Assembly: GCA_020072815.1 (NCBI GenBank)
Contig: JAIQGE010000007.1
Coordinates: forward strand, 1 to 64,000
Direction: 5' to 3'
DNA from: Terriglobia bacterium
GTDB taxonomy: Bacteria > Acidobacteriota > Terriglobia > Terriglobales > Acidobacteriaceae
DNA length: 64,000 nucleotides
How positions within the stretch are numbered: the stretch's first letter is position 1; each line of letters begins with the position of its first letter. The notes under the pieces were generated by a model that was not told the origin of the DNA, made no database searches, and saw only the letters and a list, made by a program, of their open reading frames with translations. The position numbers were made by a program, and so were the translations under genes. Shown piece after piece: positions 1-64,000 of this stretch.

Positions 1-8
1 CGTCGCCA

Positions 9-320
9 TCAGCGCCCCATCCTTTCCCGCATGAACTTCTGTTTGCAGTTGTGCGCCGTTCCTTTTCGGAGGCGCGCGCCGCAGTCACCACAAGGCGGAT
101 TGTCGGCGTTCCACTGTTCGCGTCCGCGCGCGATCGCGAAGGTATACGTCCACTTTCCATCCTTGATGGGGATATCTATCGTTTGCTGGGCTTCGCTGGC
201 AGCCTCGCGAGGTTGGGCGCAGGATGCGCCGCGCTCCTTGCATCCGTCTTTTTGTCTCTGAGCCTGAATGTGTCGCAGCGTGCCATTAGGCACCAGCCTT
301 TTTCTGCGCGCGCGTGGCAA
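9..320 (-). CDS. Small zinc-finger-like phage-region protein
   Basis: A 103-residue basic protein read from a TTG codon. Its C-terminal third has a CGDCG pair followed by a His-Asn-Cys (AHNC), which looks like a small zinc ribbon or knuckle. The N-terminus is Arg/Lys-rich. It overlaps the 3' end of the upstream leftward gene by about 35 bases, as is usual in packed phage operons. No clear ribosome site precedes the TTG, so the start is uncertain. I do not recognise the family; nucleic-acid binding is only an inference from the cysteines and charge. It is the last gene visible at the left edge. Confidence 0.45.
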   Translation of the reverse strand: MPRARRKRLVPNGTLRHIQAQRQKDGCKERGASCAQPREAASEAQQTIDIPIKDGKWTYTFAIARGREQWNADNPPCGDCGARLRKGTAHNCKQKFMRERMGR

Positions 321-600
321 GAGCGGCTGTGAGTTGTTTTTCCGCGTTAGCGTTGCTCAAACACAAGGCACCGACTAGCTTCCGCGTTGACCGGAACAAC
401 GTGACTCGGAGTACTTGCTCACCTTCCGCAATGGTGAGCATGGCGAACAGCACGCGCCTTGGTCTCTTCCCGCCGGCCAGAGTTTTCTTCGCGGCGTCGC
501 ATACCGCACCTTCTAACCGGAACATCGCGACGGCGTTCGCGTCCGCGATTGCGATCATCAGATGCGGCTGCTTTCCTGGATTTATGGCTTGGTCCTTCAC
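286..600 (-). CDS. Hypothetical phage-region protein
   Basis: A 104-residue protein starting at GTG with a GGGAG Shine-Dalgarno about 8 bases upstream, which decides the start. The sequence is mixed alpha/beta with a basic middle (GGKRPRRV) and no motif I can name. It lies in a leftward set of genes running away from the repressor at 2664-3434, so it is probably a phage or island gene. Upstream, bases 601-797 hold no convincing gene. Confidence 0.5.
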   Translation of the reverse strand: MKDQAINPGKQPHLMIAIADANAVAMFRLEGAVCDAAKKTLAGGKRPRRVLFAMLTIAEGEQVLRVTLFRSTRKLVGALCLSNANAEKQLTAALATRAQKKAGA

Positions 601-797
601 TAGCGAGGCTCCCCTGAATTGTGATTTGAGTTTCAGATTTCGGAGATTGCTCGCCGTGCAAGCGGCCCGGAGCAGCAGTCAGTCTCCAGGCGGACCGGAG
701 AAGTATTTCCAGTCCAGGGCAGCGAAGTAGTGCCGCCCTTTACTACGTTTCAGAAGTTACCACACCTTCTTTGCAAACTGCCAATCGCGCAGCAGCG

Positions 798-1772
798 CTA
801 GCCACGCAACGTGGCCAGCTCGCCGGCATATGCCTTCGCCAGGAGATCGGCGGCCTTCGTAGCCATGGACGCCACGTCGGACGCGCTCACACTGACGCGG
901 TGGTCTTTGCCCCTGTCCAGGATGTTGTTAAGAAAGTCGGTCAATTTGGCCTTAAGCGTGCCTGCCATTGTCGCCCCGAGATTGAGCTTCGCCATAGCGC
1001 TAGACACGGCTTCTCCTGCCTGAAATACCTCGCCGGCGTCAAGGATCATCTCCTGTTTCCCAGCAAACACCTTTGCGAAAAAGCCGCGAAGCTCACTCTC
1101 GACAATTTGCTTGATATGGTCTGCTTCGAGGACATCGGTAGCCATGCAAATCTCTCCATGGCGAGCGAGCGTGAGAGCTTCGCCAAACGAGAACCCGCGC
1201 TGCTTGGAGATGGCCATCGCCGTGTCGCGCAATGTGATCGACGTGATGTCTACATAGCTGCGCCGGTCGTCGCTCAATTTGAGGGTATCTGCCGGATTCA
1301 CTCTATTCCAGTCCTGAGTGGCAATCTTGTTCCGCAGCCCATCCGCGTATGCTTGCACGCAGGCATCAGCGGCGTTCGCAACTACTGAGCGGGCATCGGC
1401 GGGGCTAAGACCTTCGCCCGCAGTGTTGCCCATTAGACTCTTGTTCAAAAAAACACTAAGAACGGCTTCTATTCCGTCTACAAGCTGCCGCCCCAGACCC
1501 AACTTTTCCAATGCGGACTCAACCTGGGCGACTGCTTCGTTAATGAAGGTATTGATTTGCCGAGGACCGCCCGGAGCCGTAAGAATCGGAATCCATCGAA
1601 GCATTGCATCAGTGCACGGTTGCCGGATCGACTCCGCGTTTGTGGCGTCCGACATGTTGGAAACAGGTTCACGGCGAGCGAGCGTCAGAGCTTCGCCGAA
1701 GCTGATCCTCTTCTCGCGTGCTATCCTCGTGGCTGTCGCGGCCAGCCCTTCGTTGATTACCGGGTAACGCAT
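798..1772 (-). CDS. Two-repeat phage-region protein with FGEALTLAR motifs
   Basis: About 324 residues from the ATG at 1772, with a GAGGTGG ribosome site; the start overlaps the stop of the upstream gene, so the pair is translationally coupled. Two modules each contain the same nine residues, FGEALTLAR, once near residue 22 and again near residue 196, each preceded by T-A-x-x-I-(A/S) and a basic stretch. Similar 'basic-aromatic-GEA-x-x-LA' segments occur in phage capsid or scaffold proteins, from general knowledge. Between them are helical segments with charged residues. The function is unknown. The duplication argues for a modular structural or assembly protein rather than an enzyme. Confidence 0.6.
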   Translation of the reverse strand: MRYPVINEGLAATATRIAREKRISFGEALTLARREPVSNMSDATNAESIRQPCTDAMLRWIPILTAPGGPRQINTFINEAVAQVESALEKLGLGRQLVDGIEAVLSVFLNKSLMGNTAGEGLSPADARSVVANAADACVQAYADGLRNKIATQDWNRVNPADTLKLSDDRRSYVDITSITLRDTAMAISKQRGFSFGEALTLARHGEICMATDVLEADHIKQIVESELRGFFAKVFAGKQEMILDAGEVFQAGEAVSSAMAKLNLGATMAGTLKAKLTDFLNNILDRGKDHRVSVSASDVASMATKAADLLAKAYAGELATLRG

Positions 1773-2542
1773 TGTTCCACCTCGCATTCACGTAGGACGC
1801 CACTCTGGAGCAAGTCCGCGGCCTCGGCGGGCGTCAACCACAGCTTCTCGCCAATCGCCACTCTACGGCCAGCGATACCGATTTGGTCGAGCGCTTCATA
1901 CAACTGATGACTTGTCGACTTCTTTCTTTCGCCTGGGATTCGAACACTGTTGACGGCGCTCGACGCCAAGAGGAACACTCCCTTTGCCGACGCAGTAAGC
2001 TCCTCGATGGTCTTCGCCTTCGCTTCAATGAAGACCCGCATGTTGTTTGCAGAAATACGAAGTGAGTCGCCAACTGATTCCAGATGCGTTTTGTCAAACC
2101 CCCGCAGCAGTCCGTCGATTTGATTGGCACTGGAAGCAAGAGCATCCATGGCCTGCTTAAGCTCTTGTGTCAGCTCCACGATGCGAGCAGGCCCGGATTC
2201 CGCAGATGCCAGCGATGAATCAACCAGTTTACACAGTTGATCGCGCTTCGCCTGTTTTGTCGCGGTTTCAAGCTCACTGCGGAATGTCTCCAGCTCCGCC
2301 GATAGTGCTGCGATTGCCGAGCCATCGTCGGCCAGCTCGCGCCGAGCAGTCGAAATGCCCTCATCAATCTCGCGCAGCTTTGCCTTTGCCGCCGCGTCGC
2401 CGGTACGCGCTGCGACAACAACTCTGGTGCGCCCTGATTCAAATCCCGCGATACACTGCGCCAGTTTCCCTTGGGATTCGCGAAGCGAGGCGAGCGTACC
2501 CTCATGCGCTTCAATCTGCTTTTGCAATGTGACGATGCTCAC
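1757..2542 (-). CDS. Coiled-coil phage-region protein
   Basis: A 261-residue protein starting at GTG with a GGAGAGAG ribosome site immediately upstream; an ATG further out at 2605 lacks one. Roughly residues 5-130 are heptad-rich (long runs of E, K, A, L, Q with few prolines), predicting an extended coiled coil, followed by a second helical part and a C-terminal segment resembling a 'LTPAEAADLLQSG' helix pair. No catalytic motif is visible. It is coupled to the FGEALTLAR protein by a 16-base overlap, so the two probably act together. Structural or tail/assembly roles are plausible but not shown. Confidence 0.6.
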   Translation of the reverse strand: MSIVTLQKQIEAHEGTLASLRESQGKLAQCIAGFESGRTRVVVAARTGDAAAKAKLREIDEGISTARRELADDGSAIAALSAELETFRSELETATKQAKRDQLCKLVDSSLASAESGPARIVELTQELKQAMDALASSANQIDGLLRGFDKTHLESVGDSLRISANNMRVFIEAKAKTIEELTASAKGVFLLASSAVNSVRIPGERKKSTSHQLYEALDQIGIAGRRVAIGEKLWLTPAEAADLLQSGVLRECEVEQCVTR

Positions 2543-2663
2543 GTCTCTCTCCTTTTTTACTCCCCTACTTCTTGCCGTTTCGGGGGCAAGGCCCACTCGG
2601 GGCAAATCAGCCGAGTGAGCCCCACATGCCGCCCCGATGCGCCGGAGGATGCTAGCGCACAGC

Positions 2664-3434
2664 TCAATGTTTTTCCTTAGCAGGGCAAAGCCACCCCACC
2701 ACTCGACCGAATACCGTTAAGTCTGGAAACATCTCCACTGTCCCAGAGTCCAAGCGAGCAAGGAAAATGTCCTTAAGCCCCGGCCTCGCTAACAAGCAGT
2801 CCCCCCCTTTAATACCAGCAGGTCTCTTCTTCAGAAAACCAGCCAGGTAGTTGCCTTTGGCGGATATGGCGATGAACGCTCCTGCTTCGAGTGCGTTTAA
2901 ATCTGTTCCCGATGGATCAACCAGCAGGATATCCCCCTCCGCGAAGGGCTTACCTACAGTAGGCAAATCGGCCGCTTCAAACGACTGCCATCTAATCGTG
3001 AACGGCTTCCCTTCGCTCCGCACTCGCAAAAAGCGCGTCGAGAACTTATTGACGATCATCCAGTCTTTGAACTGTTTATCTTCCGGTCCTTCAAGAGAGC
3101 GTATGTGAATATCGTCATCGGCTGCTGAAGATGTGCGGTCTGCTCGAAGCTTGTCGCCTATCGATTCCAACACTCCTAACTCCACTCCAGCCTCACCCAA
3201 AAACCAGATCGCATCGTCGTAGCGCTTCTGTTCGGCGGCGACCTTGCCGAGTCTCACTAGAAGATCAGTTGAAGGCGGTTTCGCACCGCTCTGACATGCA
3301 GACACCAGGGACTGCGGCACTCCTAAAGCGTCCGCAAATTGCCCCTGATTCATGCCAGTAAATTCCTGGAGCGCCCTTATCTTCTCCGGATACTCGGTCT
3401 TTGGCTTCATTTTCCTCTTGCTTTTGTTTACCAT
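2664..3434 (-). CDS. XRE/S24-like phage repressor
   Basis: A 256-residue protein with an N-terminal helix-turn-helix of the XRE/Cro type (about residues 18-70; motif NQGQFADALGVPQSLVSACQ) and a C-terminal beta-rich half with GDILLVDP and FIAISAKGNYLAGF segments resembling the LexA/CI peptidase fold. The usual 'DSM-x-P' serine motif is replaced by QSFEAADLP, so self-cleavage is doubtful. It is transcribed leftwards, head to head with the regulator at 3488, the standard arrangement of a lysogeny repressor controlling an early promoter. A later Met (residue 9) is an alternative start. Confidence 0.75.
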   Translation of the reverse strand: MVNKSKRKMKPKTEYPEKIRALQEFTGMNQGQFADALGVPQSLVSACQSGAKPPSTDLLVRLGKVAAEQKRYDDAIWFLGEAGVELGVLESIGDKLRADRTSSAADDDIHIRSLEGPEDKQFKDWMIVNKFSTRFLRVRSEGKPFTIRWQSFEAADLPTVGKPFAEGDILLVDPSGTDLNALEAGAFIAISAKGNYLAGFLKKRPAGIKGGDCLLARPGLKDIFLARLDSGTVEMFPDLTVFGRVVGWLCPAKEKH

Positions 3435-3487
3435 TTGATATTACTCTACTTATCGTTTGTTAAATCTGCCAAAGTGAGGGCATTAAA
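3435..3487. promoter_or_regulatory. Divergent repressor/early operator-promoter region
   Basis: The 53 bases between the leftward repressor and the rightward regulator are AT-rich compared with their surroundings and must hold both promoters and the operators. No long palindrome is evident. TAATAT on the minus strand is a possible -10 element. The rightward start codon is TTG at 3488. Confidence 0.45.
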
Positions 3488-3871
3488 TTGGCAACCTCGC
3501 CAGACCAAGACACAGCGCTTCGGCTGCTTGTAACCGAGATCATTAAACGCTGTCCAAAAAAAAGGGAACAGATCGCCGAGGAGCTGAGTTCTCGGCTCGG
3601 CCAGCATATCACGGTGCACATACTGAATTCATATACCTCAGCCGTCAACCGTTCTTCCCGTTTCCCCGCAGCTTGGCTCGAAGCGTTCAGCGAGATCGTC
3701 GGCGATGACCGACTCGAAAAGTATGTCATCAGCAAACGTAACCGTGACGTGTTGGAGTTTGGAGAAGCAGCCGCGAACGTTCTCACAGAGACGGTACGAA
3801 AAGGACTGCGTTTCATTGCGCGCAGAAAGCCGCGCAAAGGGAAGCGCGTTTCCAAGCATGGGAGCGCCTGA
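3488..3871 (+). CDS. Small phage regulatory protein
   Basis: A 127-residue basic protein translated from TTG, first gene of the rightward early operon. It begins with a helical region (KKREQIAEELSSRLG) followed by HITVHILNSYTSA, which fits a small DNA-binding fold in which a helix-turn-helix is followed by a helical arm; the C-terminus is a lysine/arginine-rich tail. In Mu-like phages a Ner- or CII-type regulator occupies this position; the assignment here rests mainly on position and size. It ends one base before the next small reading frame. Confidence 0.6.
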   Translation: MATSPDQDTALRLLVTEIIKRCPKKREQIAEELSSRLGQHITVHILNSYTSAVNRSSRFPAAWLEAFSEIVGDDRLEKYVISKRNRDVLEFGEAAANVLTETVRKGLRFIARRKPRKGKRVSKHGSA

Positions 3872-3872
3872 A

Positions 3873-4025
3873 ATGTCAAACATCAGCACCCCCGTGGGAA
3901 CCTCGCTGGTCAATAGGTCACGTAGGGTAGCCCCACAAATTCTTTTGAGGGGCCTTGTCACGCGCAACACCGGGCAAGGAATTGATTTGGTAAGGGGGAT
4001 CAGACCCCCAAAGCGGAATTTTTAG
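3873..4025 (+). CDS. Candidate 50-residue early phage protein
   Basis: An ATG-initiated frame of 50 codons begins one base after the stop of the upstream regulator and ends 13 bases before the next gene, filling the gap exactly. The product is basic, with no recognised motif. Position favours coupled translation, but the small size and lack of a family leave it uncertain. Confidence 0.35.
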   Translation: MSNISTPVGTSLVNRSRRVAPQILLRGLVTRNTGQGIDLVRGIRPPKRNF

Positions 4026-4038
4026 CTGAGAGAGCGAA

Positions 4039-4416
4039 ATGGCAGAGACGGCAAACACGAAAACAGAGATGCGGACGGGTAAGCATCGTCCCGGATACCG
4101 CCCTCCGCGCATGGGGGAAAAGCGCCGCACCCGGCAGCCGTTGTGGATCGACCGGCTCGGGCAAAACGTGCGCGACGCAATTGTCGAAGAACGCGCGTTG
4201 GGGAAGACCTGGTTGCAGGTATCGCAAGCCGTTTCGCCACTTGCCGGGCGGAGACTTGCTTGTTCGACCCTTGCTCGCTGGTTTGACCTTCGGATTGAAC
4301 AGCCGCAAAGGGAAGCGCAGGGATCAGCAGCCTTGCTGTCCGCAATGCTCAGGCTTACTCAATTGATTGAATCTCGTTTCCCGCAGACTTCAGCAAAGGA
4401 GCAAGTCTCTCTGTAG
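4039..4416 (+). CDS. Small HTH protein, DUF3486 (Mu gp27)-like
   Basis: A 125-residue protein with a GAGAGAGCGA ribosome site. The core 'WIDRLGQNVRDAIVEE' then 'TWLQVSQAV' then 'CSTLARWFDLR' follows the pattern of small phage DNA-binding proteins (leucine-rich helix, helix-turn-helix, then a Ser-x-x-x-x-Arg recognition helix) such as the DUF3486 family of Mu-like phages. That family is usually among head/packaging genes, whereas here it precedes the transposase, so the match should be treated as fold-level only. It ends 13 bases upstream of the transposase fragment. Confidence 0.5.
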   Translation: MAETANTKTEMRTGKHRPGYRPPRMGEKRRTRQPLWIDRLGQNVRDAIVEERALGKTWLQVSQAVSPLAGRRLACSTLARWFDLRIEQPQREAQGSAALLSAMLRLTQLIESRFPQTSAKEQVSL

Positions 4417-4429
4417 ACACTGTTTTTTT

Positions 4430-5269
4430 ATGCCACCACGCGCCGACTGGATTACGTTCGCCGAGCTTGTCGCCATCACCGGGTGGGACAGGAGCACAGT
4501 GTTCCGCAAGCAGGGAAGCGGGGAACTGAAGACGCGCCCCGGCGCGCGCATGGGCAACGGCAAGTCCTCTCAACAGTACAACGCCAGCGACCTGCCTATG
4601 GACTTCCAGGCCAAGCGCCTTACACAAAAGATCACCGCCGCGCCGTTGGCGCTGGTGAAGTCTTCCGAGCATCCCGTTGTCAAATTGGACTCGCCAGACA
4701 GCGACAAGGTCATCCGCTCGCTGGCGTCGCTCGACCCGGAAGACAGGAAACAGGCCGAGCAGCGGTTGCAGGTTATCGCTCCGATGATCAAATTCGTCAA
4801 CACGAAGAACGGCAGCACGCCGCTGTTCAAACTCGGTGCAGGAAGCGCCGAGATTACCAGCCTGAGTGAGATCGTGAAGCACTTAGTCACGGTTGGCCTC
4901 GGCTCAGAGAGTTCCATCTGGAGATGGTGGAAGGCATACAAGCGCGGCGGACCGGGCGCCCTGGCGGACGGACAACGTAGCGACGCCAACCTGTCGCGCT
5001 TCTTCAGCCGGCACAAAGATGCTGCGGCCTTCGCCACCAACAAATTCTTGAACGAACGCCTGAGCGTGCGGCTTACGCACGAGGCTTTAGATCGTGAATG
5101 GCATCGCCTGCGTTTAAACGCCGGCGACGCGCCGCCAAGCTATGAAACCACGCGCGTCTTCCTGAACAGCCTTTCGCCTATCATCTCCCCGGTCTCTCCC
5201 GCGATGAAGCTCGCAAAATACTTCGGACAGAGCTTCCGAAGATCGCCGCCGCCTCCATGGAGAAGATGA
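4430..5269 (+). pseudogene. Truncated MuA-type transposase
   Basis: 279 codons from the ATG after a T-run. Residues 4-60 form a MuA-like DNA-binding domain (DWITFAELVAITGWDRSTVF), followed by linker and core-proximal helices with the SSIWRWWKAYKRGGPGAL and PPSYETTRVFLNSL patterns that normally lead directly into the DDE catalytic core. The core (two Asp and a Glu, several hundred residues) is absent: after about base 5165 the frame runs into unrelated sequence and stops. A deletion that removed the catalytic half is the simplest explanation, so the element should be unable to transpose by itself. Confidence 0.75.
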
Positions 5270-5415
5270 TCGACCAGTGCTTTGAGGCCGACTACTACCG
5301 CGGTGAAAAGCGCAAATATATTTCGGCCCGGCTGCTGTTCTTTGCCATTGAAGAGGCACGGCTGCGGAAGAACGAGGCGGACGCGGCGGCGCTGGCGAAG
5401 GGAGCTAGCGCATGA
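5146..5415 (+). pseudogene. 3' remnant of a deleted early phage gene
   Basis: In the frame one base off from the transposase fragment, an uninterrupted stretch encodes a clearly protein-like tail (KIAAASMEKMIDQCFEADYY, then RGEKRKYISARLLFFAIEEA) and ends with a TGA that overlaps the ATG of the next gene (ATGA). The composition and the coupled ending indicate genuine coding sequence with no start of its own. It is probably the C-terminus of whatever followed the transposase gene, for example a MuB-like ATPase; that identity is a guess from gene order. Confidence 0.5.
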
Positions 5416-6029
5416 GCCACGAGCTTGCCAATTCGCGGAACGCGCAACTGTGGCCGTCGCAATTGTCGGCTTTGCATTCGCTCTTCCATTTATATGCGCC
5501 GCGCTTCCTGAACCTCGGCCCTGACAGCGCCGCGCGCAACGAGCGTCTGGCGTGGGCCTCTGGAATTGTCGGGCATGAATTGGACAGCTTTTCCTCGCTG
5601 CTCCCGGATGAGGCCGCGCGGCTGATTGACCTGATGAAGAAAGCGCTCGGCCAGGAGATCACACCCGCTCGGCGTAGGCTTCCAGATCGCGACCAGGCGC
5701 ACGCCTACGGAACTGCGGGAAGACGCGCCAACCCTTCGAATGAAATACGTCTCGTGGACGCGCCAACATTGGAGCTGCTCGGCGATTTGCGCTTGCAGCT
5801 CGGCTGGACGCCTGAGCGCTTCGCAGGTTTCCTTAATTCCACGTCATCGCCCGTGCGCGGCGGAGCGATCCGCACGCTCGGAGAAGCGAACAGCGTCATT
5901 TGGGCGCTAAGGAACATGCTGCGCAGAGCGGCGCGCGCAGCCAACCCCAACGAGAAGGGAACTCACACACAAAAGAAAGGTTTGAAGCGCAGGTCCGCCA
6001 TACACGGCGGAACCGGCTTTTTGTTCTGA
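5412..6029 (+). CDS. GemA/Gp16-like phage protein
   Basis: A 205-residue protein whose start overlaps the stop of the upstream remnant by four bases. The C-terminal half (LELLGDLRLQLGWTPERFAG, then RTLGEANSVIWALRNMLRR) matches the layout of GemA/Gp16 regulators of Mu-like phages, where a helix-loop-helix is followed by 'LT-x-x-EA-x-x-VI-x-x-L'. The N-terminal half (residues 1-90) is not recognised. It is consistent with the early region of a Mu-like phage. The 3' end is lysine/arginine-rich. Confidence 0.5.
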   Translation: MSHELANSRNAQLWPSQLSALHSLFHLYAPRFLNLGPDSAARNERLAWASGIVGHELDSFSSLLPDEAARLIDLMKKALGQEITPARRRLPDRDQAHAYGTAGRRANPSNEIRLVDAPTLELLGDLRLQLGWTPERFAGFLNSTSSPVRGGAIRTLGEANSVIWALRNMLRRAARAANPNEKGTHTQKKGLKRRSAIHGGTGFLF

Positions 6030-6049
6030 AACAGAGAGAGGCAACGACT

Positions 6050-6715
6050 ATGACAAGGACCACGAAACAGACACCCCCTAAGAACCTTTCAGAGCGCGAC
6101 CCTGAGCTTTACCGCGCTCTTCGACGGACTGCGGGACAACCAACAACCGTACAGGAGAACGAAGAGCATGGGAACGCTGCGCGACTGCTATCGTTCAAGG
6201 CAATCAACAGCAGCGAGTATGCCGGCGAAGCGCCGGCAATGGACATTGTGCTCGCTCGGCAACTCCGCGCGGACCTGAGCTTCGACTTGCATCTAACGAG
6301 TGCGTGCAGCGACCGCGGCATGCTCAGCGACAGTCTGCAAACAGCTTTGTTATTGGCGCAATTCATTGCGCTCGTTCTTCCGTGGGCTAGAGCTGCACAG
6401 GGCACCACGGGCGTTCGCGCAAGCCTTCTGATTGCCGAGTCTTTCGAACGCACCTGCCTCGGGTCGGTCATTCCCGCAAACAACGATTTTTTTAATACAG
6501 GCAAGAGCTGTGCCAGCGGCAAGGACGCATTTATGCAGCGCGGCTATGCGATTCAGTCTGATCCAACGTTCCGCGAAGTATTGCTGGCCAATGATTCCCA
6601 TGTATACCTGACTCGTCTGGCGAACTGGAGCGAGGCCGGCGACCAAGACGCGAAAGAGGTGTTCTTGTTTGTCTTGAATCACGAACTAGCGAGCTGCGAC
6701 AGCATCTCTCTCTAA
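6050..6715 (+). CDS. Hypothetical island protein
   Basis: A 221-residue protein; the ATG is chosen because GAGAGG lies about 7 bases upstream, although the frame is open further back. It begins with a polar Lys/Thr/Pro-rich leader, then a helical body. No signal peptide, membrane segment or catalytic motif stands out. It follows the GemA-like gene at a 20-base gap and probably belongs to the same unit. Confidence 0.55.
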   Translation: MTRTTKQTPPKNLSERDPELYRALRRTAGQPTTVQENEEHGNAARLLSFKAINSSEYAGEAPAMDIVLARQLRADLSFDLHLTSACSDRGMLSDSLQTALLLAQFIALVLPWARAAQGTTGVRASLLIAESFERTCLGSVIPANNDFFNTGKSCASGKDAFMQRGYAIQSDPTFREVLLANDSHVYLTRLANWSEAGDQDAKEVFLFVLNHELASCDSISL

Positions 6716-6792
6716 AAACAACAAACGCACCGAGACCGTGCGATCAACACGAACCCCGGTGCTAACCACAAATCGAAAAGAGGCTTCGACCC

Positions 6793-7563
6793 ATGGCTAA
6801 GACCACTCTAGCATCACTCCTGCTCGCCATCACCTTGAGCATCATCGCTGGCTGCGGCGGCTGCTCACTCGCTCCGCCCCAAACGTCCACGCCCAAGCCG
6901 TCCGCCATCACGGTCACCTGGCAGTTTCAGGATGGTAATGGCTACCACATGTGGATAGATCGTTCGTCGCTCGGTTGCGCGTTCGGCGTGTGCGACTCCG
7001 ATCTCCAGCTCTGGCATTTTCACAAAGACCACTGCGAAAGCTATTGGAACGGGCGAACGCCCGCGCAATGCGCAGTGGCCACTCACCTGGATGAACTGTG
7101 GTTTGTCCTGCACCATGATGCAGACGGCGCGTGGCGCTGCATCGGCTTCAATTACGTTGACTATCTCAGCCGCAAATGGAAGGTGCAAATTCTCACCGTG
7201 GCCGGCCACGCGCCCGGCTATACCATCATCCCTGCATCGGTCACGGCAAGCGATCCACCTACTTCTTACGATGCCATCGTGCAGCGCGATCCGCCCGGCG
7301 ATATTTCCAGCGACTTCACGCCGCCGCCAGGCGCGGTTAACTTCTCTAGCTCCTGGCAGACTGTGGCGGGGTTGGAGCAGTTCACCTCGGCTTTCACCGG
7401 CACCGTTTCCGCGCTCATGTCGCATCAGCACGAAGGCTGCCTAGACGAGCATTGGGATTTCGTCAACGGCGAGCCGGTGTTCTTTGGAGCGCTCGTCGGC
7501 ATCGGCGACAACGCGGACTGTATCCCGTTGCCGCCCGCGCAAGCGATGGTGCGCGTGCGCTGA
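6793..7563 (+). CDS. Secreted lipoprotein of unknown function
   Basis: A 256-residue protein with an AGAGG ribosome site. Residues 1-20 form a signal peptide ending in a lipobox (IIAGC), so the mature protein should be lipidated at Cys21. The rest is rich in Trp, His, Cys and Asp (for example LQLWHFHKDHCESYW and DELWFVLHHDADGAWRC), suggesting a disulfide-bonded or metal-binding extracytoplasmic domain. No family recognised. It may be a lysogenic-conversion gene of the prophage or the first chromosomal gene beyond it. Confidence 0.7.
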   Translation: MAKTTLASLLLAITLSIIAGCGGCSLAPPQTSTPKPSAITVTWQFQDGNGYHMWIDRSSLGCAFGVCDSDLQLWHFHKDHCESYWNGRTPAQCAVATHLDELWFVLHHDADGAWRCIGFNYVDYLSRKWKVQILTVAGHAPGYTIIPASVTASDPPTSYDAIVQRDPPGDISSDFTPPPGAVNFSSSWQTVAGLEQFTSAFTGTVSALMSHQHEGCLDEHWDFVNGEPVFFGALVGIGDNADCIPLPPAQAMVRVR

Positions 7564-7655
7564 GAGCGCGTACAATTCTGACTTATCGTCGCGGGATGGC
7601 TGCCGGTGGCCATCTCGCATTTTGCTTTGAAAGAGAGAGAGAGGGAACCTTTGTG

Positions 7656-7940
7656 ATGACCTTTAGGAGATACTCGTTGTGTGTGCTCGCAATGCTGGCA
7701 TCTGGCTTTTGTTTGATGGGACAGACCAGGCCGAGCGCTGGTCATGAACCCGCAGGCGCGCCTGGAATAAGCGAGGGCTTTCGAAGCGCAGCGGAGAACG
7801 TTGTTGATTGCCTCGATGGAGCGGAGCTTATAGCCGACAAGTCCGATGTTGTGTTCTTTCCGCAGAGTCTCCAGTGTCGCGCGATGCTCCGTAGATTGGA
7901 GAGGTCCGCCGCCACGACACAAGAACACTCGAGGCAATAA
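7656..7940 (+). CDS. Small secreted protein
   Basis: A 94-residue protein preceded by a GAGAGAGAGGGAA purine tract. Residues 1-22 form a typical signal peptide (YSLCVLAMLASGFCLMGQ) followed by a short polar mature chain with two cysteines. No domain recognised. It ends directly at the inverted/direct repeat cluster at 7941-7987. Confidence 0.5.
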   Translation: MTFRRYSLCVLAMLASGFCLMGQTRPSAGHEPAGAPGISEGFRSAAENVVDCLDGAELIADKSDVVFFPQSLQCRAMLRRLERSAATTQEHSRQ

Positions 7941-7987
7941 TGCGACTAGGATTTCATGCGACTAGGATTTGGCATTTCCTAGTCGCA
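7941..7987. repeat. Direct plus inverted repeat cluster (TGCGACTAGGA)
   Basis: TGCGACTAGGATTT occurs twice in tandem (7941 and 7957, period 16), and the second copy forms a perfect 11-bp inverted repeat with TCCTAGTCGCA at 7977-7987. It lies just beyond the last island gene. It may be a terminator-like hairpin, a prophage end with transposase binding sites, or an attachment scar. A near copy (TGCGCTAGGATTTGGC) is found at 31335-31350. Confidence 0.55.
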
Positions 7988-8477
7988 CCGCCATAAGACT
8001 CAACGGCTTACAGCCGCTTCTTGACACTTTCCGTCCCACACCACTGTCATCTTTTAAAAATCCACCCAACCCCACGCCATCCCCCCAACCCCACGCCATC
8101 CCGCAACATCCCGCAATATTCCGCGACGTTCCGCGACTGTCATCTACTTTCTGTTTCCCCACGCGGAGGCGCGGAGAAGCAAAGAAGAATTGGCCGCGAA
8201 TGCACGCGAAAACGCGCGAATCAAAAAAAACCGAAGTCAGGGATGGAAGCGTACTAAAGCCTGTTTGCGCGACAACCCGCACCTCTCCTGATTCGTGTTC
8301 ATTTGCTTTGATTCGCGGCTAATCTTTGTTTTTCTCCGTGTCTCCGTGCCTCCGTGGTGAATAGCCCCCGTCGCTGGTAGTATTCCTTTGTTTGCTTCGC
8401 GGTGAGGCCATCTAGTGCGCCGAACCGCGTGCTGCAAGCGCGGATGACACGCGGCGCAAGGTGCAATCTTAGGCGGT
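7988..8477. other. Gene-free interval with low-complexity repeats
   Basis: No supported gene in about 490 bases. It contains pyrimidine-rich tandem CCACGCCATCC and CCGCAACATC-type short repeats (8055-8140) and one copy of the CTCCGTG(T/C)CTCCGTG family (8334-8357) that recurs elsewhere in the window. The last 25 bases are a repeat shared in inverse orientation with 17062-17082. Confidence 0.5.
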
Positions 8478-8492
8478 TTGGAGCGGAGCGAC

Positions 8493-9542
8493 ATGAAGAG
8501 AAGAATAGCTGTCGTCCCCGGCGACGGCATCGGCAAAGAGGTCATTCCCGCGGCCATCAAAGTTGTTGAGGCTTCTGGTGCGGCGGTGGAGTTCACGCAC
8601 TTTGACTGGTCGGCTGACCGGTATCTCAAAGACGGCACCACCATCCCGCCGGACGGCTTTGCCATGCTGGAGCGCGACTTTGACGCCATCTTCGTGGGCG
8701 CGCTGGGCGATCCGCGCGTGCCAACGAACATCCACGCCAAGGAAATCCTGCTGGGCATGCGCTTCAAGATGGACCTGTATGCCAACGTGCGTCCGGTGAA
8801 GGTGCTGGACGAGTCGCTGTGTCCGCTGAAAGGCGTGAAGCCGGAAGAGATTGATTTTGTGGTGGTGCGCGAGAACACCGAAGGCCCGTACGTGGACGCT
8901 GGCGGCGTGCTTAAGCAGGGAACCGCCGACGAGATCGCCACGCAGGAAGATTTCAACACCCGCAAAGGCGTGGAGCGCGTGGTACGCTTCGCGTTTGAAC
9001 TGGCGCGCAAACAGGGCCGCAAGAAAGTGTTGATGTCCGACAAGTCCAACGTTATGACCTACGCCGGCGGGTTGTGGCAGCGGGTGTTCAAACTCGTCGC
9101 CGCCGAGTACGCGGACATTCAGGCGGCGCACATGTACGTGGACGCGCTGTGCATGCACATGGTCCTGAACCCCAAGCAGTTTGACGTAATCGTGACCAAC
9201 AACATGTTCGGCGACATCATCACCGACCTGGCCGCCGCGCTCCAGGGCGGGCTGGGGATGGCCGCCAGCGGAAATATCCATCCGGGAAAGACGTCCATGT
9301 TTGAGCCGGTGCACGGCTCGGCGCCGCCGTTCGCGGGGAAGAACGTGGCCAATCCCATTGGGGCGATCTCCACGGCGGCCATGATGCTGGAACATCTGGG
9401 CTTCGCCAAAGAAGCCGGGCGGATCAATCAGGCGGTGCTCGAAGCCGTGCAGCAGAAGAAGACGACGGCTGACATCGGCGGGAGCCTGGGGACGAAGGAA
9501 GCGGCGGAGTGGATTGCTGCTTCTTTATCCCGAACGCAGTGA
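8493..9542 (+). CDS. leuB: 3-isopropylmalate dehydrogenase-type NAD-dependent decarboxylating dehydrogenase
   Basis: About 349 residues. Family signatures include the N-terminal nucleotide-fold start VVPGDGIGKEVIPAA, the substrate-binding RENTEGPYV segment, the YVDALCMHMV region, VTNNMFGDIITDLAA (metal-binding Asp residues) and the C-terminal EPVHGSAPPFAGKNVANPIG. This is the beta-decarboxylating dehydrogenase family; isopropylmalate dehydrogenase (leucine synthesis) is the most likely member, but tartrate/D-malate or homoisocitrate enzymes share the motifs. The start at ATG 8493 is chosen because GAGCGGAG lies just upstream; TTG at 8478 is the alternative. It is not in an operon with other leu genes here. 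Confidence 0.8.
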   Translation: MKRRIAVVPGDGIGKEVIPAAIKVVEASGAAVEFTHFDWSADRYLKDGTTIPPDGFAMLERDFDAIFVGALGDPRVPTNIHAKEILLGMRFKMDLYANVRPVKVLDESLCPLKGVKPEEIDFVVVRENTEGPYVDAGGVLKQGTADEIATQEDFNTRKGVERVVRFAFELARKQGRKKVLMSDKSNVMTYAGGLWQRVFKLVAAEYADIQAAHMYVDALCMHMVLNPKQFDVIVTNNMFGDIITDLAAALQGGLGMAASGNIHPGKTSMFEPVHGSAPPFAGKNVANPIGAISTAAMMLEHLGFAKEAGRINQAVLEAVQQKKTTADIGGSLGTKEAAEWIAASLSRTQ

Positions 9543-9833
9543 GGGATCCCTATCGGCTTCGTCATTGCCGGCTAATGGCGTCGAACTGAATTGCCAAAAT
9601 CGCCGGAATTGCCAAAATTGCCAGGAGTGAAAAAGCCGCTAACCTCGTTTAGGCCATCGCTTAGGTCATCCAAGGCGTGCTGAGCGGGCCGTTCTTTCAC
9701 CGTTTTGCGCTGGAAGCGCGAAAAAGAAACCATTTGCCATGTTCAAACAACAGACCCCAACTAAAAATTCAGCAGTTCGCTGCAAGAAATTCTCATTTCA
9801 CATTTTATTTTCTGCAATTCCGTACATTGTTGC
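9543..9833. other. Intergenic interval
   Basis: No supported gene. It contains a short-period repeat (GAATTGCCAAAATCGCCG, then GAATTGCCAAAATTGCCAGG, 9588-9626). A 65-codon frame at 9677 lacks a ribosome site and runs into the promoter at 9834-9862, so it is left out. Confidence 0.5.
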
Positions 9834-9862
9834 TTCACAAGCTAACTACGGTTGGCTATACT
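9834..9862 (+). promoter_or_regulatory. Sigma-70 promoter of the Y RNA/Ro60 locus
   Basis: TTCACA (9834-9839) and TATACT (9857-9862) each differ from the consensus -35 and -10 by one base and are separated by exactly 17 bases. Transcription would start near 9869-9870, upstream of the leader frame and the RNA array. No other promoter of this quality is visible before the Ro60 gene. Confidence 0.7.
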
Positions 9863-9887
9863 GTATCTGCGTAGGAGAACGCCCGTC

Positions 9888-9980
9888 ATGAAACACATAA
9901 CGCAAATCTCGTTGCGGAGGCTGACAGAACTAGTTGCTAGTTCTGATAGCCCATGGGCGTTTGGCAATTACCTTAGCTAA
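9888..9980 (+). CDS. Candidate 30-codon leader peptide
   Basis: ATG with AGGAG nine bases upstream, only about 18 bases after the predicted transcription start, followed by 30 codons and TAA. The coding sequence contains a 9-bp perfect stem (CAGAACTAG/CTAGTTCTG around 9926-9946), extended by GGCT/AGCC. The peptide is hydrophilic and not recognised. It could be a leader peptide, or the frame could be incidental to a structured 5' RNA; TTGCGGA just before the stem even resembles the loop of the downstream RNA units. Confidence 0.4.
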   Translation: MKHITQISLRRLTELVASSDSPWAFGNYLS

Positions 9981-10058
9981 CCTCAAGCGCTTCAGTCCTA
10001 AGCAAACCCTGTAACACACCCGCTGTACCGGCACGTGCGCCGGAAGCGAAACCATTTC

Positions 10059-10131
10059 CGCTGGGTGGCGAAGTCTGTGGTTACTTCGACACGTAATCGA
10101 CCAGATGCCATAGGCGTTTGTTCCCCCAGCG
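10059..10131 (+). ncRNA. Y RNA-like unit 1 (short form)
   Basis: Outer stem CGCTGGG (10059-10065) pairs with CCCAGCG (10125-10131). The 5' internal loop is TGGCGAA (10066-10072), the inner stem is GTCTGTGG/CCATAGGC, and the 3' internal loop is GTTTGTTCC. The apex is only 27 bases with no tRNA-like arms. The inner strand plus loop, GGCGAAGTCTGTGGTTA, resembles the Ro60-binding strand of vertebrate Y RNAs (CCGAAGG...GUGGGUUA) from general knowledge. Confidence 0.65.
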
Positions 10132-10239
10132 ATGGGCTCCCAACCGGTTGTTCAACAAGGGCGTCAGGCCCTGATTTTCATTGGCCATTTCGGCGCGAGC
10201 GGACTCGCGCCCCGAGACAAATTGATATCGCCATGGTTC
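10132..10239. other. Structured spacer in the Y RNA array
   Basis: The largest gap between units. It holds a hairpin AGGGC/GCCCT followed by GATTTTC near 10159-10178, which could be a weak terminator or processing site, and a perfect 8-bp stem GGCGCGAG/CTCGCGCC with a CGGA loop at 10192-10211. Confidence 0.45.
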
Positions 10240-10322
10240 GGTCAGTGGCGGAGATTGCGGATACTTCGCTTTCCAATCGAAGGCGGCGCAAGCTGCCATC
10301 CGCAGTCGTGTGTTCCCTGACC
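10240..10322 (+). ncRNA. Y RNA-like unit 2
   Basis: Outer stem GGTCAG/CTGACC (10240-10245 with 10317-10322), 5' loop TGGCGGA, 10-bp inner stem GATTGCGGAT/ATCCGCAGTC, 3' loop GTGTGTTCC. The apex carries a T-arm-like hairpin (CTTCG, loop with TTCCAAT, CGAAG) and a GGCGGC/GCTGCC stem capped by a GCAA tetraloop (acceptor-like). There is no D-arm. Confidence 0.75.
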
Positions 10323-10331
10323 CTGAAACAT

Positions 10332-10460
10332 CGTCAGTGGCGAAGGCAAGAGTTACTTCTACCTCGAAGGTCGCAGGTGCAAATCCTGCCGGGGCGCAAG
10401 CTCCGTAGCTCAGTAGCAGAGCGGCGAGCCCAAAAACTCTTACCGACTTATTCCCTGGCG
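10332..10460 (+). ncRNA. Y RNA-like unit 3 with full tRNA mimic
   Basis: Outer stem CGTCAG/CTGGCG, 5' loop TGGCGAA, inner stem GGCAAGAGT/ACTCTTACC (one mismatch), 3' loop GACTTATTCC, then a T-run at 10465-10469. The apex carries, in order, a T-arm (GCAGG-TGCAAAT-CCTGC, 10373-10389), an acceptor-like stem CGGGGC/GCTCCG closed by GCAA (10390-10405) and a D-arm (GCTC-AGTAGCA-GAGC, 10408-10422). This is a tRNA circularly permuted and opened at the anticodon arm, as known for YrlA-type bacterial Y RNAs. Confidence 0.8.
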
Positions 10461-10468
10461 ACTATTTT

Positions 10469-10558
10469 TGCCGGTGGTGAAGGCTTGGGTTACTTCACTG
10501 TTAATGAAGGCTAAGCTCGCAAGAGCTTTTCCGACCCGAGGCCGATTGTTCCCCGGCA
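10469..10558 (+). ncRNA. Y RNA-like unit 4
   Basis: Outer stem TGCCGG/CCGGCA, 5' loop TGGTGAA, inner stem GGCTTGGGT pairing with ACCCGAGGCC (one bulge), 3' loop GATTGTTCC. The apex has a T-arm-like hairpin (CTTCA-CTGTTAA-TGAAG) and an AAGCTC/GAGCTT stem with a GCAA tetraloop. It begins within the T-run that follows unit 3. Confidence 0.75.
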
Positions 10559-10570
10559 GGTTCAAGGTTG

Positions 10571-10627
10571 TAAGAAAGAGTTTCACCAGGGCGGAACCCA
10601 GGCTGGTTGCAACACCTGAGTTCCTTA
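10571..10627 (+). ncRNA. Possible decayed Y RNA-like unit
   Basis: Between units 4 and 5 the sequence TTTCACCAGGGCGGAA resembles the opening of unit 5 (TTTCACCGGTGGTGGA), and GAGTTCC resembles the 3' loop. CAGG/CCTG and TAAGAA/TTCCTTA can pair, but the inner and outer stems are weak. It is best read as a degenerated copy or a processing spacer. Confidence 0.35.
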
Positions 10628-10639
10628 GCAGCAGTCAAC

Positions 10640-10843
10640 GTTGGAAACAAGTTTCACCGGTGGTGGAGGCAGGAGATACATCGCCTGTCCGTGGACGCGG
10701 GTAACCGCCAACTCATCGCGCGCGCAAATTCGGCGCATGATGGGAGCGCAAGTCCCGCCGGCATCTCGAGTGCTGTAGTTCAATTGAGAACAACGGACCT
10801 AATTCTCCGGTCAAATGTTCCCCGTGAGGAATTTGGTTCCAAC
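10640..10843 (+). ncRNA. Y RNA-like unit 5 (long form)
   Basis: The core has TCACCGG pairing with CCGTGA (one bulge), 5' loop TGGTGGA, inner stem GGCAGGAGA/TCTCCGGTC (one mismatch) and 3' loop AAATGTTCC. Uniquely, it is extended outwards by GTTGGAA/TTCCAAC (10640-10646 with 10837-10843) and further pairs between. The apex, about 127 bases, includes a GGG-A-GC/GTCCC stem around GCAA and a D-arm-like GTAGTTCAATTGAGAAC (10776-10791) very close to a real tRNA D-arm. Confidence 0.7.
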
Positions 10844-10863
10844 GTAAGCTGCTTTACGAAGTA

Positions 10864-10950
10864 TCGTCGGTGGCGAAGGTCCGGGTTACATCGCCTGATA
10901 AACGACCGGCCTAATAGGCTGGAATACCTGGATCGCTGGTTCCCCGGCGA
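10864..10950 (+). ncRNA. Y RNA-like unit 6
   Basis: Outer stem TCGTCGG/CCGGCGA, 5' loop TGGCGAA, 9-bp inner stem GGTCCGGGT/ACCTGGATC, 3' loop GCTGGTTCC, then ATTTTCC. The apex has a weak T-arm-like hairpin and a CCGGCC/GGCTGG stem with a TAATA loop in place of GCAA. It ends 38 bases before the cysteine-rich protein gene. Confidence 0.75.
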
Positions 10951-10988
10951 ATTTTCCGCGGCCTGCGGGCTGCTTAGAAAGTTCGTTT

Positions 10989-11393
10989 ATGGACTTACGA
11001 AAAGTGTATGGTGGTACGCCGGTGGGGCAGGCATCGCAATGCGACACCTGTGTTTACGCGCGCATCATTCGTGGCTACTCAGAGAGTGAGAAAATCACGC
11101 TTTGCGATCGTCTGCTCGAGGTGATCCGCATTCCCTTTCGTGTCCGGGAGTGCACTGACTACGTTGACAAACGGCTGCCTTGCGTTGAAGACCTGGAAGA
11201 TATCGCGTGGCTGTTGAGAAGCAAGAGCGCCGGTAAGAAAGCAGGCTTCGTCGCGGTCAATGAATTGCGGGATTCTCAAGTTGCGGAAGAACAGTCGCAA
11301 GAGCTTCCGGAAGAGATCCCGGAAGTGATACCCGAAGACGTCCCGGAAGAGGTTCCCGAACAGATGCCGGCTGCTACGGCAGCCAGGAAATAA
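10989..11393 (+). CDS. Cysteine-rich small protein between Y RNA array and Ro60
   Basis: A 134-residue protein. The N-terminal domain (residues 1-70) has five cysteines: CDTC at 18/21, then single cysteines near 38, 54 and 64, suggesting a zinc site or an iron-sulfur cluster. The C-terminal third is a run of acidic-proline repeats (EEIPEVIPEDVPEEVPEQ), probably an extended, disordered tail. It sits between the last RNA unit and the Ro60 gene, 53 bases upstream of the latter, with no terminator between, so it is likely co-transcribed and may work with the ribonucleoprotein. Family not recognised; weak ribosome site. Confidence 0.65.
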   Translation: MDLRKVYGGTPVGQASQCDTCVYARIIRGYSESEKITLCDRLLEVIRIPFRVRECTDYVDKRLPCVEDLEDIAWLLRSKSAGKKAGFVAVNELRDSQVAEEQSQELPEEIPEVIPEDVPEEVPEQMPAATAARK

Positions 11394-11446
11394 GCTATCG
11401 CGGGCGGAGGCGCCTGCGGTCCACAAACAAAGAAGAGGAAAACATC

Positions 11447-12787
11447 ATGGCTCGCATGAACACGCTCAATCTCGGCAACCTGCCCTGGTTCAAGGGACAC
11501 CGCACGCATGAAGGCGCGCCGGCGCGGCACATCTCCGCGGAGCAGCAGCTGCGGCGCTCGGTGCTGGCCTGCATGCTGTGGGAAGACCAGTTCTATGAGG
11601 ACGGAGTGGCCATCGCCGGCCGTATCCGCGAGCTGGTGGCCAAGGTGCCGGCGGAAAAGGTTGCCGCGCTGGCGGTGGAAGCCCGCACGCAGATGAAGTT
11701 GCGTCACGCGCCGCTGTTGCTGGTCCGCGAGATGGCGCGTCTGGCGACGCACCGTGCGCTGGTCGCGGAGACGCTGGCCCGCGTCATCCAGCGTGCCGAC
11801 GAACTCAGCGAGTTCGTGGCGCTCTACTGGAGCGAAGGCAAACAGCCGCTTTCGGCGCAGGTGAAGAAGGGGCTGGCCGCGGCGTTCACGCGCTTTGACG
11901 AGTACGCGCTGGGCAAGTACAACCGCGCCGCGCCGGTAAAGCTGCGTGACGTACTGTTCCTGTGTCACGCCAAGCCGGTGGACGCAGCGCAGGCCGCGCT
12001 GTGGAAGCGCCTGGTGGAAGGCGAACTGGCAACGCCGTACACCTGGGAAGTTGCGCTTTCCGGCGGAGCCGACAAGCGCGAAGCCTGGGAGCGCCTGCTC
12101 AGCGAGAACAAGCTGGGCGCGCTGGCCCTGTTGCGCAACCTGCGCAACATGGCGGAAGCCAAGGTCAGCGAGCAGGCCATCCGCGACGGCCTGGCGCGCA
12201 TGAAGACCGAGCGTGTTTTGCCTTTCCGCTTTATCGCTGCAGCGCGTTACGCTCCGCAGTGGGAGGCGGAGATCGAACAGGCGATGTTCCGGGCGTTGGT
12301 TGCGCAGAACAAGGAAGGCCAAGCCAAGCTGCCGGGAAAGACCGTGCTGCTGGTGGACGTCTCCGGCTCCATGGACGCGCCGCTCTCGCGCCGTTCAGAG
12401 ATGCGGCGCAATGACGCGGCCTACGGGCTGGCGGTGTTGCTGCGCGAGATCGCCGAGCAGGTGAGCATCTACACTTTCTCCGATGATCTGGTGCGCGTGC
12501 CGGCACGGCAGGGGTTCGCTCTGCGTGACGCGCTGAACGCCAGCCAGCGTCACAACGGAACGTACCTGGGCAAGGCGCTGCAGGGTCTGGACGAGAAGTA
12601 CGACCGCTTGATCGTGATCACCGACGAGCAATCGCACGATTCCGTCCCCAACCCCAAGGCGCGGGGCTGGATGCTGAACGTGGCCAGTTACCAGAACGGT
12701 GTCGGCTACGGCGCCTGGATGCACGTGGATGGCTGGAGCGATTCGGTCATTGAGTACATCCGCGCGGCCGAGCCGGTGCTGGAGTAA
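11447..12787 (+). CDS. rsr: Ro60/Rsr orthologue (TROVE domain plus vWA domain)
   Basis: A 446-residue protein with a GAAGAGGA ribosome site. Residues about 10-280 form the helical TROVE repeat ring (RRSVLACMLWEDQFYEDG at the start, LGALALLRNLRNMAEAKVS near the end) that holds Y RNAs on its rim and misfolded RNA ends in its central hole. Residues about 297-440 form a von Willebrand A domain with an intact MIDAS: DVSGSM (Asp304, Ser306, Ser308), a Thr in NGTYLGKAL and Asp in ITDEQSHD. It is shorter than the roughly 530-residue Deinococcus and vertebrate proteins. It lies directly downstream of the Y RNA-like array, which strongly supports the identification, and is followed by a strong terminator. 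Confidence 0.9.
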   Translation: MARMNTLNLGNLPWFKGHRTHEGAPARHISAEQQLRRSVLACMLWEDQFYEDGVAIAGRIRELVAKVPAEKVAALAVEARTQMKLRHAPLLLVREMARLATHRALVAETLARVIQRADELSEFVALYWSEGKQPLSAQVKKGLAAAFTRFDEYALGKYNRAAPVKLRDVLFLCHAKPVDAAQAALWKRLVEGELATPYTWEVALSGGADKREAWERLLSENKLGALALLRNLRNMAEAKVSEQAIRDGLARMKTERVLPFRFIAAARYAPQWEAEIEQAMFRALVAQNKEGQAKLPGKTVLLVDVSGSMDAPLSRRSEMRRNDAAYGLAVLLREIAEQVSIYTFSDDLVRVPARQGFALRDALNASQRHNGTYLGKALQGLDEKYDRLIVITDEQSHDSVPNPKARGWMLNVASYQNGVGYGAWMHVDGWSDSVIEYIRAAEPVLE

Positions 12788-12793
12788 AACGTT

Positions 12794-12844
12794 GCCGCTG
12801 ATCGTTTGTTCGAAAGTTCGTTCGACGATCAGCGGCATTTTTTT
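12794..12844 (+). terminator. Rho-independent terminator after Ro60
   Basis: GCCGCTGATCGT (12794-12805) pairs perfectly with ACGATCAGCGGC (12825-12836), followed by a run of seven T (12838-12844). It closes the promoter-array-Ro60 transcription unit. Confidence 0.9.
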
Positions 12845-12850
12845 AGCTCT

Positions 12851-12939
12851 TGTGCCGCACCTACGGCGCTCGCATCGTTCTTCCTGCCTTCCCAGGCCTG
12901 CCGGCCTGGGCTAACTCATTTCGCGCCTACGGCGCTGGG
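12851..12939 (+). repeat. REP-like palindromic repeat
   Basis: Contains GTGCCGCACCTACGGCGCTC, the palindrome CCCAGGCCTGCCGGCCTGGG and the conserved tail CTAACTCATTTCGCGCCTACGGCGCTGG. The same units occur at 14846, 29706, 29920 (inverted), 30451 and 31057, around the RAYT gene. The rest of the interval up to 13231 holds no supported gene. Confidence 0.8.
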
Positions 12940-13231
12940 CCGTCGCCTGGTTCGCAGCACGTAACTCCCCAAGTTGTTGGCTTTTCCGTTGCAAACCCGC
13001 ACAGCGAGGGCGCCTCCAACGCCGTGACGCGAAAACGTGTGCCGGGGACCGCGGGCTGTGCCACGCGAGCGAAGGGGCAGTACGAGTTGATCCGCTACCA
13101 AACAAAGCTATCGAAACAAAGCACCGCGGCGCAGAGCGTACAATATCTTGCAGCGCTGATTTGGATGCCCATGGTCCGCTGAAAATGGGATGGCCAATCG
13201 CAAGGAGAGCAAGTTCCCGCTGATCTATTCA

Positions 13232-14773
13232 ATGAAAAAATCTTTCTTTTCTTTCCTCGTTGTTTTCTGCCTTTTAACCACTCTTACTTGGGCGCAGAGC
13301 CCGCAGCCGTCTTCTTCTCAGCAACCGTCTTCGCCGTCGCAACCCGCGCCCCAGCAAACGCCCGCGCCGTCGGCCACCAGTCCGCAGGCAGCGTCCCCGC
13401 AAGCTTCGCCACAAAAGCCGCAAGTCCCGCCAGCGCACGTGGATACGGAAGACACGGAGGAGATGGAGGGCAACCACAAGCTCACTCCGGACGAAGCCAA
13501 AGAACTGCTGGCAACCGTGGACGAAGTGCTGCACTTTGTCAGCAAAGACACGCTGCTGCCCATCAAGCACGAGGTGAAGAAGGCCATCATCAGTCGGGAG
13601 CAGGTGGAAAAGTACATCAGCGAAAAATTCAAGACGGACGTGGACCGCATCCGCTTTGAGCGCTCCGAACTGGTGCTGAAGAAGTTTGGCTTGCTGCCGC
13701 GCAATTTCAACCTGCACGACTTCATGATCAAGCTGCTGGCCGAGCAGGTGGCCGGGTTTTACGACGAAAAAACCAAGACCATGAACCTGCTGGACTGGAT
13801 TTCTCCCATCATGCAGAAGCCGGTGATGGCGCATGAGCTCACCCACGCCCTGCAGGACCAGAGCTATGACCTGCTCAAGATGAGCAAGCATGATGAAGAG
13901 ATTGAGAAGCGCAGCCTGCAGGACCTGAAAGCGGCCATTGACAACGATGAGCAGTCCACCTGCCGCAGCGCGGTGATGGAAGGCCAGGGCATGATCGTGC
14001 TGCTGGATTACATGCTGTCCCAGGTGGGCAAGAGCGTGGAAGATTCCCCGCAGTTCGTGGACATGATGCAAAGCTCCATGGACAAAAGCGGAGACGGCAA
14101 GAGCCCGCTGTTTGACAGCGCGCCCCTGCTGCTGCGCGAAGAACTGATCTTTCCTTATCGCCAGGGGACGAATTTCATCAAAGAGTTGCTGATGGCGGGC
14201 GGCAAGAAGCTGGCTTACACCGGCGTGCTGGACCGCATGCCGCAGACGACGCATGAAATCCTGCAGCCCAAGGAATATCTCGCCGGACATCACATTCCGC
14301 CGCTCTATCTGCCCGATTTCAGCTTCCTGAAAAAAGACTACGAGCCCTTCGACGTGGGCGCGGTCGGCGAATTTGATGTGACGATTCTGCTCAAGGTCTA
14401 TTCCGAAGATGCCGTGGCCAAGCGGCTCAGCCAGGACTGGCGCGGCGGCTCCTACTACGCTGCCGGTCGCAAAGGCGCCAAGCCGGGCGACACCAACTCT
14501 TCTTCCCACGTGGGCCTGTACTACGCGTCCAAGTGGGCGACGGAGGCCTCGGCGCAGGAGTTCGCCAGGATTTATCTCTCAGCCCTGCCGCAGCGCTATA
14601 GCGGCCTGCAACATCTGGCCGATGATCCAGCAAAACCTGGGTTGAAACGCTACACCAGCGCTGACGGCCCTATCTTTGTTCAGCAGACCGGCGCAATGGT
14701 GGTGGCGGTGGAAAGCTTTGACGCCGCGTATGCCGACAAGCTGATCCAGGCGGGGTTGAAGCAGGCGCAGTAG
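13232..14773 (+). CDS. Secreted zinc-metalloprotease-like protein
   Basis: About 513 residues from the ATG that begins a clean signal peptide (MKKSFFSFLVVFCLLTTLTW-AQ); an ATG at 13190 would add 14 residues and cannot be excluded. Residues 20-80 are a Pro/Gln/Ser-rich linker. The catalytic motif is HELTHALQDQ (His201, Glu202, His205), a gluzincin-type HExxH; MEGQGMIVLLDY downstream may supply the third ligand. The C-terminal third (VGLYYASKWATEASAQEFAR) is a conserved non-catalytic domain. It should act in the periplasm or outside; the substrate is unknown. No operon partner. Confidence 0.75.
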   Translation: MKKSFFSFLVVFCLLTTLTWAQSPQPSSSQQPSSPSQPAPQQTPAPSATSPQAASPQASPQKPQVPPAHVDTEDTEEMEGNHKLTPDEAKELLATVDEVLHFVSKDTLLPIKHEVKKAIISREQVEKYISEKFKTDVDRIRFERSELVLKKFGLLPRNFNLHDFMIKLLAEQVAGFYDEKTKTMNLLDWISPIMQKPVMAHELTHALQDQSYDLLKMSKHDEEIEKRSLQDLKAAIDNDEQSTCRSAVMEGQGMIVLLDYMLSQVGKSVEDSPQFVDMMQSSMDKSGDGKSPLFDSAPLLLREELIFPYRQGTNFIKELLMAGGKKLAYTGVLDRMPQTTHEILQPKEYLAGHHIPPLYLPDFSFLKKDYEPFDVGAVGEFDVTILLKVYSEDAVAKRLSQDWRGGSYYAAGRKGAKPGDTNSSSHVGLYYASKWATEASAQEFARIYLSALPQRYSGLQHLADDPAKPGLKRYTSADGPIFVQQTGAMVVAVESFDAAYADKLIQAGLKQAQ

Positions 14774-14845
14774 GGCGAAACACACGGCACGAAATAAGCC
14801 AGTCAACGATTGGATGATCTGGCTCTTCGAAATAAAGAATGTGGA

Positions 14846-15175
14846 GTGTCGCCCCTACGGGGCTTGAATCGTTTTTCCCGCCTTCCTCAGGCCTGCCGGC
14901 CTGGGCTAACTCATTTCGCGCCTACGGCGCTGGGCACAGGATGGCCTGTGCGGATTTGTCGTGTCGTAGACGAACGGTATTGGAGCTAGATCATTTCGCG
15001 CCTACGGCGCTGGGCACACGATGGCTCTGCGCGGACTTGTCCTTTCGTAGACGAACGGTATTGGAGCTAAATCATTTCGCGCCTACGGCGCTGGGCACAT
15101 GGCCTGTGCGGATTTGTCGTGTCGTAGGCGAACAGCATTGGAGCTAGATCATTTGGCGCCTGCGGCGCTTCGTTC
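14846..15175 (+). repeat. REP element with four-copy about 80-bp tandem repeat
   Basis: A REP-type palindrome (CAGGCCTGCCGGCCTG) leads into four copies of TCATTTCGCGCCTACGGCGC beginning at 14911, 14991, 15072 and 15149 (periods 80, 81 and 77). Each of the first three is followed by a spacer of the type GG-x-TTGTC-x-TGTCGTAGACGAACGGTATTGGAGC. It fills the interval between the metalloprotease gene and mtnP. Confidence 0.85.
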
Positions 15176-15251
15176 AAAATGACATCGTCGCGTCTTATCT
15201 GCGCCCTTCGCTATAATCACGAGTTTGAATATTGCTTGAGGAGAAGACTGT

Positions 15252-16136
15252 TTGCAGCGAGCTGAGATTGGCATTATCGGCGGCAGCGGTTTGTATTCCA
15301 TGCCCGGGCTCACCAACATGGAAGAAGTCACGGTGCAGACGCCGTTTGGCGAACCGTCAGACGCCTTCGTACTGGGCACGATGGAAGGCCGCAAAGTGGC
15401 GTTTCTCGCGCGTCATGGACGCGGGCATCGCATCCTGCCCAGCGAGCTCAATTTTCGCGCCAACATTTACGCGATGAAAGACCTGGGCGTGGAGCGGATC
15501 TTTTCCGTCTCCGCCGTGGGCTCGCTGAAAGAAGAGCACAAGCCCACGGACTTCGTGATCCCTGACCAGTTTATTGACCGTACGTTTCACCGTGTCTCAA
15601 CGTTCTTTGGCCATGGGATCGTTGCCCATGTAGGCTTCGGCGATCCGGTATGTCCGGAAGTGGGGACGGCCATCGGACAAGCCTGTAAGGACATTGGCGT
15701 AGTGGGCAAGTCCGGCGGGACATACGTCTGCATGGAAGGCCCGCAGTTTTCGACGAAGGCGGAATCGAACCTGTACCGCAGCTGGGGCGCGGACGTGATC
15801 GGCATGACCAACCTGCAGGAAGCCAAGCTGGCGCGCGAAGCCGAGATCTGCTACGCCACCATGGCCATGGTGACCGACTACGACTGCTGGCATCCGGAGC
15901 ACGATTCGGTCACGGTGGAGCAGATCGTAAGAGTGCTGAACACCAATGCGGAGAACGCGGCGAAAGTGGTGAAGCAGGCCATCGCCGTGATGCCCAAAGA
16001 GCGCAAATGCAAATGCGGGTCGGCCTTGGAGTTTGCGCTGCTCACCGATCCCACCAAGATTCCCGCGGCCACGCGGCAGAAACTGGCGCTGTTGCTGGAC
16101 AAATATCTCGCCAAGACCCAGGAGGGCAAGCCCTAG
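15252..16136 (+). CDS. mtnP: S-methyl-5'-thioadenosine phosphorylase
   Basis: A 294-residue protein starting at TTG with GAGGAGAAG upstream. It is a purine nucleoside phosphorylase family 2 enzyme: [10 protein letters not shown] at the N-terminus (phosphate loop), RHGRGH (phosphate-binding Arg/His), SAVGSLKEE, and the substrate segment [15 protein letters not shown] followed by [19 protein letters not shown]. It cleaves methylthioadenosine to adenine and methylthioribose-1-phosphate in methionine salvage. A C-terminal CKCG pair is unusual. Its stop codon overlaps the GTG start of the PfkB kinase, so the two are coupled. Confidence 0.9.
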
Positions 16137-17059
16137 TGTCCTTGCTTGTGGTAGGTTCCGTTGCGTTTGACGCCATCAAAACTCCTTACGGCAAGACCGA
16201 CAAGATCCTGGGCGGCGCGGCCACGTATTTTTCTTTGTCGGCCAGCTTCTTCACGCCGGTGCGCGTCGTCGCCGTAGTGGGCGAGGACTTCACGGAAAAA
16301 GAAGAGCAGGTCTTCCTCGCTCGCAAGATTGACATCAGCGGCATCGCGCGGGAAGCGGGCAAGAGCTTCTTCTGGGCCGGCGAATACGGCGAGAACGTGA
16401 ATGAAGCCAAGACGCTGGACACGCAACTGGGCGTGTTTGGCAACTTCAATCCGCAAATCCCGGAGAAGTTCAAAGACACGCAGTTTGTATTTCTAGCGAA
16501 CATTGATCCGGTGCTGCAGGTCAACGTGCGCAAGCAGATGCACCACGCCAAGTTTGTGGGCGGCGACACCATGAACTACTGGATCAAAGACCACCGCATG
16601 AACCTGCTGGAGATGCTCAAGCAGGTGAACGCGCTGCTGATCAATGACACGGAAGCCAAGATGCTCGCCGGCGACGCCAGCCTGGCTCGGGCGGCGCAAA
16701 AAGTGCTGGCCATGGGCCCGCAGGCGCTGGTGATCAAGCACGGAGAGTACGGCGCCACGGTGTTCTTCAAGGACGGCTCTTTCGGCATCGGGCGGCATCC
16801 GTTTCGCGCGCCCACGTTGCCGATTGAGCAAGTCACCGATCCCACCGGCGCCGGTGACAGCTTTGCCGGCGGCTTCATGGGCTACATTGCGTCGCAACAA
16901 AAGCTGACTCGCGACGTCTTTAAGCGCGCCATGTTCTACGGCGGCGTGATGGGATCGTTCGCCGTGGAAGCTTTCGGCACCGAGCGCCTGCAGAAACTCA
17001 CGCGCGAAGAGATTGACGAACGCTATAAAGTGTTCCGCGAACTGACGCATCTGGATTGA
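16136..17059 (+). CDS. PfkB-family sugar/nucleoside kinase
   Basis: A 307-residue protein; the GTG start shares a base with the mtnP stop (TAGTG), which sets the start. PfkB signatures: GGAATYFSLSASFFT near residue 23 (substrate-binding Gly-Gly) and DPTGAGDSFAGGFMGYI near residue 240 with the catalytic Asp and anion hole. The coupling to mtnP suggests a salvage substrate such as adenosine or a methylthioribose-related sugar, but the family is broad and specificity cannot be read from sequence. Confidence 0.8.
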   Translation: MSLLVVGSVAFDAIKTPYGKTDKILGGAATYFSLSASFFTPVRVVAVVGEDFTEKEEQVFLARKIDISGIAREAGKSFFWAGEYGENVNEAKTLDTQLGVFGNFNPQIPEKFKDTQFVFLANIDPVLQVNVRKQMHHAKFVGGDTMNYWIKDHRMNLLEMLKQVNALLINDTEAKMLAGDASLARAAQKVLAMGPQALVIKHGEYGATVFFKDGSFGIGRHPFRAPTLPIEQVTDPTGAGDSFAGGFMGYIASQQKLTRDVFKRAMFYGGVMGSFAVEAFGTERLQKLTREEIDERYKVFRELTHLD

Positions 17060-17061
17060 TG

Positions 17062-17241
17062 TCGCTCCGCTCCAAACCGCCAGCGTGCATAGCTGCGTTG
17101 CGAAAGCACTCAGCGCTTGCAGCAAGCCGCTCGGCGCGCAAGCCGGCCTCGCGGCTTTTGGTTCACAAAGTCGTGCCCTCTCCCGTCAGTGCTTTTTAGA
17201 ACGATAGGGATTCCTCACCCCGGCAAACTGCGCCGGGGTTC
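17062..17241. repeat. Dispersed repeat and intergenic hairpin
   Basis: 17062-17082 is the exact reverse complement of 8471-8491, the 21 bases before the leuB-type start codon; neighbouring TGCTGCAAGCGC-like blocks are also shared, so this is a second copy of a dispersed repeat. At 17217-17239 ACCCCGGC pairs with GCCGGGGT, a hairpin between two convergent genes but without a T-run. Confidence 0.6.
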
Positions 17242-17266
17242 GGAACTTCGGAAGTAGGCGAACCGG

Positions 17267-17803
17267 CTACTCCACTCTCTCCGCGAAGATCAGCAGGTAG
17301 CCGTCGGGATCGTACACGGCGAACTCCTTCATCCCATAAAACTCTTTGTGCAGCGGCACGGCGAGCTTGACCCCGCGGCCTTCCACGGTCTTGAGGAACT
17401 CATCAATGCCATCCATGGCGATATACAAGCTGAGCGTACCGCCGATCTGGCGTCCGGCGAACAAGTCAGGCTGGCCGGGTTGCGGCGGCATGTGCTGGTT
17501 AAGGAAAACAACGGCATCGCCATGCTGCATCCAGGCAAAGATGAAGGGCGCCTTGTCCGGCACGGTTTGCGAGACGGAGAAGCCGAGTACGTCGCGATAG
17601 AACTTCAGGCTCTTTTCCATGTCGGCGACAATGAGGTTGGGAGTGACTTTGTTGAATTTCACGGGCTTCTCCTTTTTGGGTTGGTTTTGATTGTACGCCG
17701 GCGACGGCGATGAATTGTTGGACTGAGGCGCGGCGGTGGCTATGGCACCAAGACACAGCGCGAGCACGCAGGGTAAAAGTATGGATTTGGTTTTGTTGAT
17801 CAT
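17267..17803 (-). CDS. Exported VOC/glyoxalase-fold protein
   Basis: A 178-residue protein with a signal peptide (ILLPCVLALCLGAIATAA), a short Asn/Pro/Gln linker, and a single vicinal-oxygen-chelate domain (residues 48-178: NLIVADMEKSLKFYRDVLGF at the start and FAVYDPDGYLLIFAE at the end, with Asp/Glu ligands at the expected places). Enzymes of this fold isomerise, cleave or bind small oxygenated compounds; secreted members are common in this kind of bacterium, but their substrates are unknown. It stands alone, convergent with the PfkB kinase. Confidence 0.75.
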   Translation of the reverse strand: MINKTKSILLPCVLALCLGAIATAAPQSNNSSPSPAYNQNQPKKEKPVKFNKVTPNLIVADMEKSLKFYRDVLGFSVSQTVPDKAPFIFAWMQHGDAVVFLNQHMPPQPGQPDLFAGRQIGGTLSLYIAMDGIDEFLKTVEGRGVKLAVPLHKEFYGMKEFAVYDPDGYLLIFAERVE

Positions 17804-18069
17804 GGATTCTCCTCGTTAGTGGCCGCTCCGCGGCTGGGGACCGAACGGCAGGATTCCCAACCTGAAGAAGAGCAAGCACACGCCATCGTTATGCTCGCAA
17901 TCTCCTCCATCCACGAATCCTGCGAGGAGAATCGTAGGTAGGGCCCCTGACATCTTTAGGCTGATGGTCAGGACCCGCGAGGTACGGCAGGTAAGTTAGC
18001 AAAGCTCGCGGGCCGAGTCAAGCCGTGGCGTCCATATAGAATTCTTTCGGCAGAGACTTCTACAAACCT

Positions 18070-19671
18070 ATGCAGCCACAAAGTTCCCAACAGGAGGTCC
18101 GCGGGCGCGACTACGCGTTGCTGGCGCTGTTGACAAGCCTGGTTGGAGCGGCTGCCCTGGTCTTCTACTATCGCCAGAACGCCATCCTCTTATATGGCGA
18201 CGCGGTGGCCCACATCAACATCGCGCGGAGGGTGTTTGATTCGCGGACGCCTGGCTTGTTTCAACTGGGGACGGTGTGGCTGCCGCTGCCGCACGTGCTC
18301 GATTTGCCTTTCGTCGCCAACAACTGGCTGTGGCAGAGCGGCGTGGGCGCGGCGATTCCTTCGCTGGTCGCATACGTTGCGGGCGCGCTGGGCGTGTTGC
18401 GTCTCGTCGGCGAAATGGCTTCGCGGACGGCGGCATGGATCGCGGCGGCAATTTTCGCGCTGAATTCCAACCTGATCTATATGCAGTCCACGGCGATGAC
18501 CGAGCCGCTGTACCTGGCGCTGTTCGTGTGGACCGCGGTGTATTTCGCCGAGTTCGCGCGCGCGGCCAAAGACGATCCGGGGCAGGGAAGGCGCGCGCTG
18601 GAAAAATGCGCGATGGTGGTTTCCGCGGCGATGCTGGTCCGCTACGACGGCTGGTTGCTGGCCGCGGTGGTGGCCGTGGCGGCTTTCGCGGCTGCGTGGA
18701 AGATTCGCTTGACGGCGTGGCCGGTGCGCCGCGGGCTGATCAGATTTCTTCTGCTCACGGGCGCGACTGCGGGCGTATGGCTGGCTTACAACCACGCGGC
18801 GTACGACAACGCGCTGGAGTTTGCCAACGGTCCTTACTCGGCGCATGCCATCCAGGAGCGCACACGGACCGCGACCATGCACACGTATCCGGGAGAAAAC
18901 TCACCGCGCGTGGCTGCGCAGTATTTCCTGAAGACGGTCCGGTTGAATATGGGACAGGGACGGACTGAGTACCTGATGTTGCCCGCGGCTTTTGTGGCGC
19001 TGCTGGCTATGATTTATTTTGACCGCCGCTTCTGGACGTGGGCGCTGTTGTGGGTCCCAGTCCCGTTTTATGTGGTGATGATGGCATGGGGCAGCGTGCC
19101 TATTTATCTGCCCGACTGGTGGCCCTTCAGCTATTACAACGTGCGCTACGGTTTGCAGTTGCTGCCTGCTGTGGCGGTGTTCGTGGCACTGGGCTGCGAA
19201 TTTCTGAGCAAATTCTTTACGCCGCGCCTGGCGGCGAGCGCAGTGGTTGTGGCCGTCGCCATCAGCTACGCGTCGGTGTGGCAGAGCGCGCCTATCTGTC
19301 TGCGTGAAGCCCAGGCCAACGGCCAAGTTCGGATGGATTTCGATCGCTTGCTGGCGGCGGAGCTCAAGAAACTGCCGCCATCGGCGACGATCATGATGGA
19401 TTGCGGCACGCATCCGGGCGCGGTCCAGTTGGCCGGCATTCCATTCCGCCGCGTGCTGCGGGAAAGCAATCCGCCGTATTGGGAAATCGCGCTGTCCCAG
19501 CCCGCGCTTTCGGCAGACTATGTAGTTGCGTTACAAGGCGACGATGTTGCCCGCTCCGTCCGCCTATTTCCGCAGGGGCTGGAAGAGGTTGCCGCGGTGG
19601 GTACTCCGGGCGGGCAAAAGGCTGTCATCTATTATTCAAGCACCCGCAGTCGAAAACCGGGCATTGAGTAG
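18070..19671 (+). CDS. Polytopic membrane glycosyltransferase (GT39/ArnT-like)
   Basis: A 533-residue protein with about ten hydrophobic segments. After the first (residues 14-32) comes a short loop with YGDAVAHINIARRV, which has the Asp and nearby basic residues typical of the first periplasmic loop of GT-C enzymes that use polyprenyl-phosphate sugars. Ala/Trp/Tyr-rich helices follow, and the C-terminus is a soluble domain of about 120 residues (RMDFDRLLAAELKKLPPSAT). The likely role is transfer of a sugar to a surface polymer or protein. The 266 bases upstream hold no other gene. Confidence 0.65.
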   Translation: MQPQSSQQEVRGRDYALLALLTSLVGAAALVFYYRQNAILLYGDAVAHINIARRVFDSRTPGLFQLGTVWLPLPHVLDLPFVANNWLWQSGVGAAIPSLVAYVAGALGVLRLVGEMASRTAAWIAAAIFALNSNLIYMQSTAMTEPLYLALFVWTAVYFAEFARAAKDDPGQGRRALEKCAMVVSAAMLVRYDGWLLAAVVAVAAFAAAWKIRLTAWPVRRGLIRFLLLTGATAGVWLAYNHAAYDNALEFANGPYSAHAIQERTRTATMHTYPGENSPRVAAQYFLKTVRLNMGQGRTEYLMLPAAFVALLAMIYFDRRFWTWALLWVPVPFYVVMMAWGSVPIYLPDWWPFSYYNVRYGLQLLPAVAVFVALGCEFLSKFFTPRLAASAVVVAVAISYASVWQSAPICLREAQANGQVRMDFDRLLAAELKKLPPSATIMMDCGTHPGAVQLAGIPFRRVLRESNPPYWEIALSQPALSADYVVALQGDDVARSVRLFPQGLEEVAAVGTPGGQKAVIYYSSTRSRKPGIE

Positions 19672-19738
19672 ACTGTATTCGCAATGCTACGACTCACGCG
19701 CTGACGCGAGTGCTACAATCGGGCAAGATTAGCCGGCA

Positions 19739-20440
19739 ATGATCTACGCGCTAGTGGCGATTCCTCACATTCCGTTTGAGACTCTGGTTTCCAAGCACCT
19801 GGTTGCGCTCGCTCTGGCGGCGGTGCTGGGCGGGATCATTGGCATTGAACGCGAAATCAAACGACGGCCTGCCGGCCTGCGCACCAACATGTTTATCTGC
19901 TTCGGCTCGGCCTTGTTCACCATCCTCTCTGCGGAACTTGGGGGAGGGGGTGACTGGACACGAATCGCCTCGCAGATCATTCCCGGGATCGGCTTCATCG
20001 GCGCCGGGTCCATTCTGCGTTCCAAAGGCGGCGTGAGCGGGCTGACCACGGCGGCCACCATCTTTGTGGTTGCAGCGGTGGGCATGGCGTGCGGCGGCGG
20101 ACTCTACCTGCTGGCCGGATTTTCCACGGTGCTGATCGTGCTGGCGCTGATCGTGCTGGGCCAGATGGAGACCCGCTTTAACCTGAAGCCGCTGCGCATG
20201 AGCTACAGTGTGGTCACCGGCAAGTCCGTTGACGAGATTGTGGATGAAATCAACTCCACTCTCAAGGAGAGCGGCAGAGAGCTGCACAATATGCGATTGA
20301 GCCGGACCAATGGCCAGCGACGAGTAGACTTTAGCGTGGACGCGACGCGCAGCGAGCACAAAGCACTGGCCGACCGCATGCGCCTTTCGCCAGACCTGCG
20401 CGACTATGAATCTGTCGTCGAGTCCCAGGATGCGTCTTAA
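19739..20440 (+). CDS. MgtC/SapB family membrane protein
   Basis: A 233-residue protein with four or five N-terminal membrane helices. Family core: LAAVLGGIIGIEREIKRRPAG with the conserved Glu-Arg-Glu, then RTNMFICFGSALFT and IASQIIPGIGFIGAGSI. The C-terminal 80 residues form a small ACT-like cytoplasmic domain (VVTGKSVDEIVDEINSTLKE). MgtC-type proteins affect magnesium limitation and ATP synthase in pathogens; the role of this soil-type member is unknown. Confidence 0.85.
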   Translation: MIYALVAIPHIPFETLVSKHLVALALAAVLGGIIGIEREIKRRPAGLRTNMFICFGSALFTILSAELGGGGDWTRIASQIIPGIGFIGAGSILRSKGGVSGLTTAATIFVVAAVGMACGGGLYLLAGFSTVLIVLALIVLGQMETRFNLKPLRMSYSVVTGKSVDEIVDEINSTLKESGRELHNMRLSRTNGQRRVDFSVDATRSEHKALADRMRLSPDLRDYESVVESQDAS

Positions 20441-20493
20441 GCGAGGATGACTCCCAAAGTAAAGATAGCTCCTGAACCCGAGATCAATCTCCC

Positions 20494-21276
20494 ATGACCA
20501 CACCCTTTACCAAGGCTTCAGCGTGCGGCAATGACTTTCTGATCATCGAAGGCCGGCATGCCCCCGCCAGCGTGGCGGAGTTCAGCAAGCGGATTTGCGA
20601 CCGCCACCACGGCGTGGGCGCCGACGGCGTGGAGTGGCTGTCCCCCGGCCAGGACTGCGATGCGGAGATCCGGCTGATCAACGCCGATGGCACCGAAGCG
20701 GAAATCTCCGGCAACGGCACGCGCTGCGTAGCGGCGTACCTGGTTGCGAGAGGCGCGGCGGAGAAGCTGGCCATCCGCACTGGAGCGGGTGTGAAACATT
20801 GTGAACTGATTTCGCGCGCGGACAACCGTTACGAGTTTGCGATGGACATGGGCCAGCCGAAGGTTGGCGAGCCGTTTTCGCTGACCACCAGCGCGGGCGA
20901 AGTTCGCGGCACGCCGGTTTCCATGGGCAATCCACATTATGTGATTCTGGTGAGCCAATTTCCTCCTGCCTGGGCGGCGCATGCGGCGGAAGTGCAGCGC
21001 CAGCCTAGTTTCAAGGATGGAGTCAACGTGGAGTTTGTCCGCATTCCCGGCCCAAACGCCATCGAAGTGCGCTTCTACGAGCGCGGCGTAGGGGAAACGC
21101 AGTCATCGGGGACGGGCTCGTGCGCGTCCGCAGTGGCGGCGATTGCCGCGGGCAAAGTGAAGTCGCCGGTGCAGGTGCAGGCCGTGGGCGGAACGCAGAT
21201 TGTCCGATGGGAAGGCAACAGCGTTTTCCTGCGCGGAAGCGCCGAGCTGATTTGCCGAGGTGAGTTTCTTGGCTGA
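20494..21276 (+). CDS. dapF: Diaminopimelate epimerase
   Basis: A 260-residue protein. The two catalytic cysteines are in place: NGTRC (Cys78) and SGTGSC (Cys210). HHGVGADGVEWL and GNPHYVIL are family signatures. The opening reads KASACGNDF where the usual form is M-x-G-x-GNDF, a mild variation. It converts LL- to meso-diaminopimelate for lysine and peptidoglycan. It overlaps the next gene by 17 bases and heads a wall-metabolism run with ldcA and mpl. Confidence 0.9.
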   Translation: MTTPFTKASACGNDFLIIEGRHAPASVAEFSKRICDRHHGVGADGVEWLSPGQDCDAEIRLINADGTEAEISGNGTRCVAAYLVARGAAEKLAIRTGAGVKHCELISRADNRYEFAMDMGQPKVGEPFSLTTSAGEVRGTPVSMGNPHYVILVSQFPPAWAAHAAEVQRQPSFKDGVNVEFVRIPGPNAIEVRFYERGVGETQSSGTGSCASAVAAIAAGKVKSPVQVQAVGGTQIVRWEGNSVFLRGSAELICRGEFLG

Positions 21277-22207
21277 GGCAAAAACAATAAAACCTGCGGC
21301 GCTGAAGCCGGGCGATAAAGTTGGCATCCTGGCCCCGGCCAGCAGCTTCAACCGCGAGGCCTTTGAAGCCGGCTGCAATCGCCTGCGGCAGATGGGATAC
21401 GAGCCGGTCTTCGCGCCAGATATTTTTGATCGCGACCTTTACTTCGCGGGCAGCGCCAGCCGGCGGCTGGGCGAGCTGGAAGGCTTGCTGGTCCGCGATG
21501 ATATTGCCGCGCTGATCTGCGTGCGTGGCGGCTACGGCAGCAACTACCTGCTGGACAAACTTAACTTCGGCTTGTTCGCAAAGCATCCTAAAATCCTGCT
21601 TGGCTGCAGCGATGTTACTTCGCTGCTCACGGCCATCACCGACCGCACGGGCCTGGTCACCTTCCACGGCCCGATGCTGGCCAAGGACATTGCTGACGGA
21701 ACTTTCGACAACGTGAGCTGGAACAACTGCTTACAGGGCGCAAGCTCGTGGACGGTTCCCGGCAGCGGCGTTGAAGTGTTGCAGCCCGGCAACGCGCTGG
21801 GACGTTTGTACGGCGGGTGCCTGTCCATGGTGGCGGCATCGCTGGGAACTCCGTTTGAAGTCCAGACCGAAGGCACAATCCTGTTTATTGAAGACGTGGC
21901 GGAAAAGCCGTTTCGCATTGACCGCATGCTGATGCAGTTGCATCTTGCGGGCAAATTGCGCGGGGTGCGCGGGTTCGTGTTCGGCGAAATGCTGGATTGT
22001 GTGCCGCCCGCGGGCGAAACGTACACGTTGCAGCAGGTCATCAAGCGCGTACTGGAGCCATACCGCGTGCCCATCACGTACGGACTCAAGTCCGGGCACG
22101 TTTCCGGCGGCAACGTCACGCTGCCGCTGGGCGTGCAAGCGGAGCTGACCGCCGGGCCGCAGGGCGTAGTCCTGAAGATATTGGAAGCAGCAACGCAAAT
22201 CCGTTAA
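21260..22207 (+). CDS. ldcA: LD-carboxypeptidase (murein tetrapeptide carboxypeptidase, S66)
   Basis: A 315-residue protein beginning at GTG inside the end of dapF. S66 family triad: nucleophile Ser in LLGCSDVTSL (around residue 118), Glu in ILFIEDVAEKPFRIDRML and His in GLKSGHVSGGN. It removes the terminal D-Ala from tetrapeptides in the cytoplasm during murein recycling. Twelve bases separate it from mpl, whose substrate is the tripeptide this enzyme makes, so the gene order follows the pathway. Confidence 0.88.
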   Translation: MSFLAEAKTIKPAALKPGDKVGILAPASSFNREAFEAGCNRLRQMGYEPVFAPDIFDRDLYFAGSASRRLGELEGLLVRDDIAALICVRGGYGSNYLLDKLNFGLFAKHPKILLGCSDVTSLLTAITDRTGLVTFHGPMLAKDIADGTFDNVSWNNCLQGASSWTVPGSGVEVLQPGNALGRLYGGCLSMVAASLGTPFEVQTEGTILFIEDVAEKPFRIDRMLMQLHLAGKLRGVRGFVFGEMLDCVPPAGETYTLQQVIKRVLEPYRVPITYGLKSGHVSGGNVTLPLGVQAELTAGPQGVVLKILEAATQIR

Positions 22208-22219
22208 TCTGGAATTATC

Positions 22220-23644
22220 GTGGACCAGCAGCACGTACACATCATTGGAATCTGCGGCACGGCCATGGCGTCACTGGCCGGGCTGCTCAAACAGCGCGGG
22301 TTCAAAGTCACCGGGTCAGACGCGGCGGCGTATCCGCCGATGTCGGATTTTCTGGCGTCCATCGCCATTCCGGTGGCGCAGCCGTACGCCGAGACCAACC
22401 TGAAGCCGCGGCCCGACTGGGTGGTAATCGGCAACGCCATTTCGCGCGGCAACGTGGAGGTGGAACACGTCCTGAACGAACGCATTCCGTTCCGCTCCAT
22501 GCCGGACACGCTCTACGATTTCTTTCTGCGCACGCGCGAGCCGATCGTCGTGGCGGGAACGCACGGCAAGACCACCACCACGTCCATGCTGGCCTGGATT
22601 TTTCAGCAAGCCGGCAAAGACCCGTCATTTCTGGTGGGCGGGATTGCGGAAAACTTCGGCAGCAGTTTTGCCCTTCGCCAGGGCAAACACTTCATCCTGG
22701 AAGGCGACGAATACGATACCGCGTTTTTCGACAAAGGCCCCAAATTCCTTCATTACTTTCCGCAGGCCATCATTCTTACTTCCGTGGAATTTGATCACGC
22801 GGACATTTACGCCGACCTGGGCGCGGTGAAAACAGCGTTCAAGCGCCTGGTGAACATGGTCCCCGGACGCGGCAAGATCATCGCCTACGATGCCGACGCC
22901 AACGTGAGCGAGTGCCTGGCCAAAGCGTTCACGCCTGTGGAACGCTACGGGTTGAGCGAAGGCGCGTTCTGGAGGATCGTCAACATGAACTTTGCGCCGG
23001 AGAGCACGACCTGGCAAGTCCTGCGGGAAGGCCAGCCCTGGGCGGACTTTGAGTTTTCTCTTGCCGGTGAATACAACGTGCTCAACGCGACGGCCGCCGC
23101 GGCGATGGCCGCCCACTACGGCATTGAGCCGGCGGTGATTGCCGAGGCGCTCAAGAGCTTCAAGAGCGTGAAGCGCCGCCTGGAAGTGAAAGCCGAGATT
23201 GACGGCATCACCATCATTGACGATTTTGCCCATCATCCCACGGCCATTGCGGCTACGCTGCAGGCGCTGCGCACGCGATATCCGGCTGCGCGGCTGTGGG
23301 CGGTGTTTGAACCGCGGTCCAACACGCTGCGCAGAAAAGTCCTGCAGAAAGAACTGGTCGCCAGCCTGGCGCTGGCCGACCAGGTGATCATCACCACCAT
23401 TTTCAAACCTGAAGCGGTTCCGGAAGAAGAACGCCTGGCGACTTCCACGGTGGTCAACGCGCTGAAGCGCGCGGGCAAACCGGCCCGCGAACTGCCCGAC
23501 GCCGATGCGATCGTCCAAGAGATTGCGCCCGAACTGCAACCGGGCGACGTGGTAGCCATTCTCTCCAACGGCGGCTTTGGCGGAATTTATGAAAAGCTTC
23601 CGCGCAAGCTGGAAGAACTGCGCGGGGCCCCTCGGGCATTATGA
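22220..23644 (+). CDS. mpl: UDP-N-acetylmuramate:L-Ala-gamma-D-Glu-meso-Dap ligase
   Basis: A 474-residue Mur ligase starting at GTG. HIIGICGTAMASLAGLL at the N-terminus and the P-loop VVAGTHGKTTTTSML (about residue 110) are diagnostic; GGIAENFGSSFALRQGKHF and EGDEYDTAFFDKGPKF separate Mpl from MurC. It reattaches recycled tripeptide to UDP-MurNAc. ATP, UDP-sugar and peptide domains are all of normal length. Its stop overlaps the start of the acyltransferase gene (ATTATGA). Confidence 0.9.
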   Translation: MDQQHVHIIGICGTAMASLAGLLKQRGFKVTGSDAAAYPPMSDFLASIAIPVAQPYAETNLKPRPDWVVIGNAISRGNVEVEHVLNERIPFRSMPDTLYDFFLRTREPIVVAGTHGKTTTTSMLAWIFQQAGKDPSFLVGGIAENFGSSFALRQGKHFILEGDEYDTAFFDKGPKFLHYFPQAIILTSVEFDHADIYADLGAVKTAFKRLVNMVPGRGKIIAYDADANVSECLAKAFTPVERYGLSEGAFWRIVNMNFAPESTTWQVLREGQPWADFEFSLAGEYNVLNATAAAAMAAHYGIEPAVIAEALKSFKSVKRRLEVKAEIDGITIIDDFAHHPTAIAATLQALRTRYPAARLWAVFEPRSNTLRRKVLQKELVASLALADQVIITTIFKPEAVPEEERLATSTVVNALKRAGKPARELPDADAIVQEIAPELQPGDVVAILSNGGFGGIYEKLPRKLEELRGAPRAL

Positions 23645-24378
23645 AAACGCTGCGGACGCTGGTGGCCGCCGTCCGCACCACGATGGCGCTGGTGTTCTTG
23701 CTGGTCGCGGTCCCGCCCTGCGCGCTCATCGCTTTTCCCTGGACGCTCATCACCGGCAAGATCGGCTTTCTGTATTTTCTCGGCACCGGCTTCGCCTACC
23801 TGGGCGTGCGCATCGCCGGCGTCAAGGTCAAACTCATCGGCCTGGACAAGATTGATCCCCAGGGGACGTACATCTTTATGTCCAACCACGTTTCCAATCT
23901 TGATCCGCCGGTGCTGGTGCCCATGATTCCGCGGCGCACGTCGGTGCTGGCCAAGAAAGAACTGTGGCGCATTCCGATTCTGGGCCAGGCGCTGAAGCTG
24001 GCGGAAATTGTTCCGGTGGACCGCAAAGACCGCGAGTCGGCGATTGACAGCGTGCATCGCGCCGGCGAAGTCATGCGCCACGGCATCAACATGACCATTT
24101 ATCCGGAAGGCACCCGCTCGCCCGACGGGCGTTTGCGGCCCTTCAAGAAAGGTCCGTTTCATCTGGCGGCGGAAACCGGCTTTCCCATCGTTCCCATCAC
24201 CGTGCTGGGCACGGCCGAGCTGATGCCCCGAGGCAGCAACCTCATCCGCAGCGGGACGGCGACGCTGGTGTTCCATCCGCCAGTTGACCCAAAGAAGTTT
24301 TCTTCCCGCGAAGAGCTGATGCAAGCGGTGCAGGTGGCGATTGAGAGCGCGCTGCCGGAAGAGAAGAGGAGCGGGTGA
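23641..24378 (+). CDS. plsC: 1-acyl-sn-glycerol-3-phosphate acyltransferase
   Basis: A 245-residue protein with one or two N-terminal membrane helices, the catalytic H-x4-D box NHVSNLDPP, the glycerol-phosphate box YPEGTRSPDGRL and the FKKGPFHLA and PIVPITVLG segments. It makes phosphatidic acid from lysophosphatidic acid at the membrane. It is translationally coupled to mpl, the last gene of the dapF-ldcA-mpl run. Confidence 0.88.
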   Translation: MKTLRTLVAAVRTTMALVFLLVAVPPCALIAFPWTLITGKIGFLYFLGTGFAYLGVRIAGVKVKLIGLDKIDPQGTYIFMSNHVSNLDPPVLVPMIPRRTSVLAKKELWRIPILGQALKLAEIVPVDRKDRESAIDSVHRAGEVMRHGINMTIYPEGTRSPDGRLRPFKKGPFHLAAETGFPIVPITVLGTAELMPRGSNLIRSGTATLVFHPPVDPKKFSSREELMQAVQVAIESALPEEKRSG

Positions 24379-24430
24379 TCAGGAAGGCGGATTCACGCAA
24401 AGGACGCAAAGAGCGCAAAGCAAATCGGTG

Positions 24431-24652
24431 CTAACTATCTTTGCGATAAAGCAGATTGCGCATGGCTTGGCGGCGGGCCTCGTTGGCTTCCTTGGCCGTT
24501 TTGCGTTCGTCGGCGTCCATGCGGCGCTTGGTCGCGGGCTCAGCAGCCTCCGCTTCGCTGCATGCTGGGCAGCGGTTGGCGAAACCGGGCTTGCCCGGCT
24601 TCAACTCAAACTCTTCTGAGCAGACGGCACAAACTTTGATGGGAAACTTCAT
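24431..24652 (-). CDS. Small zinc-ribbon protein
   Basis: A 73-residue protein with two Cys pairs, VCAVC and CPAC, 20 residues apart, forming a zinc ribbon (residues 8-31), followed by a charged helical tail (MDADERKTAKEANEARRQAM). The start at 24652 is chosen because it gives the compact domain; an upstream extension reads through repeat sequence. The function is unknown, possibly nucleic-acid or ribosome binding. Confidence 0.6.
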   Translation of the reverse strand: MKFPIKVCAVCSEEFELKPGKPGFANRCPACSEAEAAEPATKRRMDADERKTAKEANEARRQAMRNLLYRKDS

Positions 24653-24976
24653 CGTAGCTCCATGAAACCTCAAATTACATGATACAACCTGAGAGAATCG
24701 GGAGATCGGGCCATCGGGTGATCCGGTGATCGGGAAAGGCGGATTCACCGCAGAGGATGCAGACGTCGCAGCGTAAGAACAAGAGCACCGGCAAGAGTGC
24801 CGGTGCCACACGGTCGTCGGTGGTCGCCGGGATCGCAGGCAAACCTTACCGCTGATGAACGCTGATGACGCAGATTGAAAATCGGGTGATCTCGAATGCG
24901 TAACCGCAGAGGGCGCTGAGGTCGCAGAGGAAAGGCGTGATTCGCCGACTCAGGGGGCAGCCCGTACAATTGTTCC
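24653..24976. repeat. Intergenic interval with short-period repeats
   Basis: No gene. It holds a short-period tract (GGGAGATCGGGCCATCGGGTGATCCGG, 24699-24725; related pieces near 24735 and 24880) and AACCGCAGAGGGCGCTGAGG-type sequence (24903-24922), members of repeat families seen between other genes in the window. Confidence 0.55.
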
Positions 24977-27466
24977 TTGCCATCGCTTCCCCAATTCTGT
25001 GACGTCGCCCTGCCGGTCCCGTTGGACATGGTGTTCACCTATCTCAATGGTGACCATACGCCGCTAGTCGGCGGGCGCGTCCTGGTCCCGTTTCGCAATG
25101 AGCGGCTCTCCGGCGTAGTCACCGCGCTGCATGACCGGCCGCCTTCCATGCAGGCAAAGACCGTGCTGCAGGTGCTGGACGCCGAGCCGGTGCTGGACGC
25201 CATCCTCATGAAGCTGGGGCAATGGATTGCCCAGTATTACCTGGCGCCCATCGGCGAAGTCTGCAGAACGATGCTGCCGCTGGCGGCGGAGATCAAGAAA
25301 GCCAAAATCTACCGCATCACCGACGCCGGTCATGACGCGCTGCATGCTTCGGCGACGGCCGGGTCGTCGCGGCGCTCCAAGCAGGATATTGACGCGCAGA
25401 TGGTGGAGCACGCTGTGCTCGATTACCTGGCCATGTCAGACGAGGCCTTGGAAGGAACGCTGCGTTCGGCCACCGGAGCGACCCGCGAGGTGCTCAGCAA
25501 TCTGGTCCGCAAGAAATGGGTGATGCGGGAGGACGCTTCGCAAGCACGCGACGCGCGACGCACGGTGGAGATCGCGGTGCTCAAGCCAGTGGAAAGCAAA
25601 CTGCCCGAAGAAGGCAAACCCGCAGCCAAGCTCAACGCCAACCAGCAAACGATCATCGCCTTTCTACAAGCCAGGCTTCTTCAAACAGGTCAAGGCCGCG
25701 CAGCGGTGGAAGAGATCAGAGAATTACCCGTCCCGCGAACCACGTTGCAGACTCTGGTCAAGCGCGGCCTGGTGGAGATAGAAGAAGAAGCGGCGGAGTT
25801 CCATGTTGGAGGCTTGAAGAAGCGAGGCCCTTCGCATCTTGACTTTATTTTCAATGCGGAGCAGAAGGCCGCGTTGCAATCCATTCAGAAATCAGTTGTC
25901 GAAAAGAAGTTCTCCGTCTCGCTGCTGCACGGCGTAACCGGTTCGGGCAAGACCGCCGTTTATCTGGCGGCGATGCAGTCGGTGTTGGAGGCGGGCCGTG
26001 CGGCGATATTGCTCGTCCCGGAAATCGGACTGACGCCCGCGGCGGCCGCAAACCTGCATCAGGTCTTCGGCGAGCAAGTCGCCATCCTGCACTCGGCTTT
26101 GTCTGGCGACGAGCGTGCCGAGCAGTGGCACCGCATTCGCCGGGGCGAAGCGCGCATCGTGGTGGGCACGCGGTCCGCGGTGTTTGCGCCAGTCGCCGAC
26201 CTGGCGCTCATTGTGGTGGACGAAGAACACGACGCGTCGTACAAGCAGGAAGAGACGCCGCGCTACCACGGGCGCGACGTGGCGGTGATGCGCGGCAAGC
26301 TGAGCAACGCCGCGGTGGTGCTGGCGTCAGCCACGCCGTCGGTTGAGTCGTACCACAACACGGAGTCGCGCAAGTATCAACTGATTGAGCTGCAAGAGCG
26401 CGTGGAGCGGCGTCCGTTACCGGAAGTGGAAGTGGTGGACATGAAGTTTGACTTCCAGCAGAGCGGCGAAGACCGGTTGTTCTCGCGGCAGATGATCGAG
26501 GAAGTCACCGAATGCCTGGGCCGAGGCGAGCAGGCCATGATCCTGCTGAACCGGCGCGGGTATTCGTCCATTGTGCTGTGCCGCGCGTGCGGCGATTCGC
26601 TGCAATGCAAGAACTGCTCCATCGCGCTCACGTTTCACAAAGCCGGCTATCGTATGGAATGCCACTACTGCGGATATCGCCAGCCAGTGCCTAAAGTTTG
26701 TCCGGCGTGCCAAAGCGAACATATTTATTTCCTGGGCGCAGGCTCGGAAAAAGTGGAAGAGCGGCTGCACGCGGCGTTTCCCACGGCGCGCATCGGGCGG
26801 CTGGACCGCGACACGGTCCGCACGCGCCACGATTTTGAGCGCGTGCTCAACCAATTTCATGCCGGCGAAATCAATTTGCTCGTTGGCACGCAGATGATCG
26901 CCAAAGGGCACGACGTTCACGGCGTGACGCTGGTGGGCGTGGTGGGCGCCGACTACGCGCTGGGCTTCCCTGATTTTCGCGCAGCGGAGCGCACCTTCCA
27001 GTTGCTGACGCAAGTCGCGGGACGCGCGGGGCGCGGCGAGACGCCGGGCAAGGTGGTCCTGCAAACTTTTCATCCCGATCACTACGCGATTCTGTTTGCG
27101 CAGCGGCACGACTATCACGGGTTCTACGAAAAGGAAATTCGCTTCCGCAAATGGATGCATTATCCGCCGTTCAGCGCGCTGGCCAACGTGCTGGTGCGCA
27201 GTGACAAGCTGGAACAAACCTTGCAGTGGACAGGAAAGCTCGCTCACTGGTTTGAATCCACGCGCAATGAAGGCTTGCGCGTGCTGGGACCGTCCGTGGC
27301 GCCGATCATGCGATTGAAGCGCGACTACCGTTATCACTTCATCGTCAAGGGCGAAGGTCGCGAAAAACTCAACGCGGCGCTGCGCCGCATGCTGGCCTTC
27401 GCCGACGAACAAAAAATTCCCCGCACCAGCGTTATCGCGGACGTGGACGCGCTGTCATTACTTTGA
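24977..27466 (+). CDS. priA: Primosomal protein N' (PriA helicase)
   Basis: An 829-residue protein from TTG. N-terminal 3'-DNA-binding domain (residues 1-110: CDVALPVPLDMVFTY), Walker A GVTGSGKTAVYL near residue 322, DEEH box VVDEEHDASYK, motifs for ATP-driven unwinding (ASATPSVESYH, VAGRAGRGETPGKV) and the PriA-specific zinc site (CRAC, CKNC, CHYC, CPAC around residues 535-580). It restarts stalled replication forks. The last nine bases overlap the convergent M50 protease gene. Confidence 0.93.
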   Translation: MPSLPQFCDVALPVPLDMVFTYLNGDHTPLVGGRVLVPFRNERLSGVVTALHDRPPSMQAKTVLQVLDAEPVLDAILMKLGQWIAQYYLAPIGEVCRTMLPLAAEIKKAKIYRITDAGHDALHASATAGSSRRSKQDIDAQMVEHAVLDYLAMSDEALEGTLRSATGATREVLSNLVRKKWVMREDASQARDARRTVEIAVLKPVESKLPEEGKPAAKLNANQQTIIAFLQARLLQTGQGRAAVEEIRELPVPRTTLQTLVKRGLVEIEEEAAEFHVGGLKKRGPSHLDFIFNAEQKAALQSIQKSVVEKKFSVSLLHGVTGSGKTAVYLAAMQSVLEAGRAAILLVPEIGLTPAAAANLHQVFGEQVAILHSALSGDERAEQWHRIRRGEARIVVGTRSAVFAPVADLALIVVDEEHDASYKQEETPRYHGRDVAVMRGKLSNAAVVLASATPSVESYHNTESRKYQLIELQERVERRPLPEVEVVDMKFDFQQSGEDRLFSRQMIEEVTECLGRGEQAMILLNRRGYSSIVLCRACGDSLQCKNCSIALTFHKAGYRMECHYCGYRQPVPKVCPACQSEHIYFLGAGSEKVEERLHAAFPTARIGRLDRDTVRTRHDFERVLNQFHAGEINLLVGTQMIAKGHDVHGVTLVGVVGADYALGFPDFRAAERTFQLLTQVAGRAGRGETPGKVVLQTFHPDHYAILFAQRHDYHGFYEKEIRFRKWMHYPPFSALANVLVRSDKLEQTLQWTGKLAHWFESTRNEGLRVLGPSVAPIMRLKRDYRYHFIVKGEGREKLNAALRRMLAFADEQKIPRTSVIADVDALSLL

Positions 27467-28528
27467 TTTTGCTGGATGATTCTTATGATATTGCTCCACG
27501 ATTCCCTGCAGACTTGAAGGTTCATCGGATTTACTGCTGGTGATGGGCGCGGGCGCCAGCGTGACGATCAGCATGAACAAGGCAAACGCCGCCAGCCACA
27601 GCCGCTTTTTGTCCAGTGCGGGAGAAAGCGGAACGTCAGGATGGCGGTCTCCGGTCATGCGCAGCACAATGGCCCAGAGCATCCATCCGGCCCAGTAAAA
27701 CCAGCTCAACGGCAGCAGCACGGTGACGGTGAGCAGGGAAATGCGGCGATGCCAGCGCGGGTTTAGGGCAAAGATGATGTGTCCGCCGTCCAGTTGTCCT
27801 CCGGGAAGCAGGTTGAGCGCGGTGGCGAACATGCCCACCCACGCGGCCATGGCCACAGGATGAAGATACAGGCTGCTCACCGCGAACTGGCCGCCCAAGT
27901 GGTTGCCGAACAACTCCAGCGCGCGGTGGACCAGATGAAAGATCAGCGGCGTGCCGAAGACCAGATCGTTCTGGGCCATGCCGGCGGGCATCGGCGACGA
28001 CATCATCAGTCCGTAGAACAAGACAGGCACGGCCACGACAAACCCGGCGATCGGCCCGGCAATTCCGATATCGAAAAGATCCGAGCGGTTGCGAATGGGA
28101 GAACGTATGCGGATGAACGCTCCCAGCGTGCCGATCAAAGTTGGCGCGGGAATGAAGAAGGGAAGCGTGGCGTAAACTTTGCGGCGCACGCAAAGAACGA
28201 AATGCCCGAACTCATGCGCGGTCAGGATGCCCAGCAGGCAGGCGGAAAACGGAGCGCCCAGCAGCAGCCGGCGCCAATCCTGTAGCGCCCAGGAGTAAGG
28301 CCAGTAGTCCAGATCATCGGAGACGCTGCTGGAGAACGCCGGCAAGTGGTGGTCAAAGTTGTATTGCAAGCGCGCGCCAATGCACAGCGTGGTGAATATG
28401 GTCGCCAGGAAGAGCAGGGCGTGCAGCCAGTACCGCCGCTTGGGCGGATGGATCACGTACACCCTGATCTCGCGGCTCTCAGGATCGTAGACCTGGTATT
28501 CCAGCGGAGGAGATAGTTGGTCCGGCAT
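27458..28528 (-). CDS. Site-2 protease family (M50) membrane metalloprotease
   Basis: A 356-residue protein with about seven membrane segments. The zinc motif is AHEFGHFVLC (about residue 105), with the second conserved element NLLPGGQLDGGHI that supplies the third ligand Asp. There is no PDZ domain; the N-terminal 40 residues are cytoplasmic. Such proteins cleave substrates inside the membrane. It is downstream of HU on the minus strand (36-base gap) and converges on priA. Confidence 0.85.
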   Translation of the reverse strand: MPDQLSPPLEYQVYDPESREIRVYVIHPPKRRYWLHALLFLATIFTTLCIGARLQYNFDHHLPAFSSSVSDDLDYWPYSWALQDWRRLLLGAPFSACLLGILTAHEFGHFVLCVRRKVYATLPFFIPAPTLIGTLGAFIRIRSPIRNRSDLFDIGIAGPIAGFVVAVPVLFYGLMMSSPMPAGMAQNDLVFGTPLIFHLVHRALELFGNHLGGQFAVSSLYLHPVAMAAWVGMFATALNLLPGGQLDGGHIIFALNPRWHRRISLLTVTVLLPLSWFYWAGWMLWAIVLRMTGDRHPDVPLSPALDKKRLWLAAFALFMLIVTLAPAPITSSKSDEPSSLQGIVEQYHKNHPAKSK

Positions 28529-28564
28529 TGATACGGATGGCCCTGTGCTCGGCAGCCTTGGCTC

Positions 28565-28834
28565 TTAGTCGATGGACTGTAATTCCTTGCCCGGCTTGAA
28601 GCGCACGGCTTTGCCGGGAGGAATGTTGACCTCAGCGCCGGTGCGCGGGTTACGCCCGATGCCAGTCTTGCGCGGACGCACGTTGAACACGCCGAAGCCG
28701 CGCAACTCAATGCGCTCGCCCTGGCCCAAAGCCTTCTTCATGCTGTCAAACACGGTTTCCACCGCCAGCTCGGCTTTGGTCTTGGTAATGCCGGTTTTAT
28801 TGACCACTTCGTTGATGATATCGAGCTTAATCAC
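28565..28834 (-). CDS. hup: HU/IHF-type DNA-binding protein
   Basis: An 89-residue protein starting at GTG with GAGGAGAG upstream. It has the standard fold: two N-terminal helices ([20 protein letters not shown]), [10 protein letters not shown], and the DNA-binding arm with [17 protein letters not shown] including the intercalating proline. It bends DNA; closer to the HU/IHF-alpha group. The length is normal. The 120 bases upstream contain its promoter and that of dcd (divergent). Confidence 0.93.
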
Positions 28835-28989
28835 GGGTCAGCTCTCCTCAAATTCTGCAAAGGGGGCGTAACTTGCAGATATTATTGGACTTTCACGCCG
28901 GTTGTCAATGCCCCAATAGGCCAAGTAAGATGACTTCTTCGTCACACCCGGAAAAACGACTCTACAGCACCTCAAGGACCCTCATACCA

Positions 28990-29544
28990 ATGGCGATAAA
29001 AAGTGACCGCTGGATCCGCAGAATGGCCCTGGAACACGACATGATTAACCCCTTCAATGACCGCCAGATGCGCGAAGGCGTGATCTCTTACGGGCTCTCC
29101 TCTTACGGATATGACCTGCGGGTGGCCGATGAATTCAAGATTTTTACCAACGTGAACTCCTCCATCGTTGACCCCAAGAACTTTGACCGCAATTCGTTTA
29201 TCGACGTGAAAGGAGCGTCCGTCCTGGTGCCGCCTAACTCCTTTGCCCTGGCCCGCTCCGTTGAGTACTTTAAAATACCTCGCGATGTCCTGACCATCTG
29301 CGTGGGCAAGTCCACCTACGCGCGTTGCGGCATTATCGTGAACGTCACGCCGTTTGAACCCGAGTGGGAAGGCTTTGTCACCCTGGAAATCTCCAACACT
29401 ACGCCGCTGCCGGCCAAGATCTACGCCAATGAAGGCCTGTGCCAGATCCTCTTCTTCCAAAGCGACGAGCCGTGCGAAGTCAGCTACAAAGACAAAGCCG
29501 GCAAGTACCAGAAGCAGGCGGGGATCGTGCTGCCGAAGCTGTAA
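28990..29544 (+). CDS. dcd: dCTP deaminase
   Basis: A 184-residue protein. Core motifs [48 protein letters not shown] and [11 protein letters not shown], including the catalytic Arg and Glu of the trimeric dUTPase-fold deaminases. It makes dUTP (or dUMP if bifunctional) from dCTP for thymidylate synthesis. The start at ATG 28990 gives the conserved N-terminus; the frame is open further upstream without support. Confidence 0.9.
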
Positions 29545-29919
29545 GGGTTTACCACAGAGGGCACAGAGAGGAATTGCGTCTTGGGTCGGTGGAGTGGCGC
29601 AAGGCCGGGATAGGGGTGGGAACGGCGGTGAGCGCGTGCTGTTCTTTTGTCGCTTCGCTGCGCTCCGGCCTACGGCAGTAAGGAAGGATTTCTTTCTTTG
29701 CTTACCCAGCGCTTGCCCTTCGGCGCGTGTTACGCGCCTCGGGACGCACTGGGCTAACTCAGTCCGCGCCTACGGCGCTGGAGTTGTCGTGGGTGCAGTA
29801 TCATGACTTTGAAAGCGGCGCTGGAGTAAGCACCTCCCATTTGTCTCGCGGGCGAAGGGTCGAGCAGCCGGAATAAACACAGTGCCTTTTCAGAGCCAAC
29901 CGCAATTACCAAGCTGCTA
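29545..29919. repeat. Intergenic repeats upstream of the RAYT unit
   Basis: No gene. It contains ACCACAGAGGGCACAGAGAGG (29550-29570, a copy of a dispersed CAGAGGNCACAGAG family) and a partial REP unit ending CGCGCCTACGGCGCTGG (29706-29781), with an extra palindrome GGCGCGTGTTACGCGCC. Confidence 0.65.
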
Positions 29920-30537
29920 CAGCGCCGGAGGCGCGGGATGAGTTAGCCCAGGCCGGAAGGCCTGGGTAGGGATAGGTTAAAATGGCGAGCCCCGGAGGGG
30001 CGATACATGTCACACACCTATTCGCAAAACCATCTTCACGTTGTTTTCAGCACGAAAGAGCGCCGGAAGATCATCGCCGAACAAATGCAGCCCAAATTGT
30101 GGTCCTACATGGGCGGAATTGGACGAAATCATGGATTCCTGGTCCTGGCCAACGGCGGCATCGAGGACCACGTCCACCTGCTGATCCAGGTACCTCCGGC
30201 TTTGGCGTTGGCCAAAGCAGTGTCGTTGCTGAAATCAAACTCTTCGAAGTGGATGAATGAGCACGGAATCAAGTTTGCGTGGCAGGAAGGGTATGGAGCG
30301 TTCAGTGTGAGCGAGTCGAACCTCGCCGCGGTCGAGCGGTATATTCGCAACCAGCCCAAGCACCACCGCAAGATGACGTTTGAGCAAGAGTTTATTGCCC
30401 TGCTCAAGAAACACCGGATCGAGTTTGATCCCAAGTACGTATTTGGATAGTGCCGCACCTACGGCGCTCGTGAGTCTTTTACCATCCTACCCAGGCCTTC
30501 CGGCCTGGGCTAACTCATTTCGCGCCTACGGCGCTGG
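29920..30537 (+). mobile_element. RAYT transposase unit flanked by inverted REP elements
   Basis: The IS200-type transposase gene lies between two REP elements in opposite orientation: left 29920-30006 (CAGCGCCGGAGGCGC ... CCCAGGCCGGAAGGCCTGGG) and right 30451-30537 (CCCAGGCCTTCCGGCCTGGG ... CGCGCCTACGGCGCTGG). This is the layout of REP-associated tyrosine transposase loci, in which solitary REP copies elsewhere are thought to be moved in trans. Related copies in the window are at 12851, 14846, 29706 and 31057. Confidence 0.75.
30007..30450 (+). CDS. rayT: REP-associated tyrosine transposase (Y1/HUH, IS200-like)
   Basis: A 147-residue protein with the HUH pair EDHVHLL (His55, His57) and the catalytic tyrosine in RYIRNQPKHH (Tyr112), complete for a Y1 single-strand nuclease. 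The opening HTYSQNHLHVVFSTKERR is typical of IS200/RAYT proteins. No frameshift or truncation. It should nick REP hairpins as single strands. The ATG follows a REP copy directly, so expression depends on sequence within the repeat. Confidence 0.88.
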   Translation: MSHTYSQNHLHVVFSTKERRKIIAEQMQPKLWSYMGGIGRNHGFLVLANGGIEDHVHLLIQVPPALALAKAVSLLKSNSSKWMNEHGIKFAWQEGYGAFSVSESNLAAVERYIRNQPKHHRKMTFEQEFIALLKKHRIEFDPKYVFG

Positions 30538-30780
30538 ATTGCCGTTGCGATTGCAGTGTTGTCGCCTTGAGAGCGACGGTGGGGAGTGCCCTATATGCGA
30601 AAGAGAAAAAATATTTTCGGAAGATTTCCACAGATTTGTAAGTGGTTTAAAACCCGTAATTTCTGAATTTAGAGATTAGCGGGTACGTTTAAGGCCGCAA
30701 AACGACCTGGTTTTTCGCCTCCTGGCGCCCGTTTTTGCTGTGCACAGTGGCTGAGGCAATTTCGAAGCACATACGGGGTC

Positions 30781-30808
30781 TTGACAGTTGGGAGTTTGGA
30801 TTCATACT
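30781..30808 (+). promoter_or_regulatory. Candidate sigma-70 promoter
   Basis: A consensus -35 TTGACA (30781-30786) is followed after 16 bases by CATACT (30803-30808), which matches the -10 consensus at four of six positions. It lies about 50 bases upstream of a small reading frame with a strong ribosome site. Bases 30538-30780 contain no gene. Confidence 0.5.
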
Positions 30809-30859
30809 GGTTTTAAGTCGCACTGAACCAAAACAGAAGAAAAAATTCTGGAGGTCAGT

Positions 30860-30970
30860 GTGAGTCCTCTCCGAGCAAAAAAGCTAATTATCGAATGGTT
30901 GGGCGTCGTCCTAATCTTTCTCCTGGCAATAAAAATTCTCCTTGAAGAATGGCATGCGCTTTTTCATTAA
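30860..30970 (+). CDS. 36-residue single-pass membrane peptide
   Basis: GTG start with GGAGG six bases upstream and a promoter-like sequence before it. The peptide is a short basic N-terminus, one strongly hydrophobic segment (WLGVVLIFLLAIKILL) and a short C-terminus ending in His. The combination of promoter, ribosome site and coherent membrane helix supports a real gene. Function unknown; it could be a small membrane regulator or a type I toxin-like peptide. Confidence 0.5.
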   Translation: MSPLRAKKLIIEWLGVVLIFLLAIKILLEEWHALFH

Positions 30971-31056
30971 TAATAATGAAGACGCGAAATCAGGTCATAT
31001 CGTTGTAAAACTTGTGTGCCGAAATATGTTTGCCAATTCGATTATCGTATCTGAAT

Positions 31057-31281
31057 GCCGCCCCCTACGGGCTCTGCTTGGTTTCCCTCCCCATTGCCCA
31101 GGCCTTCCGGCCTGGGCTAACTCATTTCGCGCCTTCGGCGCTGGAACATCCGAGACGGTCAAAACCCCTTTCCATCGCCACCGGCCAACTCATTTCGCGC
31201 TTTCGGCGCTGGGTCATGCCAGGCGGTCAAGCCCCAATTTATCGGTGCCAGCCTGGGTAAGTCATTCCACGCCCGGCGCTG
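31057..31281 (+). repeat. Cluster of REP-like repeats
   Basis: A full palindrome CCCAGGCCTTCCGGCCTGGG with tail, then two or three partial copies of AACTCATTTCGCGC(C/T)TTCGGCGCTGG separated by about 65 bases. They probably arose by local duplication near the RAYT. Confidence 0.75.
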
Positions 31282-31693
31282 GGCGTTTCTCTTTCAAAAA
31301 ATAGACGTGTATTCCCTTTACTTTCGCTACCGAATGCGCTAGGATTTGGCGTATGATTCGCTATGTATTCGCTAATAAAGAAGCCTTTGAGCACTCAGCA
31401 GTCGGTCCTCAGGAAAGGCAAGAAGAGTCGAAAGCAGGAAACATAGGGATTCGAGGCCGAAACGAGGCAAAAAAGAGGGGTCAACCGTGCGGTGACCGTT
31501 CGATGACTGACCGGTGACCGGGCGGTGACCGGCCGGTCGAATGGAGTTGTGCCTTTGTTTTCAACGAAAAAGGAGGAACCGGGGGTGGGGGTAGGGAAAT
31601 TGGTAATTGAGTAATTTGGCAATCGGGTAATTTGAAAACCAAGACCATGAGCAATCGCCCCCAAGTAGGAGCAGCAAGAGCAAGGAGAGATTT
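31282..31693. other. Intergenic interval with CGCTA and GGTGACCG repeats
   Basis: Four CGCTA motifs occur within 50 bases (31325, 31337, 31359, 31370), one inside TGCGCTAGGATTTGGC, which almost matches 7957-7973. At 31490-31535 GGTGACCG-type blocks repeat three or four times, and 31590-31640 has an AATTGGTAATTGAGTAATTTGG tract. No gene is supported. Confidence 0.5.
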
Positions 31694-32353
31694 ATGGATG
31701 GGTATCGTCCGCCGTATGGCGTGAATGACGATTTTGGTTACGCTCCGGGCGAAGACGCGCTGGGCTTCAACGCGGCGGAGCGGGCGTTATGGAACGAGGC
31801 GAGGACGCAGGACGAGCGCACGGTCCTAATGCGGCAGCGCGACGAGCGCCGGGCACGCGAGCACAAGGAACGGGAACGGCAGGCCTGGACTTCAACCAGA
31901 GCGGCCCAACTGTTGAAGAAGTTGGGAGCGTGCTTTGAAGAATACCGGGAATGCCTGGAGCAGGATCCGCGCTTGCAGGAGAAAGCGCTGGAATTTGACG
32001 AGACAAATCAGAAAATTTTCAACAAGATGAGGAGCACGCTGGAGCGGGCGAACAACGCCCCGCGTTGCCGGTACCGGAAAGCCAGCGGCGGGACATGCCG
32101 GGCCCCGAGGGTTCGGGGCAAGAAATACTGCCACATGCACCTAATGCTGGAGGAGGCGCGTCCGCAGCGGATCGAGCTGCCGAACCTGGGCGACGCCAAC
32201 GCGATCCATGCGGCGATCGCCAAAGGCGCGCAGGCGGTGGTGGACGGAAAGTTGGAGTACAAGCAGGCGTCAATATTGGGTTACTACCTGCAACTGGCGT
32301 TGAGCAACGTTGGCCGGGTGAATTTTGAAGAAGAAAGTCTTGCCGCGGATTGA
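31694..32353 (+). CDS. Hypothetical protein with C/H zinc motif
   Basis: A 219-residue protein with an AAGGAGA ribosome site. Residues 45-75 are extremely charged (RQRDERRAREHKERERQ), then a helical region, then a compact Cys/His site: CRYRKASGGTCRAPRV followed by KYCHMHL, which would chelate one zinc. The C-terminal 60 residues are helical (GDANAIHAAIAKGAQAVVDG). I do not name a family. It sits alone in a repeat-rich region, which makes a mobile origin possible. Confidence 0.65.
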   Translation: MDGYRPPYGVNDDFGYAPGEDALGFNAAERALWNEARTQDERTVLMRQRDERRAREHKERERQAWTSTRAAQLLKKLGACFEEYRECLEQDPRLQEKALEFDETNQKIFNKMRSTLERANNAPRCRYRKASGGTCRAPRVRGKKYCHMHLMLEEARPQRIELPNLGDANAIHAAIAKGAQAVVDGKLEYKQASILGYYLQLALSNVGRVNFEEESLAAD

Positions 32354-32584
32354 CGCGGATGACCGCGGATCAGGATTGCTGCCTAGGCGGCTGAGAATTG
32401 GTTCTTTGAAAATTTGGGAGAAAGTTGGGTTTGGGTCTCTCCAGCGCCTCCCCGCTGATGGTCCCTCGTGCCTCCGGCGCTGGGCTGTCGTTGGCGTTGC
32501 AATGTCGTTACCTTGTGACGGTGGTAGCTCCGGCAAAGGCCTCTCTTGCTCTTCTCCGTGCCTCCTTGGTGAAAAACTCCTGAT

Positions 32585-33211
32585 CTACGCCGCCACCATC
32601 GCCACCCGGCTCGCCGTCTTCCGCCACTCGACCAATCCCGCCACGCACATGGCCATGAACACCACGTACAGCACGGCCGTCAGATAAAGATCTTTGTAGA
32701 TGTACAGTCCGATGGCCAGCGCGTCGCCGATGATCCAGAACCACCAGTTCTCCACGATCTTGCGCGACATCATGTATTGCGCGGTCAGAAACATGGCCGT
32801 GGTCAGGCCGTCGGCCAAGGGGACGGTGCTGGGGGTGAAGCGGCGCAGCAGGAAGTAGAGCACGCCGGTGGCGGCCGCCGCGACGCCCGCGTACGCCAGC
32901 AGCGTCGCTGGGGAAGCCCGGTTTACGGCCAGCTCAGAGTGGTTTCGTCCGCCATGCAGCCAGTTCCACCATCCATAAAGCGCGATGGCGATGTACACGA
33001 ACTGCAAACCCATGTCGGCGTACAGGCCGGACTGAAAGAAGATGAGGATGTAGAAGATGTTGTTGGCGATCCCCACCGGCCAGTTCCAGATGTTCTCTTT
33101 CACCAGCAGCCAGACACACAGCACCCCGGTGATGAAACCCAGGAGTTCTTGCCAGTTGGCCAGTATGAAGTGTAAGACGAAATACAAGACCGCGTTCGCC
33201 ACGTGGCCCAT
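32585..33211 (-). CDS. pnuC: Nicotinamide mononucleotide/riboside transporter PnuC
   Basis: A 208-residue protein with seven hydrophobic segments. The family hallmark is the tryptophan-rich pair: NIWNWPVGIANNIFY in the first half and IALYGWWNWLHGG in the middle, with VENWWFWIIGDALAIGLYIY in the second. It imports nicotinamide riboside for NAD salvage. A TAAGG ribosome site precedes ATG 33211, ten bases after the Hfq-like gene on the same strand. Confidence 0.88.
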   Translation of the reverse strand: MGHVANAVLYFVLHFILANWQELLGFITGVLCVWLLVKENIWNWPVGIANNIFYILIFFQSGLYADMGLQFVYIAIALYGWWNWLHGGRNHSELAVNRASPATLLAYAGVAAAATGVLYFLLRRFTPSTVPLADGLTTAMFLTAQYMMSRKIVENWWFWIIGDALAIGLYIYKDLYLTAVLYVVFMAMCVAGLVEWRKTASRVAMVAA

Positions 33212-33220
33212 GCTTAGGCC

Positions 33221-33631
33221 TTACGGTTTGATCGCTTCGCCGGCTTTGTAGATATAGCGGATGGCAGGCTTGTAGATGAGCACGTTGGATCCGCCGTTGC
33301 GCACCATCTTGATGCAAATCTTGTCATACCACTCGATGACGCCCTGCACCTGTTCGCCGTCCTTGAGCACCACCACCACCGGAGTCTTGCCCTGGATCTG
33401 TTTCTGGTAATAGTAGTTTTCCGCGTGCGTCTGGTCAGACGAGTTCATCCGCCGCGGACCGTTGTTGGGCGCGCGGTCGGTGCGCTCCAGGCGTTCGCGG
33501 CGCTCTTGCACCGGCTCCGTCCGCGGAGGAGCGGCGCCCAGCGAAGGGCGAATCAGCTTGCGGCTGATGAATTCTTCGTCCGTGCGATCGGGGGATTGGC
33601 GTGGGGCAGTTGCGTCCATTGCGTCCTTCAT
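33221..33631 (-). CDS. hfq: Hfq-like Sm RNA chaperone with N-terminal extension
   Basis: A 136-residue protein whose last 65 residues match Hfq: KTPVVVVLKDGEQVQGVIEW (Sm1), then DKICIKMVRNGGSNVLIYKPAIRYIYK (Sm2). In well-studied Hfq proteins the Sm2 motif is YKHAIS; here it is YKPAIR, so the His that lines the proximal uridine pocket is replaced. An extension of about 70 polar, Arg-rich residues precedes the Sm core, the reverse of the usual C-terminal tail. It likely forms a hexamer binding small RNAs. It lies directly upstream of pnuC. Confidence 0.7.
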   Translation of the reverse strand: MKDAMDATAPRQSPDRTDEEFISRKLIRPSLGAAPPRTEPVQERRERLERTDRAPNNGPRRMNSSDQTHAENYYYQKQIQGKTPVVVVLKDGEQVQGVIEWYDKICIKMVRNGGSNVLIYKPAIRYIYKAGEAIKP

Positions 33632-33888
33632 GACCCTCTTCTTTGCTCCCGTCTCCCGCCTGCAAAAAACCTTGCCGGCCGGGGCGCCGGTTTGGGCAGC
33701 CGAGCTGAACCCAATCGTTGGAGCTGGATTTCAGTTGCGGGCGTTCTTGGTACGCTATCACAGCAGGATGCCAGTTTCAATTGACTGGAAGTTCAATGAC
33801 CTTTGCCGACGAATTTAGCTGGGAAACTATGTATAGAAGGGCCTTTGCCGGCCGCGAAATTGCTCATTTTTCGCTGACCCGACGCGCC

Positions 33889-35358
33889 TCACGCCAGGGC
33901 CAGCTTCTCTTGTTTGTCTTTTTCCAGCGCCAGCGGCAGGCCAAAGGAAAACACTGACCCTTGTCCAAGCTGGCTGGTGACTTCGATGCGCCCGTTATGG
34001 GCTTCCACAATGGCCTTGACGATGGCCAGTCCCATACCCGTGCCTTGTACGCGAAACCGCTGGCTCTGGCCGCGATAGAATTTGTCGAAGATCATGGAGC
34101 GTTCCAGGTCGTCAATGCCGGCGCCGCGGTCGGCCACGCTGGTGACCAGCCGGTCGCCGCGGACCTCGCTGCTGATGAAGATCGGCGTTCCTTCGGCCGA
34201 GTACTTCGACGCATTTTCCAGCAAGTGCTGCAAAACTTTCTTGATCCATCCCACGTCCATCTGTACGGCCGGCAGGCGCTCCGGCAGGCGGACCTCAACC
34301 GTATGGCTGGCCGTGACGTGCTTGGCCTCCGCCAGCGCGGCGTCAATGGCTTCACGAATCTGGTGCGGCCCGAGCGACAGCTTGACTTCATGCGCGTCCA
34401 GTTGCGCCATCTCCACGGCTTCGCCCACCAGGCGATTCAACCGGTCGCTTTCTTCATCAATCACCGCGAGCAGGTCCTGCTGCTGCTCGTCGTTAAGGCT
34501 GGCGCCGGAGCGCAGCGTAGTCACAGACGCTTTGATGGCGGTGAGCGGCGTGCGAAACTCGTGCGTCACCGAATCCAGCAGCGCCGAGCGCAGACGCTCG
34601 CTTTCCCGCGACGCCGCGGTATGCGCCAGGTCTTCCACCGCGCGCGCCCGCTCAATGGCCGTGGCAATCAGGCTGCCGATGGCTTCCAGCGTCTCGCGGG
34701 AAGGAATCACGCCGCTCACGGCAAAAGCCCCCACGGTCCGTATGCCCATGCGCACCGGAGCCACGGCCAAGTGGCGTTCCGCGCTGATCATCAGTTCCCC
34801 GCGGACGGCCGCATCGCGCAAGTCGTCGGCGGGAATTTCCTGGCGTTCCGGGTCGGACCGGTAGACCTGGTCCTTGCTGGTCACGTACAGCGCCGCGTGC
34901 GTCGCCCCAAAAGTTTCGGTCACAAAGCCCGGGACGGATTTCAGAACTTCGAGAACGTTGTCGGCGACCAGCAGTTGCTGGCCGAAGACGTACAGCCGCT
35001 CCACGTCTTGCCGGCGGCGATGCGCTTCCGCCGTCTGTTTGCGCGCCCGTTCGGACAAGTTACTGGCCAGAACGGAAGTGAAAAAGAATGCAAACAACGC
35101 CACCCAGTTCTGATTGTCATTGATGGTCAGCTTCCCCACCGGCGGCAGAAAAAAGAAGTTGAAGCACAGCGCCGCCACCAATGACATAGGCAGCGCGTAG
35201 CGCAGTCCCCAGGCCGCGGCCACCGTCAAGATCGCCAGCAAAAACGTCACCGCCGCCGTGGTGGGATTGACGTGCAGCAATTTCACGTATACAAGAACGA
35301 TCAGCGCCACCATGGCGGCGCACGCCAGCGCGCGCAGTGCTGAACGAAACAGTTTCAC
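33889..35358 (-). CDS. kdpD: KdpD-type sensor histidine kinase half (DUF4118-GAF-HisKA-HATPase)
   Basis: A 489-residue protein from GTG 35358; longer antisense readings belong to other frames. Residues 5-100 are four short membrane helices of the KdpD type (ending ALCFNFFFLPPVGKLTIND), then a GAF-like domain, the phosphoacceptor HisKA box SVTHEFRTPLTAIKAS and a complete HATPase (NASKYSAEG, DRGAGI, GTGMGLAIVK). It lacks the cytoplasmic KdpD/Usp sensor, which is encoded head to head at 35410. It senses potassium or osmotic stress with its divided partner. Confidence 0.85.
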   Translation of the reverse strand: MKLFRSALRALACAAMVALIVLVYVKLLHVNPTTAAVTFLLAILTVAAAWGLRYALPMSLVAALCFNFFFLPPVGKLTINDNQNWVALFAFFFTSVLASNLSERARKQTAEAHRRRQDVERLYVFGQQLLVADNVLEVLKSVPGFVTETFGATHAALYVTSKDQVYRSDPERQEIPADDLRDAAVRGELMISAERHLAVAPVRMGIRTVGAFAVSGVIPSRETLEAIGSLIATAIERARAVEDLAHTAASRESERLRSALLDSVTHEFRTPLTAIKASVTTLRSGASLNDEQQQDLLAVIDEESDRLNRLVGEAVEMAQLDAHEVKLSLGPHQIREAIDAALAEAKHVTASHTVEVRLPERLPAVQMDVGWIKKVLQHLLENASKYSAEGTPIFISSEVRGDRLVTSVADRGAGIDDLERSMIFDKFYRGQSQRFRVQGTGMGLAIVKAIVEAHNGRIEVTSQLGQGSVFSFGLPLALEKDKQEKLALA

Positions 35359-35409
35359 GCGCTGATTGTATCGTGGATCAAAGTCCGAGAGCCGCTTGAG
35401 GAGTTTGCC

Positions 35410-36530
35410 GTGCCCAAAACGCCCGAACAATGGCTGGAGCAGGCCGCGCCGGAAAAGAAGGCCGGCATCCTCAAGCTGTTTCTTGGCTACGCTCCCGGCG
35501 TGGGCAAGACCTACAACATGCTCAGCGAAGCCACGCGCCGCAGCAAGCGCGGAGAGGACGTGGTGGTGGGCGTGGTGGAGACCCACGGTCGCAAAGGCGT
35601 GAACGAACTTCTGGGCCAGCTTGACGTGGTCCCCCGCCGCGCGCTGGAGTACAAAGGCACCGTGTTCCAGGAGATGGACGTGGACGCCATCCTTGCCCGC
35701 AAGCCCCAGGTCGTGCTGGTGGACGAACTGGCGCACACCAACATCGAAGGCAGCAAGCACGCCAAACGTTATGAAGATGTGCTGGAAATCCTGGAAGCCA
35801 GGATTGACGTGCTGGCCACCATGAACATCCAGCATCTGGAGAGCGTGACGCCCACCGTCCAGAGCATCACCGGCATCACTGTGCGTGAAACCGTGCCGGA
35901 CTGGGTGCTGGAGCGCGCCAATGAAGTTGTGCTGGCTGACCTGACGCCGGAAGCGCTGCAGACCCGCATGCGCCGCGGCGATATCTACCCAGTGGAGCGC
36001 GCGGAAAAAGCGCTGAGCAACTTCTTCCGTCCCGGCAACCTGCTGGCGTTGCGCGAACTGGCCCTGCGGCACGTCACGCACTCGGTGGACCGCAGCCTGG
36101 AATCGTATCTCCAGCGCAAGCACATTGATCAGAACTGGGGCGTGAGTGAGCGCGTGGCGGTGTGCATCAGCTCCAATCCCGCTTCGCAGCAGATCATCGC
36201 CCGCGGCGCGCGCATGGCCCAGGGGCTGGACGCGGAGTTTTACGTGGTCCACGTGGAGCGCGGTGAAGGCCGCACCGAAGAGCGCGATCGCAGCTTGCTG
36301 GCCAACATCCGTTTTGCCGAAAACCTGGGCGCTAAAGTAGTCCAACTGGAAGGCGCCACCGTGGCCACCACCGTCGCTGACTTTGTTCGCGAACAAAAAA
36401 TCACCCAGGTCATCTTTGGCCGCTCCGCCGTCCACGGCTGGAAAAAATATCTTTACCTGGGCGCCATCCATCGCTTCCTGATGAACGCGCCGCAGGTGGA
36501 CGTCCACATCGTCAACCAGGAAAGCGACTG

Positions 36531-36531
<1 letters not shown>
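35410..36531 (+). CDS. kdpD: KdpD N-terminal sensor protein (KdpD ATP-binding plus Usp domain)
   Basis: A 373-residue protein starting at GTG. Residues 20-230 are the KdpD domain with Walker A GYAPGVGKTYNML, VVVGVVETHGR and VDELAHTNIEGSKHAKRYED; residues 250-370 are a universal-stress-like domain (VCISSNPASQQIIARGARMA). It has no membrane or kinase part. It is the N-terminal half of an ordinary KdpD, separated and inverted relative to the kinase half by 51 bases. Its stop overlaps the start of the response regulator gene. Confidence 0.87.
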
Positions 36532-37232
<701 letters not shown>

Positions 37233-37244
37233 ATTGGGCGTAAC

Positions 37245-37490
37245 TCAGCAACCGCAGGGCTTGCTTTCGTTGAGGTCTTCAATCGGCGTGGACATGGCCA
37301 GCGACTCGTACGTGCACTTGAAATTGATGTCGTCGCAAAGGGCAAGATTGCCTTGCGGATCGCGCACCAGCCAATCTCCTCTTTCCGCGTGCAGAATACC
37401 TGTTTCGGTGCGAACTTCAGTTTGTTCCGCCACCTGGACGGCTTCTACCACCAGCGGTTTAATGCTTCTGTACAACATGGTGTCAACCAC
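37245..37490 (-). CDS. Small conserved protein with GDWLVRD motif
   Basis: An 81-residue protein convergent with kdpE. The pattern ILHAERGDWLVRDPQGN followed by CDDINFKCTYESL resembles small domains with P-G-D-x-x-V and a C-terminal F-x-x-T-Y-E found in many bacteria and phages. It ends in CGC. No function is known to me. Confidence 0.6.
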   Translation of the reverse strand: MVDTMLYRSIKPLVVEAVQVAEQTEVRTETGILHAERGDWLVRDPQGNLALCDDINFKCTYESLAMSTPIEDLNESKPCGC

Positions 37491-37585
37491 TCCTGGGCAA
37501 ATTGCCCAGTTACATTAGACGAAACCGCTCATAAGGATTGCATTGGCGAAGCATCAATCTTTTGTAAGGACGCGCGGCTCCAGCC

Positions 37586-37625
37586 TTATAAAACATTGAT
37601 GGATTGCTTACCGTCTCCTTATGCC
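37586..37625 (+). promoter_or_regulatory. Conserved upstream element of the kdp region (copy A)
   Basis: TTATAAAACATT, 19 bases, then CCTTATGCC. The same two blocks with identical spacing occur at 38732-38771, each about 85-102 bases before a small membrane-protein gene. The first block also recurs before the second porin (40889). A shared promoter or regulator-binding site is likely. Confidence 0.5.
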
Positions 37626-37689
37626 GAATGTAGTCAACTGATCTTCTTCCCGAGTGCCATCCAAGAGGCCGCGGGAACTGGAGTCGGTC

Positions 37690-37968
37690 ATGACGTTGTT
37701 TATGGTTCTTATGATGGTCAGTTTTCTGGCCGTCCTCGCCATGCTTTGGTGCTTCAGAGGTTTTACCCGCGAGCTGAAGCAGGGAAGGAAGCCGATCGGG
37801 CTGTTGGTGCGCGTGGATGATGGCGCAACAGCGCACAAGAGGATCGTGAGCGTCAAAGTTGTGCGTCCTGCGCCGCGATCCATCAAGCCCGCTGCCACCC
37901 CGGCTCGCGCCCGGGTTTCTAGCGCAGCCACGGTGATCGGGCTGGCCATCTTGTTGGGATCGCGCTGA
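37690..37968 (+). CDS. Small membrane protein (LWCFRGFTREL type)
   Basis: A 92-residue protein. Residues 1-20 are a membrane helix (TLFMVLMMVSFLAVLAMLWC), followed by FRGFTRELKQGRKP and a basic tail with a second weak hydrophobic end (ATVIGLAILLG). The segment LWCFRGFTRELKQ matches LWCLLGFSQELRR in the gene at 38828, so the two are diverged paralogues under similar upstream elements. Function unknown; both lie in the Kdp region. Confidence 0.55.
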   Translation: MTLFMVLMMVSFLAVLAMLWCFRGFTRELKQGRKPIGLLVRVDDGATAHKRIVSVKVVRPAPRSIKPAATPARARVSSAATVIGLAILLGSR

Positions 37969-38266
37969 AAAGCCGTACGCCCTTCATCCGGTGGATTTCT
38001 CCAGGATAGGCCCGCCTGCGCAGGATGGCGGGCGTCCTCTTACCACCATCGCCAGACGGAGATTCCCGCTCAGAGGCGTAGCCTGCGCGGTGATCACCAA
38101 CGGCTGTCCTGCCCGCAGGCGACCTATAACCACTCCGAATAGCGATCATAAATAGTTTCAATTTCCCAACTGGATTCTTACGGGATAAGGTAGCGTCCAA
38201 CTATTGCTGCGGCCAGCGAGTGCCCGAGAATCGGGGTCCGCTGGCCATAGTCAATCGGAGGGATGC

Positions 38267-38596
38267 ATGAAAAGACGTATGTTGGCTGGTCTTGCGGTCG
38301 TCCTTGCGTTGTCATCAGTGGTCGCGGCGCAGAGAAGCACCAAGCCCGGCCCGGCAACGGGAATGAAAGTGTTCGCCATCTCGGGCGAGGTTCGCGATAA
38401 CGGAAAGTCCCTTATCAGCGACGAGATCAACAAGTGGACCGTGGACAACGCAGACACTCTCAAAGGCCGGGAGGGCGCCTACCTCACAGTGCGGTGCCAC
38501 GTGGACCCAGACAAGCACACGATTCACGTGATTTCGATCAATCCTCAGATGGAAGCGCGCACTACCCGGCTCGGGGACTCGGCTTTCCGGCGCTAG
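38267..38596 (+). CDS. Small secreted protein
   Basis: A 109-residue protein with a GGAGGG ribosome site and a signal peptide (MLAGLAVVLALSSVVAAQ). The mature part is a compact hydrophilic domain: MKVFAISGEVRDNGKSLISD, then GAYLTVRCHVDPDKHTIHVI. Small secreted proteins of this kind are common in this group, but I cannot assign a function. An AT-rich element similar to the kdp-region motif (ATAAATAGTTTCAATTTCCC) is about 110 bases upstream. Confidence 0.6.
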   Translation: MKRRMLAGLAVVLALSSVVAAQRSTKPGPATGMKVFAISGEVRDNGKSLISDEINKWTVDNADTLKGREGAYLTVRCHVDPDKHTIHVISINPQMEARTTRLGDSAFRR

Positions 38597-38731
38597 CGCC
38601 GGGCAAACTCCTGCGTAAGCGGGGCCGGCCAATATTCTTTGTTGGTCTTAAGGCCTTAGCTCGCTTGCTGTTTTCGCCAGCCAAGCGTCTTTCCCGCAAC
38701 CACCGTTCATTCCGCGTGCGTCAATCCGCCT

Positions 38732-38771
38732 TTACAAAACATTTACGTTTTCCCAATTCCTTCCTTATGCC
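38732..38771 (+). promoter_or_regulatory. Conserved upstream element of the kdp region (copy B)
   Basis: TTACAAAACATT, 19 bases, CCTTATGCC: same blocks and spacing as copy A. It also continues with TACGTTTTCCC, similar to TATGTTTCC in copy C (40901-40909). Confidence 0.5.
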
Positions 38772-38827
38772 TGATCTTGTGCAATGACTCTTGCGCGCTG
38801 CTCTCACCTTTGAGAATAGCGAGCAGG

Positions 38828-39088
38828 ATGTGGGCAATGCTTCTTTCAGGCTTCATCATTGGTTGCGCCGCTTTAGCGACTCCGTTCCTGCTGTGGTGCC
38901 TTCTGGGTTTTTCCCAAGAACTACGCCGTTACCAGGGCAGCGCTGCTTCCCTGGTGTGCGTCGAGCGCTGGGCCCCTTCGCGCTTCAGCTATGGCGGCCA
39001 TGTTGTCGAAATCACACGGACACGAAAGCGAACCGCGCGAGCATCCAAGCAGCAGGCTCCTGGAACCCCGCCAGGCCGTTCCGCTTGA
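38828..39088 (+). CDS. Small membrane protein, paralogue of 37690
   Basis: An 86-residue protein with a first membrane helix (MLLSGFIIGCAALATPFLLW) followed by CLLGFSQELRRYQG and a basic C-terminus. It shares the LWC-x-x-GF-x-x-EL core with the 37690 product and has an equivalent upstream element. The start among several Met codons is uncertain. Confidence 0.5.
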   Translation: MWAMLLSGFIIGCAALATPFLLWCLLGFSQELRRYQGSAASLVCVERWAPSRFSYGGHVVEITRTRKRTARASKQQAPGTPPGRSA

Positions 39089-39201
39089 CTTCAGTATGGC
39101 GCTCTCGCCAACAAATATCGCTCAGCGATGGGACGTTGGTGGAAAGTTGCGCCGCGAGACAGAGTCAACACACGTTTCTTACAGAAAGGTTGGCATTCAT
39201 C

Positions 39202-40860
39202 ATGAAAACGAGACAAAGGCGATGTGCGGCCACCAGTGCCTGCGCTGTCGCCATTCTGATCGCAATTTGCTTGTGCACGGTCGCTCCACGTGTTCATGCC
39301 CAGACCACAGTGGCTGACAACAAAGCGGCTGGCTTGCCCGCCGCTTCTTCCAGCTCTGTTGCTGCAGCGCCGGGCGCGCCCAACACGAATGCTGAAGTTC
39401 TGGAAGAACTCGCAAGGATGCGGGCGCGCATTCAGGAACTGGAGGCCATGCTCAAAGCCCAGGGTGTTTCCACTGCTGCCGGGACACCGTCAAATTCGCC
39501 GTCGCCTGCGAGGGACGCGAATTTTGTAAGCGTGTCCGCAGCGCGTCCTGCGTCGCCCAGCATTGCTCCCCAGGCGGCCACGCCGGAAGTCAAGAAACCG
39601 GCCGACCCGTTCGCCTTCGCCGACTTCACCTGGCTCAACGGCAACGCGCGCACCAAAGAAGCGGCTTTCGATTCAAAATTCTTTACGCCGGAAATCCGCG
39701 CAGACGTTGATTACATCTACGACTTCAACCATCCTTCCGATAACACCATCGGCGGATCGAGCGAAGTGTTTCGCGCCAATGAGTTCCAACTCACACAGTT
39801 GGGCGTGGGCGGCGACTTTCACTATGACAACGTGCGCGCCCGCCTGATGACCCAGTTTGGCATGTACTCGGTCACCACGCCGCGCAATGACGCCAGTCCC
39901 GGACGCGGCCAGTGGGACCTGGCTGGCGCTTACCGCTATATTTCCGAGGCCTACGGCGGGTATCACTTCAACGTGATGCATGGAATCAACGTGGACGCCG
40001 GCATCTTCATGTCGTACGTTGGATTGTTCAGCTACTACAACTTCGACAACTGGGCCTACCAGCCTTCGTATGTATCTTCCAACACGCCCTGGTTCTTCAA
40101 TGGACTCCGGGTGCAGTTTTTCCCCACGGACAAACTGAAGATCGAACCGTGGCTCACCAACGGATGGCAGTCCTACGGCAGGTTCAACCACCGGCCGGGT
40201 GTCGGCGGCCAGATCCTGTGGCGTCCAAACGGGAAGTGGTCCATTCTCGGCAACCAGTACGCTCTGGGCAGGGACGCATTGGGCGTGTCTGGCCGCACCC
40301 GCTGGCACACTGACGACAGCATTCAATACAAGTATTACGACCGCCCGGACAACTTCATCAGCAAGGCAGCATTCTCCCTTACCGGTGATGCCGGCTGCGA
40401 AAGTGGCGGCGGCGTAAGCTGCTTCGGCAACGGCAAGAGCGGTCCCAAGCAGAGCTTTCTGGGCTACATGATCTACAACCGGCTTTGGTTCCACAAAGAC
40501 CTGTACGCTGTGACCTTGGGCGGCGGGGCCATCAACAATCCCGGACGTTACTTGGTGCTGCTGCCGCCCATCAACGGCGCAACGGCCTTCTCCGGGACGC
40601 CCTACTTCACCGAGAGCCCCGGTGATCCCTACAAAGCCTGGGACGCGTCCGCGACCTTTGACTGGATGCCCAGCCAATACATTACGTTCCGCTCGGAGTA
40701 CAACCATCGCGCGGCCAATGTGCCGTACTTCTCCGGCTCCGGCGGAATCACCCCTGCGGGCGGAAACCAGGGCGCGCCCGGCTCCTTGGTCACCGGTTTC
40801 ACCCCCGATCTGCGCAAGCGGGAAAACCGGCTGAACATGGCCATTCTGGTTAAATTCTGA
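39202..40860 (+). CDS. Outer-membrane beta-barrel porin
   Basis: A 552-residue protein with a signal peptide ending HAQ (about residue 33), an Ala/Pro-rich linker with a short coiled coil (VLEELARMRARIQELEAML) that probably trimerises or binds peptidoglycan, and then alternating aromatic strands ending in VKF, the C-terminal phenylalanine signature of outer-membrane barrels. It resembles the OmpL-like porin-2 family. It is upstream of kdpFABC and may provide ion passage across the outer membrane. Confidence 0.75.
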   Translation: MKTRQRRCAATSACAVAILIAICLCTVAPRVHAQTTVADNKAAGLPAASSSSVAAAPGAPNTNAEVLEELARMRARIQELEAMLKAQGVSTAAGTPSNSPSPARDANFVSVSAARPASPSIAPQAATPEVKKPADPFAFADFTWLNGNARTKEAAFDSKFFTPEIRADVDYIYDFNHPSDNTIGGSSEVFRANEFQLTQLGVGGDFHYDNVRARLMTQFGMYSVTTPRNDASPGRGQWDLAGAYRYISEAYGGYHFNVMHGINVDAGIFMSYVGLFSYYNFDNWAYQPSYVSSNTPWFFNGLRVQFFPTDKLKIEPWLTNGWQSYGRFNHRPGVGGQILWRPNGKWSILGNQYALGRDALGVSGRTRWHTDDSIQYKYYDRPDNFISKAAFSLTGDAGCESGGGVSCFGNGKSGPKQSFLGYMIYNRLWFHKDLYAVTLGGGAINNPGRYLVLLPPINGATAFSGTPYFTESPGDPYKAWDASATFDWMPSQYITFRSEYNHRAANVPYFSGSGGITPAGGNQGAPGSLVTGFTPDLRKRENRLNMAILVKF

Positions 40861-40888
40861 TTCTTAAGACGAGTGGACGGCAGCGTCT

Positions 40889-40912
40889 TTATAAAACATT
40901 TATGTTTCCAGA
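40889..40912 (+). promoter_or_regulatory. Conserved upstream element of the kdp region (copy C)
   Basis: TTATAAAACATTTATGTTTCC, matching the first block of copies A and B, placed 97 bases before the second porin start. The CCTTATGCC block is not conserved here (GGGTATTGC instead). Confidence 0.45.
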
Positions 40913-40987
40913 AAGTTTTTGCGGGTATTGCAGTTGCAAACCATTTAACTTGGTTCGCCAGATGGTAACGCCATCTCGAGCCAAGTT

Positions 40988-42400
40988 ATGCATTCACAAT
41001 TCACGCTTTCTCGTTTTGTCTACTGGAGTCTGGCCATGCTAATGCTATCGGGATTTGGCTTGATCGGCACGCCGATGCACGCGCAAAGCTCCGGCTCCTC
41101 TGATTCGGAAGTCCAGCAGCTTCGCGAACTGGTGCTCAAACTGCAATCGCGGATTGAACAGCTCGAGAAAAATCAGGCTTCCAATCCTCAACCGGCCAAA
41201 GAAACTGCCGTCACTCCAAGCCAACCGGCCGCAGCAAAGCCTGACGGCCAGTCCATCGCCAAGGAAGACCGCGCGGTGCTCGATTTCTTTCGCGGTACAA
41301 CCATCAACGGCTCGCTGGACGGCTACTACGCTTACAACTTCAACCAGCCGATCGGCCGCGTCAACCTCCTCCGCGCTTACGACGTGAGCAGCAACAGCTT
41401 CAGTCTGAACCAGGCCAATCTGATCATTGAGCGCGCGCCGGACCTTGACGCCAAGCGGCGCTACGGCGTGCGGCTGGATTTCCAGTATGGCCAGGCGACG
41501 GAAACCTTGCAGGGCAGCGCCGCCAACGAACTGCGGCCGCAGACTTACCGTCCGCTGTTCCAGGCTTACGGGACGTACGTGTTCCCCGTGGGCAGCGGCC
41601 TTACCGTTGATTTCGGCAAGTGGGCCAGCGCGCTGGGATTTGAGAACAACTACACCAAAGACCAGATCAATTACTCGCGTTCCTATTACTTCAATTTTCT
41701 GCCGTTCTACCACATGGGTTTCCGGGCCGGTTACAACCTCAGTCCGAAAATCAATTTCACTTACTGGCTGGTGAACGGCGCGCAGCAAACCGAAGACTTC
41801 AACGGCTTCAAATCGCAAGCGTTTATCTTCACCGTGAAGCCGCGCAGCACCGTCTCCTGGAACCTGAACTACTATTTTGGCCAGGAGCAGCGCGACGTGC
41901 TGGCGGTCTTGAATCCCGGCTTGCCCGCGGGTCCAACCCAGCCTGGACTGCCGGTAGCGAACATCACTCCCACGCCCAACGGACGCCAGCACATCCTGGA
42001 CACATACGTCAGTTGGAACGCGACGTCGAAATTGACATTGGGGGCAGAAGCCGACTACGTGATCAACCGGGTGTTCAGCAGCTCCGCGCCTGCGCGGGTG
42101 ACTGGCGGCGCCGCGTACGTTCGTTATCAATTCACGCCTAAGTTCGCGCTGGCCGCGCGCGGCGAGTACCTGTCCGACCGCGGCGGCCTGTTCAGCGGCG
42201 TGACCCAGGCGCTCAAGGAATCCACGGCCACGGCGGAATACAAGTTTGCCGACGGTTTCCTGGCGCGCATGGAATGGCGCCGCGATTTCTCCAATCAACC
42301 ATTCTTCCTTACCGACGTACCGAACGTGCTGAAGAAGGAACAAAACACCGCCACGTTGGGCCTGATCTGGTGGTTTGGCCAGAAGCAAGGCTCCTGGTAG
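40988..42400 (+). CDS. Outer-membrane beta-barrel porin (OmpL-like), first gene of the kdp run
   Basis: A 470-residue protein with signal peptide (ending MHAQ), a coiled-coil segment (EVQQLRELVLKLQSRIEQLE), Gln/Pro/Ala linker and a barrel with YYAYNFNQPIGRVNLLRAYD and repeated aromatic strands, ending in QGSW. It is of the same type as the previous porin but not closely similar. Only 21 bases separate it from the small membrane gene leading into kdpF, so co-expression with Kdp is likely. Confidence 0.75.
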   Translation: MHSQFTLSRFVYWSLAMLMLSGFGLIGTPMHAQSSGSSDSEVQQLRELVLKLQSRIEQLEKNQASNPQPAKETAVTPSQPAAAKPDGQSIAKEDRAVLDFFRGTTINGSLDGYYAYNFNQPIGRVNLLRAYDVSSNSFSLNQANLIIERAPDLDAKRRYGVRLDFQYGQATETLQGSAANELRPQTYRPLFQAYGTYVFPVGSGLTVDFGKWASALGFENNYTKDQINYSRSYYFNFLPFYHMGFRAGYNLSPKINFTYWLVNGAQQTEDFNGFKSQAFIFTVKPRSTVSWNLNYYFGQEQRDVLAVLNPGLPAGPTQPGLPVANITPTPNGRQHILDTYVSWNATSKLTLGAEADYVINRVFSSSAPARVTGGAAYVRYQFTPKFALAARGEYLSDRGGLFSGVTQALKESTATAEYKFADGFLARMEWRRDFSNQPFFLTDVPNVLKKEQNTATLGLIWWFGQKQGSW

Positions 42401-42421
42401 GCGCTTTGATGAGGTCTGCAA

Positions 42422-42508
42422 ATGTTTGACCTGTTGATGATTGTCTTCACGTTTGTGTTCTTTACCGTCGCCATCGCCTATACGGTCGCGTGCGACAAGC
42501 TGAAGTAG
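42422..42508 (+). CDS. 28-residue membrane peptide ahead of kdpF
   Basis: ATG-initiated, one hydrophobic helix (LLMIVFTFVFFTVAIAYTVA) and a short charged end (CDKLK). It lies between the porin and kdpF with tight spacing. Tiny extra genes in this position occur in other kdp operons of this bacterial group, from general knowledge. It may be an additional stabilising subunit like KdpF. Confidence 0.6.
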   Translation: MFDLLMIVFTFVFFTVAIAYTVACDKLK

Positions 42509-42517
42509 AGGCCAACT

Positions 42518-42607
42518 ATGAACCTCGAAAACATTTTGATGCTGGCCATCACCGCGTTGCTGATGGTCTACCTGATCTACGCGCTGCTGCGTCCGGAGAA
42601 ATTCTGA
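42518..42607 (+). CDS. kdpF: Potassium-transporting ATPase subunit KdpF
   Basis: A 29-residue single-helix peptide (NILMLAITALLMVYLIYALL) ending RPEKF, normal in length and ending for KdpF, which stabilises the KdpABC complex. Its stop overlaps the start of kdpA (TGATG). Confidence 0.85.
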   Translation: MNLENILMLAITALLMVYLIYALLRPEKF

Positions 42608-44400
42608 TGACGCTCAACGGTTGGTTGCAAATCCTGTTCTTCTTTGTCGTGGTTCTTCTCGTGGCCAAGCCCATGGGGATTTTCATGACCAAGGTCTTCT
42701 CCCGCGAGCGCACCTTCCTGGACCCGGTCATGCGCCCGGTGGAGAAGCTGCTCTACAAGCTCACCCGCGTGGATGAAGACCGCGAGATGCGCTGGACGGA
42801 ATACTCCATCGCCATGCTGCTGTTCAGCGGCGTCTCCATGCTGGTGCTGTACCTGCTGGAACGCACGCAACAATGGCTGCCGCTCAACCCGCAGAAGTTC
42901 GCGGCGGTCGCGCCCGATCTGGCCTTCAACACTGCTGCTTCCTTCACCACCAACACCAACTGGCAGTTCTATACCGGCGAGCAGGTGATGAGCTACCTCA
43001 CGCAGATGGCGGGGCTGGCCTATCACAACTTTGCCTCCGCCGCCGTTGGCATGGCGCTGGCCGTGGCTTTCATCCGCGGCATTGCGCGCCGCGAAAAAGA
43101 CACCCTGGGCAACTTCTGGGTGGACACAACGCGTGCGGCTTTGTGGGTGCTGGTACCGATTTCGTTAGTGGCCGCTCTGCTGCTGGTCTCGCAAGGCGTG
43201 ATTCAAAACTTCAAGCCCTACGACACCGTAAAGCTGGTTGAGCCGCAACAGGTCCAGAAAACCGGTCAGGACGGCAAGCCGGTCGTGGACAAAGACGGCA
43301 AACCGGTGATGGACACCGTCACCGACCAGGTCATCGCGCAGGGTCCGTTTGCCTCCCAGGAGGCCATCAAGGAACTGGGCACCAACGGCGGCGGCCCTCT
43401 GAACGCCAACAGCGCGCATCCGTTTGAGAACCCCACGCCGTTCAGCAATTTTTTGGAGATGGTGCTGATCTTCGCCATCCCGGCCGGCCTCACCTACACC
43501 CTGGGGCGTATGACCGGATCGCAGAAGCACGGCTGGGCGGTGTTCGCGGCCATGGCTGTGCTGTTCTTTGCCGGCGTGACCACTGCGTACTGGGCGGAAA
43601 CCCGGGGAAATCCTCTGCTGGCAGGAGTGAATCAGCAGAGTTCGGCGATGCAGCCCGGCGGCAACATGGAAGGCAAGGAAGTCCGCTTCGGCATGGCCAA
43701 CTCCGCCCTGTTTGCCACCGTCACCACCGACGCCAGCTGCGGCGCGGTCAACGGTATGCATGATTCCTTCACCCCGCTGGGCGGCATGGTGCCGCTGGTC
43801 AACATCATGCTGGGTGAGATTGTCTTTGGCGGCGTGGGCGCCGGCATGTACGGAATCCTGATTTTTGTTGTGGTGTCCGTCTTCATTGCTGGCCTCATGG
43901 TCGGCCGCACGCCCGAATATCTGGGCAAAAAGATCGAAAGCTATGACGTGAAGATGGCCATGCTGTACGTGCTCATCTTCCCGCTGGCGATCCTGGTGCT
44001 GTCGGCGCTGTCGTCCCTGCTGCCTTCGGGACTTGCGACGCTGAACAACGGCGGGCCGCACGGGCTGTCAGAGATCCTTTACGCGTTCACCTCCGGCACG
44101 GGGAACAACGGTTCCGCCTTCGCCGGCCTGGGCGGCAACCGCTGGTACAACCTGGCAATGGGGTTCACCATGCTCATCGGCCGCTTTCTGATGATCGTGC
44201 CCATGCTGGCGGTGGCCGGCAGCCTGGCCAAGAAGAAGATTGTTCCGCCTTCGCCGGGGACGTTCCCGGTGACCACTCCGCTGTTCACCGTGCTGCTGGT
44301 GAGCGTGATTTTGATCGTCGGCGCGCTGACCTTCTTCCCGGCGCTGAGCCTGGGACCGGTCCTGGAACACCTGCTGATGCATGCAGGAAAGACTTTCTAA
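42607..44400 (+). CDS. kdpA: Potassium-transporting ATPase subunit KdpA
   Basis: A 597-residue channel-like subunit with about ten membrane helices. All four selectivity-filter loops are canonical: [45 protein letters not shown] and [15 protein letters not shown] lysine/aspartate-rich loop ([17 protein letters not shown]) is inserted before the second filter loop. It selects K+ for the KdpB pump. It overlaps kdpF and is followed by kdpB after 13 bases. Confidence 0.94.
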
Positions 44401-44413
44401 GGGGAGCAATCGA

Positions 44414-46456
44414 ATGGCGGCAAGAACAAAATCAAAATCGCTGTGGGACGTAAAAATCGTCCGCCAGGCGCTGCTGGACTCGCTGGTCAAGCTGGACCCG
44501 CGCAAAATGATGCGAAATCCCGTGATGTTTGTGGTGGAAGTGGGCAGCGTGGTCACCACCGTGCTCTTGGTGCGTGACGCCATGGCCCACAAGCCGGGAT
44601 TCGGCTTTGATCTGCAGATCACGCTGTGGTTGTGGTTCACCGTGCTGTTTGCAAATTTTGCTGAAGCCATGGCCGAAGGCCGCGGCAAAGCGCAGGCGGA
44701 AACGCTGCGTCGCGCCAAGTCAGAAACCGTGGCCAACCGGCTGCTCGCGAGCGGCCGAACCGAGCGCATTCCGGGATCGCAATTGCGGCTCGGCGACCTG
44801 GTGCTGGTTGTCGCCGGCGAAACCATTCCCGGCGACGGTGAAATCGTGGAAGGCGTGGCTTCCGTGGACGAATCGGCCATCACCGGCGAATCCGCGCCGG
44901 TCATCCGCGAAGCCGGCGGTGATCGCTCCGCCGTCACCGGTGGCACGCGCGTTCTATCCGACCAGATCAAAGTGAAGATCACGTCCAACCCCGGGGAAAC
45001 GTTCCTGGACCGCATGATCGCTCTGGTGGAAGGCGCCGAGCGGCAGAAGACGCCGAATGAAATTGCGCTCAACATCCTGCTCGCCGGGCTGACCGTGATC
45101 TTCCTGCTCGCCGTGGTCACGCTGCAGCCGTTCGCGATGTACTCCGGCGCGAAGCAGACGATCTTTGTCCTGGTCTCGCTGCTGGTCTGCTTGATTCCCA
45201 CCACCATTGGCGCATTGCTCTCGGCCATCGGCATCGCCGGCATGGACCGCCTGGTGCAGCACAACGTGCTCGCCATGTCCGGACGCGCCGTGGAAGCCGC
45301 GGGTGACGTTAACACGCTGCTGCTGGACAAGACCGGCACCATTACGCTGGGCAACCGCCAAGCCACGGACTTTGTCGCCGCGCCGGGCGTGAGCAATGAT
45401 CAGCTTGCCGACGCGGCGCAGCTTTCGTCGCTGCCCGATGAAACTCCGGAAGGCCGTTCGATTGTCGTCCTGGCCAAAGAGAAATACGGGCTGCGCGGCC
45501 GCGACCTGGCTGCGTCACAAGCCGTGTTCGTACCTTTCAGCGCGCAGACGCGCATGTCCGGCGTGGACCTGGACGGCCGTTCCATCCGCAAAGGCGCCGC
45601 CGACGCCATTGAAAAACATCTGCTCGCAAACGGCGGAGCGTTTCCCAATGAAGTCCGCGCCGCCGTGGAGACCATTGCCCGCGCCGGCGGCACGCCGTTG
45701 GTAGTGTCAGAAAACCGGCGCGCGCTGGGCGTGATCCAACTCAAAGACATTGTGAAGGGCGGGATTCGCGAACGCTTTGCGCAACTGCGCGCCATGGGCA
45801 TCCGCACCGTGATGATTACCGGCGACAACCCGCTCACCGCCGCGGCCATCGCCCGCGAAGCCGGCGTGGACGACTTTCTGGCCCAGGCCACGCCCAAAGA
45901 CAAAATGGATTTGATCCGCCGCGAGCAAGCCGACGGCAAGCTCGTCGCCATGACCGGCGACGGCACCAATGACGCTCCCGCGCTGGCCCAGGCAGACGTG
46001 GGCGTGGCCATGAACACCGGCACGCAGGCCGCCAAAGAGGCCGGCAACATGGTGGACCTGGATTCCAACCCCACCAAGCTGCTGGAAATTGTGGAGATTG
46101 GCAAACAACTATTGATGACGCGCGGATCGCTGACCACCTTTTCCATCGCCAATGACGTCGCCAAATACTTCGCCATCATCCCGGCGATGTTTGCCGGCAC
46201 GTTCCCGGTGCTGAACGCGCTGAACATCATGCGCCTGGCCACGCCGCAGTCCGCTATCTTGTCGGCGGTGATCTTCAACGCCTTGATCATCGTGGCGCTG
46301 ATTCCGCTGGCGCTGCGCGGCGTGCAATACAGGGCCATGAGCGCGGACGCGCTGCTGCGCCGCAATCTGCTGATCTATGGCGCCGGCGGCGTGATTGTGC
46401 CGTTCATCGGAATCAAGATGATTGACTTGATCATCCGGGCCGTGGGCCTGGCATAG
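44414..46456 (+). CDS. kdpB: Potassium-transporting P-type ATPase subunit KdpB
   Basis: A 680-residue P-type ATPase with a GGGGAG ribosome site. The phosphorylation motif DKTGTIT (Asp305), TGES actuator loop ([10 protein letters not shown]), [10 protein letters not shown] nucleotide domain and [16 protein letters not shown] hinge are all present. It powers high-affinity K+ uptake with KdpA, KdpC and KdpF. The length is normal. Confidence 0.95.
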
Positions 46457-46473
46457 TTCGGAATGAAGCGAGG

Positions 46474-47070
46474 ATGGAGATGAAGAAAAATCTTGTTACC
46501 GCGATTCTCTACACGGTGGTGACCACCGTCCTGCTGGGCGTCGCATACCCGCTGCTGGTCACCGGCCTCGCACAAGTGCTGTTCAAAGACAAAGCCAACG
46601 GACAACTGGTGCCGCAGGGCGGAAAGATTGTCGGATCGAAAATCATCGCCCAGCCGTTTACCGGCTCTGGATATTTTCATCCCCGTCCGTCGGCGGCGGG
46701 CAACGGCTATGACGCCACCAACTCCGGCGGAAGCAATTACGGCCCAACCAATCAGAAGCTCATTGATCGCGTGAAGGCTGACGTCGCAGCCTTGCAGGCG
46801 GAAAATCCCGGCAAGCCGGTGCCGGTTGATTTGGTGACGACGTCCGGCTCTGGCCTTGATCCCCACATCACGCCTGCCGGCGCGGACTTTCAGGTTCCTC
46901 GCGTCGCCAAGGCCCGGGGCATCGCGGAATCCGATCTTCGCGTGCTGGTGAGTGAACATACCGAAGGCCGGCAGCTAGGCTTCCTGGGCGAACCGCGCGT
47001 CAACGTGCTGCAGTTGAATCTGGCGTTGGACGAGAAATTTCCCGTGAAGAAGGTCGGAGCGGCCAAGTAG
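46474..47070 (+). CDS. kdpC: Potassium-transporting ATPase subunit KdpC
   Basis: A 198-residue protein with one N-terminal membrane helix ([20 protein letters not shown]) and a periplasmic domain with the family blocks [21 protein letters not shown] and [23 protein letters not shown] 46480 is an alternative start. It assembles with KdpA and KdpB and raises affinity for ATP. Confidence 0.93.
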
Positions 47071-47137
47071 GCCTGCGCGGAGCAACGGGCGTATGCGGCA
47101 TGACGGCAGCGTGCCCCGCGCACCGGCCAAGCCATCT

Positions 47138-48835
47138 ATGGACTTTTACAGCGCCCTCCAATACGTTGCGTTCATCGTCACACTGACGGTTTGCGTGAAG
47201 CCGCTGGGGCGATACCTGGAAAAAGTCTTCTCCGGGCAGAAAACCGCCCTCGACCGATTATGTTCGCCGATGGAAAGACTCCTCTATCGCGTTGCGGCCG
47301 TGAATCCCGCGGTGGAAATGGGCGCCAGGGAATACGCAACCTGCTTTGTGCTTTTCAGTCTGGCGGGAACTTTCCTGCTGTACGCGATTCTGCGATTGCA
47401 GAATTTTCTTCCGTGGTTTAATCCGCAATATCACACCACTCCGTTGACACCTGACTTGGCCATGAACACGGCCATCAGTTTTTCCACCACGACCACGTGG
47501 CAAGCCTACGGCGGCGAAAACACCATGAGTTACTTCAGCCAGATGGCCGGGCTCTGCGCGCAGAACTTTCTTGCCGGGGCTGCAGGCCTGGCGGTTGGCG
47601 TGGCGTTCATCCGCGGCTTTGCCCGCCAGCGGTCGGAAACGCTGGGCAATTTCTGGGTGGATTTGACCCGGTCTCTGCTGTGGGTCCTGCTGCCGGGCGC
47701 TCTGCTGGGTGCTGTTCTTCTGCTGTGGCAGGGTGTGCCGATGAATTTCCACCCCTACACAGAGGTGGCATCGCTGGAAGGGACCAAACAAGTCATCCCG
47801 CAAGGCCCGGTGGCCGCGTTCGAAATCATCAAGAACCTAGGCACCAACGGCGGAGGCTTCTTCAACGCCAATGGTGCTCATCCTTATGAGAATCCCACGC
47901 CGCTGGCCAACTTTTTTGAAATGCTGGCCATTGCGCTGTTGCCAGCTTCGTTGACCAATACTTTTGGGAGAATGACGCGGCAGCCGCGCCAGGGCTGGAT
48001 GCTCTACTGCGTCATGCTGGCATTGTTCGTGGCCGGACTGACAGTGACGCATTGGGCGGAACACAGGGGCAACCATGCTTTCGCGGCGGTGAATCAAGCT
48101 GCGGGAAATCTGGAAGGCAAGGAAGTCCGTTTCGGCGTCGGCGGCTCCGCGCTCACGGCAACCGTGACCTCGAACACCGCCACGGGCTCCTACAACGCGA
48201 TGCATGACAGTTTCAGTCCGCTGGGCGGGATGGCGCCGCTGGTCAACATGCTGCTGGGCGAAGTAGCGTTCGGCGGACTCGGCACGGGCATGTACAGCAT
48301 GCTGATGGTCGCCGTGATCGCTGTTTTCCTGACTGGCTTGATGATGGGCCGGACGCCCGAGTACCTGGGCAAGAAGATAGGCCCGGCGGAAACCAAGATG
48401 GTCATGCTTTACGCGTTGGCTGCGCCGCTTACCATTCTTCCGCTCACCGCTCTGGCCGTGCTCTGCAAGCCTGGGCTTGCCGGATTGACCACCAACCAGG
48501 GCGTCCACGGCTTTACCGAGATTCTGTACGCCTACACATCTTGCTTTGCCAACAACGGCCAGAACTTTGCCGCACTGAGCGCCAATACCGTCTTCTACAA
48601 CCTGACAACCACGGTGGCCATGCTTCTGGGACGATTCGCGCTGGCTGCCCCCGCTCTCGGCCTGGCAGGCTTGGTCGCGACGCAAAAAAGCACCCCGCCG
48701 TCGGCAGGCACGTTGCGCACGGACTCTCCATTGTTCGCGCTGGCCCTGACCGCCACAATCTTGATTGTTGCCGGGCTGTGCTATTTTCCCGCGCTAACTC
48801 TGGGTCCGATTCTGGAGCATTTGTTATTCCGGTAG
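47138..48835 (+). CDS. Second, divergent KdpA paralogue
   Basis: A 565-residue KdpA homologue immediately after kdpC, with no kdpB or kdpC of its own. Overall helices and the second filter loop (GTNGGGFFNANGAHPYENP) are conserved, but loop 1 reads FSTTTTWQAY instead of F-x-TNTNWQ-x-Y, loop 3 reads TSNTATGSYNAMHDSF (Cys of SCG lost) and loop 4 reads TSCFANNGQNFAAL. The basic loop before filter 2 is shorter. It probably has altered ion selectivity or a regulatory role, perhaps exchanging with KdpA in the complex. Start chosen at ATG 47138 before the first helix. Confidence 0.88.
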   Translation: MDFYSALQYVAFIVTLTVCVKPLGRYLEKVFSGQKTALDRLCSPMERLLYRVAAVNPAVEMGAREYATCFVLFSLAGTFLLYAILRLQNFLPWFNPQYHTTPLTPDLAMNTAISFSTTTTWQAYGGENTMSYFSQMAGLCAQNFLAGAAGLAVGVAFIRGFARQRSETLGNFWVDLTRSLLWVLLPGALLGAVLLLWQGVPMNFHPYTEVASLEGTKQVIPQGPVAAFEIIKNLGTNGGGFFNANGAHPYENPTPLANFFEMLAIALLPASLTNTFGRMTRQPRQGWMLYCVMLALFVAGLTVTHWAEHRGNHAFAAVNQAAGNLEGKEVRFGVGGSALTATVTSNTATGSYNAMHDSFSPLGGMAPLVNMLLGEVAFGGLGTGMYSMLMVAVIAVFLTGLMMGRTPEYLGKKIGPAETKMVMLYALAAPLTILPLTALAVLCKPGLAGLTTNQGVHGFTEILYAYTSCFANNGQNFAALSANTVFYNLTTTVAMLLGRFALAAPALGLAGLVATQKSTPPSAGTLRTDSPLFALALTATILIVAGLCYFPALTLGPILEHLLFR

Positions 48836-49017
48836 CGTTTGAGTTGTCGGCCCCTAACGCGGGATATTCACACGAGCGAAGTACCGGCCTTCTCGCCAAG
48901 CCTTCCAATAGCAATATATGCGTTCCAGGCCACACTCAACCGGGTAGTTTGCTTTTTGCGACCGACGGTTTTTCTTTCTGGCTTAAGCTCGAGCGGCTAA
49001 ACTTGGGTAGACGTCCC

Positions 49018-50391
49018 ATGAATATTCGACTGCGATTATTGCTGCGGCACATAACGTATAACCTGCGTGGCGGCTTTCTGCTTCGTCCGCTGGCGATCGC
49101 ACTCACGCTGGGATGTGCGGGGGCGTTATTGTCGCAATTGGAAGAAAACGTCCCCACCATCAGCGCCTGGGTGCCGAAGATCCTGTTCCCCTCGCATGCT
49201 GACCCGCAAGTCGCGCAGGTCATTCTCGGACAAATAGCCACCTCCATCATGACGGTGGTTTCTATTGTTTTCGCCATCCTGTTGATGACGCTCACGCTGG
49301 CTTCCATGCAGTTCTCCCCGCGTATCATCGTGAGTTTCGCAAGAGACCGCGTGACGCAATGGACTCTTGGCATCTTTCTTGGCACTTTCTCCTATTGCAT
49401 GGCGGCCCTGCCGGCGGCGCGCTCCCTGCCTGCCCCGTTCGCTCCGGTCGCAACGGTCCTTGGCGCAATGGTTCTCGCCCTGGCGTGCGTGGCTTGGCTG
49501 CTGTTTTTCATTCACCACATCACCCAAGCAATCAGCGTCAGCCATATCGTTGACCGAATCGCGTCGGAAACAGAAGCGGTGATTGACGCGTTCATGCCAA
49601 GGCCCCACATGGACAATTATCCGCGGTACGCCAATTTGATCGATCCAAGCGCGTGGGCGCCGGCAGTTCTGAACCAGTCCTCAGGCTACATCCGCTTTGT
49701 CGATACCAAGCGCCTCACGTTTCTGGCGAAAAAGTACCGGATACAGGTCCATCTTCTGCGGCGGGTTGGGCATTTCGTGCCAGCGGGCATACCTCTCCTG
49801 GTGGTCTCGAAAGAGGACCGCGTGTCGCCTGAGATTGCCGCCGAGTTTCGCGGGGCTTTCGACATAGGTCCCTCCAGAACTCTGCAGCAGGATGTCGAGT
49901 TTGGTGTCTTGCAGATTGTCGACATTGCCCTGAAAGCCATTTCGCCTGCGGTGAACGACCCTACTACCGCAATCGGCTGTGTGGACCAATTGAGCCGCAT
50001 TCTGATCCGCTACGTCTCCAAGGAACCGCCTGAATCTCTGCTCTTTGATCCACCGGGTGTCGTGCGGGTCAGCATTCCATGGGGCAGCTTTGACCGGCTG
50101 CTTGACTCAGCTTTTGAGCAAATACGTCTTTACGCGAAGGGGGACGCGGCCGTCAGCCTGCGTATCCTGCGCGCCCTCGGTGATATTGCTATGACCACCC
50201 CAGATCAGAGCTTCCGGGCTTCGCTCGTGGAACGCGGGAGACGGATTGCTACGGGCTGCGCCGAAAAGCTGGGTCACGAAGAACTGAAGGCAATACGGAG
50301 CCGGTTGGCTTCGATTGAGGAGGTTTCAGGAATTCCCCACAGCCGAGGAGAGACAAGGGAGAGCGTGCAATTGGGTCTTGAGAAGATGTAG
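49018..50391 (+). CDS. DUF2254 family membrane protein
   Basis: A 457-residue protein with four N-terminal membrane helices (residues 20-180) and a soluble C-terminal half. Family landmarks: SIVFAILLMTLTLASMQFSPR, SYCMAALPAARSLP, and in the soluble part SGYIRFVD and DVEFGVLQIVDIALKAISPA followed by NDPTTA. DUF2254 proteins are widespread, but their function is unknown. The start at ATG 49018 gives the normal N-terminus. It follows the second kdpA after about 180 bases. Confidence 0.8.
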   Translation: MNIRLRLLLRHITYNLRGGFLLRPLAIALTLGCAGALLSQLEENVPTISAWVPKILFPSHADPQVAQVILGQIATSIMTVVSIVFAILLMTLTLASMQFSPRIIVSFARDRVTQWTLGIFLGTFSYCMAALPAARSLPAPFAPVATVLGAMVLALACVAWLLFFIHHITQAISVSHIVDRIASETEAVIDAFMPRPHMDNYPRYANLIDPSAWAPAVLNQSSGYIRFVDTKRLTFLAKKYRIQVHLLRRVGHFVPAGIPLLVVSKEDRVSPEIAAEFRGAFDIGPSRTLQQDVEFGVLQIVDIALKAISPAVNDPTTAIGCVDQLSRILIRYVSKEPPESLLFDPPGVVRVSIPWGSFDRLLDSAFEQIRLYAKGDAAVSLRILRALGDIAMTTPDQSFRASLVERGRRIATGCAEKLGHEELKAIRSRLASIEEVSGIPHSRGETRESVQLGLEKM

Positions 50392-50401
50392 CCGCCAATC
50401 C

Positions 50402-50584
50402 TCAGAGATGGGTGGGCAGGGCCGTTGTTGAATGGGAGCGGGTCGGCTCTTTGTCCTTCACATCGTCCTTGTCGAAGAAGACGTGGACGTCGCCCACAAA
50501 CGCCATAATGGCTACTACCAGCGATCCTGCCAGCCCAATCAGGAAGATTGACTCCAGAATCACGACCATAACGCGCAAAAACAT
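50402..50584 (-). CDS. Small single-pass membrane protein A
   Basis: A 60-residue protein with one long hydrophobic helix (VVILESIFLIGLAGSLVVAI) then FVGDVHVFFDKDD and an acidic/polar tail. It shares FL-x-GL-x-G, a later V-x-I, H-x-x-F and D residues in the same order with the 62-residue protein at 57970. It is downstream of the regulator/kinase pair on the same strand, so it may be expressed with them. Confidence 0.6.
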   Translation of the reverse strand: MFLRVMVVILESIFLIGLAGSLVVAIMAFVGDVHVFFDKDDVKDKEPTRSHSTTALPTHL

Positions 50585-50700
50585 TGGAAGAATCCCTCTT
50601 CTTCCAAGCTACGGCCAAACGGCATAAAGAAGTTATAAAGAGACCGCAAAGAAAGGGTAAGGGCCGATGGCTGTTTCGCACCTGCAGTTTGTGATCCAGC

Positions 50701-51393
50701 TCACTGCGGATCAAAGCGGTAGCCGATCCACGGCTCTGTTTTGATGTACTTGGGCGCGCGCGGGTCGGCTTCCAGCTTCTTGCGCAGGTTGCCGACAAAC
50801 ACCCGCAGGTACTCCGGCTGCTCCGCGCTGTTGCTGCCCCAAATCGCGGAGAGGATGGCGCGATGGGTGAGCACCTTGCCGCGGTTGGCGACGAAATACT
50901 GGATCAGGTCAAACTCTTTGGGCGTTAGATGGACGGCGCGCCCGCCCACCTCCACCAGCCGCTGCTGCGGATCAATCTTGAAGTCGCCCACTTCGATTCC
51001 GGTCTCGTTCTGCAGCGGAGGCGCGCTGCGCCGCAGCAAGGCGCGCACGCGGGCCGTGAGTTCGGCCATGCCGAAGGGTTTGGCCACGTAGTCGTCGGCG
51101 CCCAAGTCCAGGGCCTTGACTTTGCTGGCCTCGTCTTCGCGAACGGAAAGCACCAGAATGGGGACTTCGCTCATTTGCCGTATGCGCGAGCACAGTTCCA
51201 GGCCGTCCAGGCCGGGCATGGAAAGATCGGTGATGACCAGGTCCGGCATCCATGAGCGGAAGCCTTCCAGCCCGGAGCGGCCGTCGTCGGCCACGCGCAC
51301 CTGAAATCCCGCGGACTCCAGCGCGCGGCGCAACACGCGCGTGATCTGCGCTTCGTCGTCCACCACCAGGATTTTTTTGCCGTCTTCAGTCAT
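50701..51393 (-). CDS. kdpE: KdpE/OmpR-type response regulator (intact)
   Basis: A 230-residue protein with receiver (LVVDDEAQITRVLRRALESA, phosphoacceptor in PDLVITDLSMPG, KPFGMAELTARVRALLRR) and winged-helix output domain (VHLTPKEFDLIQYFVANRG ... GYRFDPQ). It is close to the interrupted regulator at 36531, including QPEYLRVF in both. The start at ATG 51393 is used; an upstream ATG at 51426 gives an atypical basic leader. It is 45 bases downstream of its partner kinase. Confidence 0.87.
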   Translation of the reverse strand: MTEDGKKILVVDDEAQITRVLRRALESAGFQVRVADDGRSGLEGFRSWMPDLVITDLSMPGLDGLELCSRIRQMSEVPILVLSVREDEASKVKALDLGADDYVAKPFGMAELTARVRALLRRSAPPLQNETGIEVGDFKIDPQQRLVEVGGRAVHLTPKEFDLIQYFVANRGKVLTHRAILSAIWGSNSAEQPEYLRVFVGNLRKKLEADPRAPKYIKTEPWIGYRFDPQ

Positions 51394-51438
51394 GGGTTTC
51401 TCGGCGCGCGAATTCTTGCGTCGCACCGCTTTCCCGGC

Positions 51439-52476
51439 TCACGCATTTTCCCGCAAGGGAATTTGAAACTGAACACACGTGCCTTGTCCACGGGCGCCGT
51501 CTTCAATCCATATCTTGCCGCGATGGGCCTGCACAATGCCGTGCGCGATGGCCAGCCCCACGCCAAAGCCCGGCCGCGCTCCCGCGCGAAAAAATTTCTG
51601 GAAGACCTGGTCGCGCAGCTCCGGCGCAATGCCCGGGCCCTGGTCGGAAACCGCAAAGCAAACCGAATGGTTACCGCTATGGCGGACGGAGAGACTGATC
51701 GGCGCGCCAGCCGGAGAATACTTGGCCGCATTCTCAATCAGGGTGAAGAGCACTTGCGAGATCAGGCGGGGGTCCACTTGCAGCGCGGGCAGCGCCGGCT
51801 CAATGGAAGTTTCCACCGGATGCTTGCCCAGCAGCGGCCCGGCGCGCTGCAGCGCGTCTTCCACCATTTCTTCCGCGGTGACGGTGTGGCTCTCCAGGCT
51901 GATCTCGCCGGCTTGCAGCTTGGCCATGTCCATCATGCCTTGTATGAAGTGGTTGAGCCGGTCAGATTCTTCTTCAATCACTTCGAACAACTCCTGCTGG
52001 ACTTCCGCGGAAACGTGCTCTTCGCGCAGCGTGCTGATGGCCGCCTTGATGGAAGTCAGCGGCGTGCGCAGATCGTGCGTGACGGCGTCCAGCAGCGCGG
52101 TCTTCAGTTGTTCGCTGCGGCGCAGTTCGTCGGCCTGCAGCGCGCGCTTCTCCAGCCGCGAAGAAAGCTGTCCCACCAGCACCGCCGTCATGATAAAGAC
52201 GAAGAAAGCCACCACGTCTTCCGGGCGATGAATGCGAAAAGAATAATAAGGACCGATAAAAAAGAAGTTGAACGACAACCCGGCCAGGATGGAGACGCAC
52301 AGCGCCGGGCCGCGTCCGGCCTGCGCCGCCACCAACACCACCAGCAGCACCAGCCCCAGCGCGATGGTGGTCTGGCTGAGCGCGGGACGCAGCGCGTGCA
52401 GCCCGGCGACGAGCACCCCCAGCGCCAGAATCGCGCTGCCATAACGCCAGAGCCAATGAGCCTTCCAGTTGTCCAC
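51439..52476 (-). CDS. KdpD-type sensor histidine kinase half (DUF4118-HisKA-HATPase)
   Basis: A 345-residue protein: four membrane helices of the KdpD type (ending LSFNFFFIGPYYSFRIH), then HisKA (DAVTHDLRTPLTSIKAA) and HATPase (NAAKYSPAG, DQGPGI, GFGVGLAIAHG). Unlike the kinase at 33889 it has no GAF domain, and like it, no KdpD/Usp sensor. It pairs with the intact regulator at 50701, and the separate sensor protein at 35410 could in principle serve both kinases. Confidence 0.85.
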   Translation of the reverse strand: MDNWKAHWLWRYGSAILALGVLVAGLHALRPALSQTTIALGLVLLVVLVAAQAGRGPALCVSILAGLSFNFFFIGPYYSFRIHRPEDVVAFFVFIMTAVLVGQLSSRLEKRALQADELRRSEQLKTALLDAVTHDLRTPLTSIKAAISTLREEHVSAEVQQELFEVIEEESDRLNHFIQGMMDMAKLQAGEISLESHTVTAEEMVEDALQRAGPLLGKHPVETSIEPALPALQVDPRLISQVLFTLIENAAKYSPAGAPISLSVRHSGNHSVCFAVSDQGPGIAPELRDQVFQKFFRAGARPGFGVGLAIAHGIVQAHRGKIWIEDGARGQGTCVQFQIPLRENA

Positions 52477-52651
52477 GGGGACATTGTAGGAGAGATTTGG
52501 TAATTGGGTAATTTCGTAATTTGGTAATTGAGTAATCTGAAGGACCTCGCAAAGGTTCTGAGAGCAAAACTCGCAGCCGGTGCCGTTGGTTTCAATTACC
52601 CAAGGTAATTATCCCTTGAGATCAAGTACCCTTTGTGTTTCAATCTAGGGC

Positions 52652-53404
52652 ATGACGCATCCGCTGGATGGCACGTTTGAAAAACTAGAACGGGCCGATC
52701 AAAATATCCGAAATCTCGAATCTGAAATCGCTTTGTTTTTCAAAGAAAGCGAGTATCCCATAATCCCCCAAGGAGACATGGAGACATTCAAGAAGGCGAT
52801 TGATTACCACAGTTCTCGGGCTATGTCCCCACGATTCAGCGTTTTGGCAGGGGAGGTAATTCATCATCTCCGATCGGCTCTCGACCACGTCGCCTGGCAG
52901 CTTTCGAGTACCACATATAGGCGAGATTTTGCCCGCGCTATTGAGTTTCCAATTTTTGACGAGGAACCCGTCAAGAAAAAGGAACGTTCCCGATACGAGA
53001 GAAAGATAGAGGGAATTTCCAGTACTCAGGCACGCTTGCTTATCGAGCAATTCCAGCCTTACCAAAGAGGGGATGATGTTATTAATGATCCCCTGTTGAT
53101 CGTCCACAACATGGACAGAATTGACAAGCATCAAGAATTGGTCATCCTTCTCCCCGGTCTCCACTCGAGACTCGACCTCCGCGAATTTGTGTCCCAAATT
53201 GACAGAATGAAGCGCGAGGCGGAAATGGCCAACAAGCCGATCCCCACAATCCCCGAAGCCATGCAAAAGTATGCAATAGTCACCCCGCAAGTATCCTTCA
53301 GAGAGTTTGGGGACCTGGATTACAAGCCTGTCATCCCAGGATTGTTTCAGCTTGCGAAGTACATCAAAAATGTTGTCAGTATGTTCGCCGGCGAGATCAA
53401 GTGA
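52652..53404 (+). CDS. IS cargo protein with HEPN-like RSALDH motif
   Basis: A 250-residue protein starting 23 bases inside the left inverted repeat. The N-terminal half is helical and includes EVIHHLRSALDHVAWQLS, in which R-x4-H fits the HEPN ribonuclease motif; proteins with the LR-x-ALDH-x-AW core are widespread on mobile elements. The C-terminal half has mixed secondary structure (VTPQVSFREFGDLDYKP). No membrane or signal segment. RNase or toxin-like activity is an inference from one motif. Confidence 0.65.
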   Translation: MTHPLDGTFEKLERADQNIRNLESEIALFFKESEYPIIPQGDMETFKKAIDYHSSRAMSPRFSVLAGEVIHHLRSALDHVAWQLSSTTYRRDFARAIEFPIFDEEPVKKKERSRYERKIEGISSTQARLLIEQFQPYQRGDDVINDPLLIVHNMDRIDKHQELVILLPGLHSRLDLREFVSQIDRMKREAEMANKPIPTIPEAMQKYAIVTPQVSFREFGDLDYKPVIPGLFQLAKYIKNVVSMFAGEIK

Positions 53405-53463
53405 GGACACTTCTCCCTTCCCGTTCGTGCTAAAATCACGAACTAGGGGAAGGAGAACGCTAC

Positions 53464-53622
53464 ATGAGCGGCAACTCAAAGAGCGATCAACCCCGAGCTA
53501 AATTCGCGCCTTCTCAAGAGGTAGCTGAGAAGATGCGACCGATATCACGCCAATCATTCCACGGAATCTTACAGAGAGCGGCTAAACCGCTCTCTCGCAA
53601 ACCCTCTCCAAAAAAGCATTAA
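53464..53622 (+). CDS. Small basic IS cargo protein
   Basis: A 52-residue protein with AGGAG before ATG, 59 bases after the larger cargo gene. It is very basic (ends LSRKPSPKKH), with a helical centre (SQEVAEKMRPISRQSF). Its last 41 bases overlap the 3' end of the transposase gene on the other strand, so it evolved within the element. It may be the partner of the larger cargo protein. Confidence 0.5.
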   Translation: MSGNSKSDQPRAKFAPSQEVAEKMRPISRQSFHGILQRAAKPLSRKPSPKKH

Positions 53623-54496
53623 ATATCAAATTCCCCTGATCTCTGCGGTTGTAGCGGAACGTGTACTCGTCTAAGTAGCTTTGCAGGTACTTCTTTGAAA
53701 CCTGATGATAGACGCCGCCGATGCCGCGTTTTATCAGGCTCCAAAAGCCGTCAATCGTTTGGGTGTGAATGTCACCTAGGACGTAAATTTTCTCGGAGTG
53801 ATTGATGCGCTTGTGCGTAACGTTCGCGGCCTCAGCCAACCCGCCATAGCCCATCCAATCGTCCGTGAACACTGTGGACTCAGGCAGGATTCGCTCTTGT
53901 GCAATGCGATGCAGATTTTGCTTTGTTGCGTTCTCCGAGGTCAGCGCAAGAGCACGTCCATTGCGTTCCACGATACCCACCACACACTGTCTATGGCTCT
54001 TGATTCCTGGGCGACCGGGTTTAGACCCTCTGCGGTTTCTTCCGCCAAAGTAAGATTCGTCCATTTCGACGGCGTCTCCCTCCAATTGCGTGTCATTGTT
54101 TTCGGACAGCAACGAACGAATCTGTTTGAACATTCTCCATGCAGTTTTATACGTGACTCCAGTTTCCCGCTGAATCTGTTTTGCCGAAATTCCGCAACGA
54201 GTGGAAGCCATCAAATACATAGCGTAGTACCAGAGATGGAGAGACGTGCTCGACTTCGCAAAGATTGTTCCCGCCATCGGGGAAATCATCGTTCCACAGT
54301 GACCGCAAGCATACGCAGGGCGACCCGTAACGCGGTGATGCTTCCGCTCGACTCCGCACTTCTCACAGTGGGCAATCCCGCCGGGGAACCGCTGTTCCTT
54401 GAGGTGCTCAAGGCAGCTATCGTTATCAGGGAATTGAGCGTTAAAATCATTGATCGTATAGCGCAAGTGCTTTGGAATTGTTTGTCTGCGGTTCAT
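53582..54496 (-). CDS. IS1595 (ISXO2-like) family transposase
   Basis: A 304-residue protein, full length. It begins with a zinc ribbon (HCEKCG ... YACGHCG, residues 43-68), then a helix-turn-helix (GISAKQIQRETGVTYKTAWR) and the DDE-type core: MDESYFGGRN (first Asp), TDDWMGY (second Asp) and HTQTIDGFWSLIKRG (His and catalytic Asn/Glu region). It recognises the 25-bp repeats around it. No frameshift, so the element may be active. Confidence 0.92.
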   Translation of the reverse strand: MNRRQTIPKHLRYTINDFNAQFPDNDSCLEHLKEQRFPGGIAHCEKCGVERKHHRVTGRPAYACGHCGTMISPMAGTIFAKSSTSLHLWYYAMYLMASTRCGISAKQIQRETGVTYKTAWRMFKQIRSLLSENNDTQLEGDAVEMDESYFGGRNRRGSKPGRPGIKSHRQCVVGIVERNGRALALTSENATKQNLHRIAQERILPESTVFTDDWMGYGGLAEAANVTHKRINHSEKIYVLGDIHTQTIDGFWSLIKRGIGGVYHQVSKKYLQSYLDEYTFRYNRRDQGNLIFNAFLERVCERAV

Positions 54497-54651
54497 GATC
54501 TTTTCACCACAAACATTATGCCCTGCATTCTACTTGATGTCAAGGGATAATTACCTTACCCAATTACCAAATTACCCGATTACCAATTTCGTGTGTCTCC
54601 GTGGTGGAATTGGCTCTTTCTAAAGCTCTCCAAAGCTGCGAAAATAGCGCC

Positions 54652-55281
54652 ATGGCACTAGTCGTCATTGGCGGGCATTCGCGCAGCGTGGGCAAGACCA
54701 GCGTGGTCGCGGGTCTGATCGCGGCGTTGCCGGAGTTCAACTGGACCGCCCTGAAGATCACCCAGTTCGGCCACGGTGTCTGCTCCGCCGACGGCAAGCC
54801 CTGCGACTGCGACACCGGAGACGACCACTTCCGCGCCTTGAGCGACGAAAAAGACCTGAGCGGCGAGACGGACACCTCGCGCTACCTGGTCGCGGGCGCC
54901 AAGCGCTCCATATGGGTGCGCACGCGGCAAGGCCGCCTGAGTGAAGCCATCGCCGACATTGAGCGCAAGATTGCCGGCGCGGAAAACGTGATCATGGAAT
55001 CCAACAGCATCATGGGCTTCCTCAAGCCCGACCTCTACCTCAGCGTGCTCGACGCCGGGACCCAGGACTTTAAAGTTTCCGCCAACGAGTTTCTGGACCG
55101 CGCCGACGCGGTGATCCTGCACAAGGCCAATGGCATGGGCATGGGTGGTGCCAAGTGGGACCTGGTTTCCATGGACCGTCTTGCGGGCAAGCCGCAGTTT
55201 CTGATCGAACCTCCTCCGTACGTGACGCCGGAGATTGTCTCGTTTGTTCGCGAACAATTGGCCGCGCGCATTCACGCCTGA
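54652..55281 (+). CDS. P-loop GTPase/ATPase, MobB-like
   Basis: A 209-residue protein with an N-terminal Walker A GGHSRSVGKTSVVAGL (residues 6-21). Downstream CSADGKPCDCDTGDD gives three or four cysteines that could bind metal, and IMESNSIMGFLKPDLYLSV resembles the Walker B/inner strand of MobB- and BioD-type P-loop proteins. The role may be in cofactor insertion, but no partner genes are adjacent. The start at ATG 54652 fits the domain start. Confidence 0.6.
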   Translation: MALVVIGGHSRSVGKTSVVAGLIAALPEFNWTALKITQFGHGVCSADGKPCDCDTGDDHFRALSDEKDLSGETDTSRYLVAGAKRSIWVRTRQGRLSEAIADIERKIAGAENVIMESNSIMGFLKPDLYLSVLDAGTQDFKVSANEFLDRADAVILHKANGMGMGGAKWDLVSMDRLAGKPQFLIEPPPYVTPEIVSFVREQLAARIHA

Positions 55282-55458
55282 TTTACCGCAAAGGACGCAA
55301 AGGGCGCAACGGAAGAGAGAGATGTTTTCTTTTTAGGGCAAAGATCGCTTCTTGGTCGAAGTTTTTCTGCCGCGACATGAATCAACAAAGACTTCCCACC
55401 CCGTTGCGTCCGTTGCGTCCTTTGCGGTGAAATCCTTCGCGCCCGTTGCGGTAAATCG

Positions 55459-57888
55459 CTATTTCGGCCCGGTCATGGGAGGCATGGGCCGGTCTTTGCG
55501 CGGATCGTCGGTGCGCTTCTGGGTGTCCACGGTGTCGGGCTCGCGCACAAAGGACGCGGTCGTGGCGGTGGTGGTGGCGGTCGAGGCTGCGCGGCTACTC
55601 CGCTTTAGATTCTTCAGCACGTCGTCTCTGTCCAGGTTGTAGTCGCGAGAGAGGCGGGTGAGCGCCAGGGTGATGATGTCCGAGTGATGGATCTCTTCCG
55701 TCCCCGGAAACTTCTTCAAGTCCAGCCAGATCTTGTGCACCAGATGGACGTCCTCAGTCTTCATGGTTGGCGTGTGCGGGCCAATGCGGTAGCTTTCCAC
55801 GGACTGGTCAGGGCGCACCACCTGGAACACGAACTGGCGCTTGGGTTCAGGCATGGCCTCCCAGGCCTGGCCCAGGCGGAAGGCCTGCTCTTCGCCCGTC
55901 ATTTTGCTGGAGAGTCCGGAGACCACGGCGGAAGATTCCATGGAACTGGCGGTCTGCACAATCGCCGAGAAGACGTCACGCGCCGGGACCACCAGCAGGG
56001 AAATGGTTTTGCCGTAGCTCTCCGCGATGGAAACCGCCTTGGTGAACAAGGTCTGCTCGTAGTCGCTGAAGATCTGTTCCATGGCCAGGTCGTATTCGGC
56101 GGAGCCGTAGCCGGTAAGGCGGGCCTCCATCACCACAATGTCCTGGTCGTGCGTGTCGGTCACTTCCAGCGCCCAGCGCAGGTGGTTGAGCGTGTTGTAG
56201 TCGCGCACCGTGACCAGCAGGTTCTCCGGACGCACCTGGACCGTTTCACGTCCAATGGTGTCCTGCTGCACCAGTTGGAAGTGCTCTTTCATTTGCTGCT
56301 CAACGTGCGCGAACTTGCGTTTGTTGACCTTTTCTGAGACCAGAAAGATGAAGAAGAACCCGATGGAAAACGCCAGCCCGGCCACCGTGGCCACCTGTTT
56401 GGTGAAGATGTTCACCACCGCGGTCGAGAGCAGCACCAGATGGACGGACGCCAGGCCCACGGGGAGTTCAACCGTCTTCCACTTGCCGGTGGCCTTGTCT
56501 CTTCCGATGGGGAACGGGATGTTAGGAGGCACGCGCCAACCGCGTTCGCCCTTGTATTTGAAGCGGAGCACCAGCATGGCCAGGCTGTTGAAGGTGAAGC
56601 TCCAGATCACGCCGAAAGCGTAGGCTTCACCCAGCACGTACACGTTGCCCCGGCTGGCCAGGATGGTGATCAACTGCAGTCCAACGATCAAGTTGACGAT
56701 GCGGTAGCTGGTGCCGTACTTCCGGTGCGGGCGCCGGAACCAGTCCGTCAGGACCCCGTCTTCAGAAACCCGATTGAGCACGCCGTTGGAGCCGATGATG
56801 GAGGTGTTGATGGCGCCGGAGAGAATCAGGAACCCCACGCCCACCACAAATACCCGGAAGATCAGCTTGAGCATATGCGGCCCCACCATATACATGGCCA
56901 TGCCGCTGATCAAGTTGTCTTTGTAAACCGAAACCCGCACGCTGTCCGGAATGATCATCACGGCCAGCATGGAGCCGATTCCGGTGAACACAAAGCTGAA
57001 CACGGCGATGATCAGCGCCGCGCGTTTCAGGTTGCGCAGCTTTGGACTTGCGATTTCGCGGTTCACCTGGGCCAGCGATTCTTCGCCGCTCATGGCCAGC
57101 ACGGAGTGGCCGAAGGCGATGAGAATCCCGAATAGCCCGAACGATTTGGCCAGGTCCGTCCCTTTCAGGAAGCCCAGCGCCTCGTCGCTGAACTTCAGGT
57201 TTGCAGGCACGGGCAGCGGGGGCAGGGAAGCGCCGTTCTTCATCACCGTGTAAATCGCCCACACCAACAGGATGACCACCATGACGGTGGTGATCTGCAT
57301 CACGCGCAGCGCTTTGTCGCTGGACTCCTCAATGCCCTTGATGTTTTCCCACCAGTAATAGATGGTCACGGCCAGGGCAAAGGCCGCTGCGGCGTAATTC
57401 TCATTGATGTGGAGAGCGTGGCCGTTCAGCATGTGGTGCATGGCCCGCGGCACCCAGCCGTGGACTTCTGCCGCGGAGAACAGCTCGTTGATCAGCCCGG
57501 CAATGTATTGGCCGGCGGAGACGCCGGAGATCGGGCCGGTGAGGATGTAGTCAAACATCAGCGCGGAGACGCTCAACTTGGCAAACGTTCCGCCCAGGGC
57601 CTCTTTCACCACGCGATACACGCCGCCGCGGGTGAACATGGAACAGCTTTCCACGTACACCGAGCGCACGGCAAAGGCGAAGAGCATCACGCCCAGAATG
57701 AACCAGGGCGCGGCCTTGCCGACCGCCTGTTCCGCGATGCCGCCGGCGTAAAAAGCGGAAGAACCAAGGTCATTGAGGACAATGGCCGCGGCGCGCCAGT
57801 AGGAGATGAACGTGAGCATCACCGACGTGGCGACCACGATGCGGACCCTGTTCGATTGTGTCGGGACTGCTCCGGAGCCGGCTGACAT
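55459..57888 (-). CDS. APC-superfamily permease with C-terminal Usp-like domain (KimA-like)
   Basis: About 809 residues. Residues 1-500 have twelve membrane segments of the amino acid-polyamine-cation fold (GGVYRVVKEALGGTFAKLSV, SGEESLAQVNREI). Residues 530-740 form a cytoplasmic domain resembling universal-stress proteins (LVTVRDYNTLNHLRWALEV ... SAVVSGLSSK). The Thr/Ala-rich and Pro-rich tail is disordered. Bacterial APC proteins with such cytoplasmic domains include KimA-type K+ importers regulated by c-di-AMP; substrate here is inferred from that and from the Kdp neighbourhood. An ATG ten codons upstream is an alternative start. Confidence 0.65.
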   Translation of the reverse strand: MSAGSGAVPTQSNRVRIVVATSVMLTFISYWRAAAIVLNDLGSSAFYAGGIAEQAVGKAAPWFILGVMLFAFAVRSVYVESCSMFTRGGVYRVVKEALGGTFAKLSVSALMFDYILTGPISGVSAGQYIAGLINELFSAAEVHGWVPRAMHHMLNGHALHINENYAAAAFALAVTIYYWWENIKGIEESSDKALRVMQITTVMVVILLVWAIYTVMKNGASLPPLPVPANLKFSDEALGFLKGTDLAKSFGLFGILIAFGHSVLAMSGEESLAQVNREIASPKLRNLKRAALIIAVFSFVFTGIGSMLAVMIIPDSVRVSVYKDNLISGMAMYMVGPHMLKLIFRVFVVGVGFLILSGAINTSIIGSNGVLNRVSEDGVLTDWFRRPHRKYGTSYRIVNLIVGLQLITILASRGNVYVLGEAYAFGVIWSFTFNSLAMLVLRFKYKGERGWRVPPNIPFPIGRDKATGKWKTVELPVGLASVHLVLLSTAVVNIFTKQVATVAGLAFSIGFFFIFLVSEKVNKRKFAHVEQQMKEHFQLVQQDTIGRETVQVRPENLLVTVRDYNTLNHLRWALEVTDTHDQDIVVMEARLTGYGSAEYDLAMEQIFSDYEQTLFTKAVSIAESYGKTISLLVVPARDVFSAIVQTASSMESSAVVSGLSSKMTGEEQAFRLGQAWEAMPEPKRQFVFQVVRPDQSVESYRIGPHTPTMKTEDVHLVHKIWLDLKKFPGTEEIHHSDIITLALTRLSRDYNLDRDDVLKNLKRSSRAASTATTTATTASFVREPDTVDTQKRTDDPRKDRPMPPMTGPK

Positions 57889-57969
57889 TTTTAGAAAATA
57901 AATAACGGCCGCTGCCAACCAGTTGATCTTGGTTTTGCAGGACCGCGCTCACGCCTCAATTTTCTTCGC

Positions 57970-58158
57970 TTATACCTTGTGGTCCCGCACCGGTTCGTCT
58001 CCCTCAAACATGCTATGGGCCGTCTTGATGGCTGTAACAATAATGACCGGTATCGCCCCGATCAGCCCCGCGAGGAAGAAATATTGAAACACCGGCAAGA
58101 CATAGTGGACCACGAAATGCACGCTTTTGATTGTAGTCCCGCGCCTGCGCTTAATCAA
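57970..58158 (-). CDS. Small single-pass membrane protein B
   Basis: A 62-residue protein with a basic N-terminus, one helix (YFFLAGLIGAIPVIIVTAI) and an acidic end with HSMFEGDEP. It is related in pattern to the 60-residue protein at 50402 and lies upstream of the APC permease on the same strand, 51-81 bases away depending on the start. Possibly a small subunit or regulator of the transporter. Confidence 0.6.
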   Translation of the reverse strand: MIKRRRGTTIKSVHFVVHYVLPVFQYFFLAGLIGAIPVIIVTAIKTAHSMFEGDEPVRDHKV

Positions 58159-58189
58159 AACAAACTGGGTTTGCTAAAATCGCCTACGC

Positions 58190-59806
58190 GTGCGAGCCAT
58201 TCCCAACAAGGCATGGTACCTGGCCCTGCTCTCCGGCGGGCTGCAAGTTCTCGTCTTCCCCAAGATCAACCTGTTTTTTCTTTGCTGGATAGCCTTGGTC
58301 CCGCTGCTGTACGCGCTGCTGCGCGGCCCTGGAGGCGAAGGCGCGGTGGTGGATTCTGAAGGGCGCTCGCTGCGGCCGTTCACGCTGTGGCAAGGCTTCC
58401 TGCTGGGATGGGCCAGCGGCATCGTGTGGTATTTCGGCACGTGTTATTGGGTCTACGGCGTGATGACCAGCTTTGGCGGGCTGAATTTGCTGGCGGTGAT
58501 TCCCATCATGATTGCCGCCGCCCTGGCTTACGGCCTGCACCATGCGGTGTTTGGACTGCTGGTGGTGCTGATGGCCCGGCGGTCGTCCTTCGGAAACCGG
58601 CGGCCGTTGTTCCTGGCGCCGTTCTTCTGGGTGGCGATTGAACTCTATCGCGACCGCGTGACCGGCTTCCCCTGGCTGCCGCTGGGAGGCGCGCAGGTGG
58701 ACAACATTCCTTATGCGCGCATTGCCGAAGTCACCGGCGTTTACGGGCTGACCTTTACCGTGGTCCTGGTGAACTGCGCGTTTGTTGCCGGGCTGCTGCT
58801 GATGGGGCGCCGGCGCATCAATCTTTTGATTTCCGCGGTGGCCGCGGCCATCGCGCTGCAGATGGGCGTGTTCGCCAAGCCTGAGCCGTTCGCCGCTTCG
58901 CGACAGGCCCTGCTGGTGCAGGAAAACGTCCCCGTGCTGGACCTGGTGCAGTGGACGCCGCAGTATTACGACCAGACCATTGGCGCGCTGGCGCTGCTCA
59001 GCGTGGAAGAACAGAAGAAACAGCCCGTCCGGCACGCGCCGGGGCTGATCGTGTGGCCGGAATCGCCCGCGCCGTTCATCATTTCCGACCCGCGCCTGCA
59101 GTACTGGCTGACGGAGATCGCGCGGGACACCAAGTCCTACATGATTGTGGGCGCCACCGGCGTGGCGCCGGTTGCAAACGCCGCCGACGAGCCCAACATC
59201 TACAACTCCGCCCTGGTCATGGACCCGCAAGGCCGCGTTGCCGGACGCTATGACAAGATCCACCTGGTCCCCTACGGCGAATTTGTCCCCTTCAAAGACG
59301 TTTTGTTCTTCGCCAAAAAGCTCACCCGGGAGGTGGGCAACTTTACTCCGGGGACGGAACGCAAGGTGTTTGACCTGGACGGCTCCCGCGCGTCGGTGGT
59401 GATTTGCTATGAGTCCATCTTTTCCAATGAAGTGCGGCAGTTCACCCTGAACGGCGCGCAGGTGCTGATCAACATTTCCAATGACGGCTGGTACGGCGAA
59501 ACCGGCGCGGATTTTCAGCATCTGCAGATGGCCCGCATGAGGGCGATTGAAAACCATCGCTGGCTGCTGATTGACAGCAACAGCGGAATCACCGCGTCCA
59601 TTGATCCTTACGGGCGGATCGTGACGCGCGCGGAGCGCAACGTGCGCACCGCCCTGGTGGCCCCGTTTTCCCCGGTCAGCGATATCACCGTGTACGCCCG
59701 CTACGGCGACGTTTTTGCCTGGAGCTGTGTGGTAATCTCAATATTGGCGGTGTTTTTGCGGTGGCGCATACGGGCGCCCACCATGATTGAAGCCCGCCCG
59801 GCGTAG
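58190..59806 (+). CDS. lnt: Apolipoprotein N-acyltransferase
   Basis: A 538-residue protein starting at GTG. Seven or eight N-terminal membrane helices precede a nitrilase-fold domain with the full catalytic set: Glu291 in VWPESPAPF, Lys356 in YDKIHLVPYGEFVP and Cys406 in VVICYESIF, with spacing close to that of E. coli Lnt. It adds the third acyl chain to lipoproteins in the inner membrane, consistent with the lipoprotein gene at 6793. It is six bases upstream of prfB. Confidence 0.92.
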   Translation: MRAIPNKAWYLALLSGGLQVLVFPKINLFFLCWIALVPLLYALLRGPGGEGAVVDSEGRSLRPFTLWQGFLLGWASGIVWYFGTCYWVYGVMTSFGGLNLLAVIPIMIAAALAYGLHHAVFGLLVVLMARRSSFGNRRPLFLAPFFWVAIELYRDRVTGFPWLPLGGAQVDNIPYARIAEVTGVYGLTFTVVLVNCAFVAGLLLMGRRRINLLISAVAAAIALQMGVFAKPEPFAASRQALLVQENVPVLDLVQWTPQYYDQTIGALALLSVEEQKKQPVRHAPGLIVWPESPAPFIISDPRLQYWLTEIARDTKSYMIVGATGVAPVANAADEPNIYNSALVMDPQGRVAGRYDKIHLVPYGEFVPFKDVLFFAKKLTREVGNFTPGTERKVFDLDGSRASVVICYESIFSNEVRQFTLNGAQVLINISNDGWYGETGADFQHLQMARMRAIENHRWLLIDSNSGITASIDPYGRIVTRAERNVRTALVAPFSPVSDITVYARYGDVFAWSCVVISILAVFLRWRIRAPTMIEARPA

Positions 59807-59811
59807 GAACT

Positions 59812-60910
59812 ATGGTGGAAGAACTCGAACGCGAATACTCCAGCGTGCGCGACAAAGTCGCGGACCTGCGGAGCTATCTTTGACTCGCCCTCCGTGCGAG
59901 CGCAATTAGCCGAAGTTGAAAAACAAGTTGCCGATCCCAGCGTCTGGACTGACCAGGCGCGCTCACAGACGCTCATGCGCCAGCGCAAACGCCTGGAAGA
60001 TTCCCTGGCCATGGACTCCGATCTGGCGCGCCGCATGGAAGACATCCGGGCCTATTTTGATCTGGCCCGCGAAGGCGAAGCCGTCACCGCCGAACTGCAA
60101 AAAGAAATCAACGACCTGCGGGAGATCGCCGAGAAGCTGGAAACGCAAACGCTGCTCTCCGGCGAAAATGACATGCGCAACGCCATCGTCACCATCCACC
60201 CCGGCGCCGGCGGGACGGAATCACAGGACTGGGCGGAGATGCTCATGCGCATGTACCTGCGCTGGGCGGAGCGACAAGGATTTCCCGTGGAGATGGCGGA
60301 ACTGCAGCCGGCGGAGGAAGCCGGCATCAAGTCGGCGACGTTTACCGTGACCGGCGACTACGCTTACGGCCTGCTCACCAGCGAGATCGGCGTGCACCGC
60401 CTGGTGCGCATCTCGCCCTTTGACCAGCAGAGCCGGCGGCATACCTCCTTCGCCAGCGTGTTCGTCTCGCCGGAAATTGATGACTCCATCCAGGTGGATA
60501 TCAAGCCGGAAGAAATTCGCGTGGACACTTACCGCTCCGGCGGCAAAGGCGGCCAGCACGTGAACACCACCGACTCCGCCGTACGCATCACCCACTTTCC
60601 CACGGGCATCGTGGTGGCCTGCCAGAATGAACGCTCCCAGCACAAGAACCGCGACAAGGCCTTCAAGATTCTGCGCTCCAAGATTTATGAGTACGAGTTG
60701 GAGAAGAAGCGTGAAGCCACGCGGAAAGTGGAAGACACCAAGCTGGAGATTGATTTTGGTTCGCAGATACGGTCGTATGTTCTGCATCCTTACCGGATGG
60801 TGAAGGACCATCGCACCAAGCTCGAAGTGGGAGACGTGGACCGCGTTCTGGACGGCGATTTGCGCCCGTTCATTCGCGGTTATCTGATGGCGCGGCGAAA
60901 TCAGGGATAA
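59812..60910 (+). CDS. prfB: Peptide chain release factor 2 (programmed +1 frameshift)
   Basis: The gene opens with 23 codons ending CTT then TGA at 59881; a +1 shift at CTTTGAC gives the main frame (59882-60910). A GGAG purine stretch just upstream of the slip site acts as the internal Shine-Dalgarno, as in the classic RF2 autoregulation. The main frame contains the GGQ motif (RSGGKGGQHVNTTDSAVR) for peptide release and a serine-containing recognition region typical of RF2. It terminates at UGA and UAA. Total about 365 residues, normal. Confidence 0.95.
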
Positions 60911-60922
60911 TAGCGCAGGCCT

Positions 60923-62218
60923 ATGGCAAGCATCCTGGACCAGATGAAACGCAACGCTTTACCCGCGGGCGCCATGCGCACCGCGGCAAATGGCGCGCTG
61001 CCCGTCCCTCCCGGGGAGATGCTGGAAATCCTGGTGTACCTCACCCACAACCCGGTGTTCAGCCAGGACGCCAAACTGACGCTGGCCGGATGGGACCTGA
61101 ACGCGGCCATGGAAATTGTGAAAGACAGTGCCGCGCCGCCGGAAGTCCTGGGATATTTCTGGGTGGAAGAGAACCGGCGTCCGGCGCTGATGCCGGCCAT
61201 GATCGAAAACCCGGCCATTTCCGAATCCATGCTGATGGAGCTTGCCGCCGCGTGTCCGCGGGAGATTGTGCACATGCTGCTGGCCAGCCCGCGCGCCCGC
61301 AGCTCACCGGCGATCATGGAATCGCTCTCCACCAACCCGCGGGTCATGCCGGACGAACTCGCGGAACTCCAAGGTGGCGCATTGGCGGAGAGCGTAATCG
61401 CCGCCGCCAGTGGCCCGGTAACGGAGAGCCCGGCGGACGTGGAGATTGGCGTGAAGGCCGCGAGCCCGCACGCGGATGGCGATGAGCACGATCCGGAGAC
61501 CGTTGCCGCGCACGCCGCATGGCTCAAGGAGCATGCCGAAGAAGTCGCCGCCGAGGAAGGCAAAGCCTTTCAGTTGATGGGTGAAGGGCTGCCTGAAGAT
61601 GACGGAAGCGCGCCCGCGGAAGAAGTCCACGAGGAAACCCACGAAGCGGCCCGTGAAGCAGCTTCCCCCGGCGCGGCGGACGGCGCGGAAGAAATAACAC
61701 CTTCGCCGGTTTCCGACCATCTGGCCTTGGCGGCGCTGGCGGCGCAAACCAAGAGAACGGCCCGCCAGGCAGCGGAGAAGAAGCTGACCCCGCTCCAGAA
61801 GGTTTCCCGCCTGAGCGCTTCTGAGCGCGTGAAGCTGGCCTTTACCGGGAACAAGGAAGAGAGGGCCATTCTGATTCGCGACGGCGCCCGCGTGGTGCAG
61901 AACGCCGTGCTGTCTTCGCCCAAACTGACGGACCCTGAAGTGGAGACGTTTGCTTCGGCCAAGAACCTGGGGGAGAACGTGTTTCGCGAAATCGCGCGCA
62001 ACCGCCGCTACATGAAGAATTATCACGTGGTCCGCAATCTGGTGCAGAATCCCCGCTGCCCCCTGGACATTGCTTTGCCTCTGGTGAAAATGCTGCTGGT
62101 GTACGACCTGAAGGGCATGCAGCACAGCCGCAGCATTTCTGAAACCATTCGCAAGGTGGCGCAGAAGTACTATAAGGAGAAATCCCTCTCAGGAGGCAAG
62201 ATCAAGAGCGAGGAGTAA
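60923..62218 (+). CDS. Conserved hypothetical protein with repeat-like NP segments
   Basis: A 431-residue protein 12 bases after prfB. It has recurring segments of the type LVYLTHNPVFSQDAKLTLAG, ALMPAMIENPAISESMLMEL, ESLSTNPRVMPDELAEL and VRNLVQNPRCPLDIALPLVK, that is Asn-Pro followed by a helix, which resembles leucine-rich-variant or HEAT-type helical repeats. An acidic low-complexity linker (residues 160-260) separates the two repeat blocks. It is probably a cytoplasmic scaffold. No catalytic motif seen. Confidence 0.6.
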   Translation: MASILDQMKRNALPAGAMRTAANGALPVPPGEMLEILVYLTHNPVFSQDAKLTLAGWDLNAAMEIVKDSAAPPEVLGYFWVEENRRPALMPAMIENPAISESMLMELAAACPREIVHMLLASPRARSSPAIMESLSTNPRVMPDELAELQGGALAESVIAAASGPVTESPADVEIGVKAASPHADGDEHDPETVAAHAAWLKEHAEEVAAEEGKAFQLMGEGLPEDDGSAPAEEVHEETHEAAREAASPGAADGAEEITPSPVSDHLALAALAAQTKRTARQAAEKKLTPLQKVSRLSASERVKLAFTGNKEERAILIRDGARVVQNAVLSSPKLTDPEVETFASAKNLGENVFREIARNRRYMKNYHVVRNLVQNPRCPLDIALPLVKMLLVYDLKGMQHSRSISETIRKVAQKYYKEKSLSGGKIKSEE

Positions 62219-62258
62219 ACGGGCGGCTCGCCCGCCAGACGCTCTGGTCACAATCAAT

Positions 62259-62900
62259 ATGCGGCGCAGAATCAAATCTTGTTTGCTTGTAGCGGTGGCG
62301 TTGACTGCGCTCACGGTGCCGCTGGCCGTCCGCGCCCAAGCCCATAAGCCTTCCGAGTATGCCGCTCTCCGCGACCGGGTGAAGAGCGGCGACCAATCTG
62401 TGGATTTTGCCCGCCTGCGCATCTCTTACGTTGATTCGCCGGAGTTCAAGAACGCCAAAGACACGTCTGAAGAATCAACCAAGATGAGCGAGGCCTTCAA
62501 GGCGCGGGAATTCAAGCAGGTGATCAAGACTGCAGAAGTAGTGCTGGAGAACAACTACACTGATCTGGACGCACACTTCTATGCGTTCACGGCTTGTCGC
62601 GAACTGGGCGAGGTCAAGCAGGCGGAGTTTCATCGCGCGGTGTTCAAGGGACTGGTCGACTCCATCCTGCATTCCGGCGACGGCAAGACCCCGGAGACCG
62701 CCTATGTTGTGGTTACTGTCCACGAAGAGTATGTGGTCTTGAGCATGCTCGGCTTGCAGCCGCAGGGTCAGGCGCTGCTGCATGACAAAGGACATTCCTA
62801 TGACGTCATGAAGGCCAAAGACAAGAAATCCGGCGAGGCCGTCACGCTGTATTTCAACGCGGACATTCCTTTCAAAAGTTACGAAGTAAAGATGAAATGA
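62259..62900 (+). CDS. Secreted DUF4919-like protein
   Basis: A 213-residue protein with a signal peptide (LLVAVALTALTVPLAVRAQA). The mature domain starts SEYAALRDRVKSGDQSVDFARLR, with TPR-like helices (EVVLENNYTDLDAHFYAFTAC) and a C-terminal beta part (AVTLYFNADIPFKSY). This matches the DUF4919 family from memory; function unknown. It is upstream of the CoA-binding protein gene. Confidence 0.65.
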   Translation: MRRRIKSCLLVAVALTALTVPLAVRAQAHKPSEYAALRDRVKSGDQSVDFARLRISYVDSPEFKNAKDTSEESTKMSEAFKAREFKQVIKTAEVVLENNYTDLDAHFYAFTACRELGEVKQAEFHRAVFKGLVDSILHSGDGKTPETAYVVVTVHEEYVVLSMLGLQPQGQALLHDKGHSYDVMKAKDKKSGEAVTLYFNADIPFKSYEVKMK

Positions 62901-62995
62901 CGCCGCGACTTCCGCCCAAGGCTGGAGCCGCGCTCGCGAGCCCGATGGCGACTGCCGTAAACGATTGAACGTCCAGAAAGTTGAACACTCAAACT

Positions 62996-63406
62996 ATGAA
63001 CCCCAGCGCCACTGACGAAATCGGTAACCTGCTGAAGAACGCCACCATCATTGCCGTGGTGGGGCTTTCGGACAGCCCGCTGCGGCCCAGTTACGGCGTC
63101 TCCGCCTACATGCAAAGCCATGGCTACAAGATCATTCCGGTGAACCCGGAAATCAAAGGCGCGCTGGGCGAGAAGGCCGTGCCGTCACTTTCCGACATCA
63201 AAAACAAGATTGACATCGTGGACGTGTTCCGCCGCTCGGAGTTTGTCGCCGATATCGTGGACGAAGCCATCCGCCTCAAAGTCCCCGCCATCTGGCTGCA
63301 GGAAGGCGTGATCGACGAGCGCGCCGCGGAGAAGGCCCGGCAGGCGGGAATCTTTGTGGTGATGGACAAGTGCATTCTGAAGGAGCATCGGGCACGGTTC
63401 AGGTGA
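62996..63406 (+). CDS. CoA-binding domain protein
   Basis: A 136-residue Rossmann-type protein: TIIAVVGLSDSPLRPSYGVS (nucleotide loop), GYKIIPVNPEIKGALGEKAV and VPAIWLQEGVIDERAAEKAR followed by a conserved Cys (VMDKCILKEH). It is the single-domain CoA_binding_2 family related to succinyl-CoA synthetase alpha. It may bind CoA or act in protein CoAlation. A TTG five codons upstream could be the start. Confidence 0.8.
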   Translation: MNPSATDEIGNLLKNATIIAVVGLSDSPLRPSYGVSAYMQSHGYKIIPVNPEIKGALGEKAVPSLSDIKNKIDIVDVFRRSEFVADIVDEAIRLKVPAIWLQEGVIDERAAEKARQAGIFVVMDKCILKEHRARFR

Positions 63407-63527
63407 ATCACCGGTCAATCCACCACGGAGACACGGAGGCACGGAGAAGAAAAGGGGCCGCGCTCGCAGCCCCCAGGTTATCGTGTGAAGTAGCCCGATT
63501 CAGGAAGCTCCTTCAAAGGACGTCTGC

Positions 63528-63749
63528 GTGAATTCACTCACAGCTTTTGGACTCGTCGCCGTCTCCGCCATGATGGTCTTCTACGCCTTGGAGAAGCGCA
63601 GCCGCTGGTTCATCCTGGCGTTCGCTGGATCGTGCGTCCTGGCTTCGGTTTATGGCTTCCTGCAAGGCGCGTGGCCCTTTGGAGTTGTGGAAGCCGTATG
63701 GTCTCTGGTGGCGCTGAGGAAATGGTGGATTGCGGCGAAGTCCGCATAG
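63528..63749 (+). CDS. Small membrane protein
   Basis: A 73-residue protein from GTG with two or three hydrophobic segments (FGLVAVSAMMVFYALE, FILAFAGSCVLASVYGFLQG) and the ending WPFGVVEAVWSLVALRKWW, a pattern common in small conserved inner-membrane proteins of several phyla. Function unknown. Confidence 0.65.
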   Translation: MNSLTAFGLVAVSAMMVFYALEKRSRWFILAFAGSCVLASVYGFLQGAWPFGVVEAVWSLVALRKWWIAAKSA

Positions 63750-64000
63750 CTTAACCACAAAAGACACCATCGAACACAAAGTCTGATTAAGTCTTGTCAT
63801 TCCGAGAGTCGCGTAAAGCGAGTGCGCGCTTTTTTCAGCGCGCGAGTAGCGACCGAGGAATCTGCTCCGCCATCCCCTTTCCCGGCGTGTTACGTGCTTC
63901 TTGCTCCCGTGGGTGCCGGGCCTTATGTCCCTTCGGCGCGGTGGCGCCGTGCTACGCCTGGGCGTTTGACGAGCTACTCTTTTCTCTTCCGTTTGTCTTC
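63750..64000. repeat. Terminal intergenic interval with palindromic repeat
   Basis: No gene. GTCATTCCGAGAGTCGC ... GCGACCGAGGAATCTGC (63796-63864) forms an interrupted palindrome with a GCGCGC stem around a T-run in its centre, a repeat type I associate with this bacterial group. More GC-rich palindromes follow to the window end. Confidence 0.5.

What the first reader, a model, noticed from the sequence alone, without database searches (positions are those of the whole stretch)
9834..12844. Tandem Y RNA-like array driving a Ro60 operon
Six RNA units (10059, 10240, 10332, 10469, 10640, 10864), plus one decayed, lie head to tail between a near-consensus promoter and a Ro60/TROVE gene closed by a terminator. 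Each has an outer stem, a 5' loop TGG(C/T)G(A/G)A, an inner stem, a 3' loop of 9-10 bases ending TTCC and the outer partner strand. Loop sequences are conserved 6 of 6, whereas stems differ in every unit yet stay paired (CGCTGGG/CCCAGCG, GGTCAG/CTGACC, CGTCAG/CTGGCG, TGCCGG/CCGGCA, TCGTCGG/CCGGCGA), which is direct covariation. Known bacterial Ro60 loci, as I recall them, carry one or a few Y RNAs; an array of six would be a new scale, perhaps allowing several client specificities.
Basis: partly seen in the sequence, partly recalled or inferred. Interest (0 to 1): 0.95.

Follow-up and report, generated by a model that had tools for sequence, protein, structure and literature searches.

The report
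Six-unit Y RNA array before Ro60
A soil bacterium encodes a row of six small folded RNAs, at least one resembling a rearranged tRNA, directly in front of the gene for the RNA-quality-control protein Ro60; similar rows of up to eight occur in distant bacteria and in phages, which suggests that one protein is served by a set of interchangeable RNA adaptors.

Summary
Six RNA units (10057-10952) lie head to tail upstream of a true Ro60/TROVE gene (11447-12787) that ends in a strong terminator. In a sequence-only alignment of 20 units from this and related loci, 13 of 15 stem pairs show two-sided compensatory change (covariation score reached by 0 of 500 shuffles). Unit 3 matches the Rfam Y RNA family YrlA (E 4e-6, below its cut-off) in permuted-tRNA order.

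The array is not peculiar to this genome. In 54 loci (window included) all 224 model hits lie upstream of Ro60 on its strand; 45 loci have 3 or more units, up to 8. Arrays also occur in Caulobacter, Brevundimonas and Xanthomonas phages. Carriage tracks Ro60 (of 399 genomes 55 have Ro60, 43 the RNA, 41 both).

Also found: a second conserved tip domain in other arrays, a non-random order (short unit first), a conserved 4-Cys protein, and single copies inside tRNA arrays, two of them beside rtcB. Bacterial Y RNAs are known; an ordered multi-class array looks like a new variant. Expression, Ro60 binding and the 'several clients' idea are untested.

The parts
9834..9862 (+). sigma-70-like promoter (TTCACA, 17 nt, TATACT), putative
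   Evidence: 10 of 12; 2 sites found vs 0.8 expected; a TAT-CTG sequence and the region after it recur in same-genus loci
9871..10003 (+). conserved leader, probably a structured RNA, not a Y RNA unit; class unknown
   Evidence: terminal stem GCGTAGG/CCTACGC in most copies and a hairpin; only 6 of 28 predicted pairs show two-sided change and the covariation term is +0.19, so the structure is weakly supported; no Rfam match there up to E 10
10057..10133 (+). Y RNA-like unit 1, minimal, 77 nt
   Evidence: R1 75.0 bits; R2 36.7; fold z -3.6
10237..10325 (+). Y RNA-like unit 2
   Evidence: R1 65.4 bits; not listed by R2; fold z -3.3
10329..10463 (+). Y RNA-like unit 3 with permuted tRNA-like domain (T arm, acceptor-like hairpin, D arm)
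   Evidence: Rfam YrlA over 10337-10449, E 4.3e-6, 37.1 bits, cut-off 69; R1 37.5; R2 43.3; fold z -1.9
10466..10561 (+). Y RNA-like unit 4
   Evidence: R1 66.4; R2 50.3; fold z -2.9
10652..10829 (+). Y RNA-like unit 5, long insert with loose tRNA-like T and D arms (by eye); weakest unit
   Evidence: R1 25.1, E 0.0013; R2 28.4; fold z -0.67, different fold
10862..10952 (+). Y RNA-like unit 6
   Evidence: R1 74.0; R2 46.6; fold z -2.0
10989..11393 (+). 134-aa protein with 4 conserved Cys (C18, C21, C39, C55), unknown family
   Evidence: tblastn hits in 39 fetched loci, several of them duplicates of one genome; alignment of 24; no Pfam or NCBIfam family
11447..12787 (+). Ro60/TROVE protein, 446 aa, vWA MIDAS residues intact
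12793..12844 (+). intrinsic terminator
   Evidence: hairpin z -5.2 followed by seven T

Best explanation
The locus is a Ro60 ribonucleoprotein operon. One transcript would carry six Y RNAs followed by a 4-Cys protein and Ro60. Every unit has the same Ro60-docking base (outer stem, conserved internal loop, inner stem) and a different insert at its tip; one insert clearly, and a second loosely, imitates a permuted tRNA. Shown here: the common base by covariation, the Ro60 fold, the linkage to Ro60, and the wide conservation of the array. Inferred: the units are cut out as separate RNAs, each docks on the Ro60 ring by its base, and the different tips let one Ro60 be coupled to different partners (a nuclease such as PNPase, tRNA-handling enzymes, or none, for a unit that only gates the ring), much as known bacterial Y RNAs do singly.
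For: Covariation: 93.7% of 300 cells paired, 13 of 15 pairs with two-sided change (2/500 shuffles reach 13), covariation score 0.869 vs 0.261 shuffled, 0/500; 104 acidobacterial units, 14 of 15 pairs (that alignment is fitted to the model). Specificity: all 224 hits in 54 sources are upstream of Ro60 on its strand. Co-occurrence: the identical 10 of 61 relatives; of 399 genomes 55 have TROVE, 43 RNA, 41 both, Fisher p 2e-41. Unit 3 matches YrlA, whose consensus shares the GGCGAA motif (alignment). Permuted tRNA domains (T arm then D arm) in 56 of 224 units and 0 of 4480 shuffles. Units not used in training are found beside Ro60 in phages and plasmids. Ro60: predicted fold matches solved Ro60 and Rsr; H174 and MIDAS residues invariant in 19.
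Against: No expression or binding data. Unit 3 scores below the Rfam YrlA cut-off (37.1 vs 69); no other unit matches an Rfam family credibly, and none of 16 related loci has a YrlA match at the cut-off. Unit 5 is weak by model and fold. No terminator was seen between array and genes, so processing is assumed. The strict T-loop test fails in 15 of 54 sources, the window among them. R1 was trained on 20 units from the loci it was then counted in (16 from relatives, 4 from the window). Ro60's vWA model is just under its Pfam cut-off (26.3 vs 27.7) and NCBIfam names nothing.
Confidence: 0.72

Rival explanations
1. The array is mainly a cis-acting leader: Ro60 binds the repeated sites in its own mRNA and so controls its translation or decay; free Y RNAs are not the point.
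For: The units lie in the 5' part of the presumed operon, and the terminator-like + strand sites found by scan before the genes (9500-9521 and 10158-10172) are no more than chance (4 found, 3.9 expected); 224 of 224 hits are upstream of Ro60 on its strand.
Against: Closed-end folds and tRNA-like tips go beyond a binding site; copies exist in trans within tRNA arrays of same-genus genomes.
Confidence: 0.13
2. The tRNA-like units are decoys or sponges for anticodon nucleases or tRNA-modifying enzymes in a tRNA-damage response; Ro60 only stabilises them.
For: Permuted tRNA domains in 56 of 224 units; an RtcB-like gene near Ro60 in 38 of 78 named loci; copies inside tRNA arrays, two of four with rtcB close by. 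Hughes et al. 2020 mention competitive inhibition by YrlA as a possibility (passages of PMC7790460).
Against: 168 of 224 units do not meet the tRNA-like test (a strict test); in the window's genome rtcB is on another contig, with no Y RNA hit or tRNA within about 5 kb.
Confidence: 0.1
3. The units are degenerate tRNA genes or a dispersed repeat family without function.
For: tRNA-like arms in some units; unit 5 is weakly folded.
Against: Compensatory change in both stems, tight linkage to Ro60; in 20 genomes searched whole, all listed hits have positions inside the Ro60 stretch fetched earlier.
Confidence: 0.03

Closest known systems
Bacterial Y RNAs with Rsr (Deinococcus radiodurans Y RNA; RYPER complex with PNPase)
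   Same: RNA encoded beside Ro60/Rsr, ends paired in a basal stem, variable effector tip (RYPER as summarised in passages of PMC8394870 and PMC8058203).
   Different: Here six units in one array with several tip classes, typical of a whole Ro60 clade; a PNPase link is untested.
YrlA / YrlB of Salmonella, rsr-yrlBA-rtcBA operon (Rfam RF02553)
   Same: Unit 3 has the YrlA order: base stem, T arm, acceptor-like hairpin, D arm. An RtcB-like gene is near Ro60 in 38 of 78 named loci.
   Different: Score below Rfam's cut-off; array upstream of Ro60; no rtcB at the window locus; most units are not tRNA-like.
Vertebrate Y RNAs (Y1, Y3, Y4, Y5) with Ro60
   Same: Basal stem as Ro60 site, with a single bulged base (vertebrate bulge recalled; here an unpaired U before GG/CC pairs in the predicted folds of units 3 and 4).
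   Different: No sequence kinship tested; separate genes rather than an array (recalled).
tRNA array units (e.g. Anabaena trn operon, mycobacterial tRNA arrays)
   Same: Same-genus relatives hold a Y RNA-like unit inside tRNA arrays of 8-25 genes.
   Different: Not present near rtcB in the window's genome; the words Y RNA and Ro60 do not occur in the Anabaena paper (find in PMC10272220).
Listeria phage CKA15 abundant RNAs near an Rsr-like gene
   Same: Three highly transcribed regions within 2 kb upstream of an Rsr-like gene, proposed there as possible Y RNAs (passages of PMC12282133).
   Different: No structure or array analysis in the passages seen; sequence not compared here.

Membership tests
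Ro60/TROVE protein | TROVE domain over the curated cut-off | tested here: met
   PF05731 56.5 bits, cut-off 23
Ro60/TROVE protein | HEAT-repeat ring plus vWA domain with MIDAS | tested here: met
   model pLDDT 84; PDB 9kop, 9l5y, 1yvp, 2nvo all with E below 1e-11; D304, S306, S308, T372, D393 invariant in 19. The Pfam vWA_Ro60 model scores 26.3, just under its cut-off 27.7
Ro60/TROVE protein | binds Y RNA | not testable with these tools
   H174 is invariant in 19 and aligned to the His of 9l5y; that this His is needed for Y RNA binding is recalled
bacterial Y RNA | encoded next to Ro60 | tested here: met
bacterial Y RNA | paired ends forming a conserved base stem with internal loop | tested here: met
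   GGCGAA shared with the YrlA consensus
bacterial Y RNA | at least one tRNA-like member per locus (recalled from Chen et al. 2014) | tested here: met
   unit 3 by Rfam YrlA E 4e-6; the stricter motif rule is met in 39 of 54 sources but not by the window
bacterial Y RNA | RNA expressed and bound by Ro60 | not testable with these tools
   no expression or binding data
Rfam YrlA (RF02553) | score at or above the gathering cut-off | tested here: not met
   unit 3 37.1 bits vs 69; no YrlA match for the other five units up to E 10
rsr-yrl-rtcB RNA repair operon | rtcB in the same operon | tested here: not met
   own genome has a single RtcB match, on contig C23; the window is C7

The most novel reading that the evidence does not exclude
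Ro60 in this clade is a programmable hub: an ordered cassette array supplies one ring protein with several classes of adaptor RNA (minimal gate first, tRNA mimics, a second conserved non-tRNA domain), the array is shared by bacteria of different phyla and by jumbo phages, and extra cassettes are planted inside tRNA arrays and in front of rtcB, tying Ro60 to tRNA repair or replacement.
Probability: 0.4. Interest if true: 0.85.

Novelty: new variant of a known kind. Interest (0 to 1): 0.62.

Why it matters
As far as I recall, bacterial Y RNAs have been studied one or two at a time. Arrays with several tip classes on one common base offer a natural series of swaps: the same Ro60 dock with different effector tips, in culturable bacteria and in phages. 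That makes the open question of what Y RNA effector domains choose (nuclease, tRNA enzymes, gate) directly testable. It also shows that two phage records label such units as tRNAs, and that Rfam at its cut-off finds no YrlA in 16 array-bearing loci.

Tried and rejected
Coding potential of the leader: a reading frame of about 30 codons (window 9888-9980) is kept in length in seven copies, but in 9 of 10 comparable pairs non-synonymous codon changes outnumber synonymous ones (window vs L002 is the exception, 6 syn / 5 non-syn), so I see no sign of selection on a peptide; the RNA structure is itself only weakly supported. Structure of the 4-Cys protein: AlphaFold pLDDT 48, not usable, no fold search made. 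Unit 5 as a member of the second domain class: 28 bits in R2 against 79-182 for the 12 members, rejected. Own-genome copy of the tRNA-array/rtcB locus: none within about 5 kb of its rtcB, and no off-locus R1 hit. RNA-positive genomes without Ro60 (2 of 43): G295 is a contig end (two units, then the contig stops); G397 is one hit of 35.5 bits without Ro60 in 9.6 kb, unexplained. Ro60-positive genomes without RNA hit (14 of 55): 9 lie in one other family (f6); that search used stricter filters, so some may be misses; likewise G434 gave none although its Ro60 locus L031 has units. First MAFFT alignment A1 (28 rows) misplaced the inner stem in 8 rows with large inserts; those 8 were dropped before A2 (20 rows), from which R1 was built. 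Literature: Chen 2013, Chen 2014 and Sim and Wolin 2018 are not held, so what I say of them is recalled or second hand.
Full report
Identity of the locus. The window lies in an acidobacterial genome (Ro60 relatives with 83-89% identity are acidobacterial MAGs; G000, contig C7). The gene at 11447-12787 encodes a TROVE protein: Pfam PF05731 at 56.5 bits, with the vWA_Ro60 model just under its cut-off; phmmer E 1e-29 to two solved TROVE proteins over residues 17-442; and an AlphaFold model (pLDDT 84) whose best PDB matches are a TROVE domain (9kop), Ro60 of Thermus phage phiLo, vertebrate Ro60 and Deinococcus Rsr. H174 and the MIDAS residues are invariant in 19 aligned relatives. A strong terminator follows at 12793-12844.

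The six units. A descriptor scan finds exactly six + strand units in 64 kb, all in the array. From 20 units aligned by sequence alone (A2) I built covariance model R1; the structure was set by eye from the window units. On A2, 93.7% of cells are paired, 13 of 15 pairs show two-sided change (2/500 shuffles reach that), and the covariation score is 0.869 against 0.261 (sd 0.030) in shuffles, 0/500; sliding the partner by 1-3 columns drops pairing to 33-50%. R1 finds all six window units. R2, built from 11 units of other genomes, finds five of six. Energy folds recover both stems in units 1, 2, 3, 4 and 6 with z-scores -3.6, -3.3, -1.9, -2.9, -2.0; in units 3 and 4 they add GG/CC pairs beyond an unpaired U. 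Unit 5 gives -0.67 and a different fold.

tRNA mimicry. Unit 3 matches Rfam YrlA over its full length (37.1 bits, E 4.3e-6; curated cut-off 69), and the sequence shows a T arm, a hairpin in place of the acceptor end, and a D arm, i.e. tRNA in permuted order. Unit 5 shows looser T and D arms by eye. Across 224 units of 54 sources, a strict test (TTCRA T loop, then a D arm) is met by 56 units and by 0 of 4480 shuffles; 39 of 54 sources have at least one such unit, the window and 14 others do not by that rule.

Conservation. 78 Ro60 relatives were fetched from named genomes. R1 over window plus these 78 loci gave 321 hits at E up to 1; all 300 listed are on the + strand. For 53 of these 78 loci plus the window I stored the hits: 224 hits at E up to 0.1, at least one in each of the 54 sources, all on the Ro60 strand and all ending before Ro60; 45 of 54 sources have 3 or more units, sizes 1 to 8; median gap between units 16 nt. 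R1's training units come from some of these loci, and many Bradyrhizobium loci are close relatives, so the counts are not independent. In 61 relatives the same 10 genomes have Ro60 and RNA hits. In 399 genomes of the class, 55 have TROVE and 43 RNA hits, 41 both (compared by hand; Fisher p 2e-41). Of 29 TROVE loci from that search read with short flanks, 20 hold R1 hits, all 49 on the strand of the TROVE match.

Phages and plasmids. tblastn of Ro60 finds matches in 85 phage and 22 plasmid records. Of seven regions read, R1 at E below 0.001 finds 8 units in Caulobacter phage CcrColossus, 4 each in Brevundimonas phages Gurke and Bambus, 4 in Xanthomonas phage 10KY502B, 2 on a Deinococcus gobiensis plasmid, 1 (27 bits) on an Allomeiothermus plasmid, and none on a Rhodococcus plasmid; R2 adds one each in Gurke and 10KY502B. 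Annotated 'tRNA' genes in CcrColossus and 10KY502B fall inside such units.

Order and classes. In 45 arrays of 3 or more, the first unit is the shortest in 25 (10.3 expected; none of 20,000 simulations reached it); four sources whose first hit lies within 200 nt of the end of the stretch held were not removed. A second tip class (model R2: 169 positions, 43 pairs; 26 pairs with two-sided change in 11 sequences) is found in 12 acidobacterial loci at 79-182 bits, everything else at 73 or less in 48 sources; 11 of the 12 were its training set, and the window lacks it.

Neighbours. The 134-aa protein has tblastn hits in 39 fetched loci, duplicates of one genome included, none of them among the alphaproteobacterial loci; where I compared positions it lies between the last unit and Ro60 or within the array. 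Three Cys are invariant and a fourth nearly so in 24, and there is no family match (one member reaches E 0.12 to DUF4762). An RtcB-like gene lies near Ro60 in 38 of 78 named loci, as in the Salmonella operon, but not here. In four same-genus genomes single units lie elsewhere: inside tRNA arrays of 8 to 25 genes (L092-L095; an RtcB-family gene beside two of them) or directly before one (L096) (RtcB naming by NCBIfam matches below the curated cut-offs). In 20 genomes reached through named loci and searched whole, 19 had hits, and all listed positions fall inside the Ro60 stretches fetched earlier.

Mechanism. Shown: a shared base under structural constraint, different tips, linkage to Ro60. Inferred: processing into separate Y RNAs, docking on Ro60, tips that recruit different partners. 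PNPase tethering by a Y RNA is known for Deinococcus (passages in PMC7790460, PMC8058203, PMC8394870).

Novelty. Eight searches of the held library gave reviews, the Salmonella operon papers and a Listeria phage paper that suspects Y RNAs in three abundant RNAs near an Rsr-like gene; none described arrays in what I saw (listings, and passages of six papers). The key paper (Chen et al. 2014) is not held; I recall its abstract as reporting Y RNAs near Ro60 in over 250 species with at least one tRNA-like RNA each, so multiplicity as such may not be new. I rate this a new variant of a known kind.

Noticed in passing
window 9871-10003; L002 164-296; L003 2131-2262; L004 2056-2188; L026 838-972; L085 190-329: Conserved leader at the head of the operon, with a stem that pairs GTAGGA (Shine-Dalgarno-like) with TCCTAC and an internal hairpin; two-sided change in 6 of 28 pairs only; no Rfam match; class unknown.
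   Followed up: partly
L092 4001-4074, L093 1322-1394, L094 4019-4091, L095 3983-4056 (-): Y RNA-like units inside tRNA arrays (8, 22, 25, 19 tRNAs) of same-genus genomes, in three of four between tRNA-Gln(TTG) and tRNA-Gln(CTG); an RtcB-family gene follows in L093 and L094.
   Followed up: partly
L096 4018-4154: Y RNA-like unit whose tip is a tRNA in normal, unpermuted order (called tRNA-Ile by ARAGORN), 23 nt before the start codon of an RtcB-family gene.
   Followed up: partly
L138 2717-3916, L136, L137, L142: Phages carry Ro60 with up to 8 Y RNA-like units; units in L138 and L137 are annotated as tRNA-Gln and tRNA-Thr.
   Followed up: partly
window 10989-11393: 4-Cys protein of unknown family between array and Ro60, with homologues in other acidobacterial Ro60 loci.
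   Followed up: partly
L002 930-1104, L010 1260-1426, L011 1209-1377, L014 2742-2910 and others: Second conserved tip domain, distinct from the tRNA-like one, in 12 acidobacterial arrays.
   Followed up: partly
window 12891-12936, 14886-14931, 29921-29966 (-), 30490-30535, 31097-31142: Five Acido-Lenti-1 RNA matches above the cut-off, one just after the Ro60 terminator.
   Followed up: no
G001:C115 and G008:C170: Ro60 looks shortened or broken in two same-genus genomes (matches in two pieces: residues 312-382 missing in one, an internal stop in the other) although R1 hits remain beside it.
   Followed up: no
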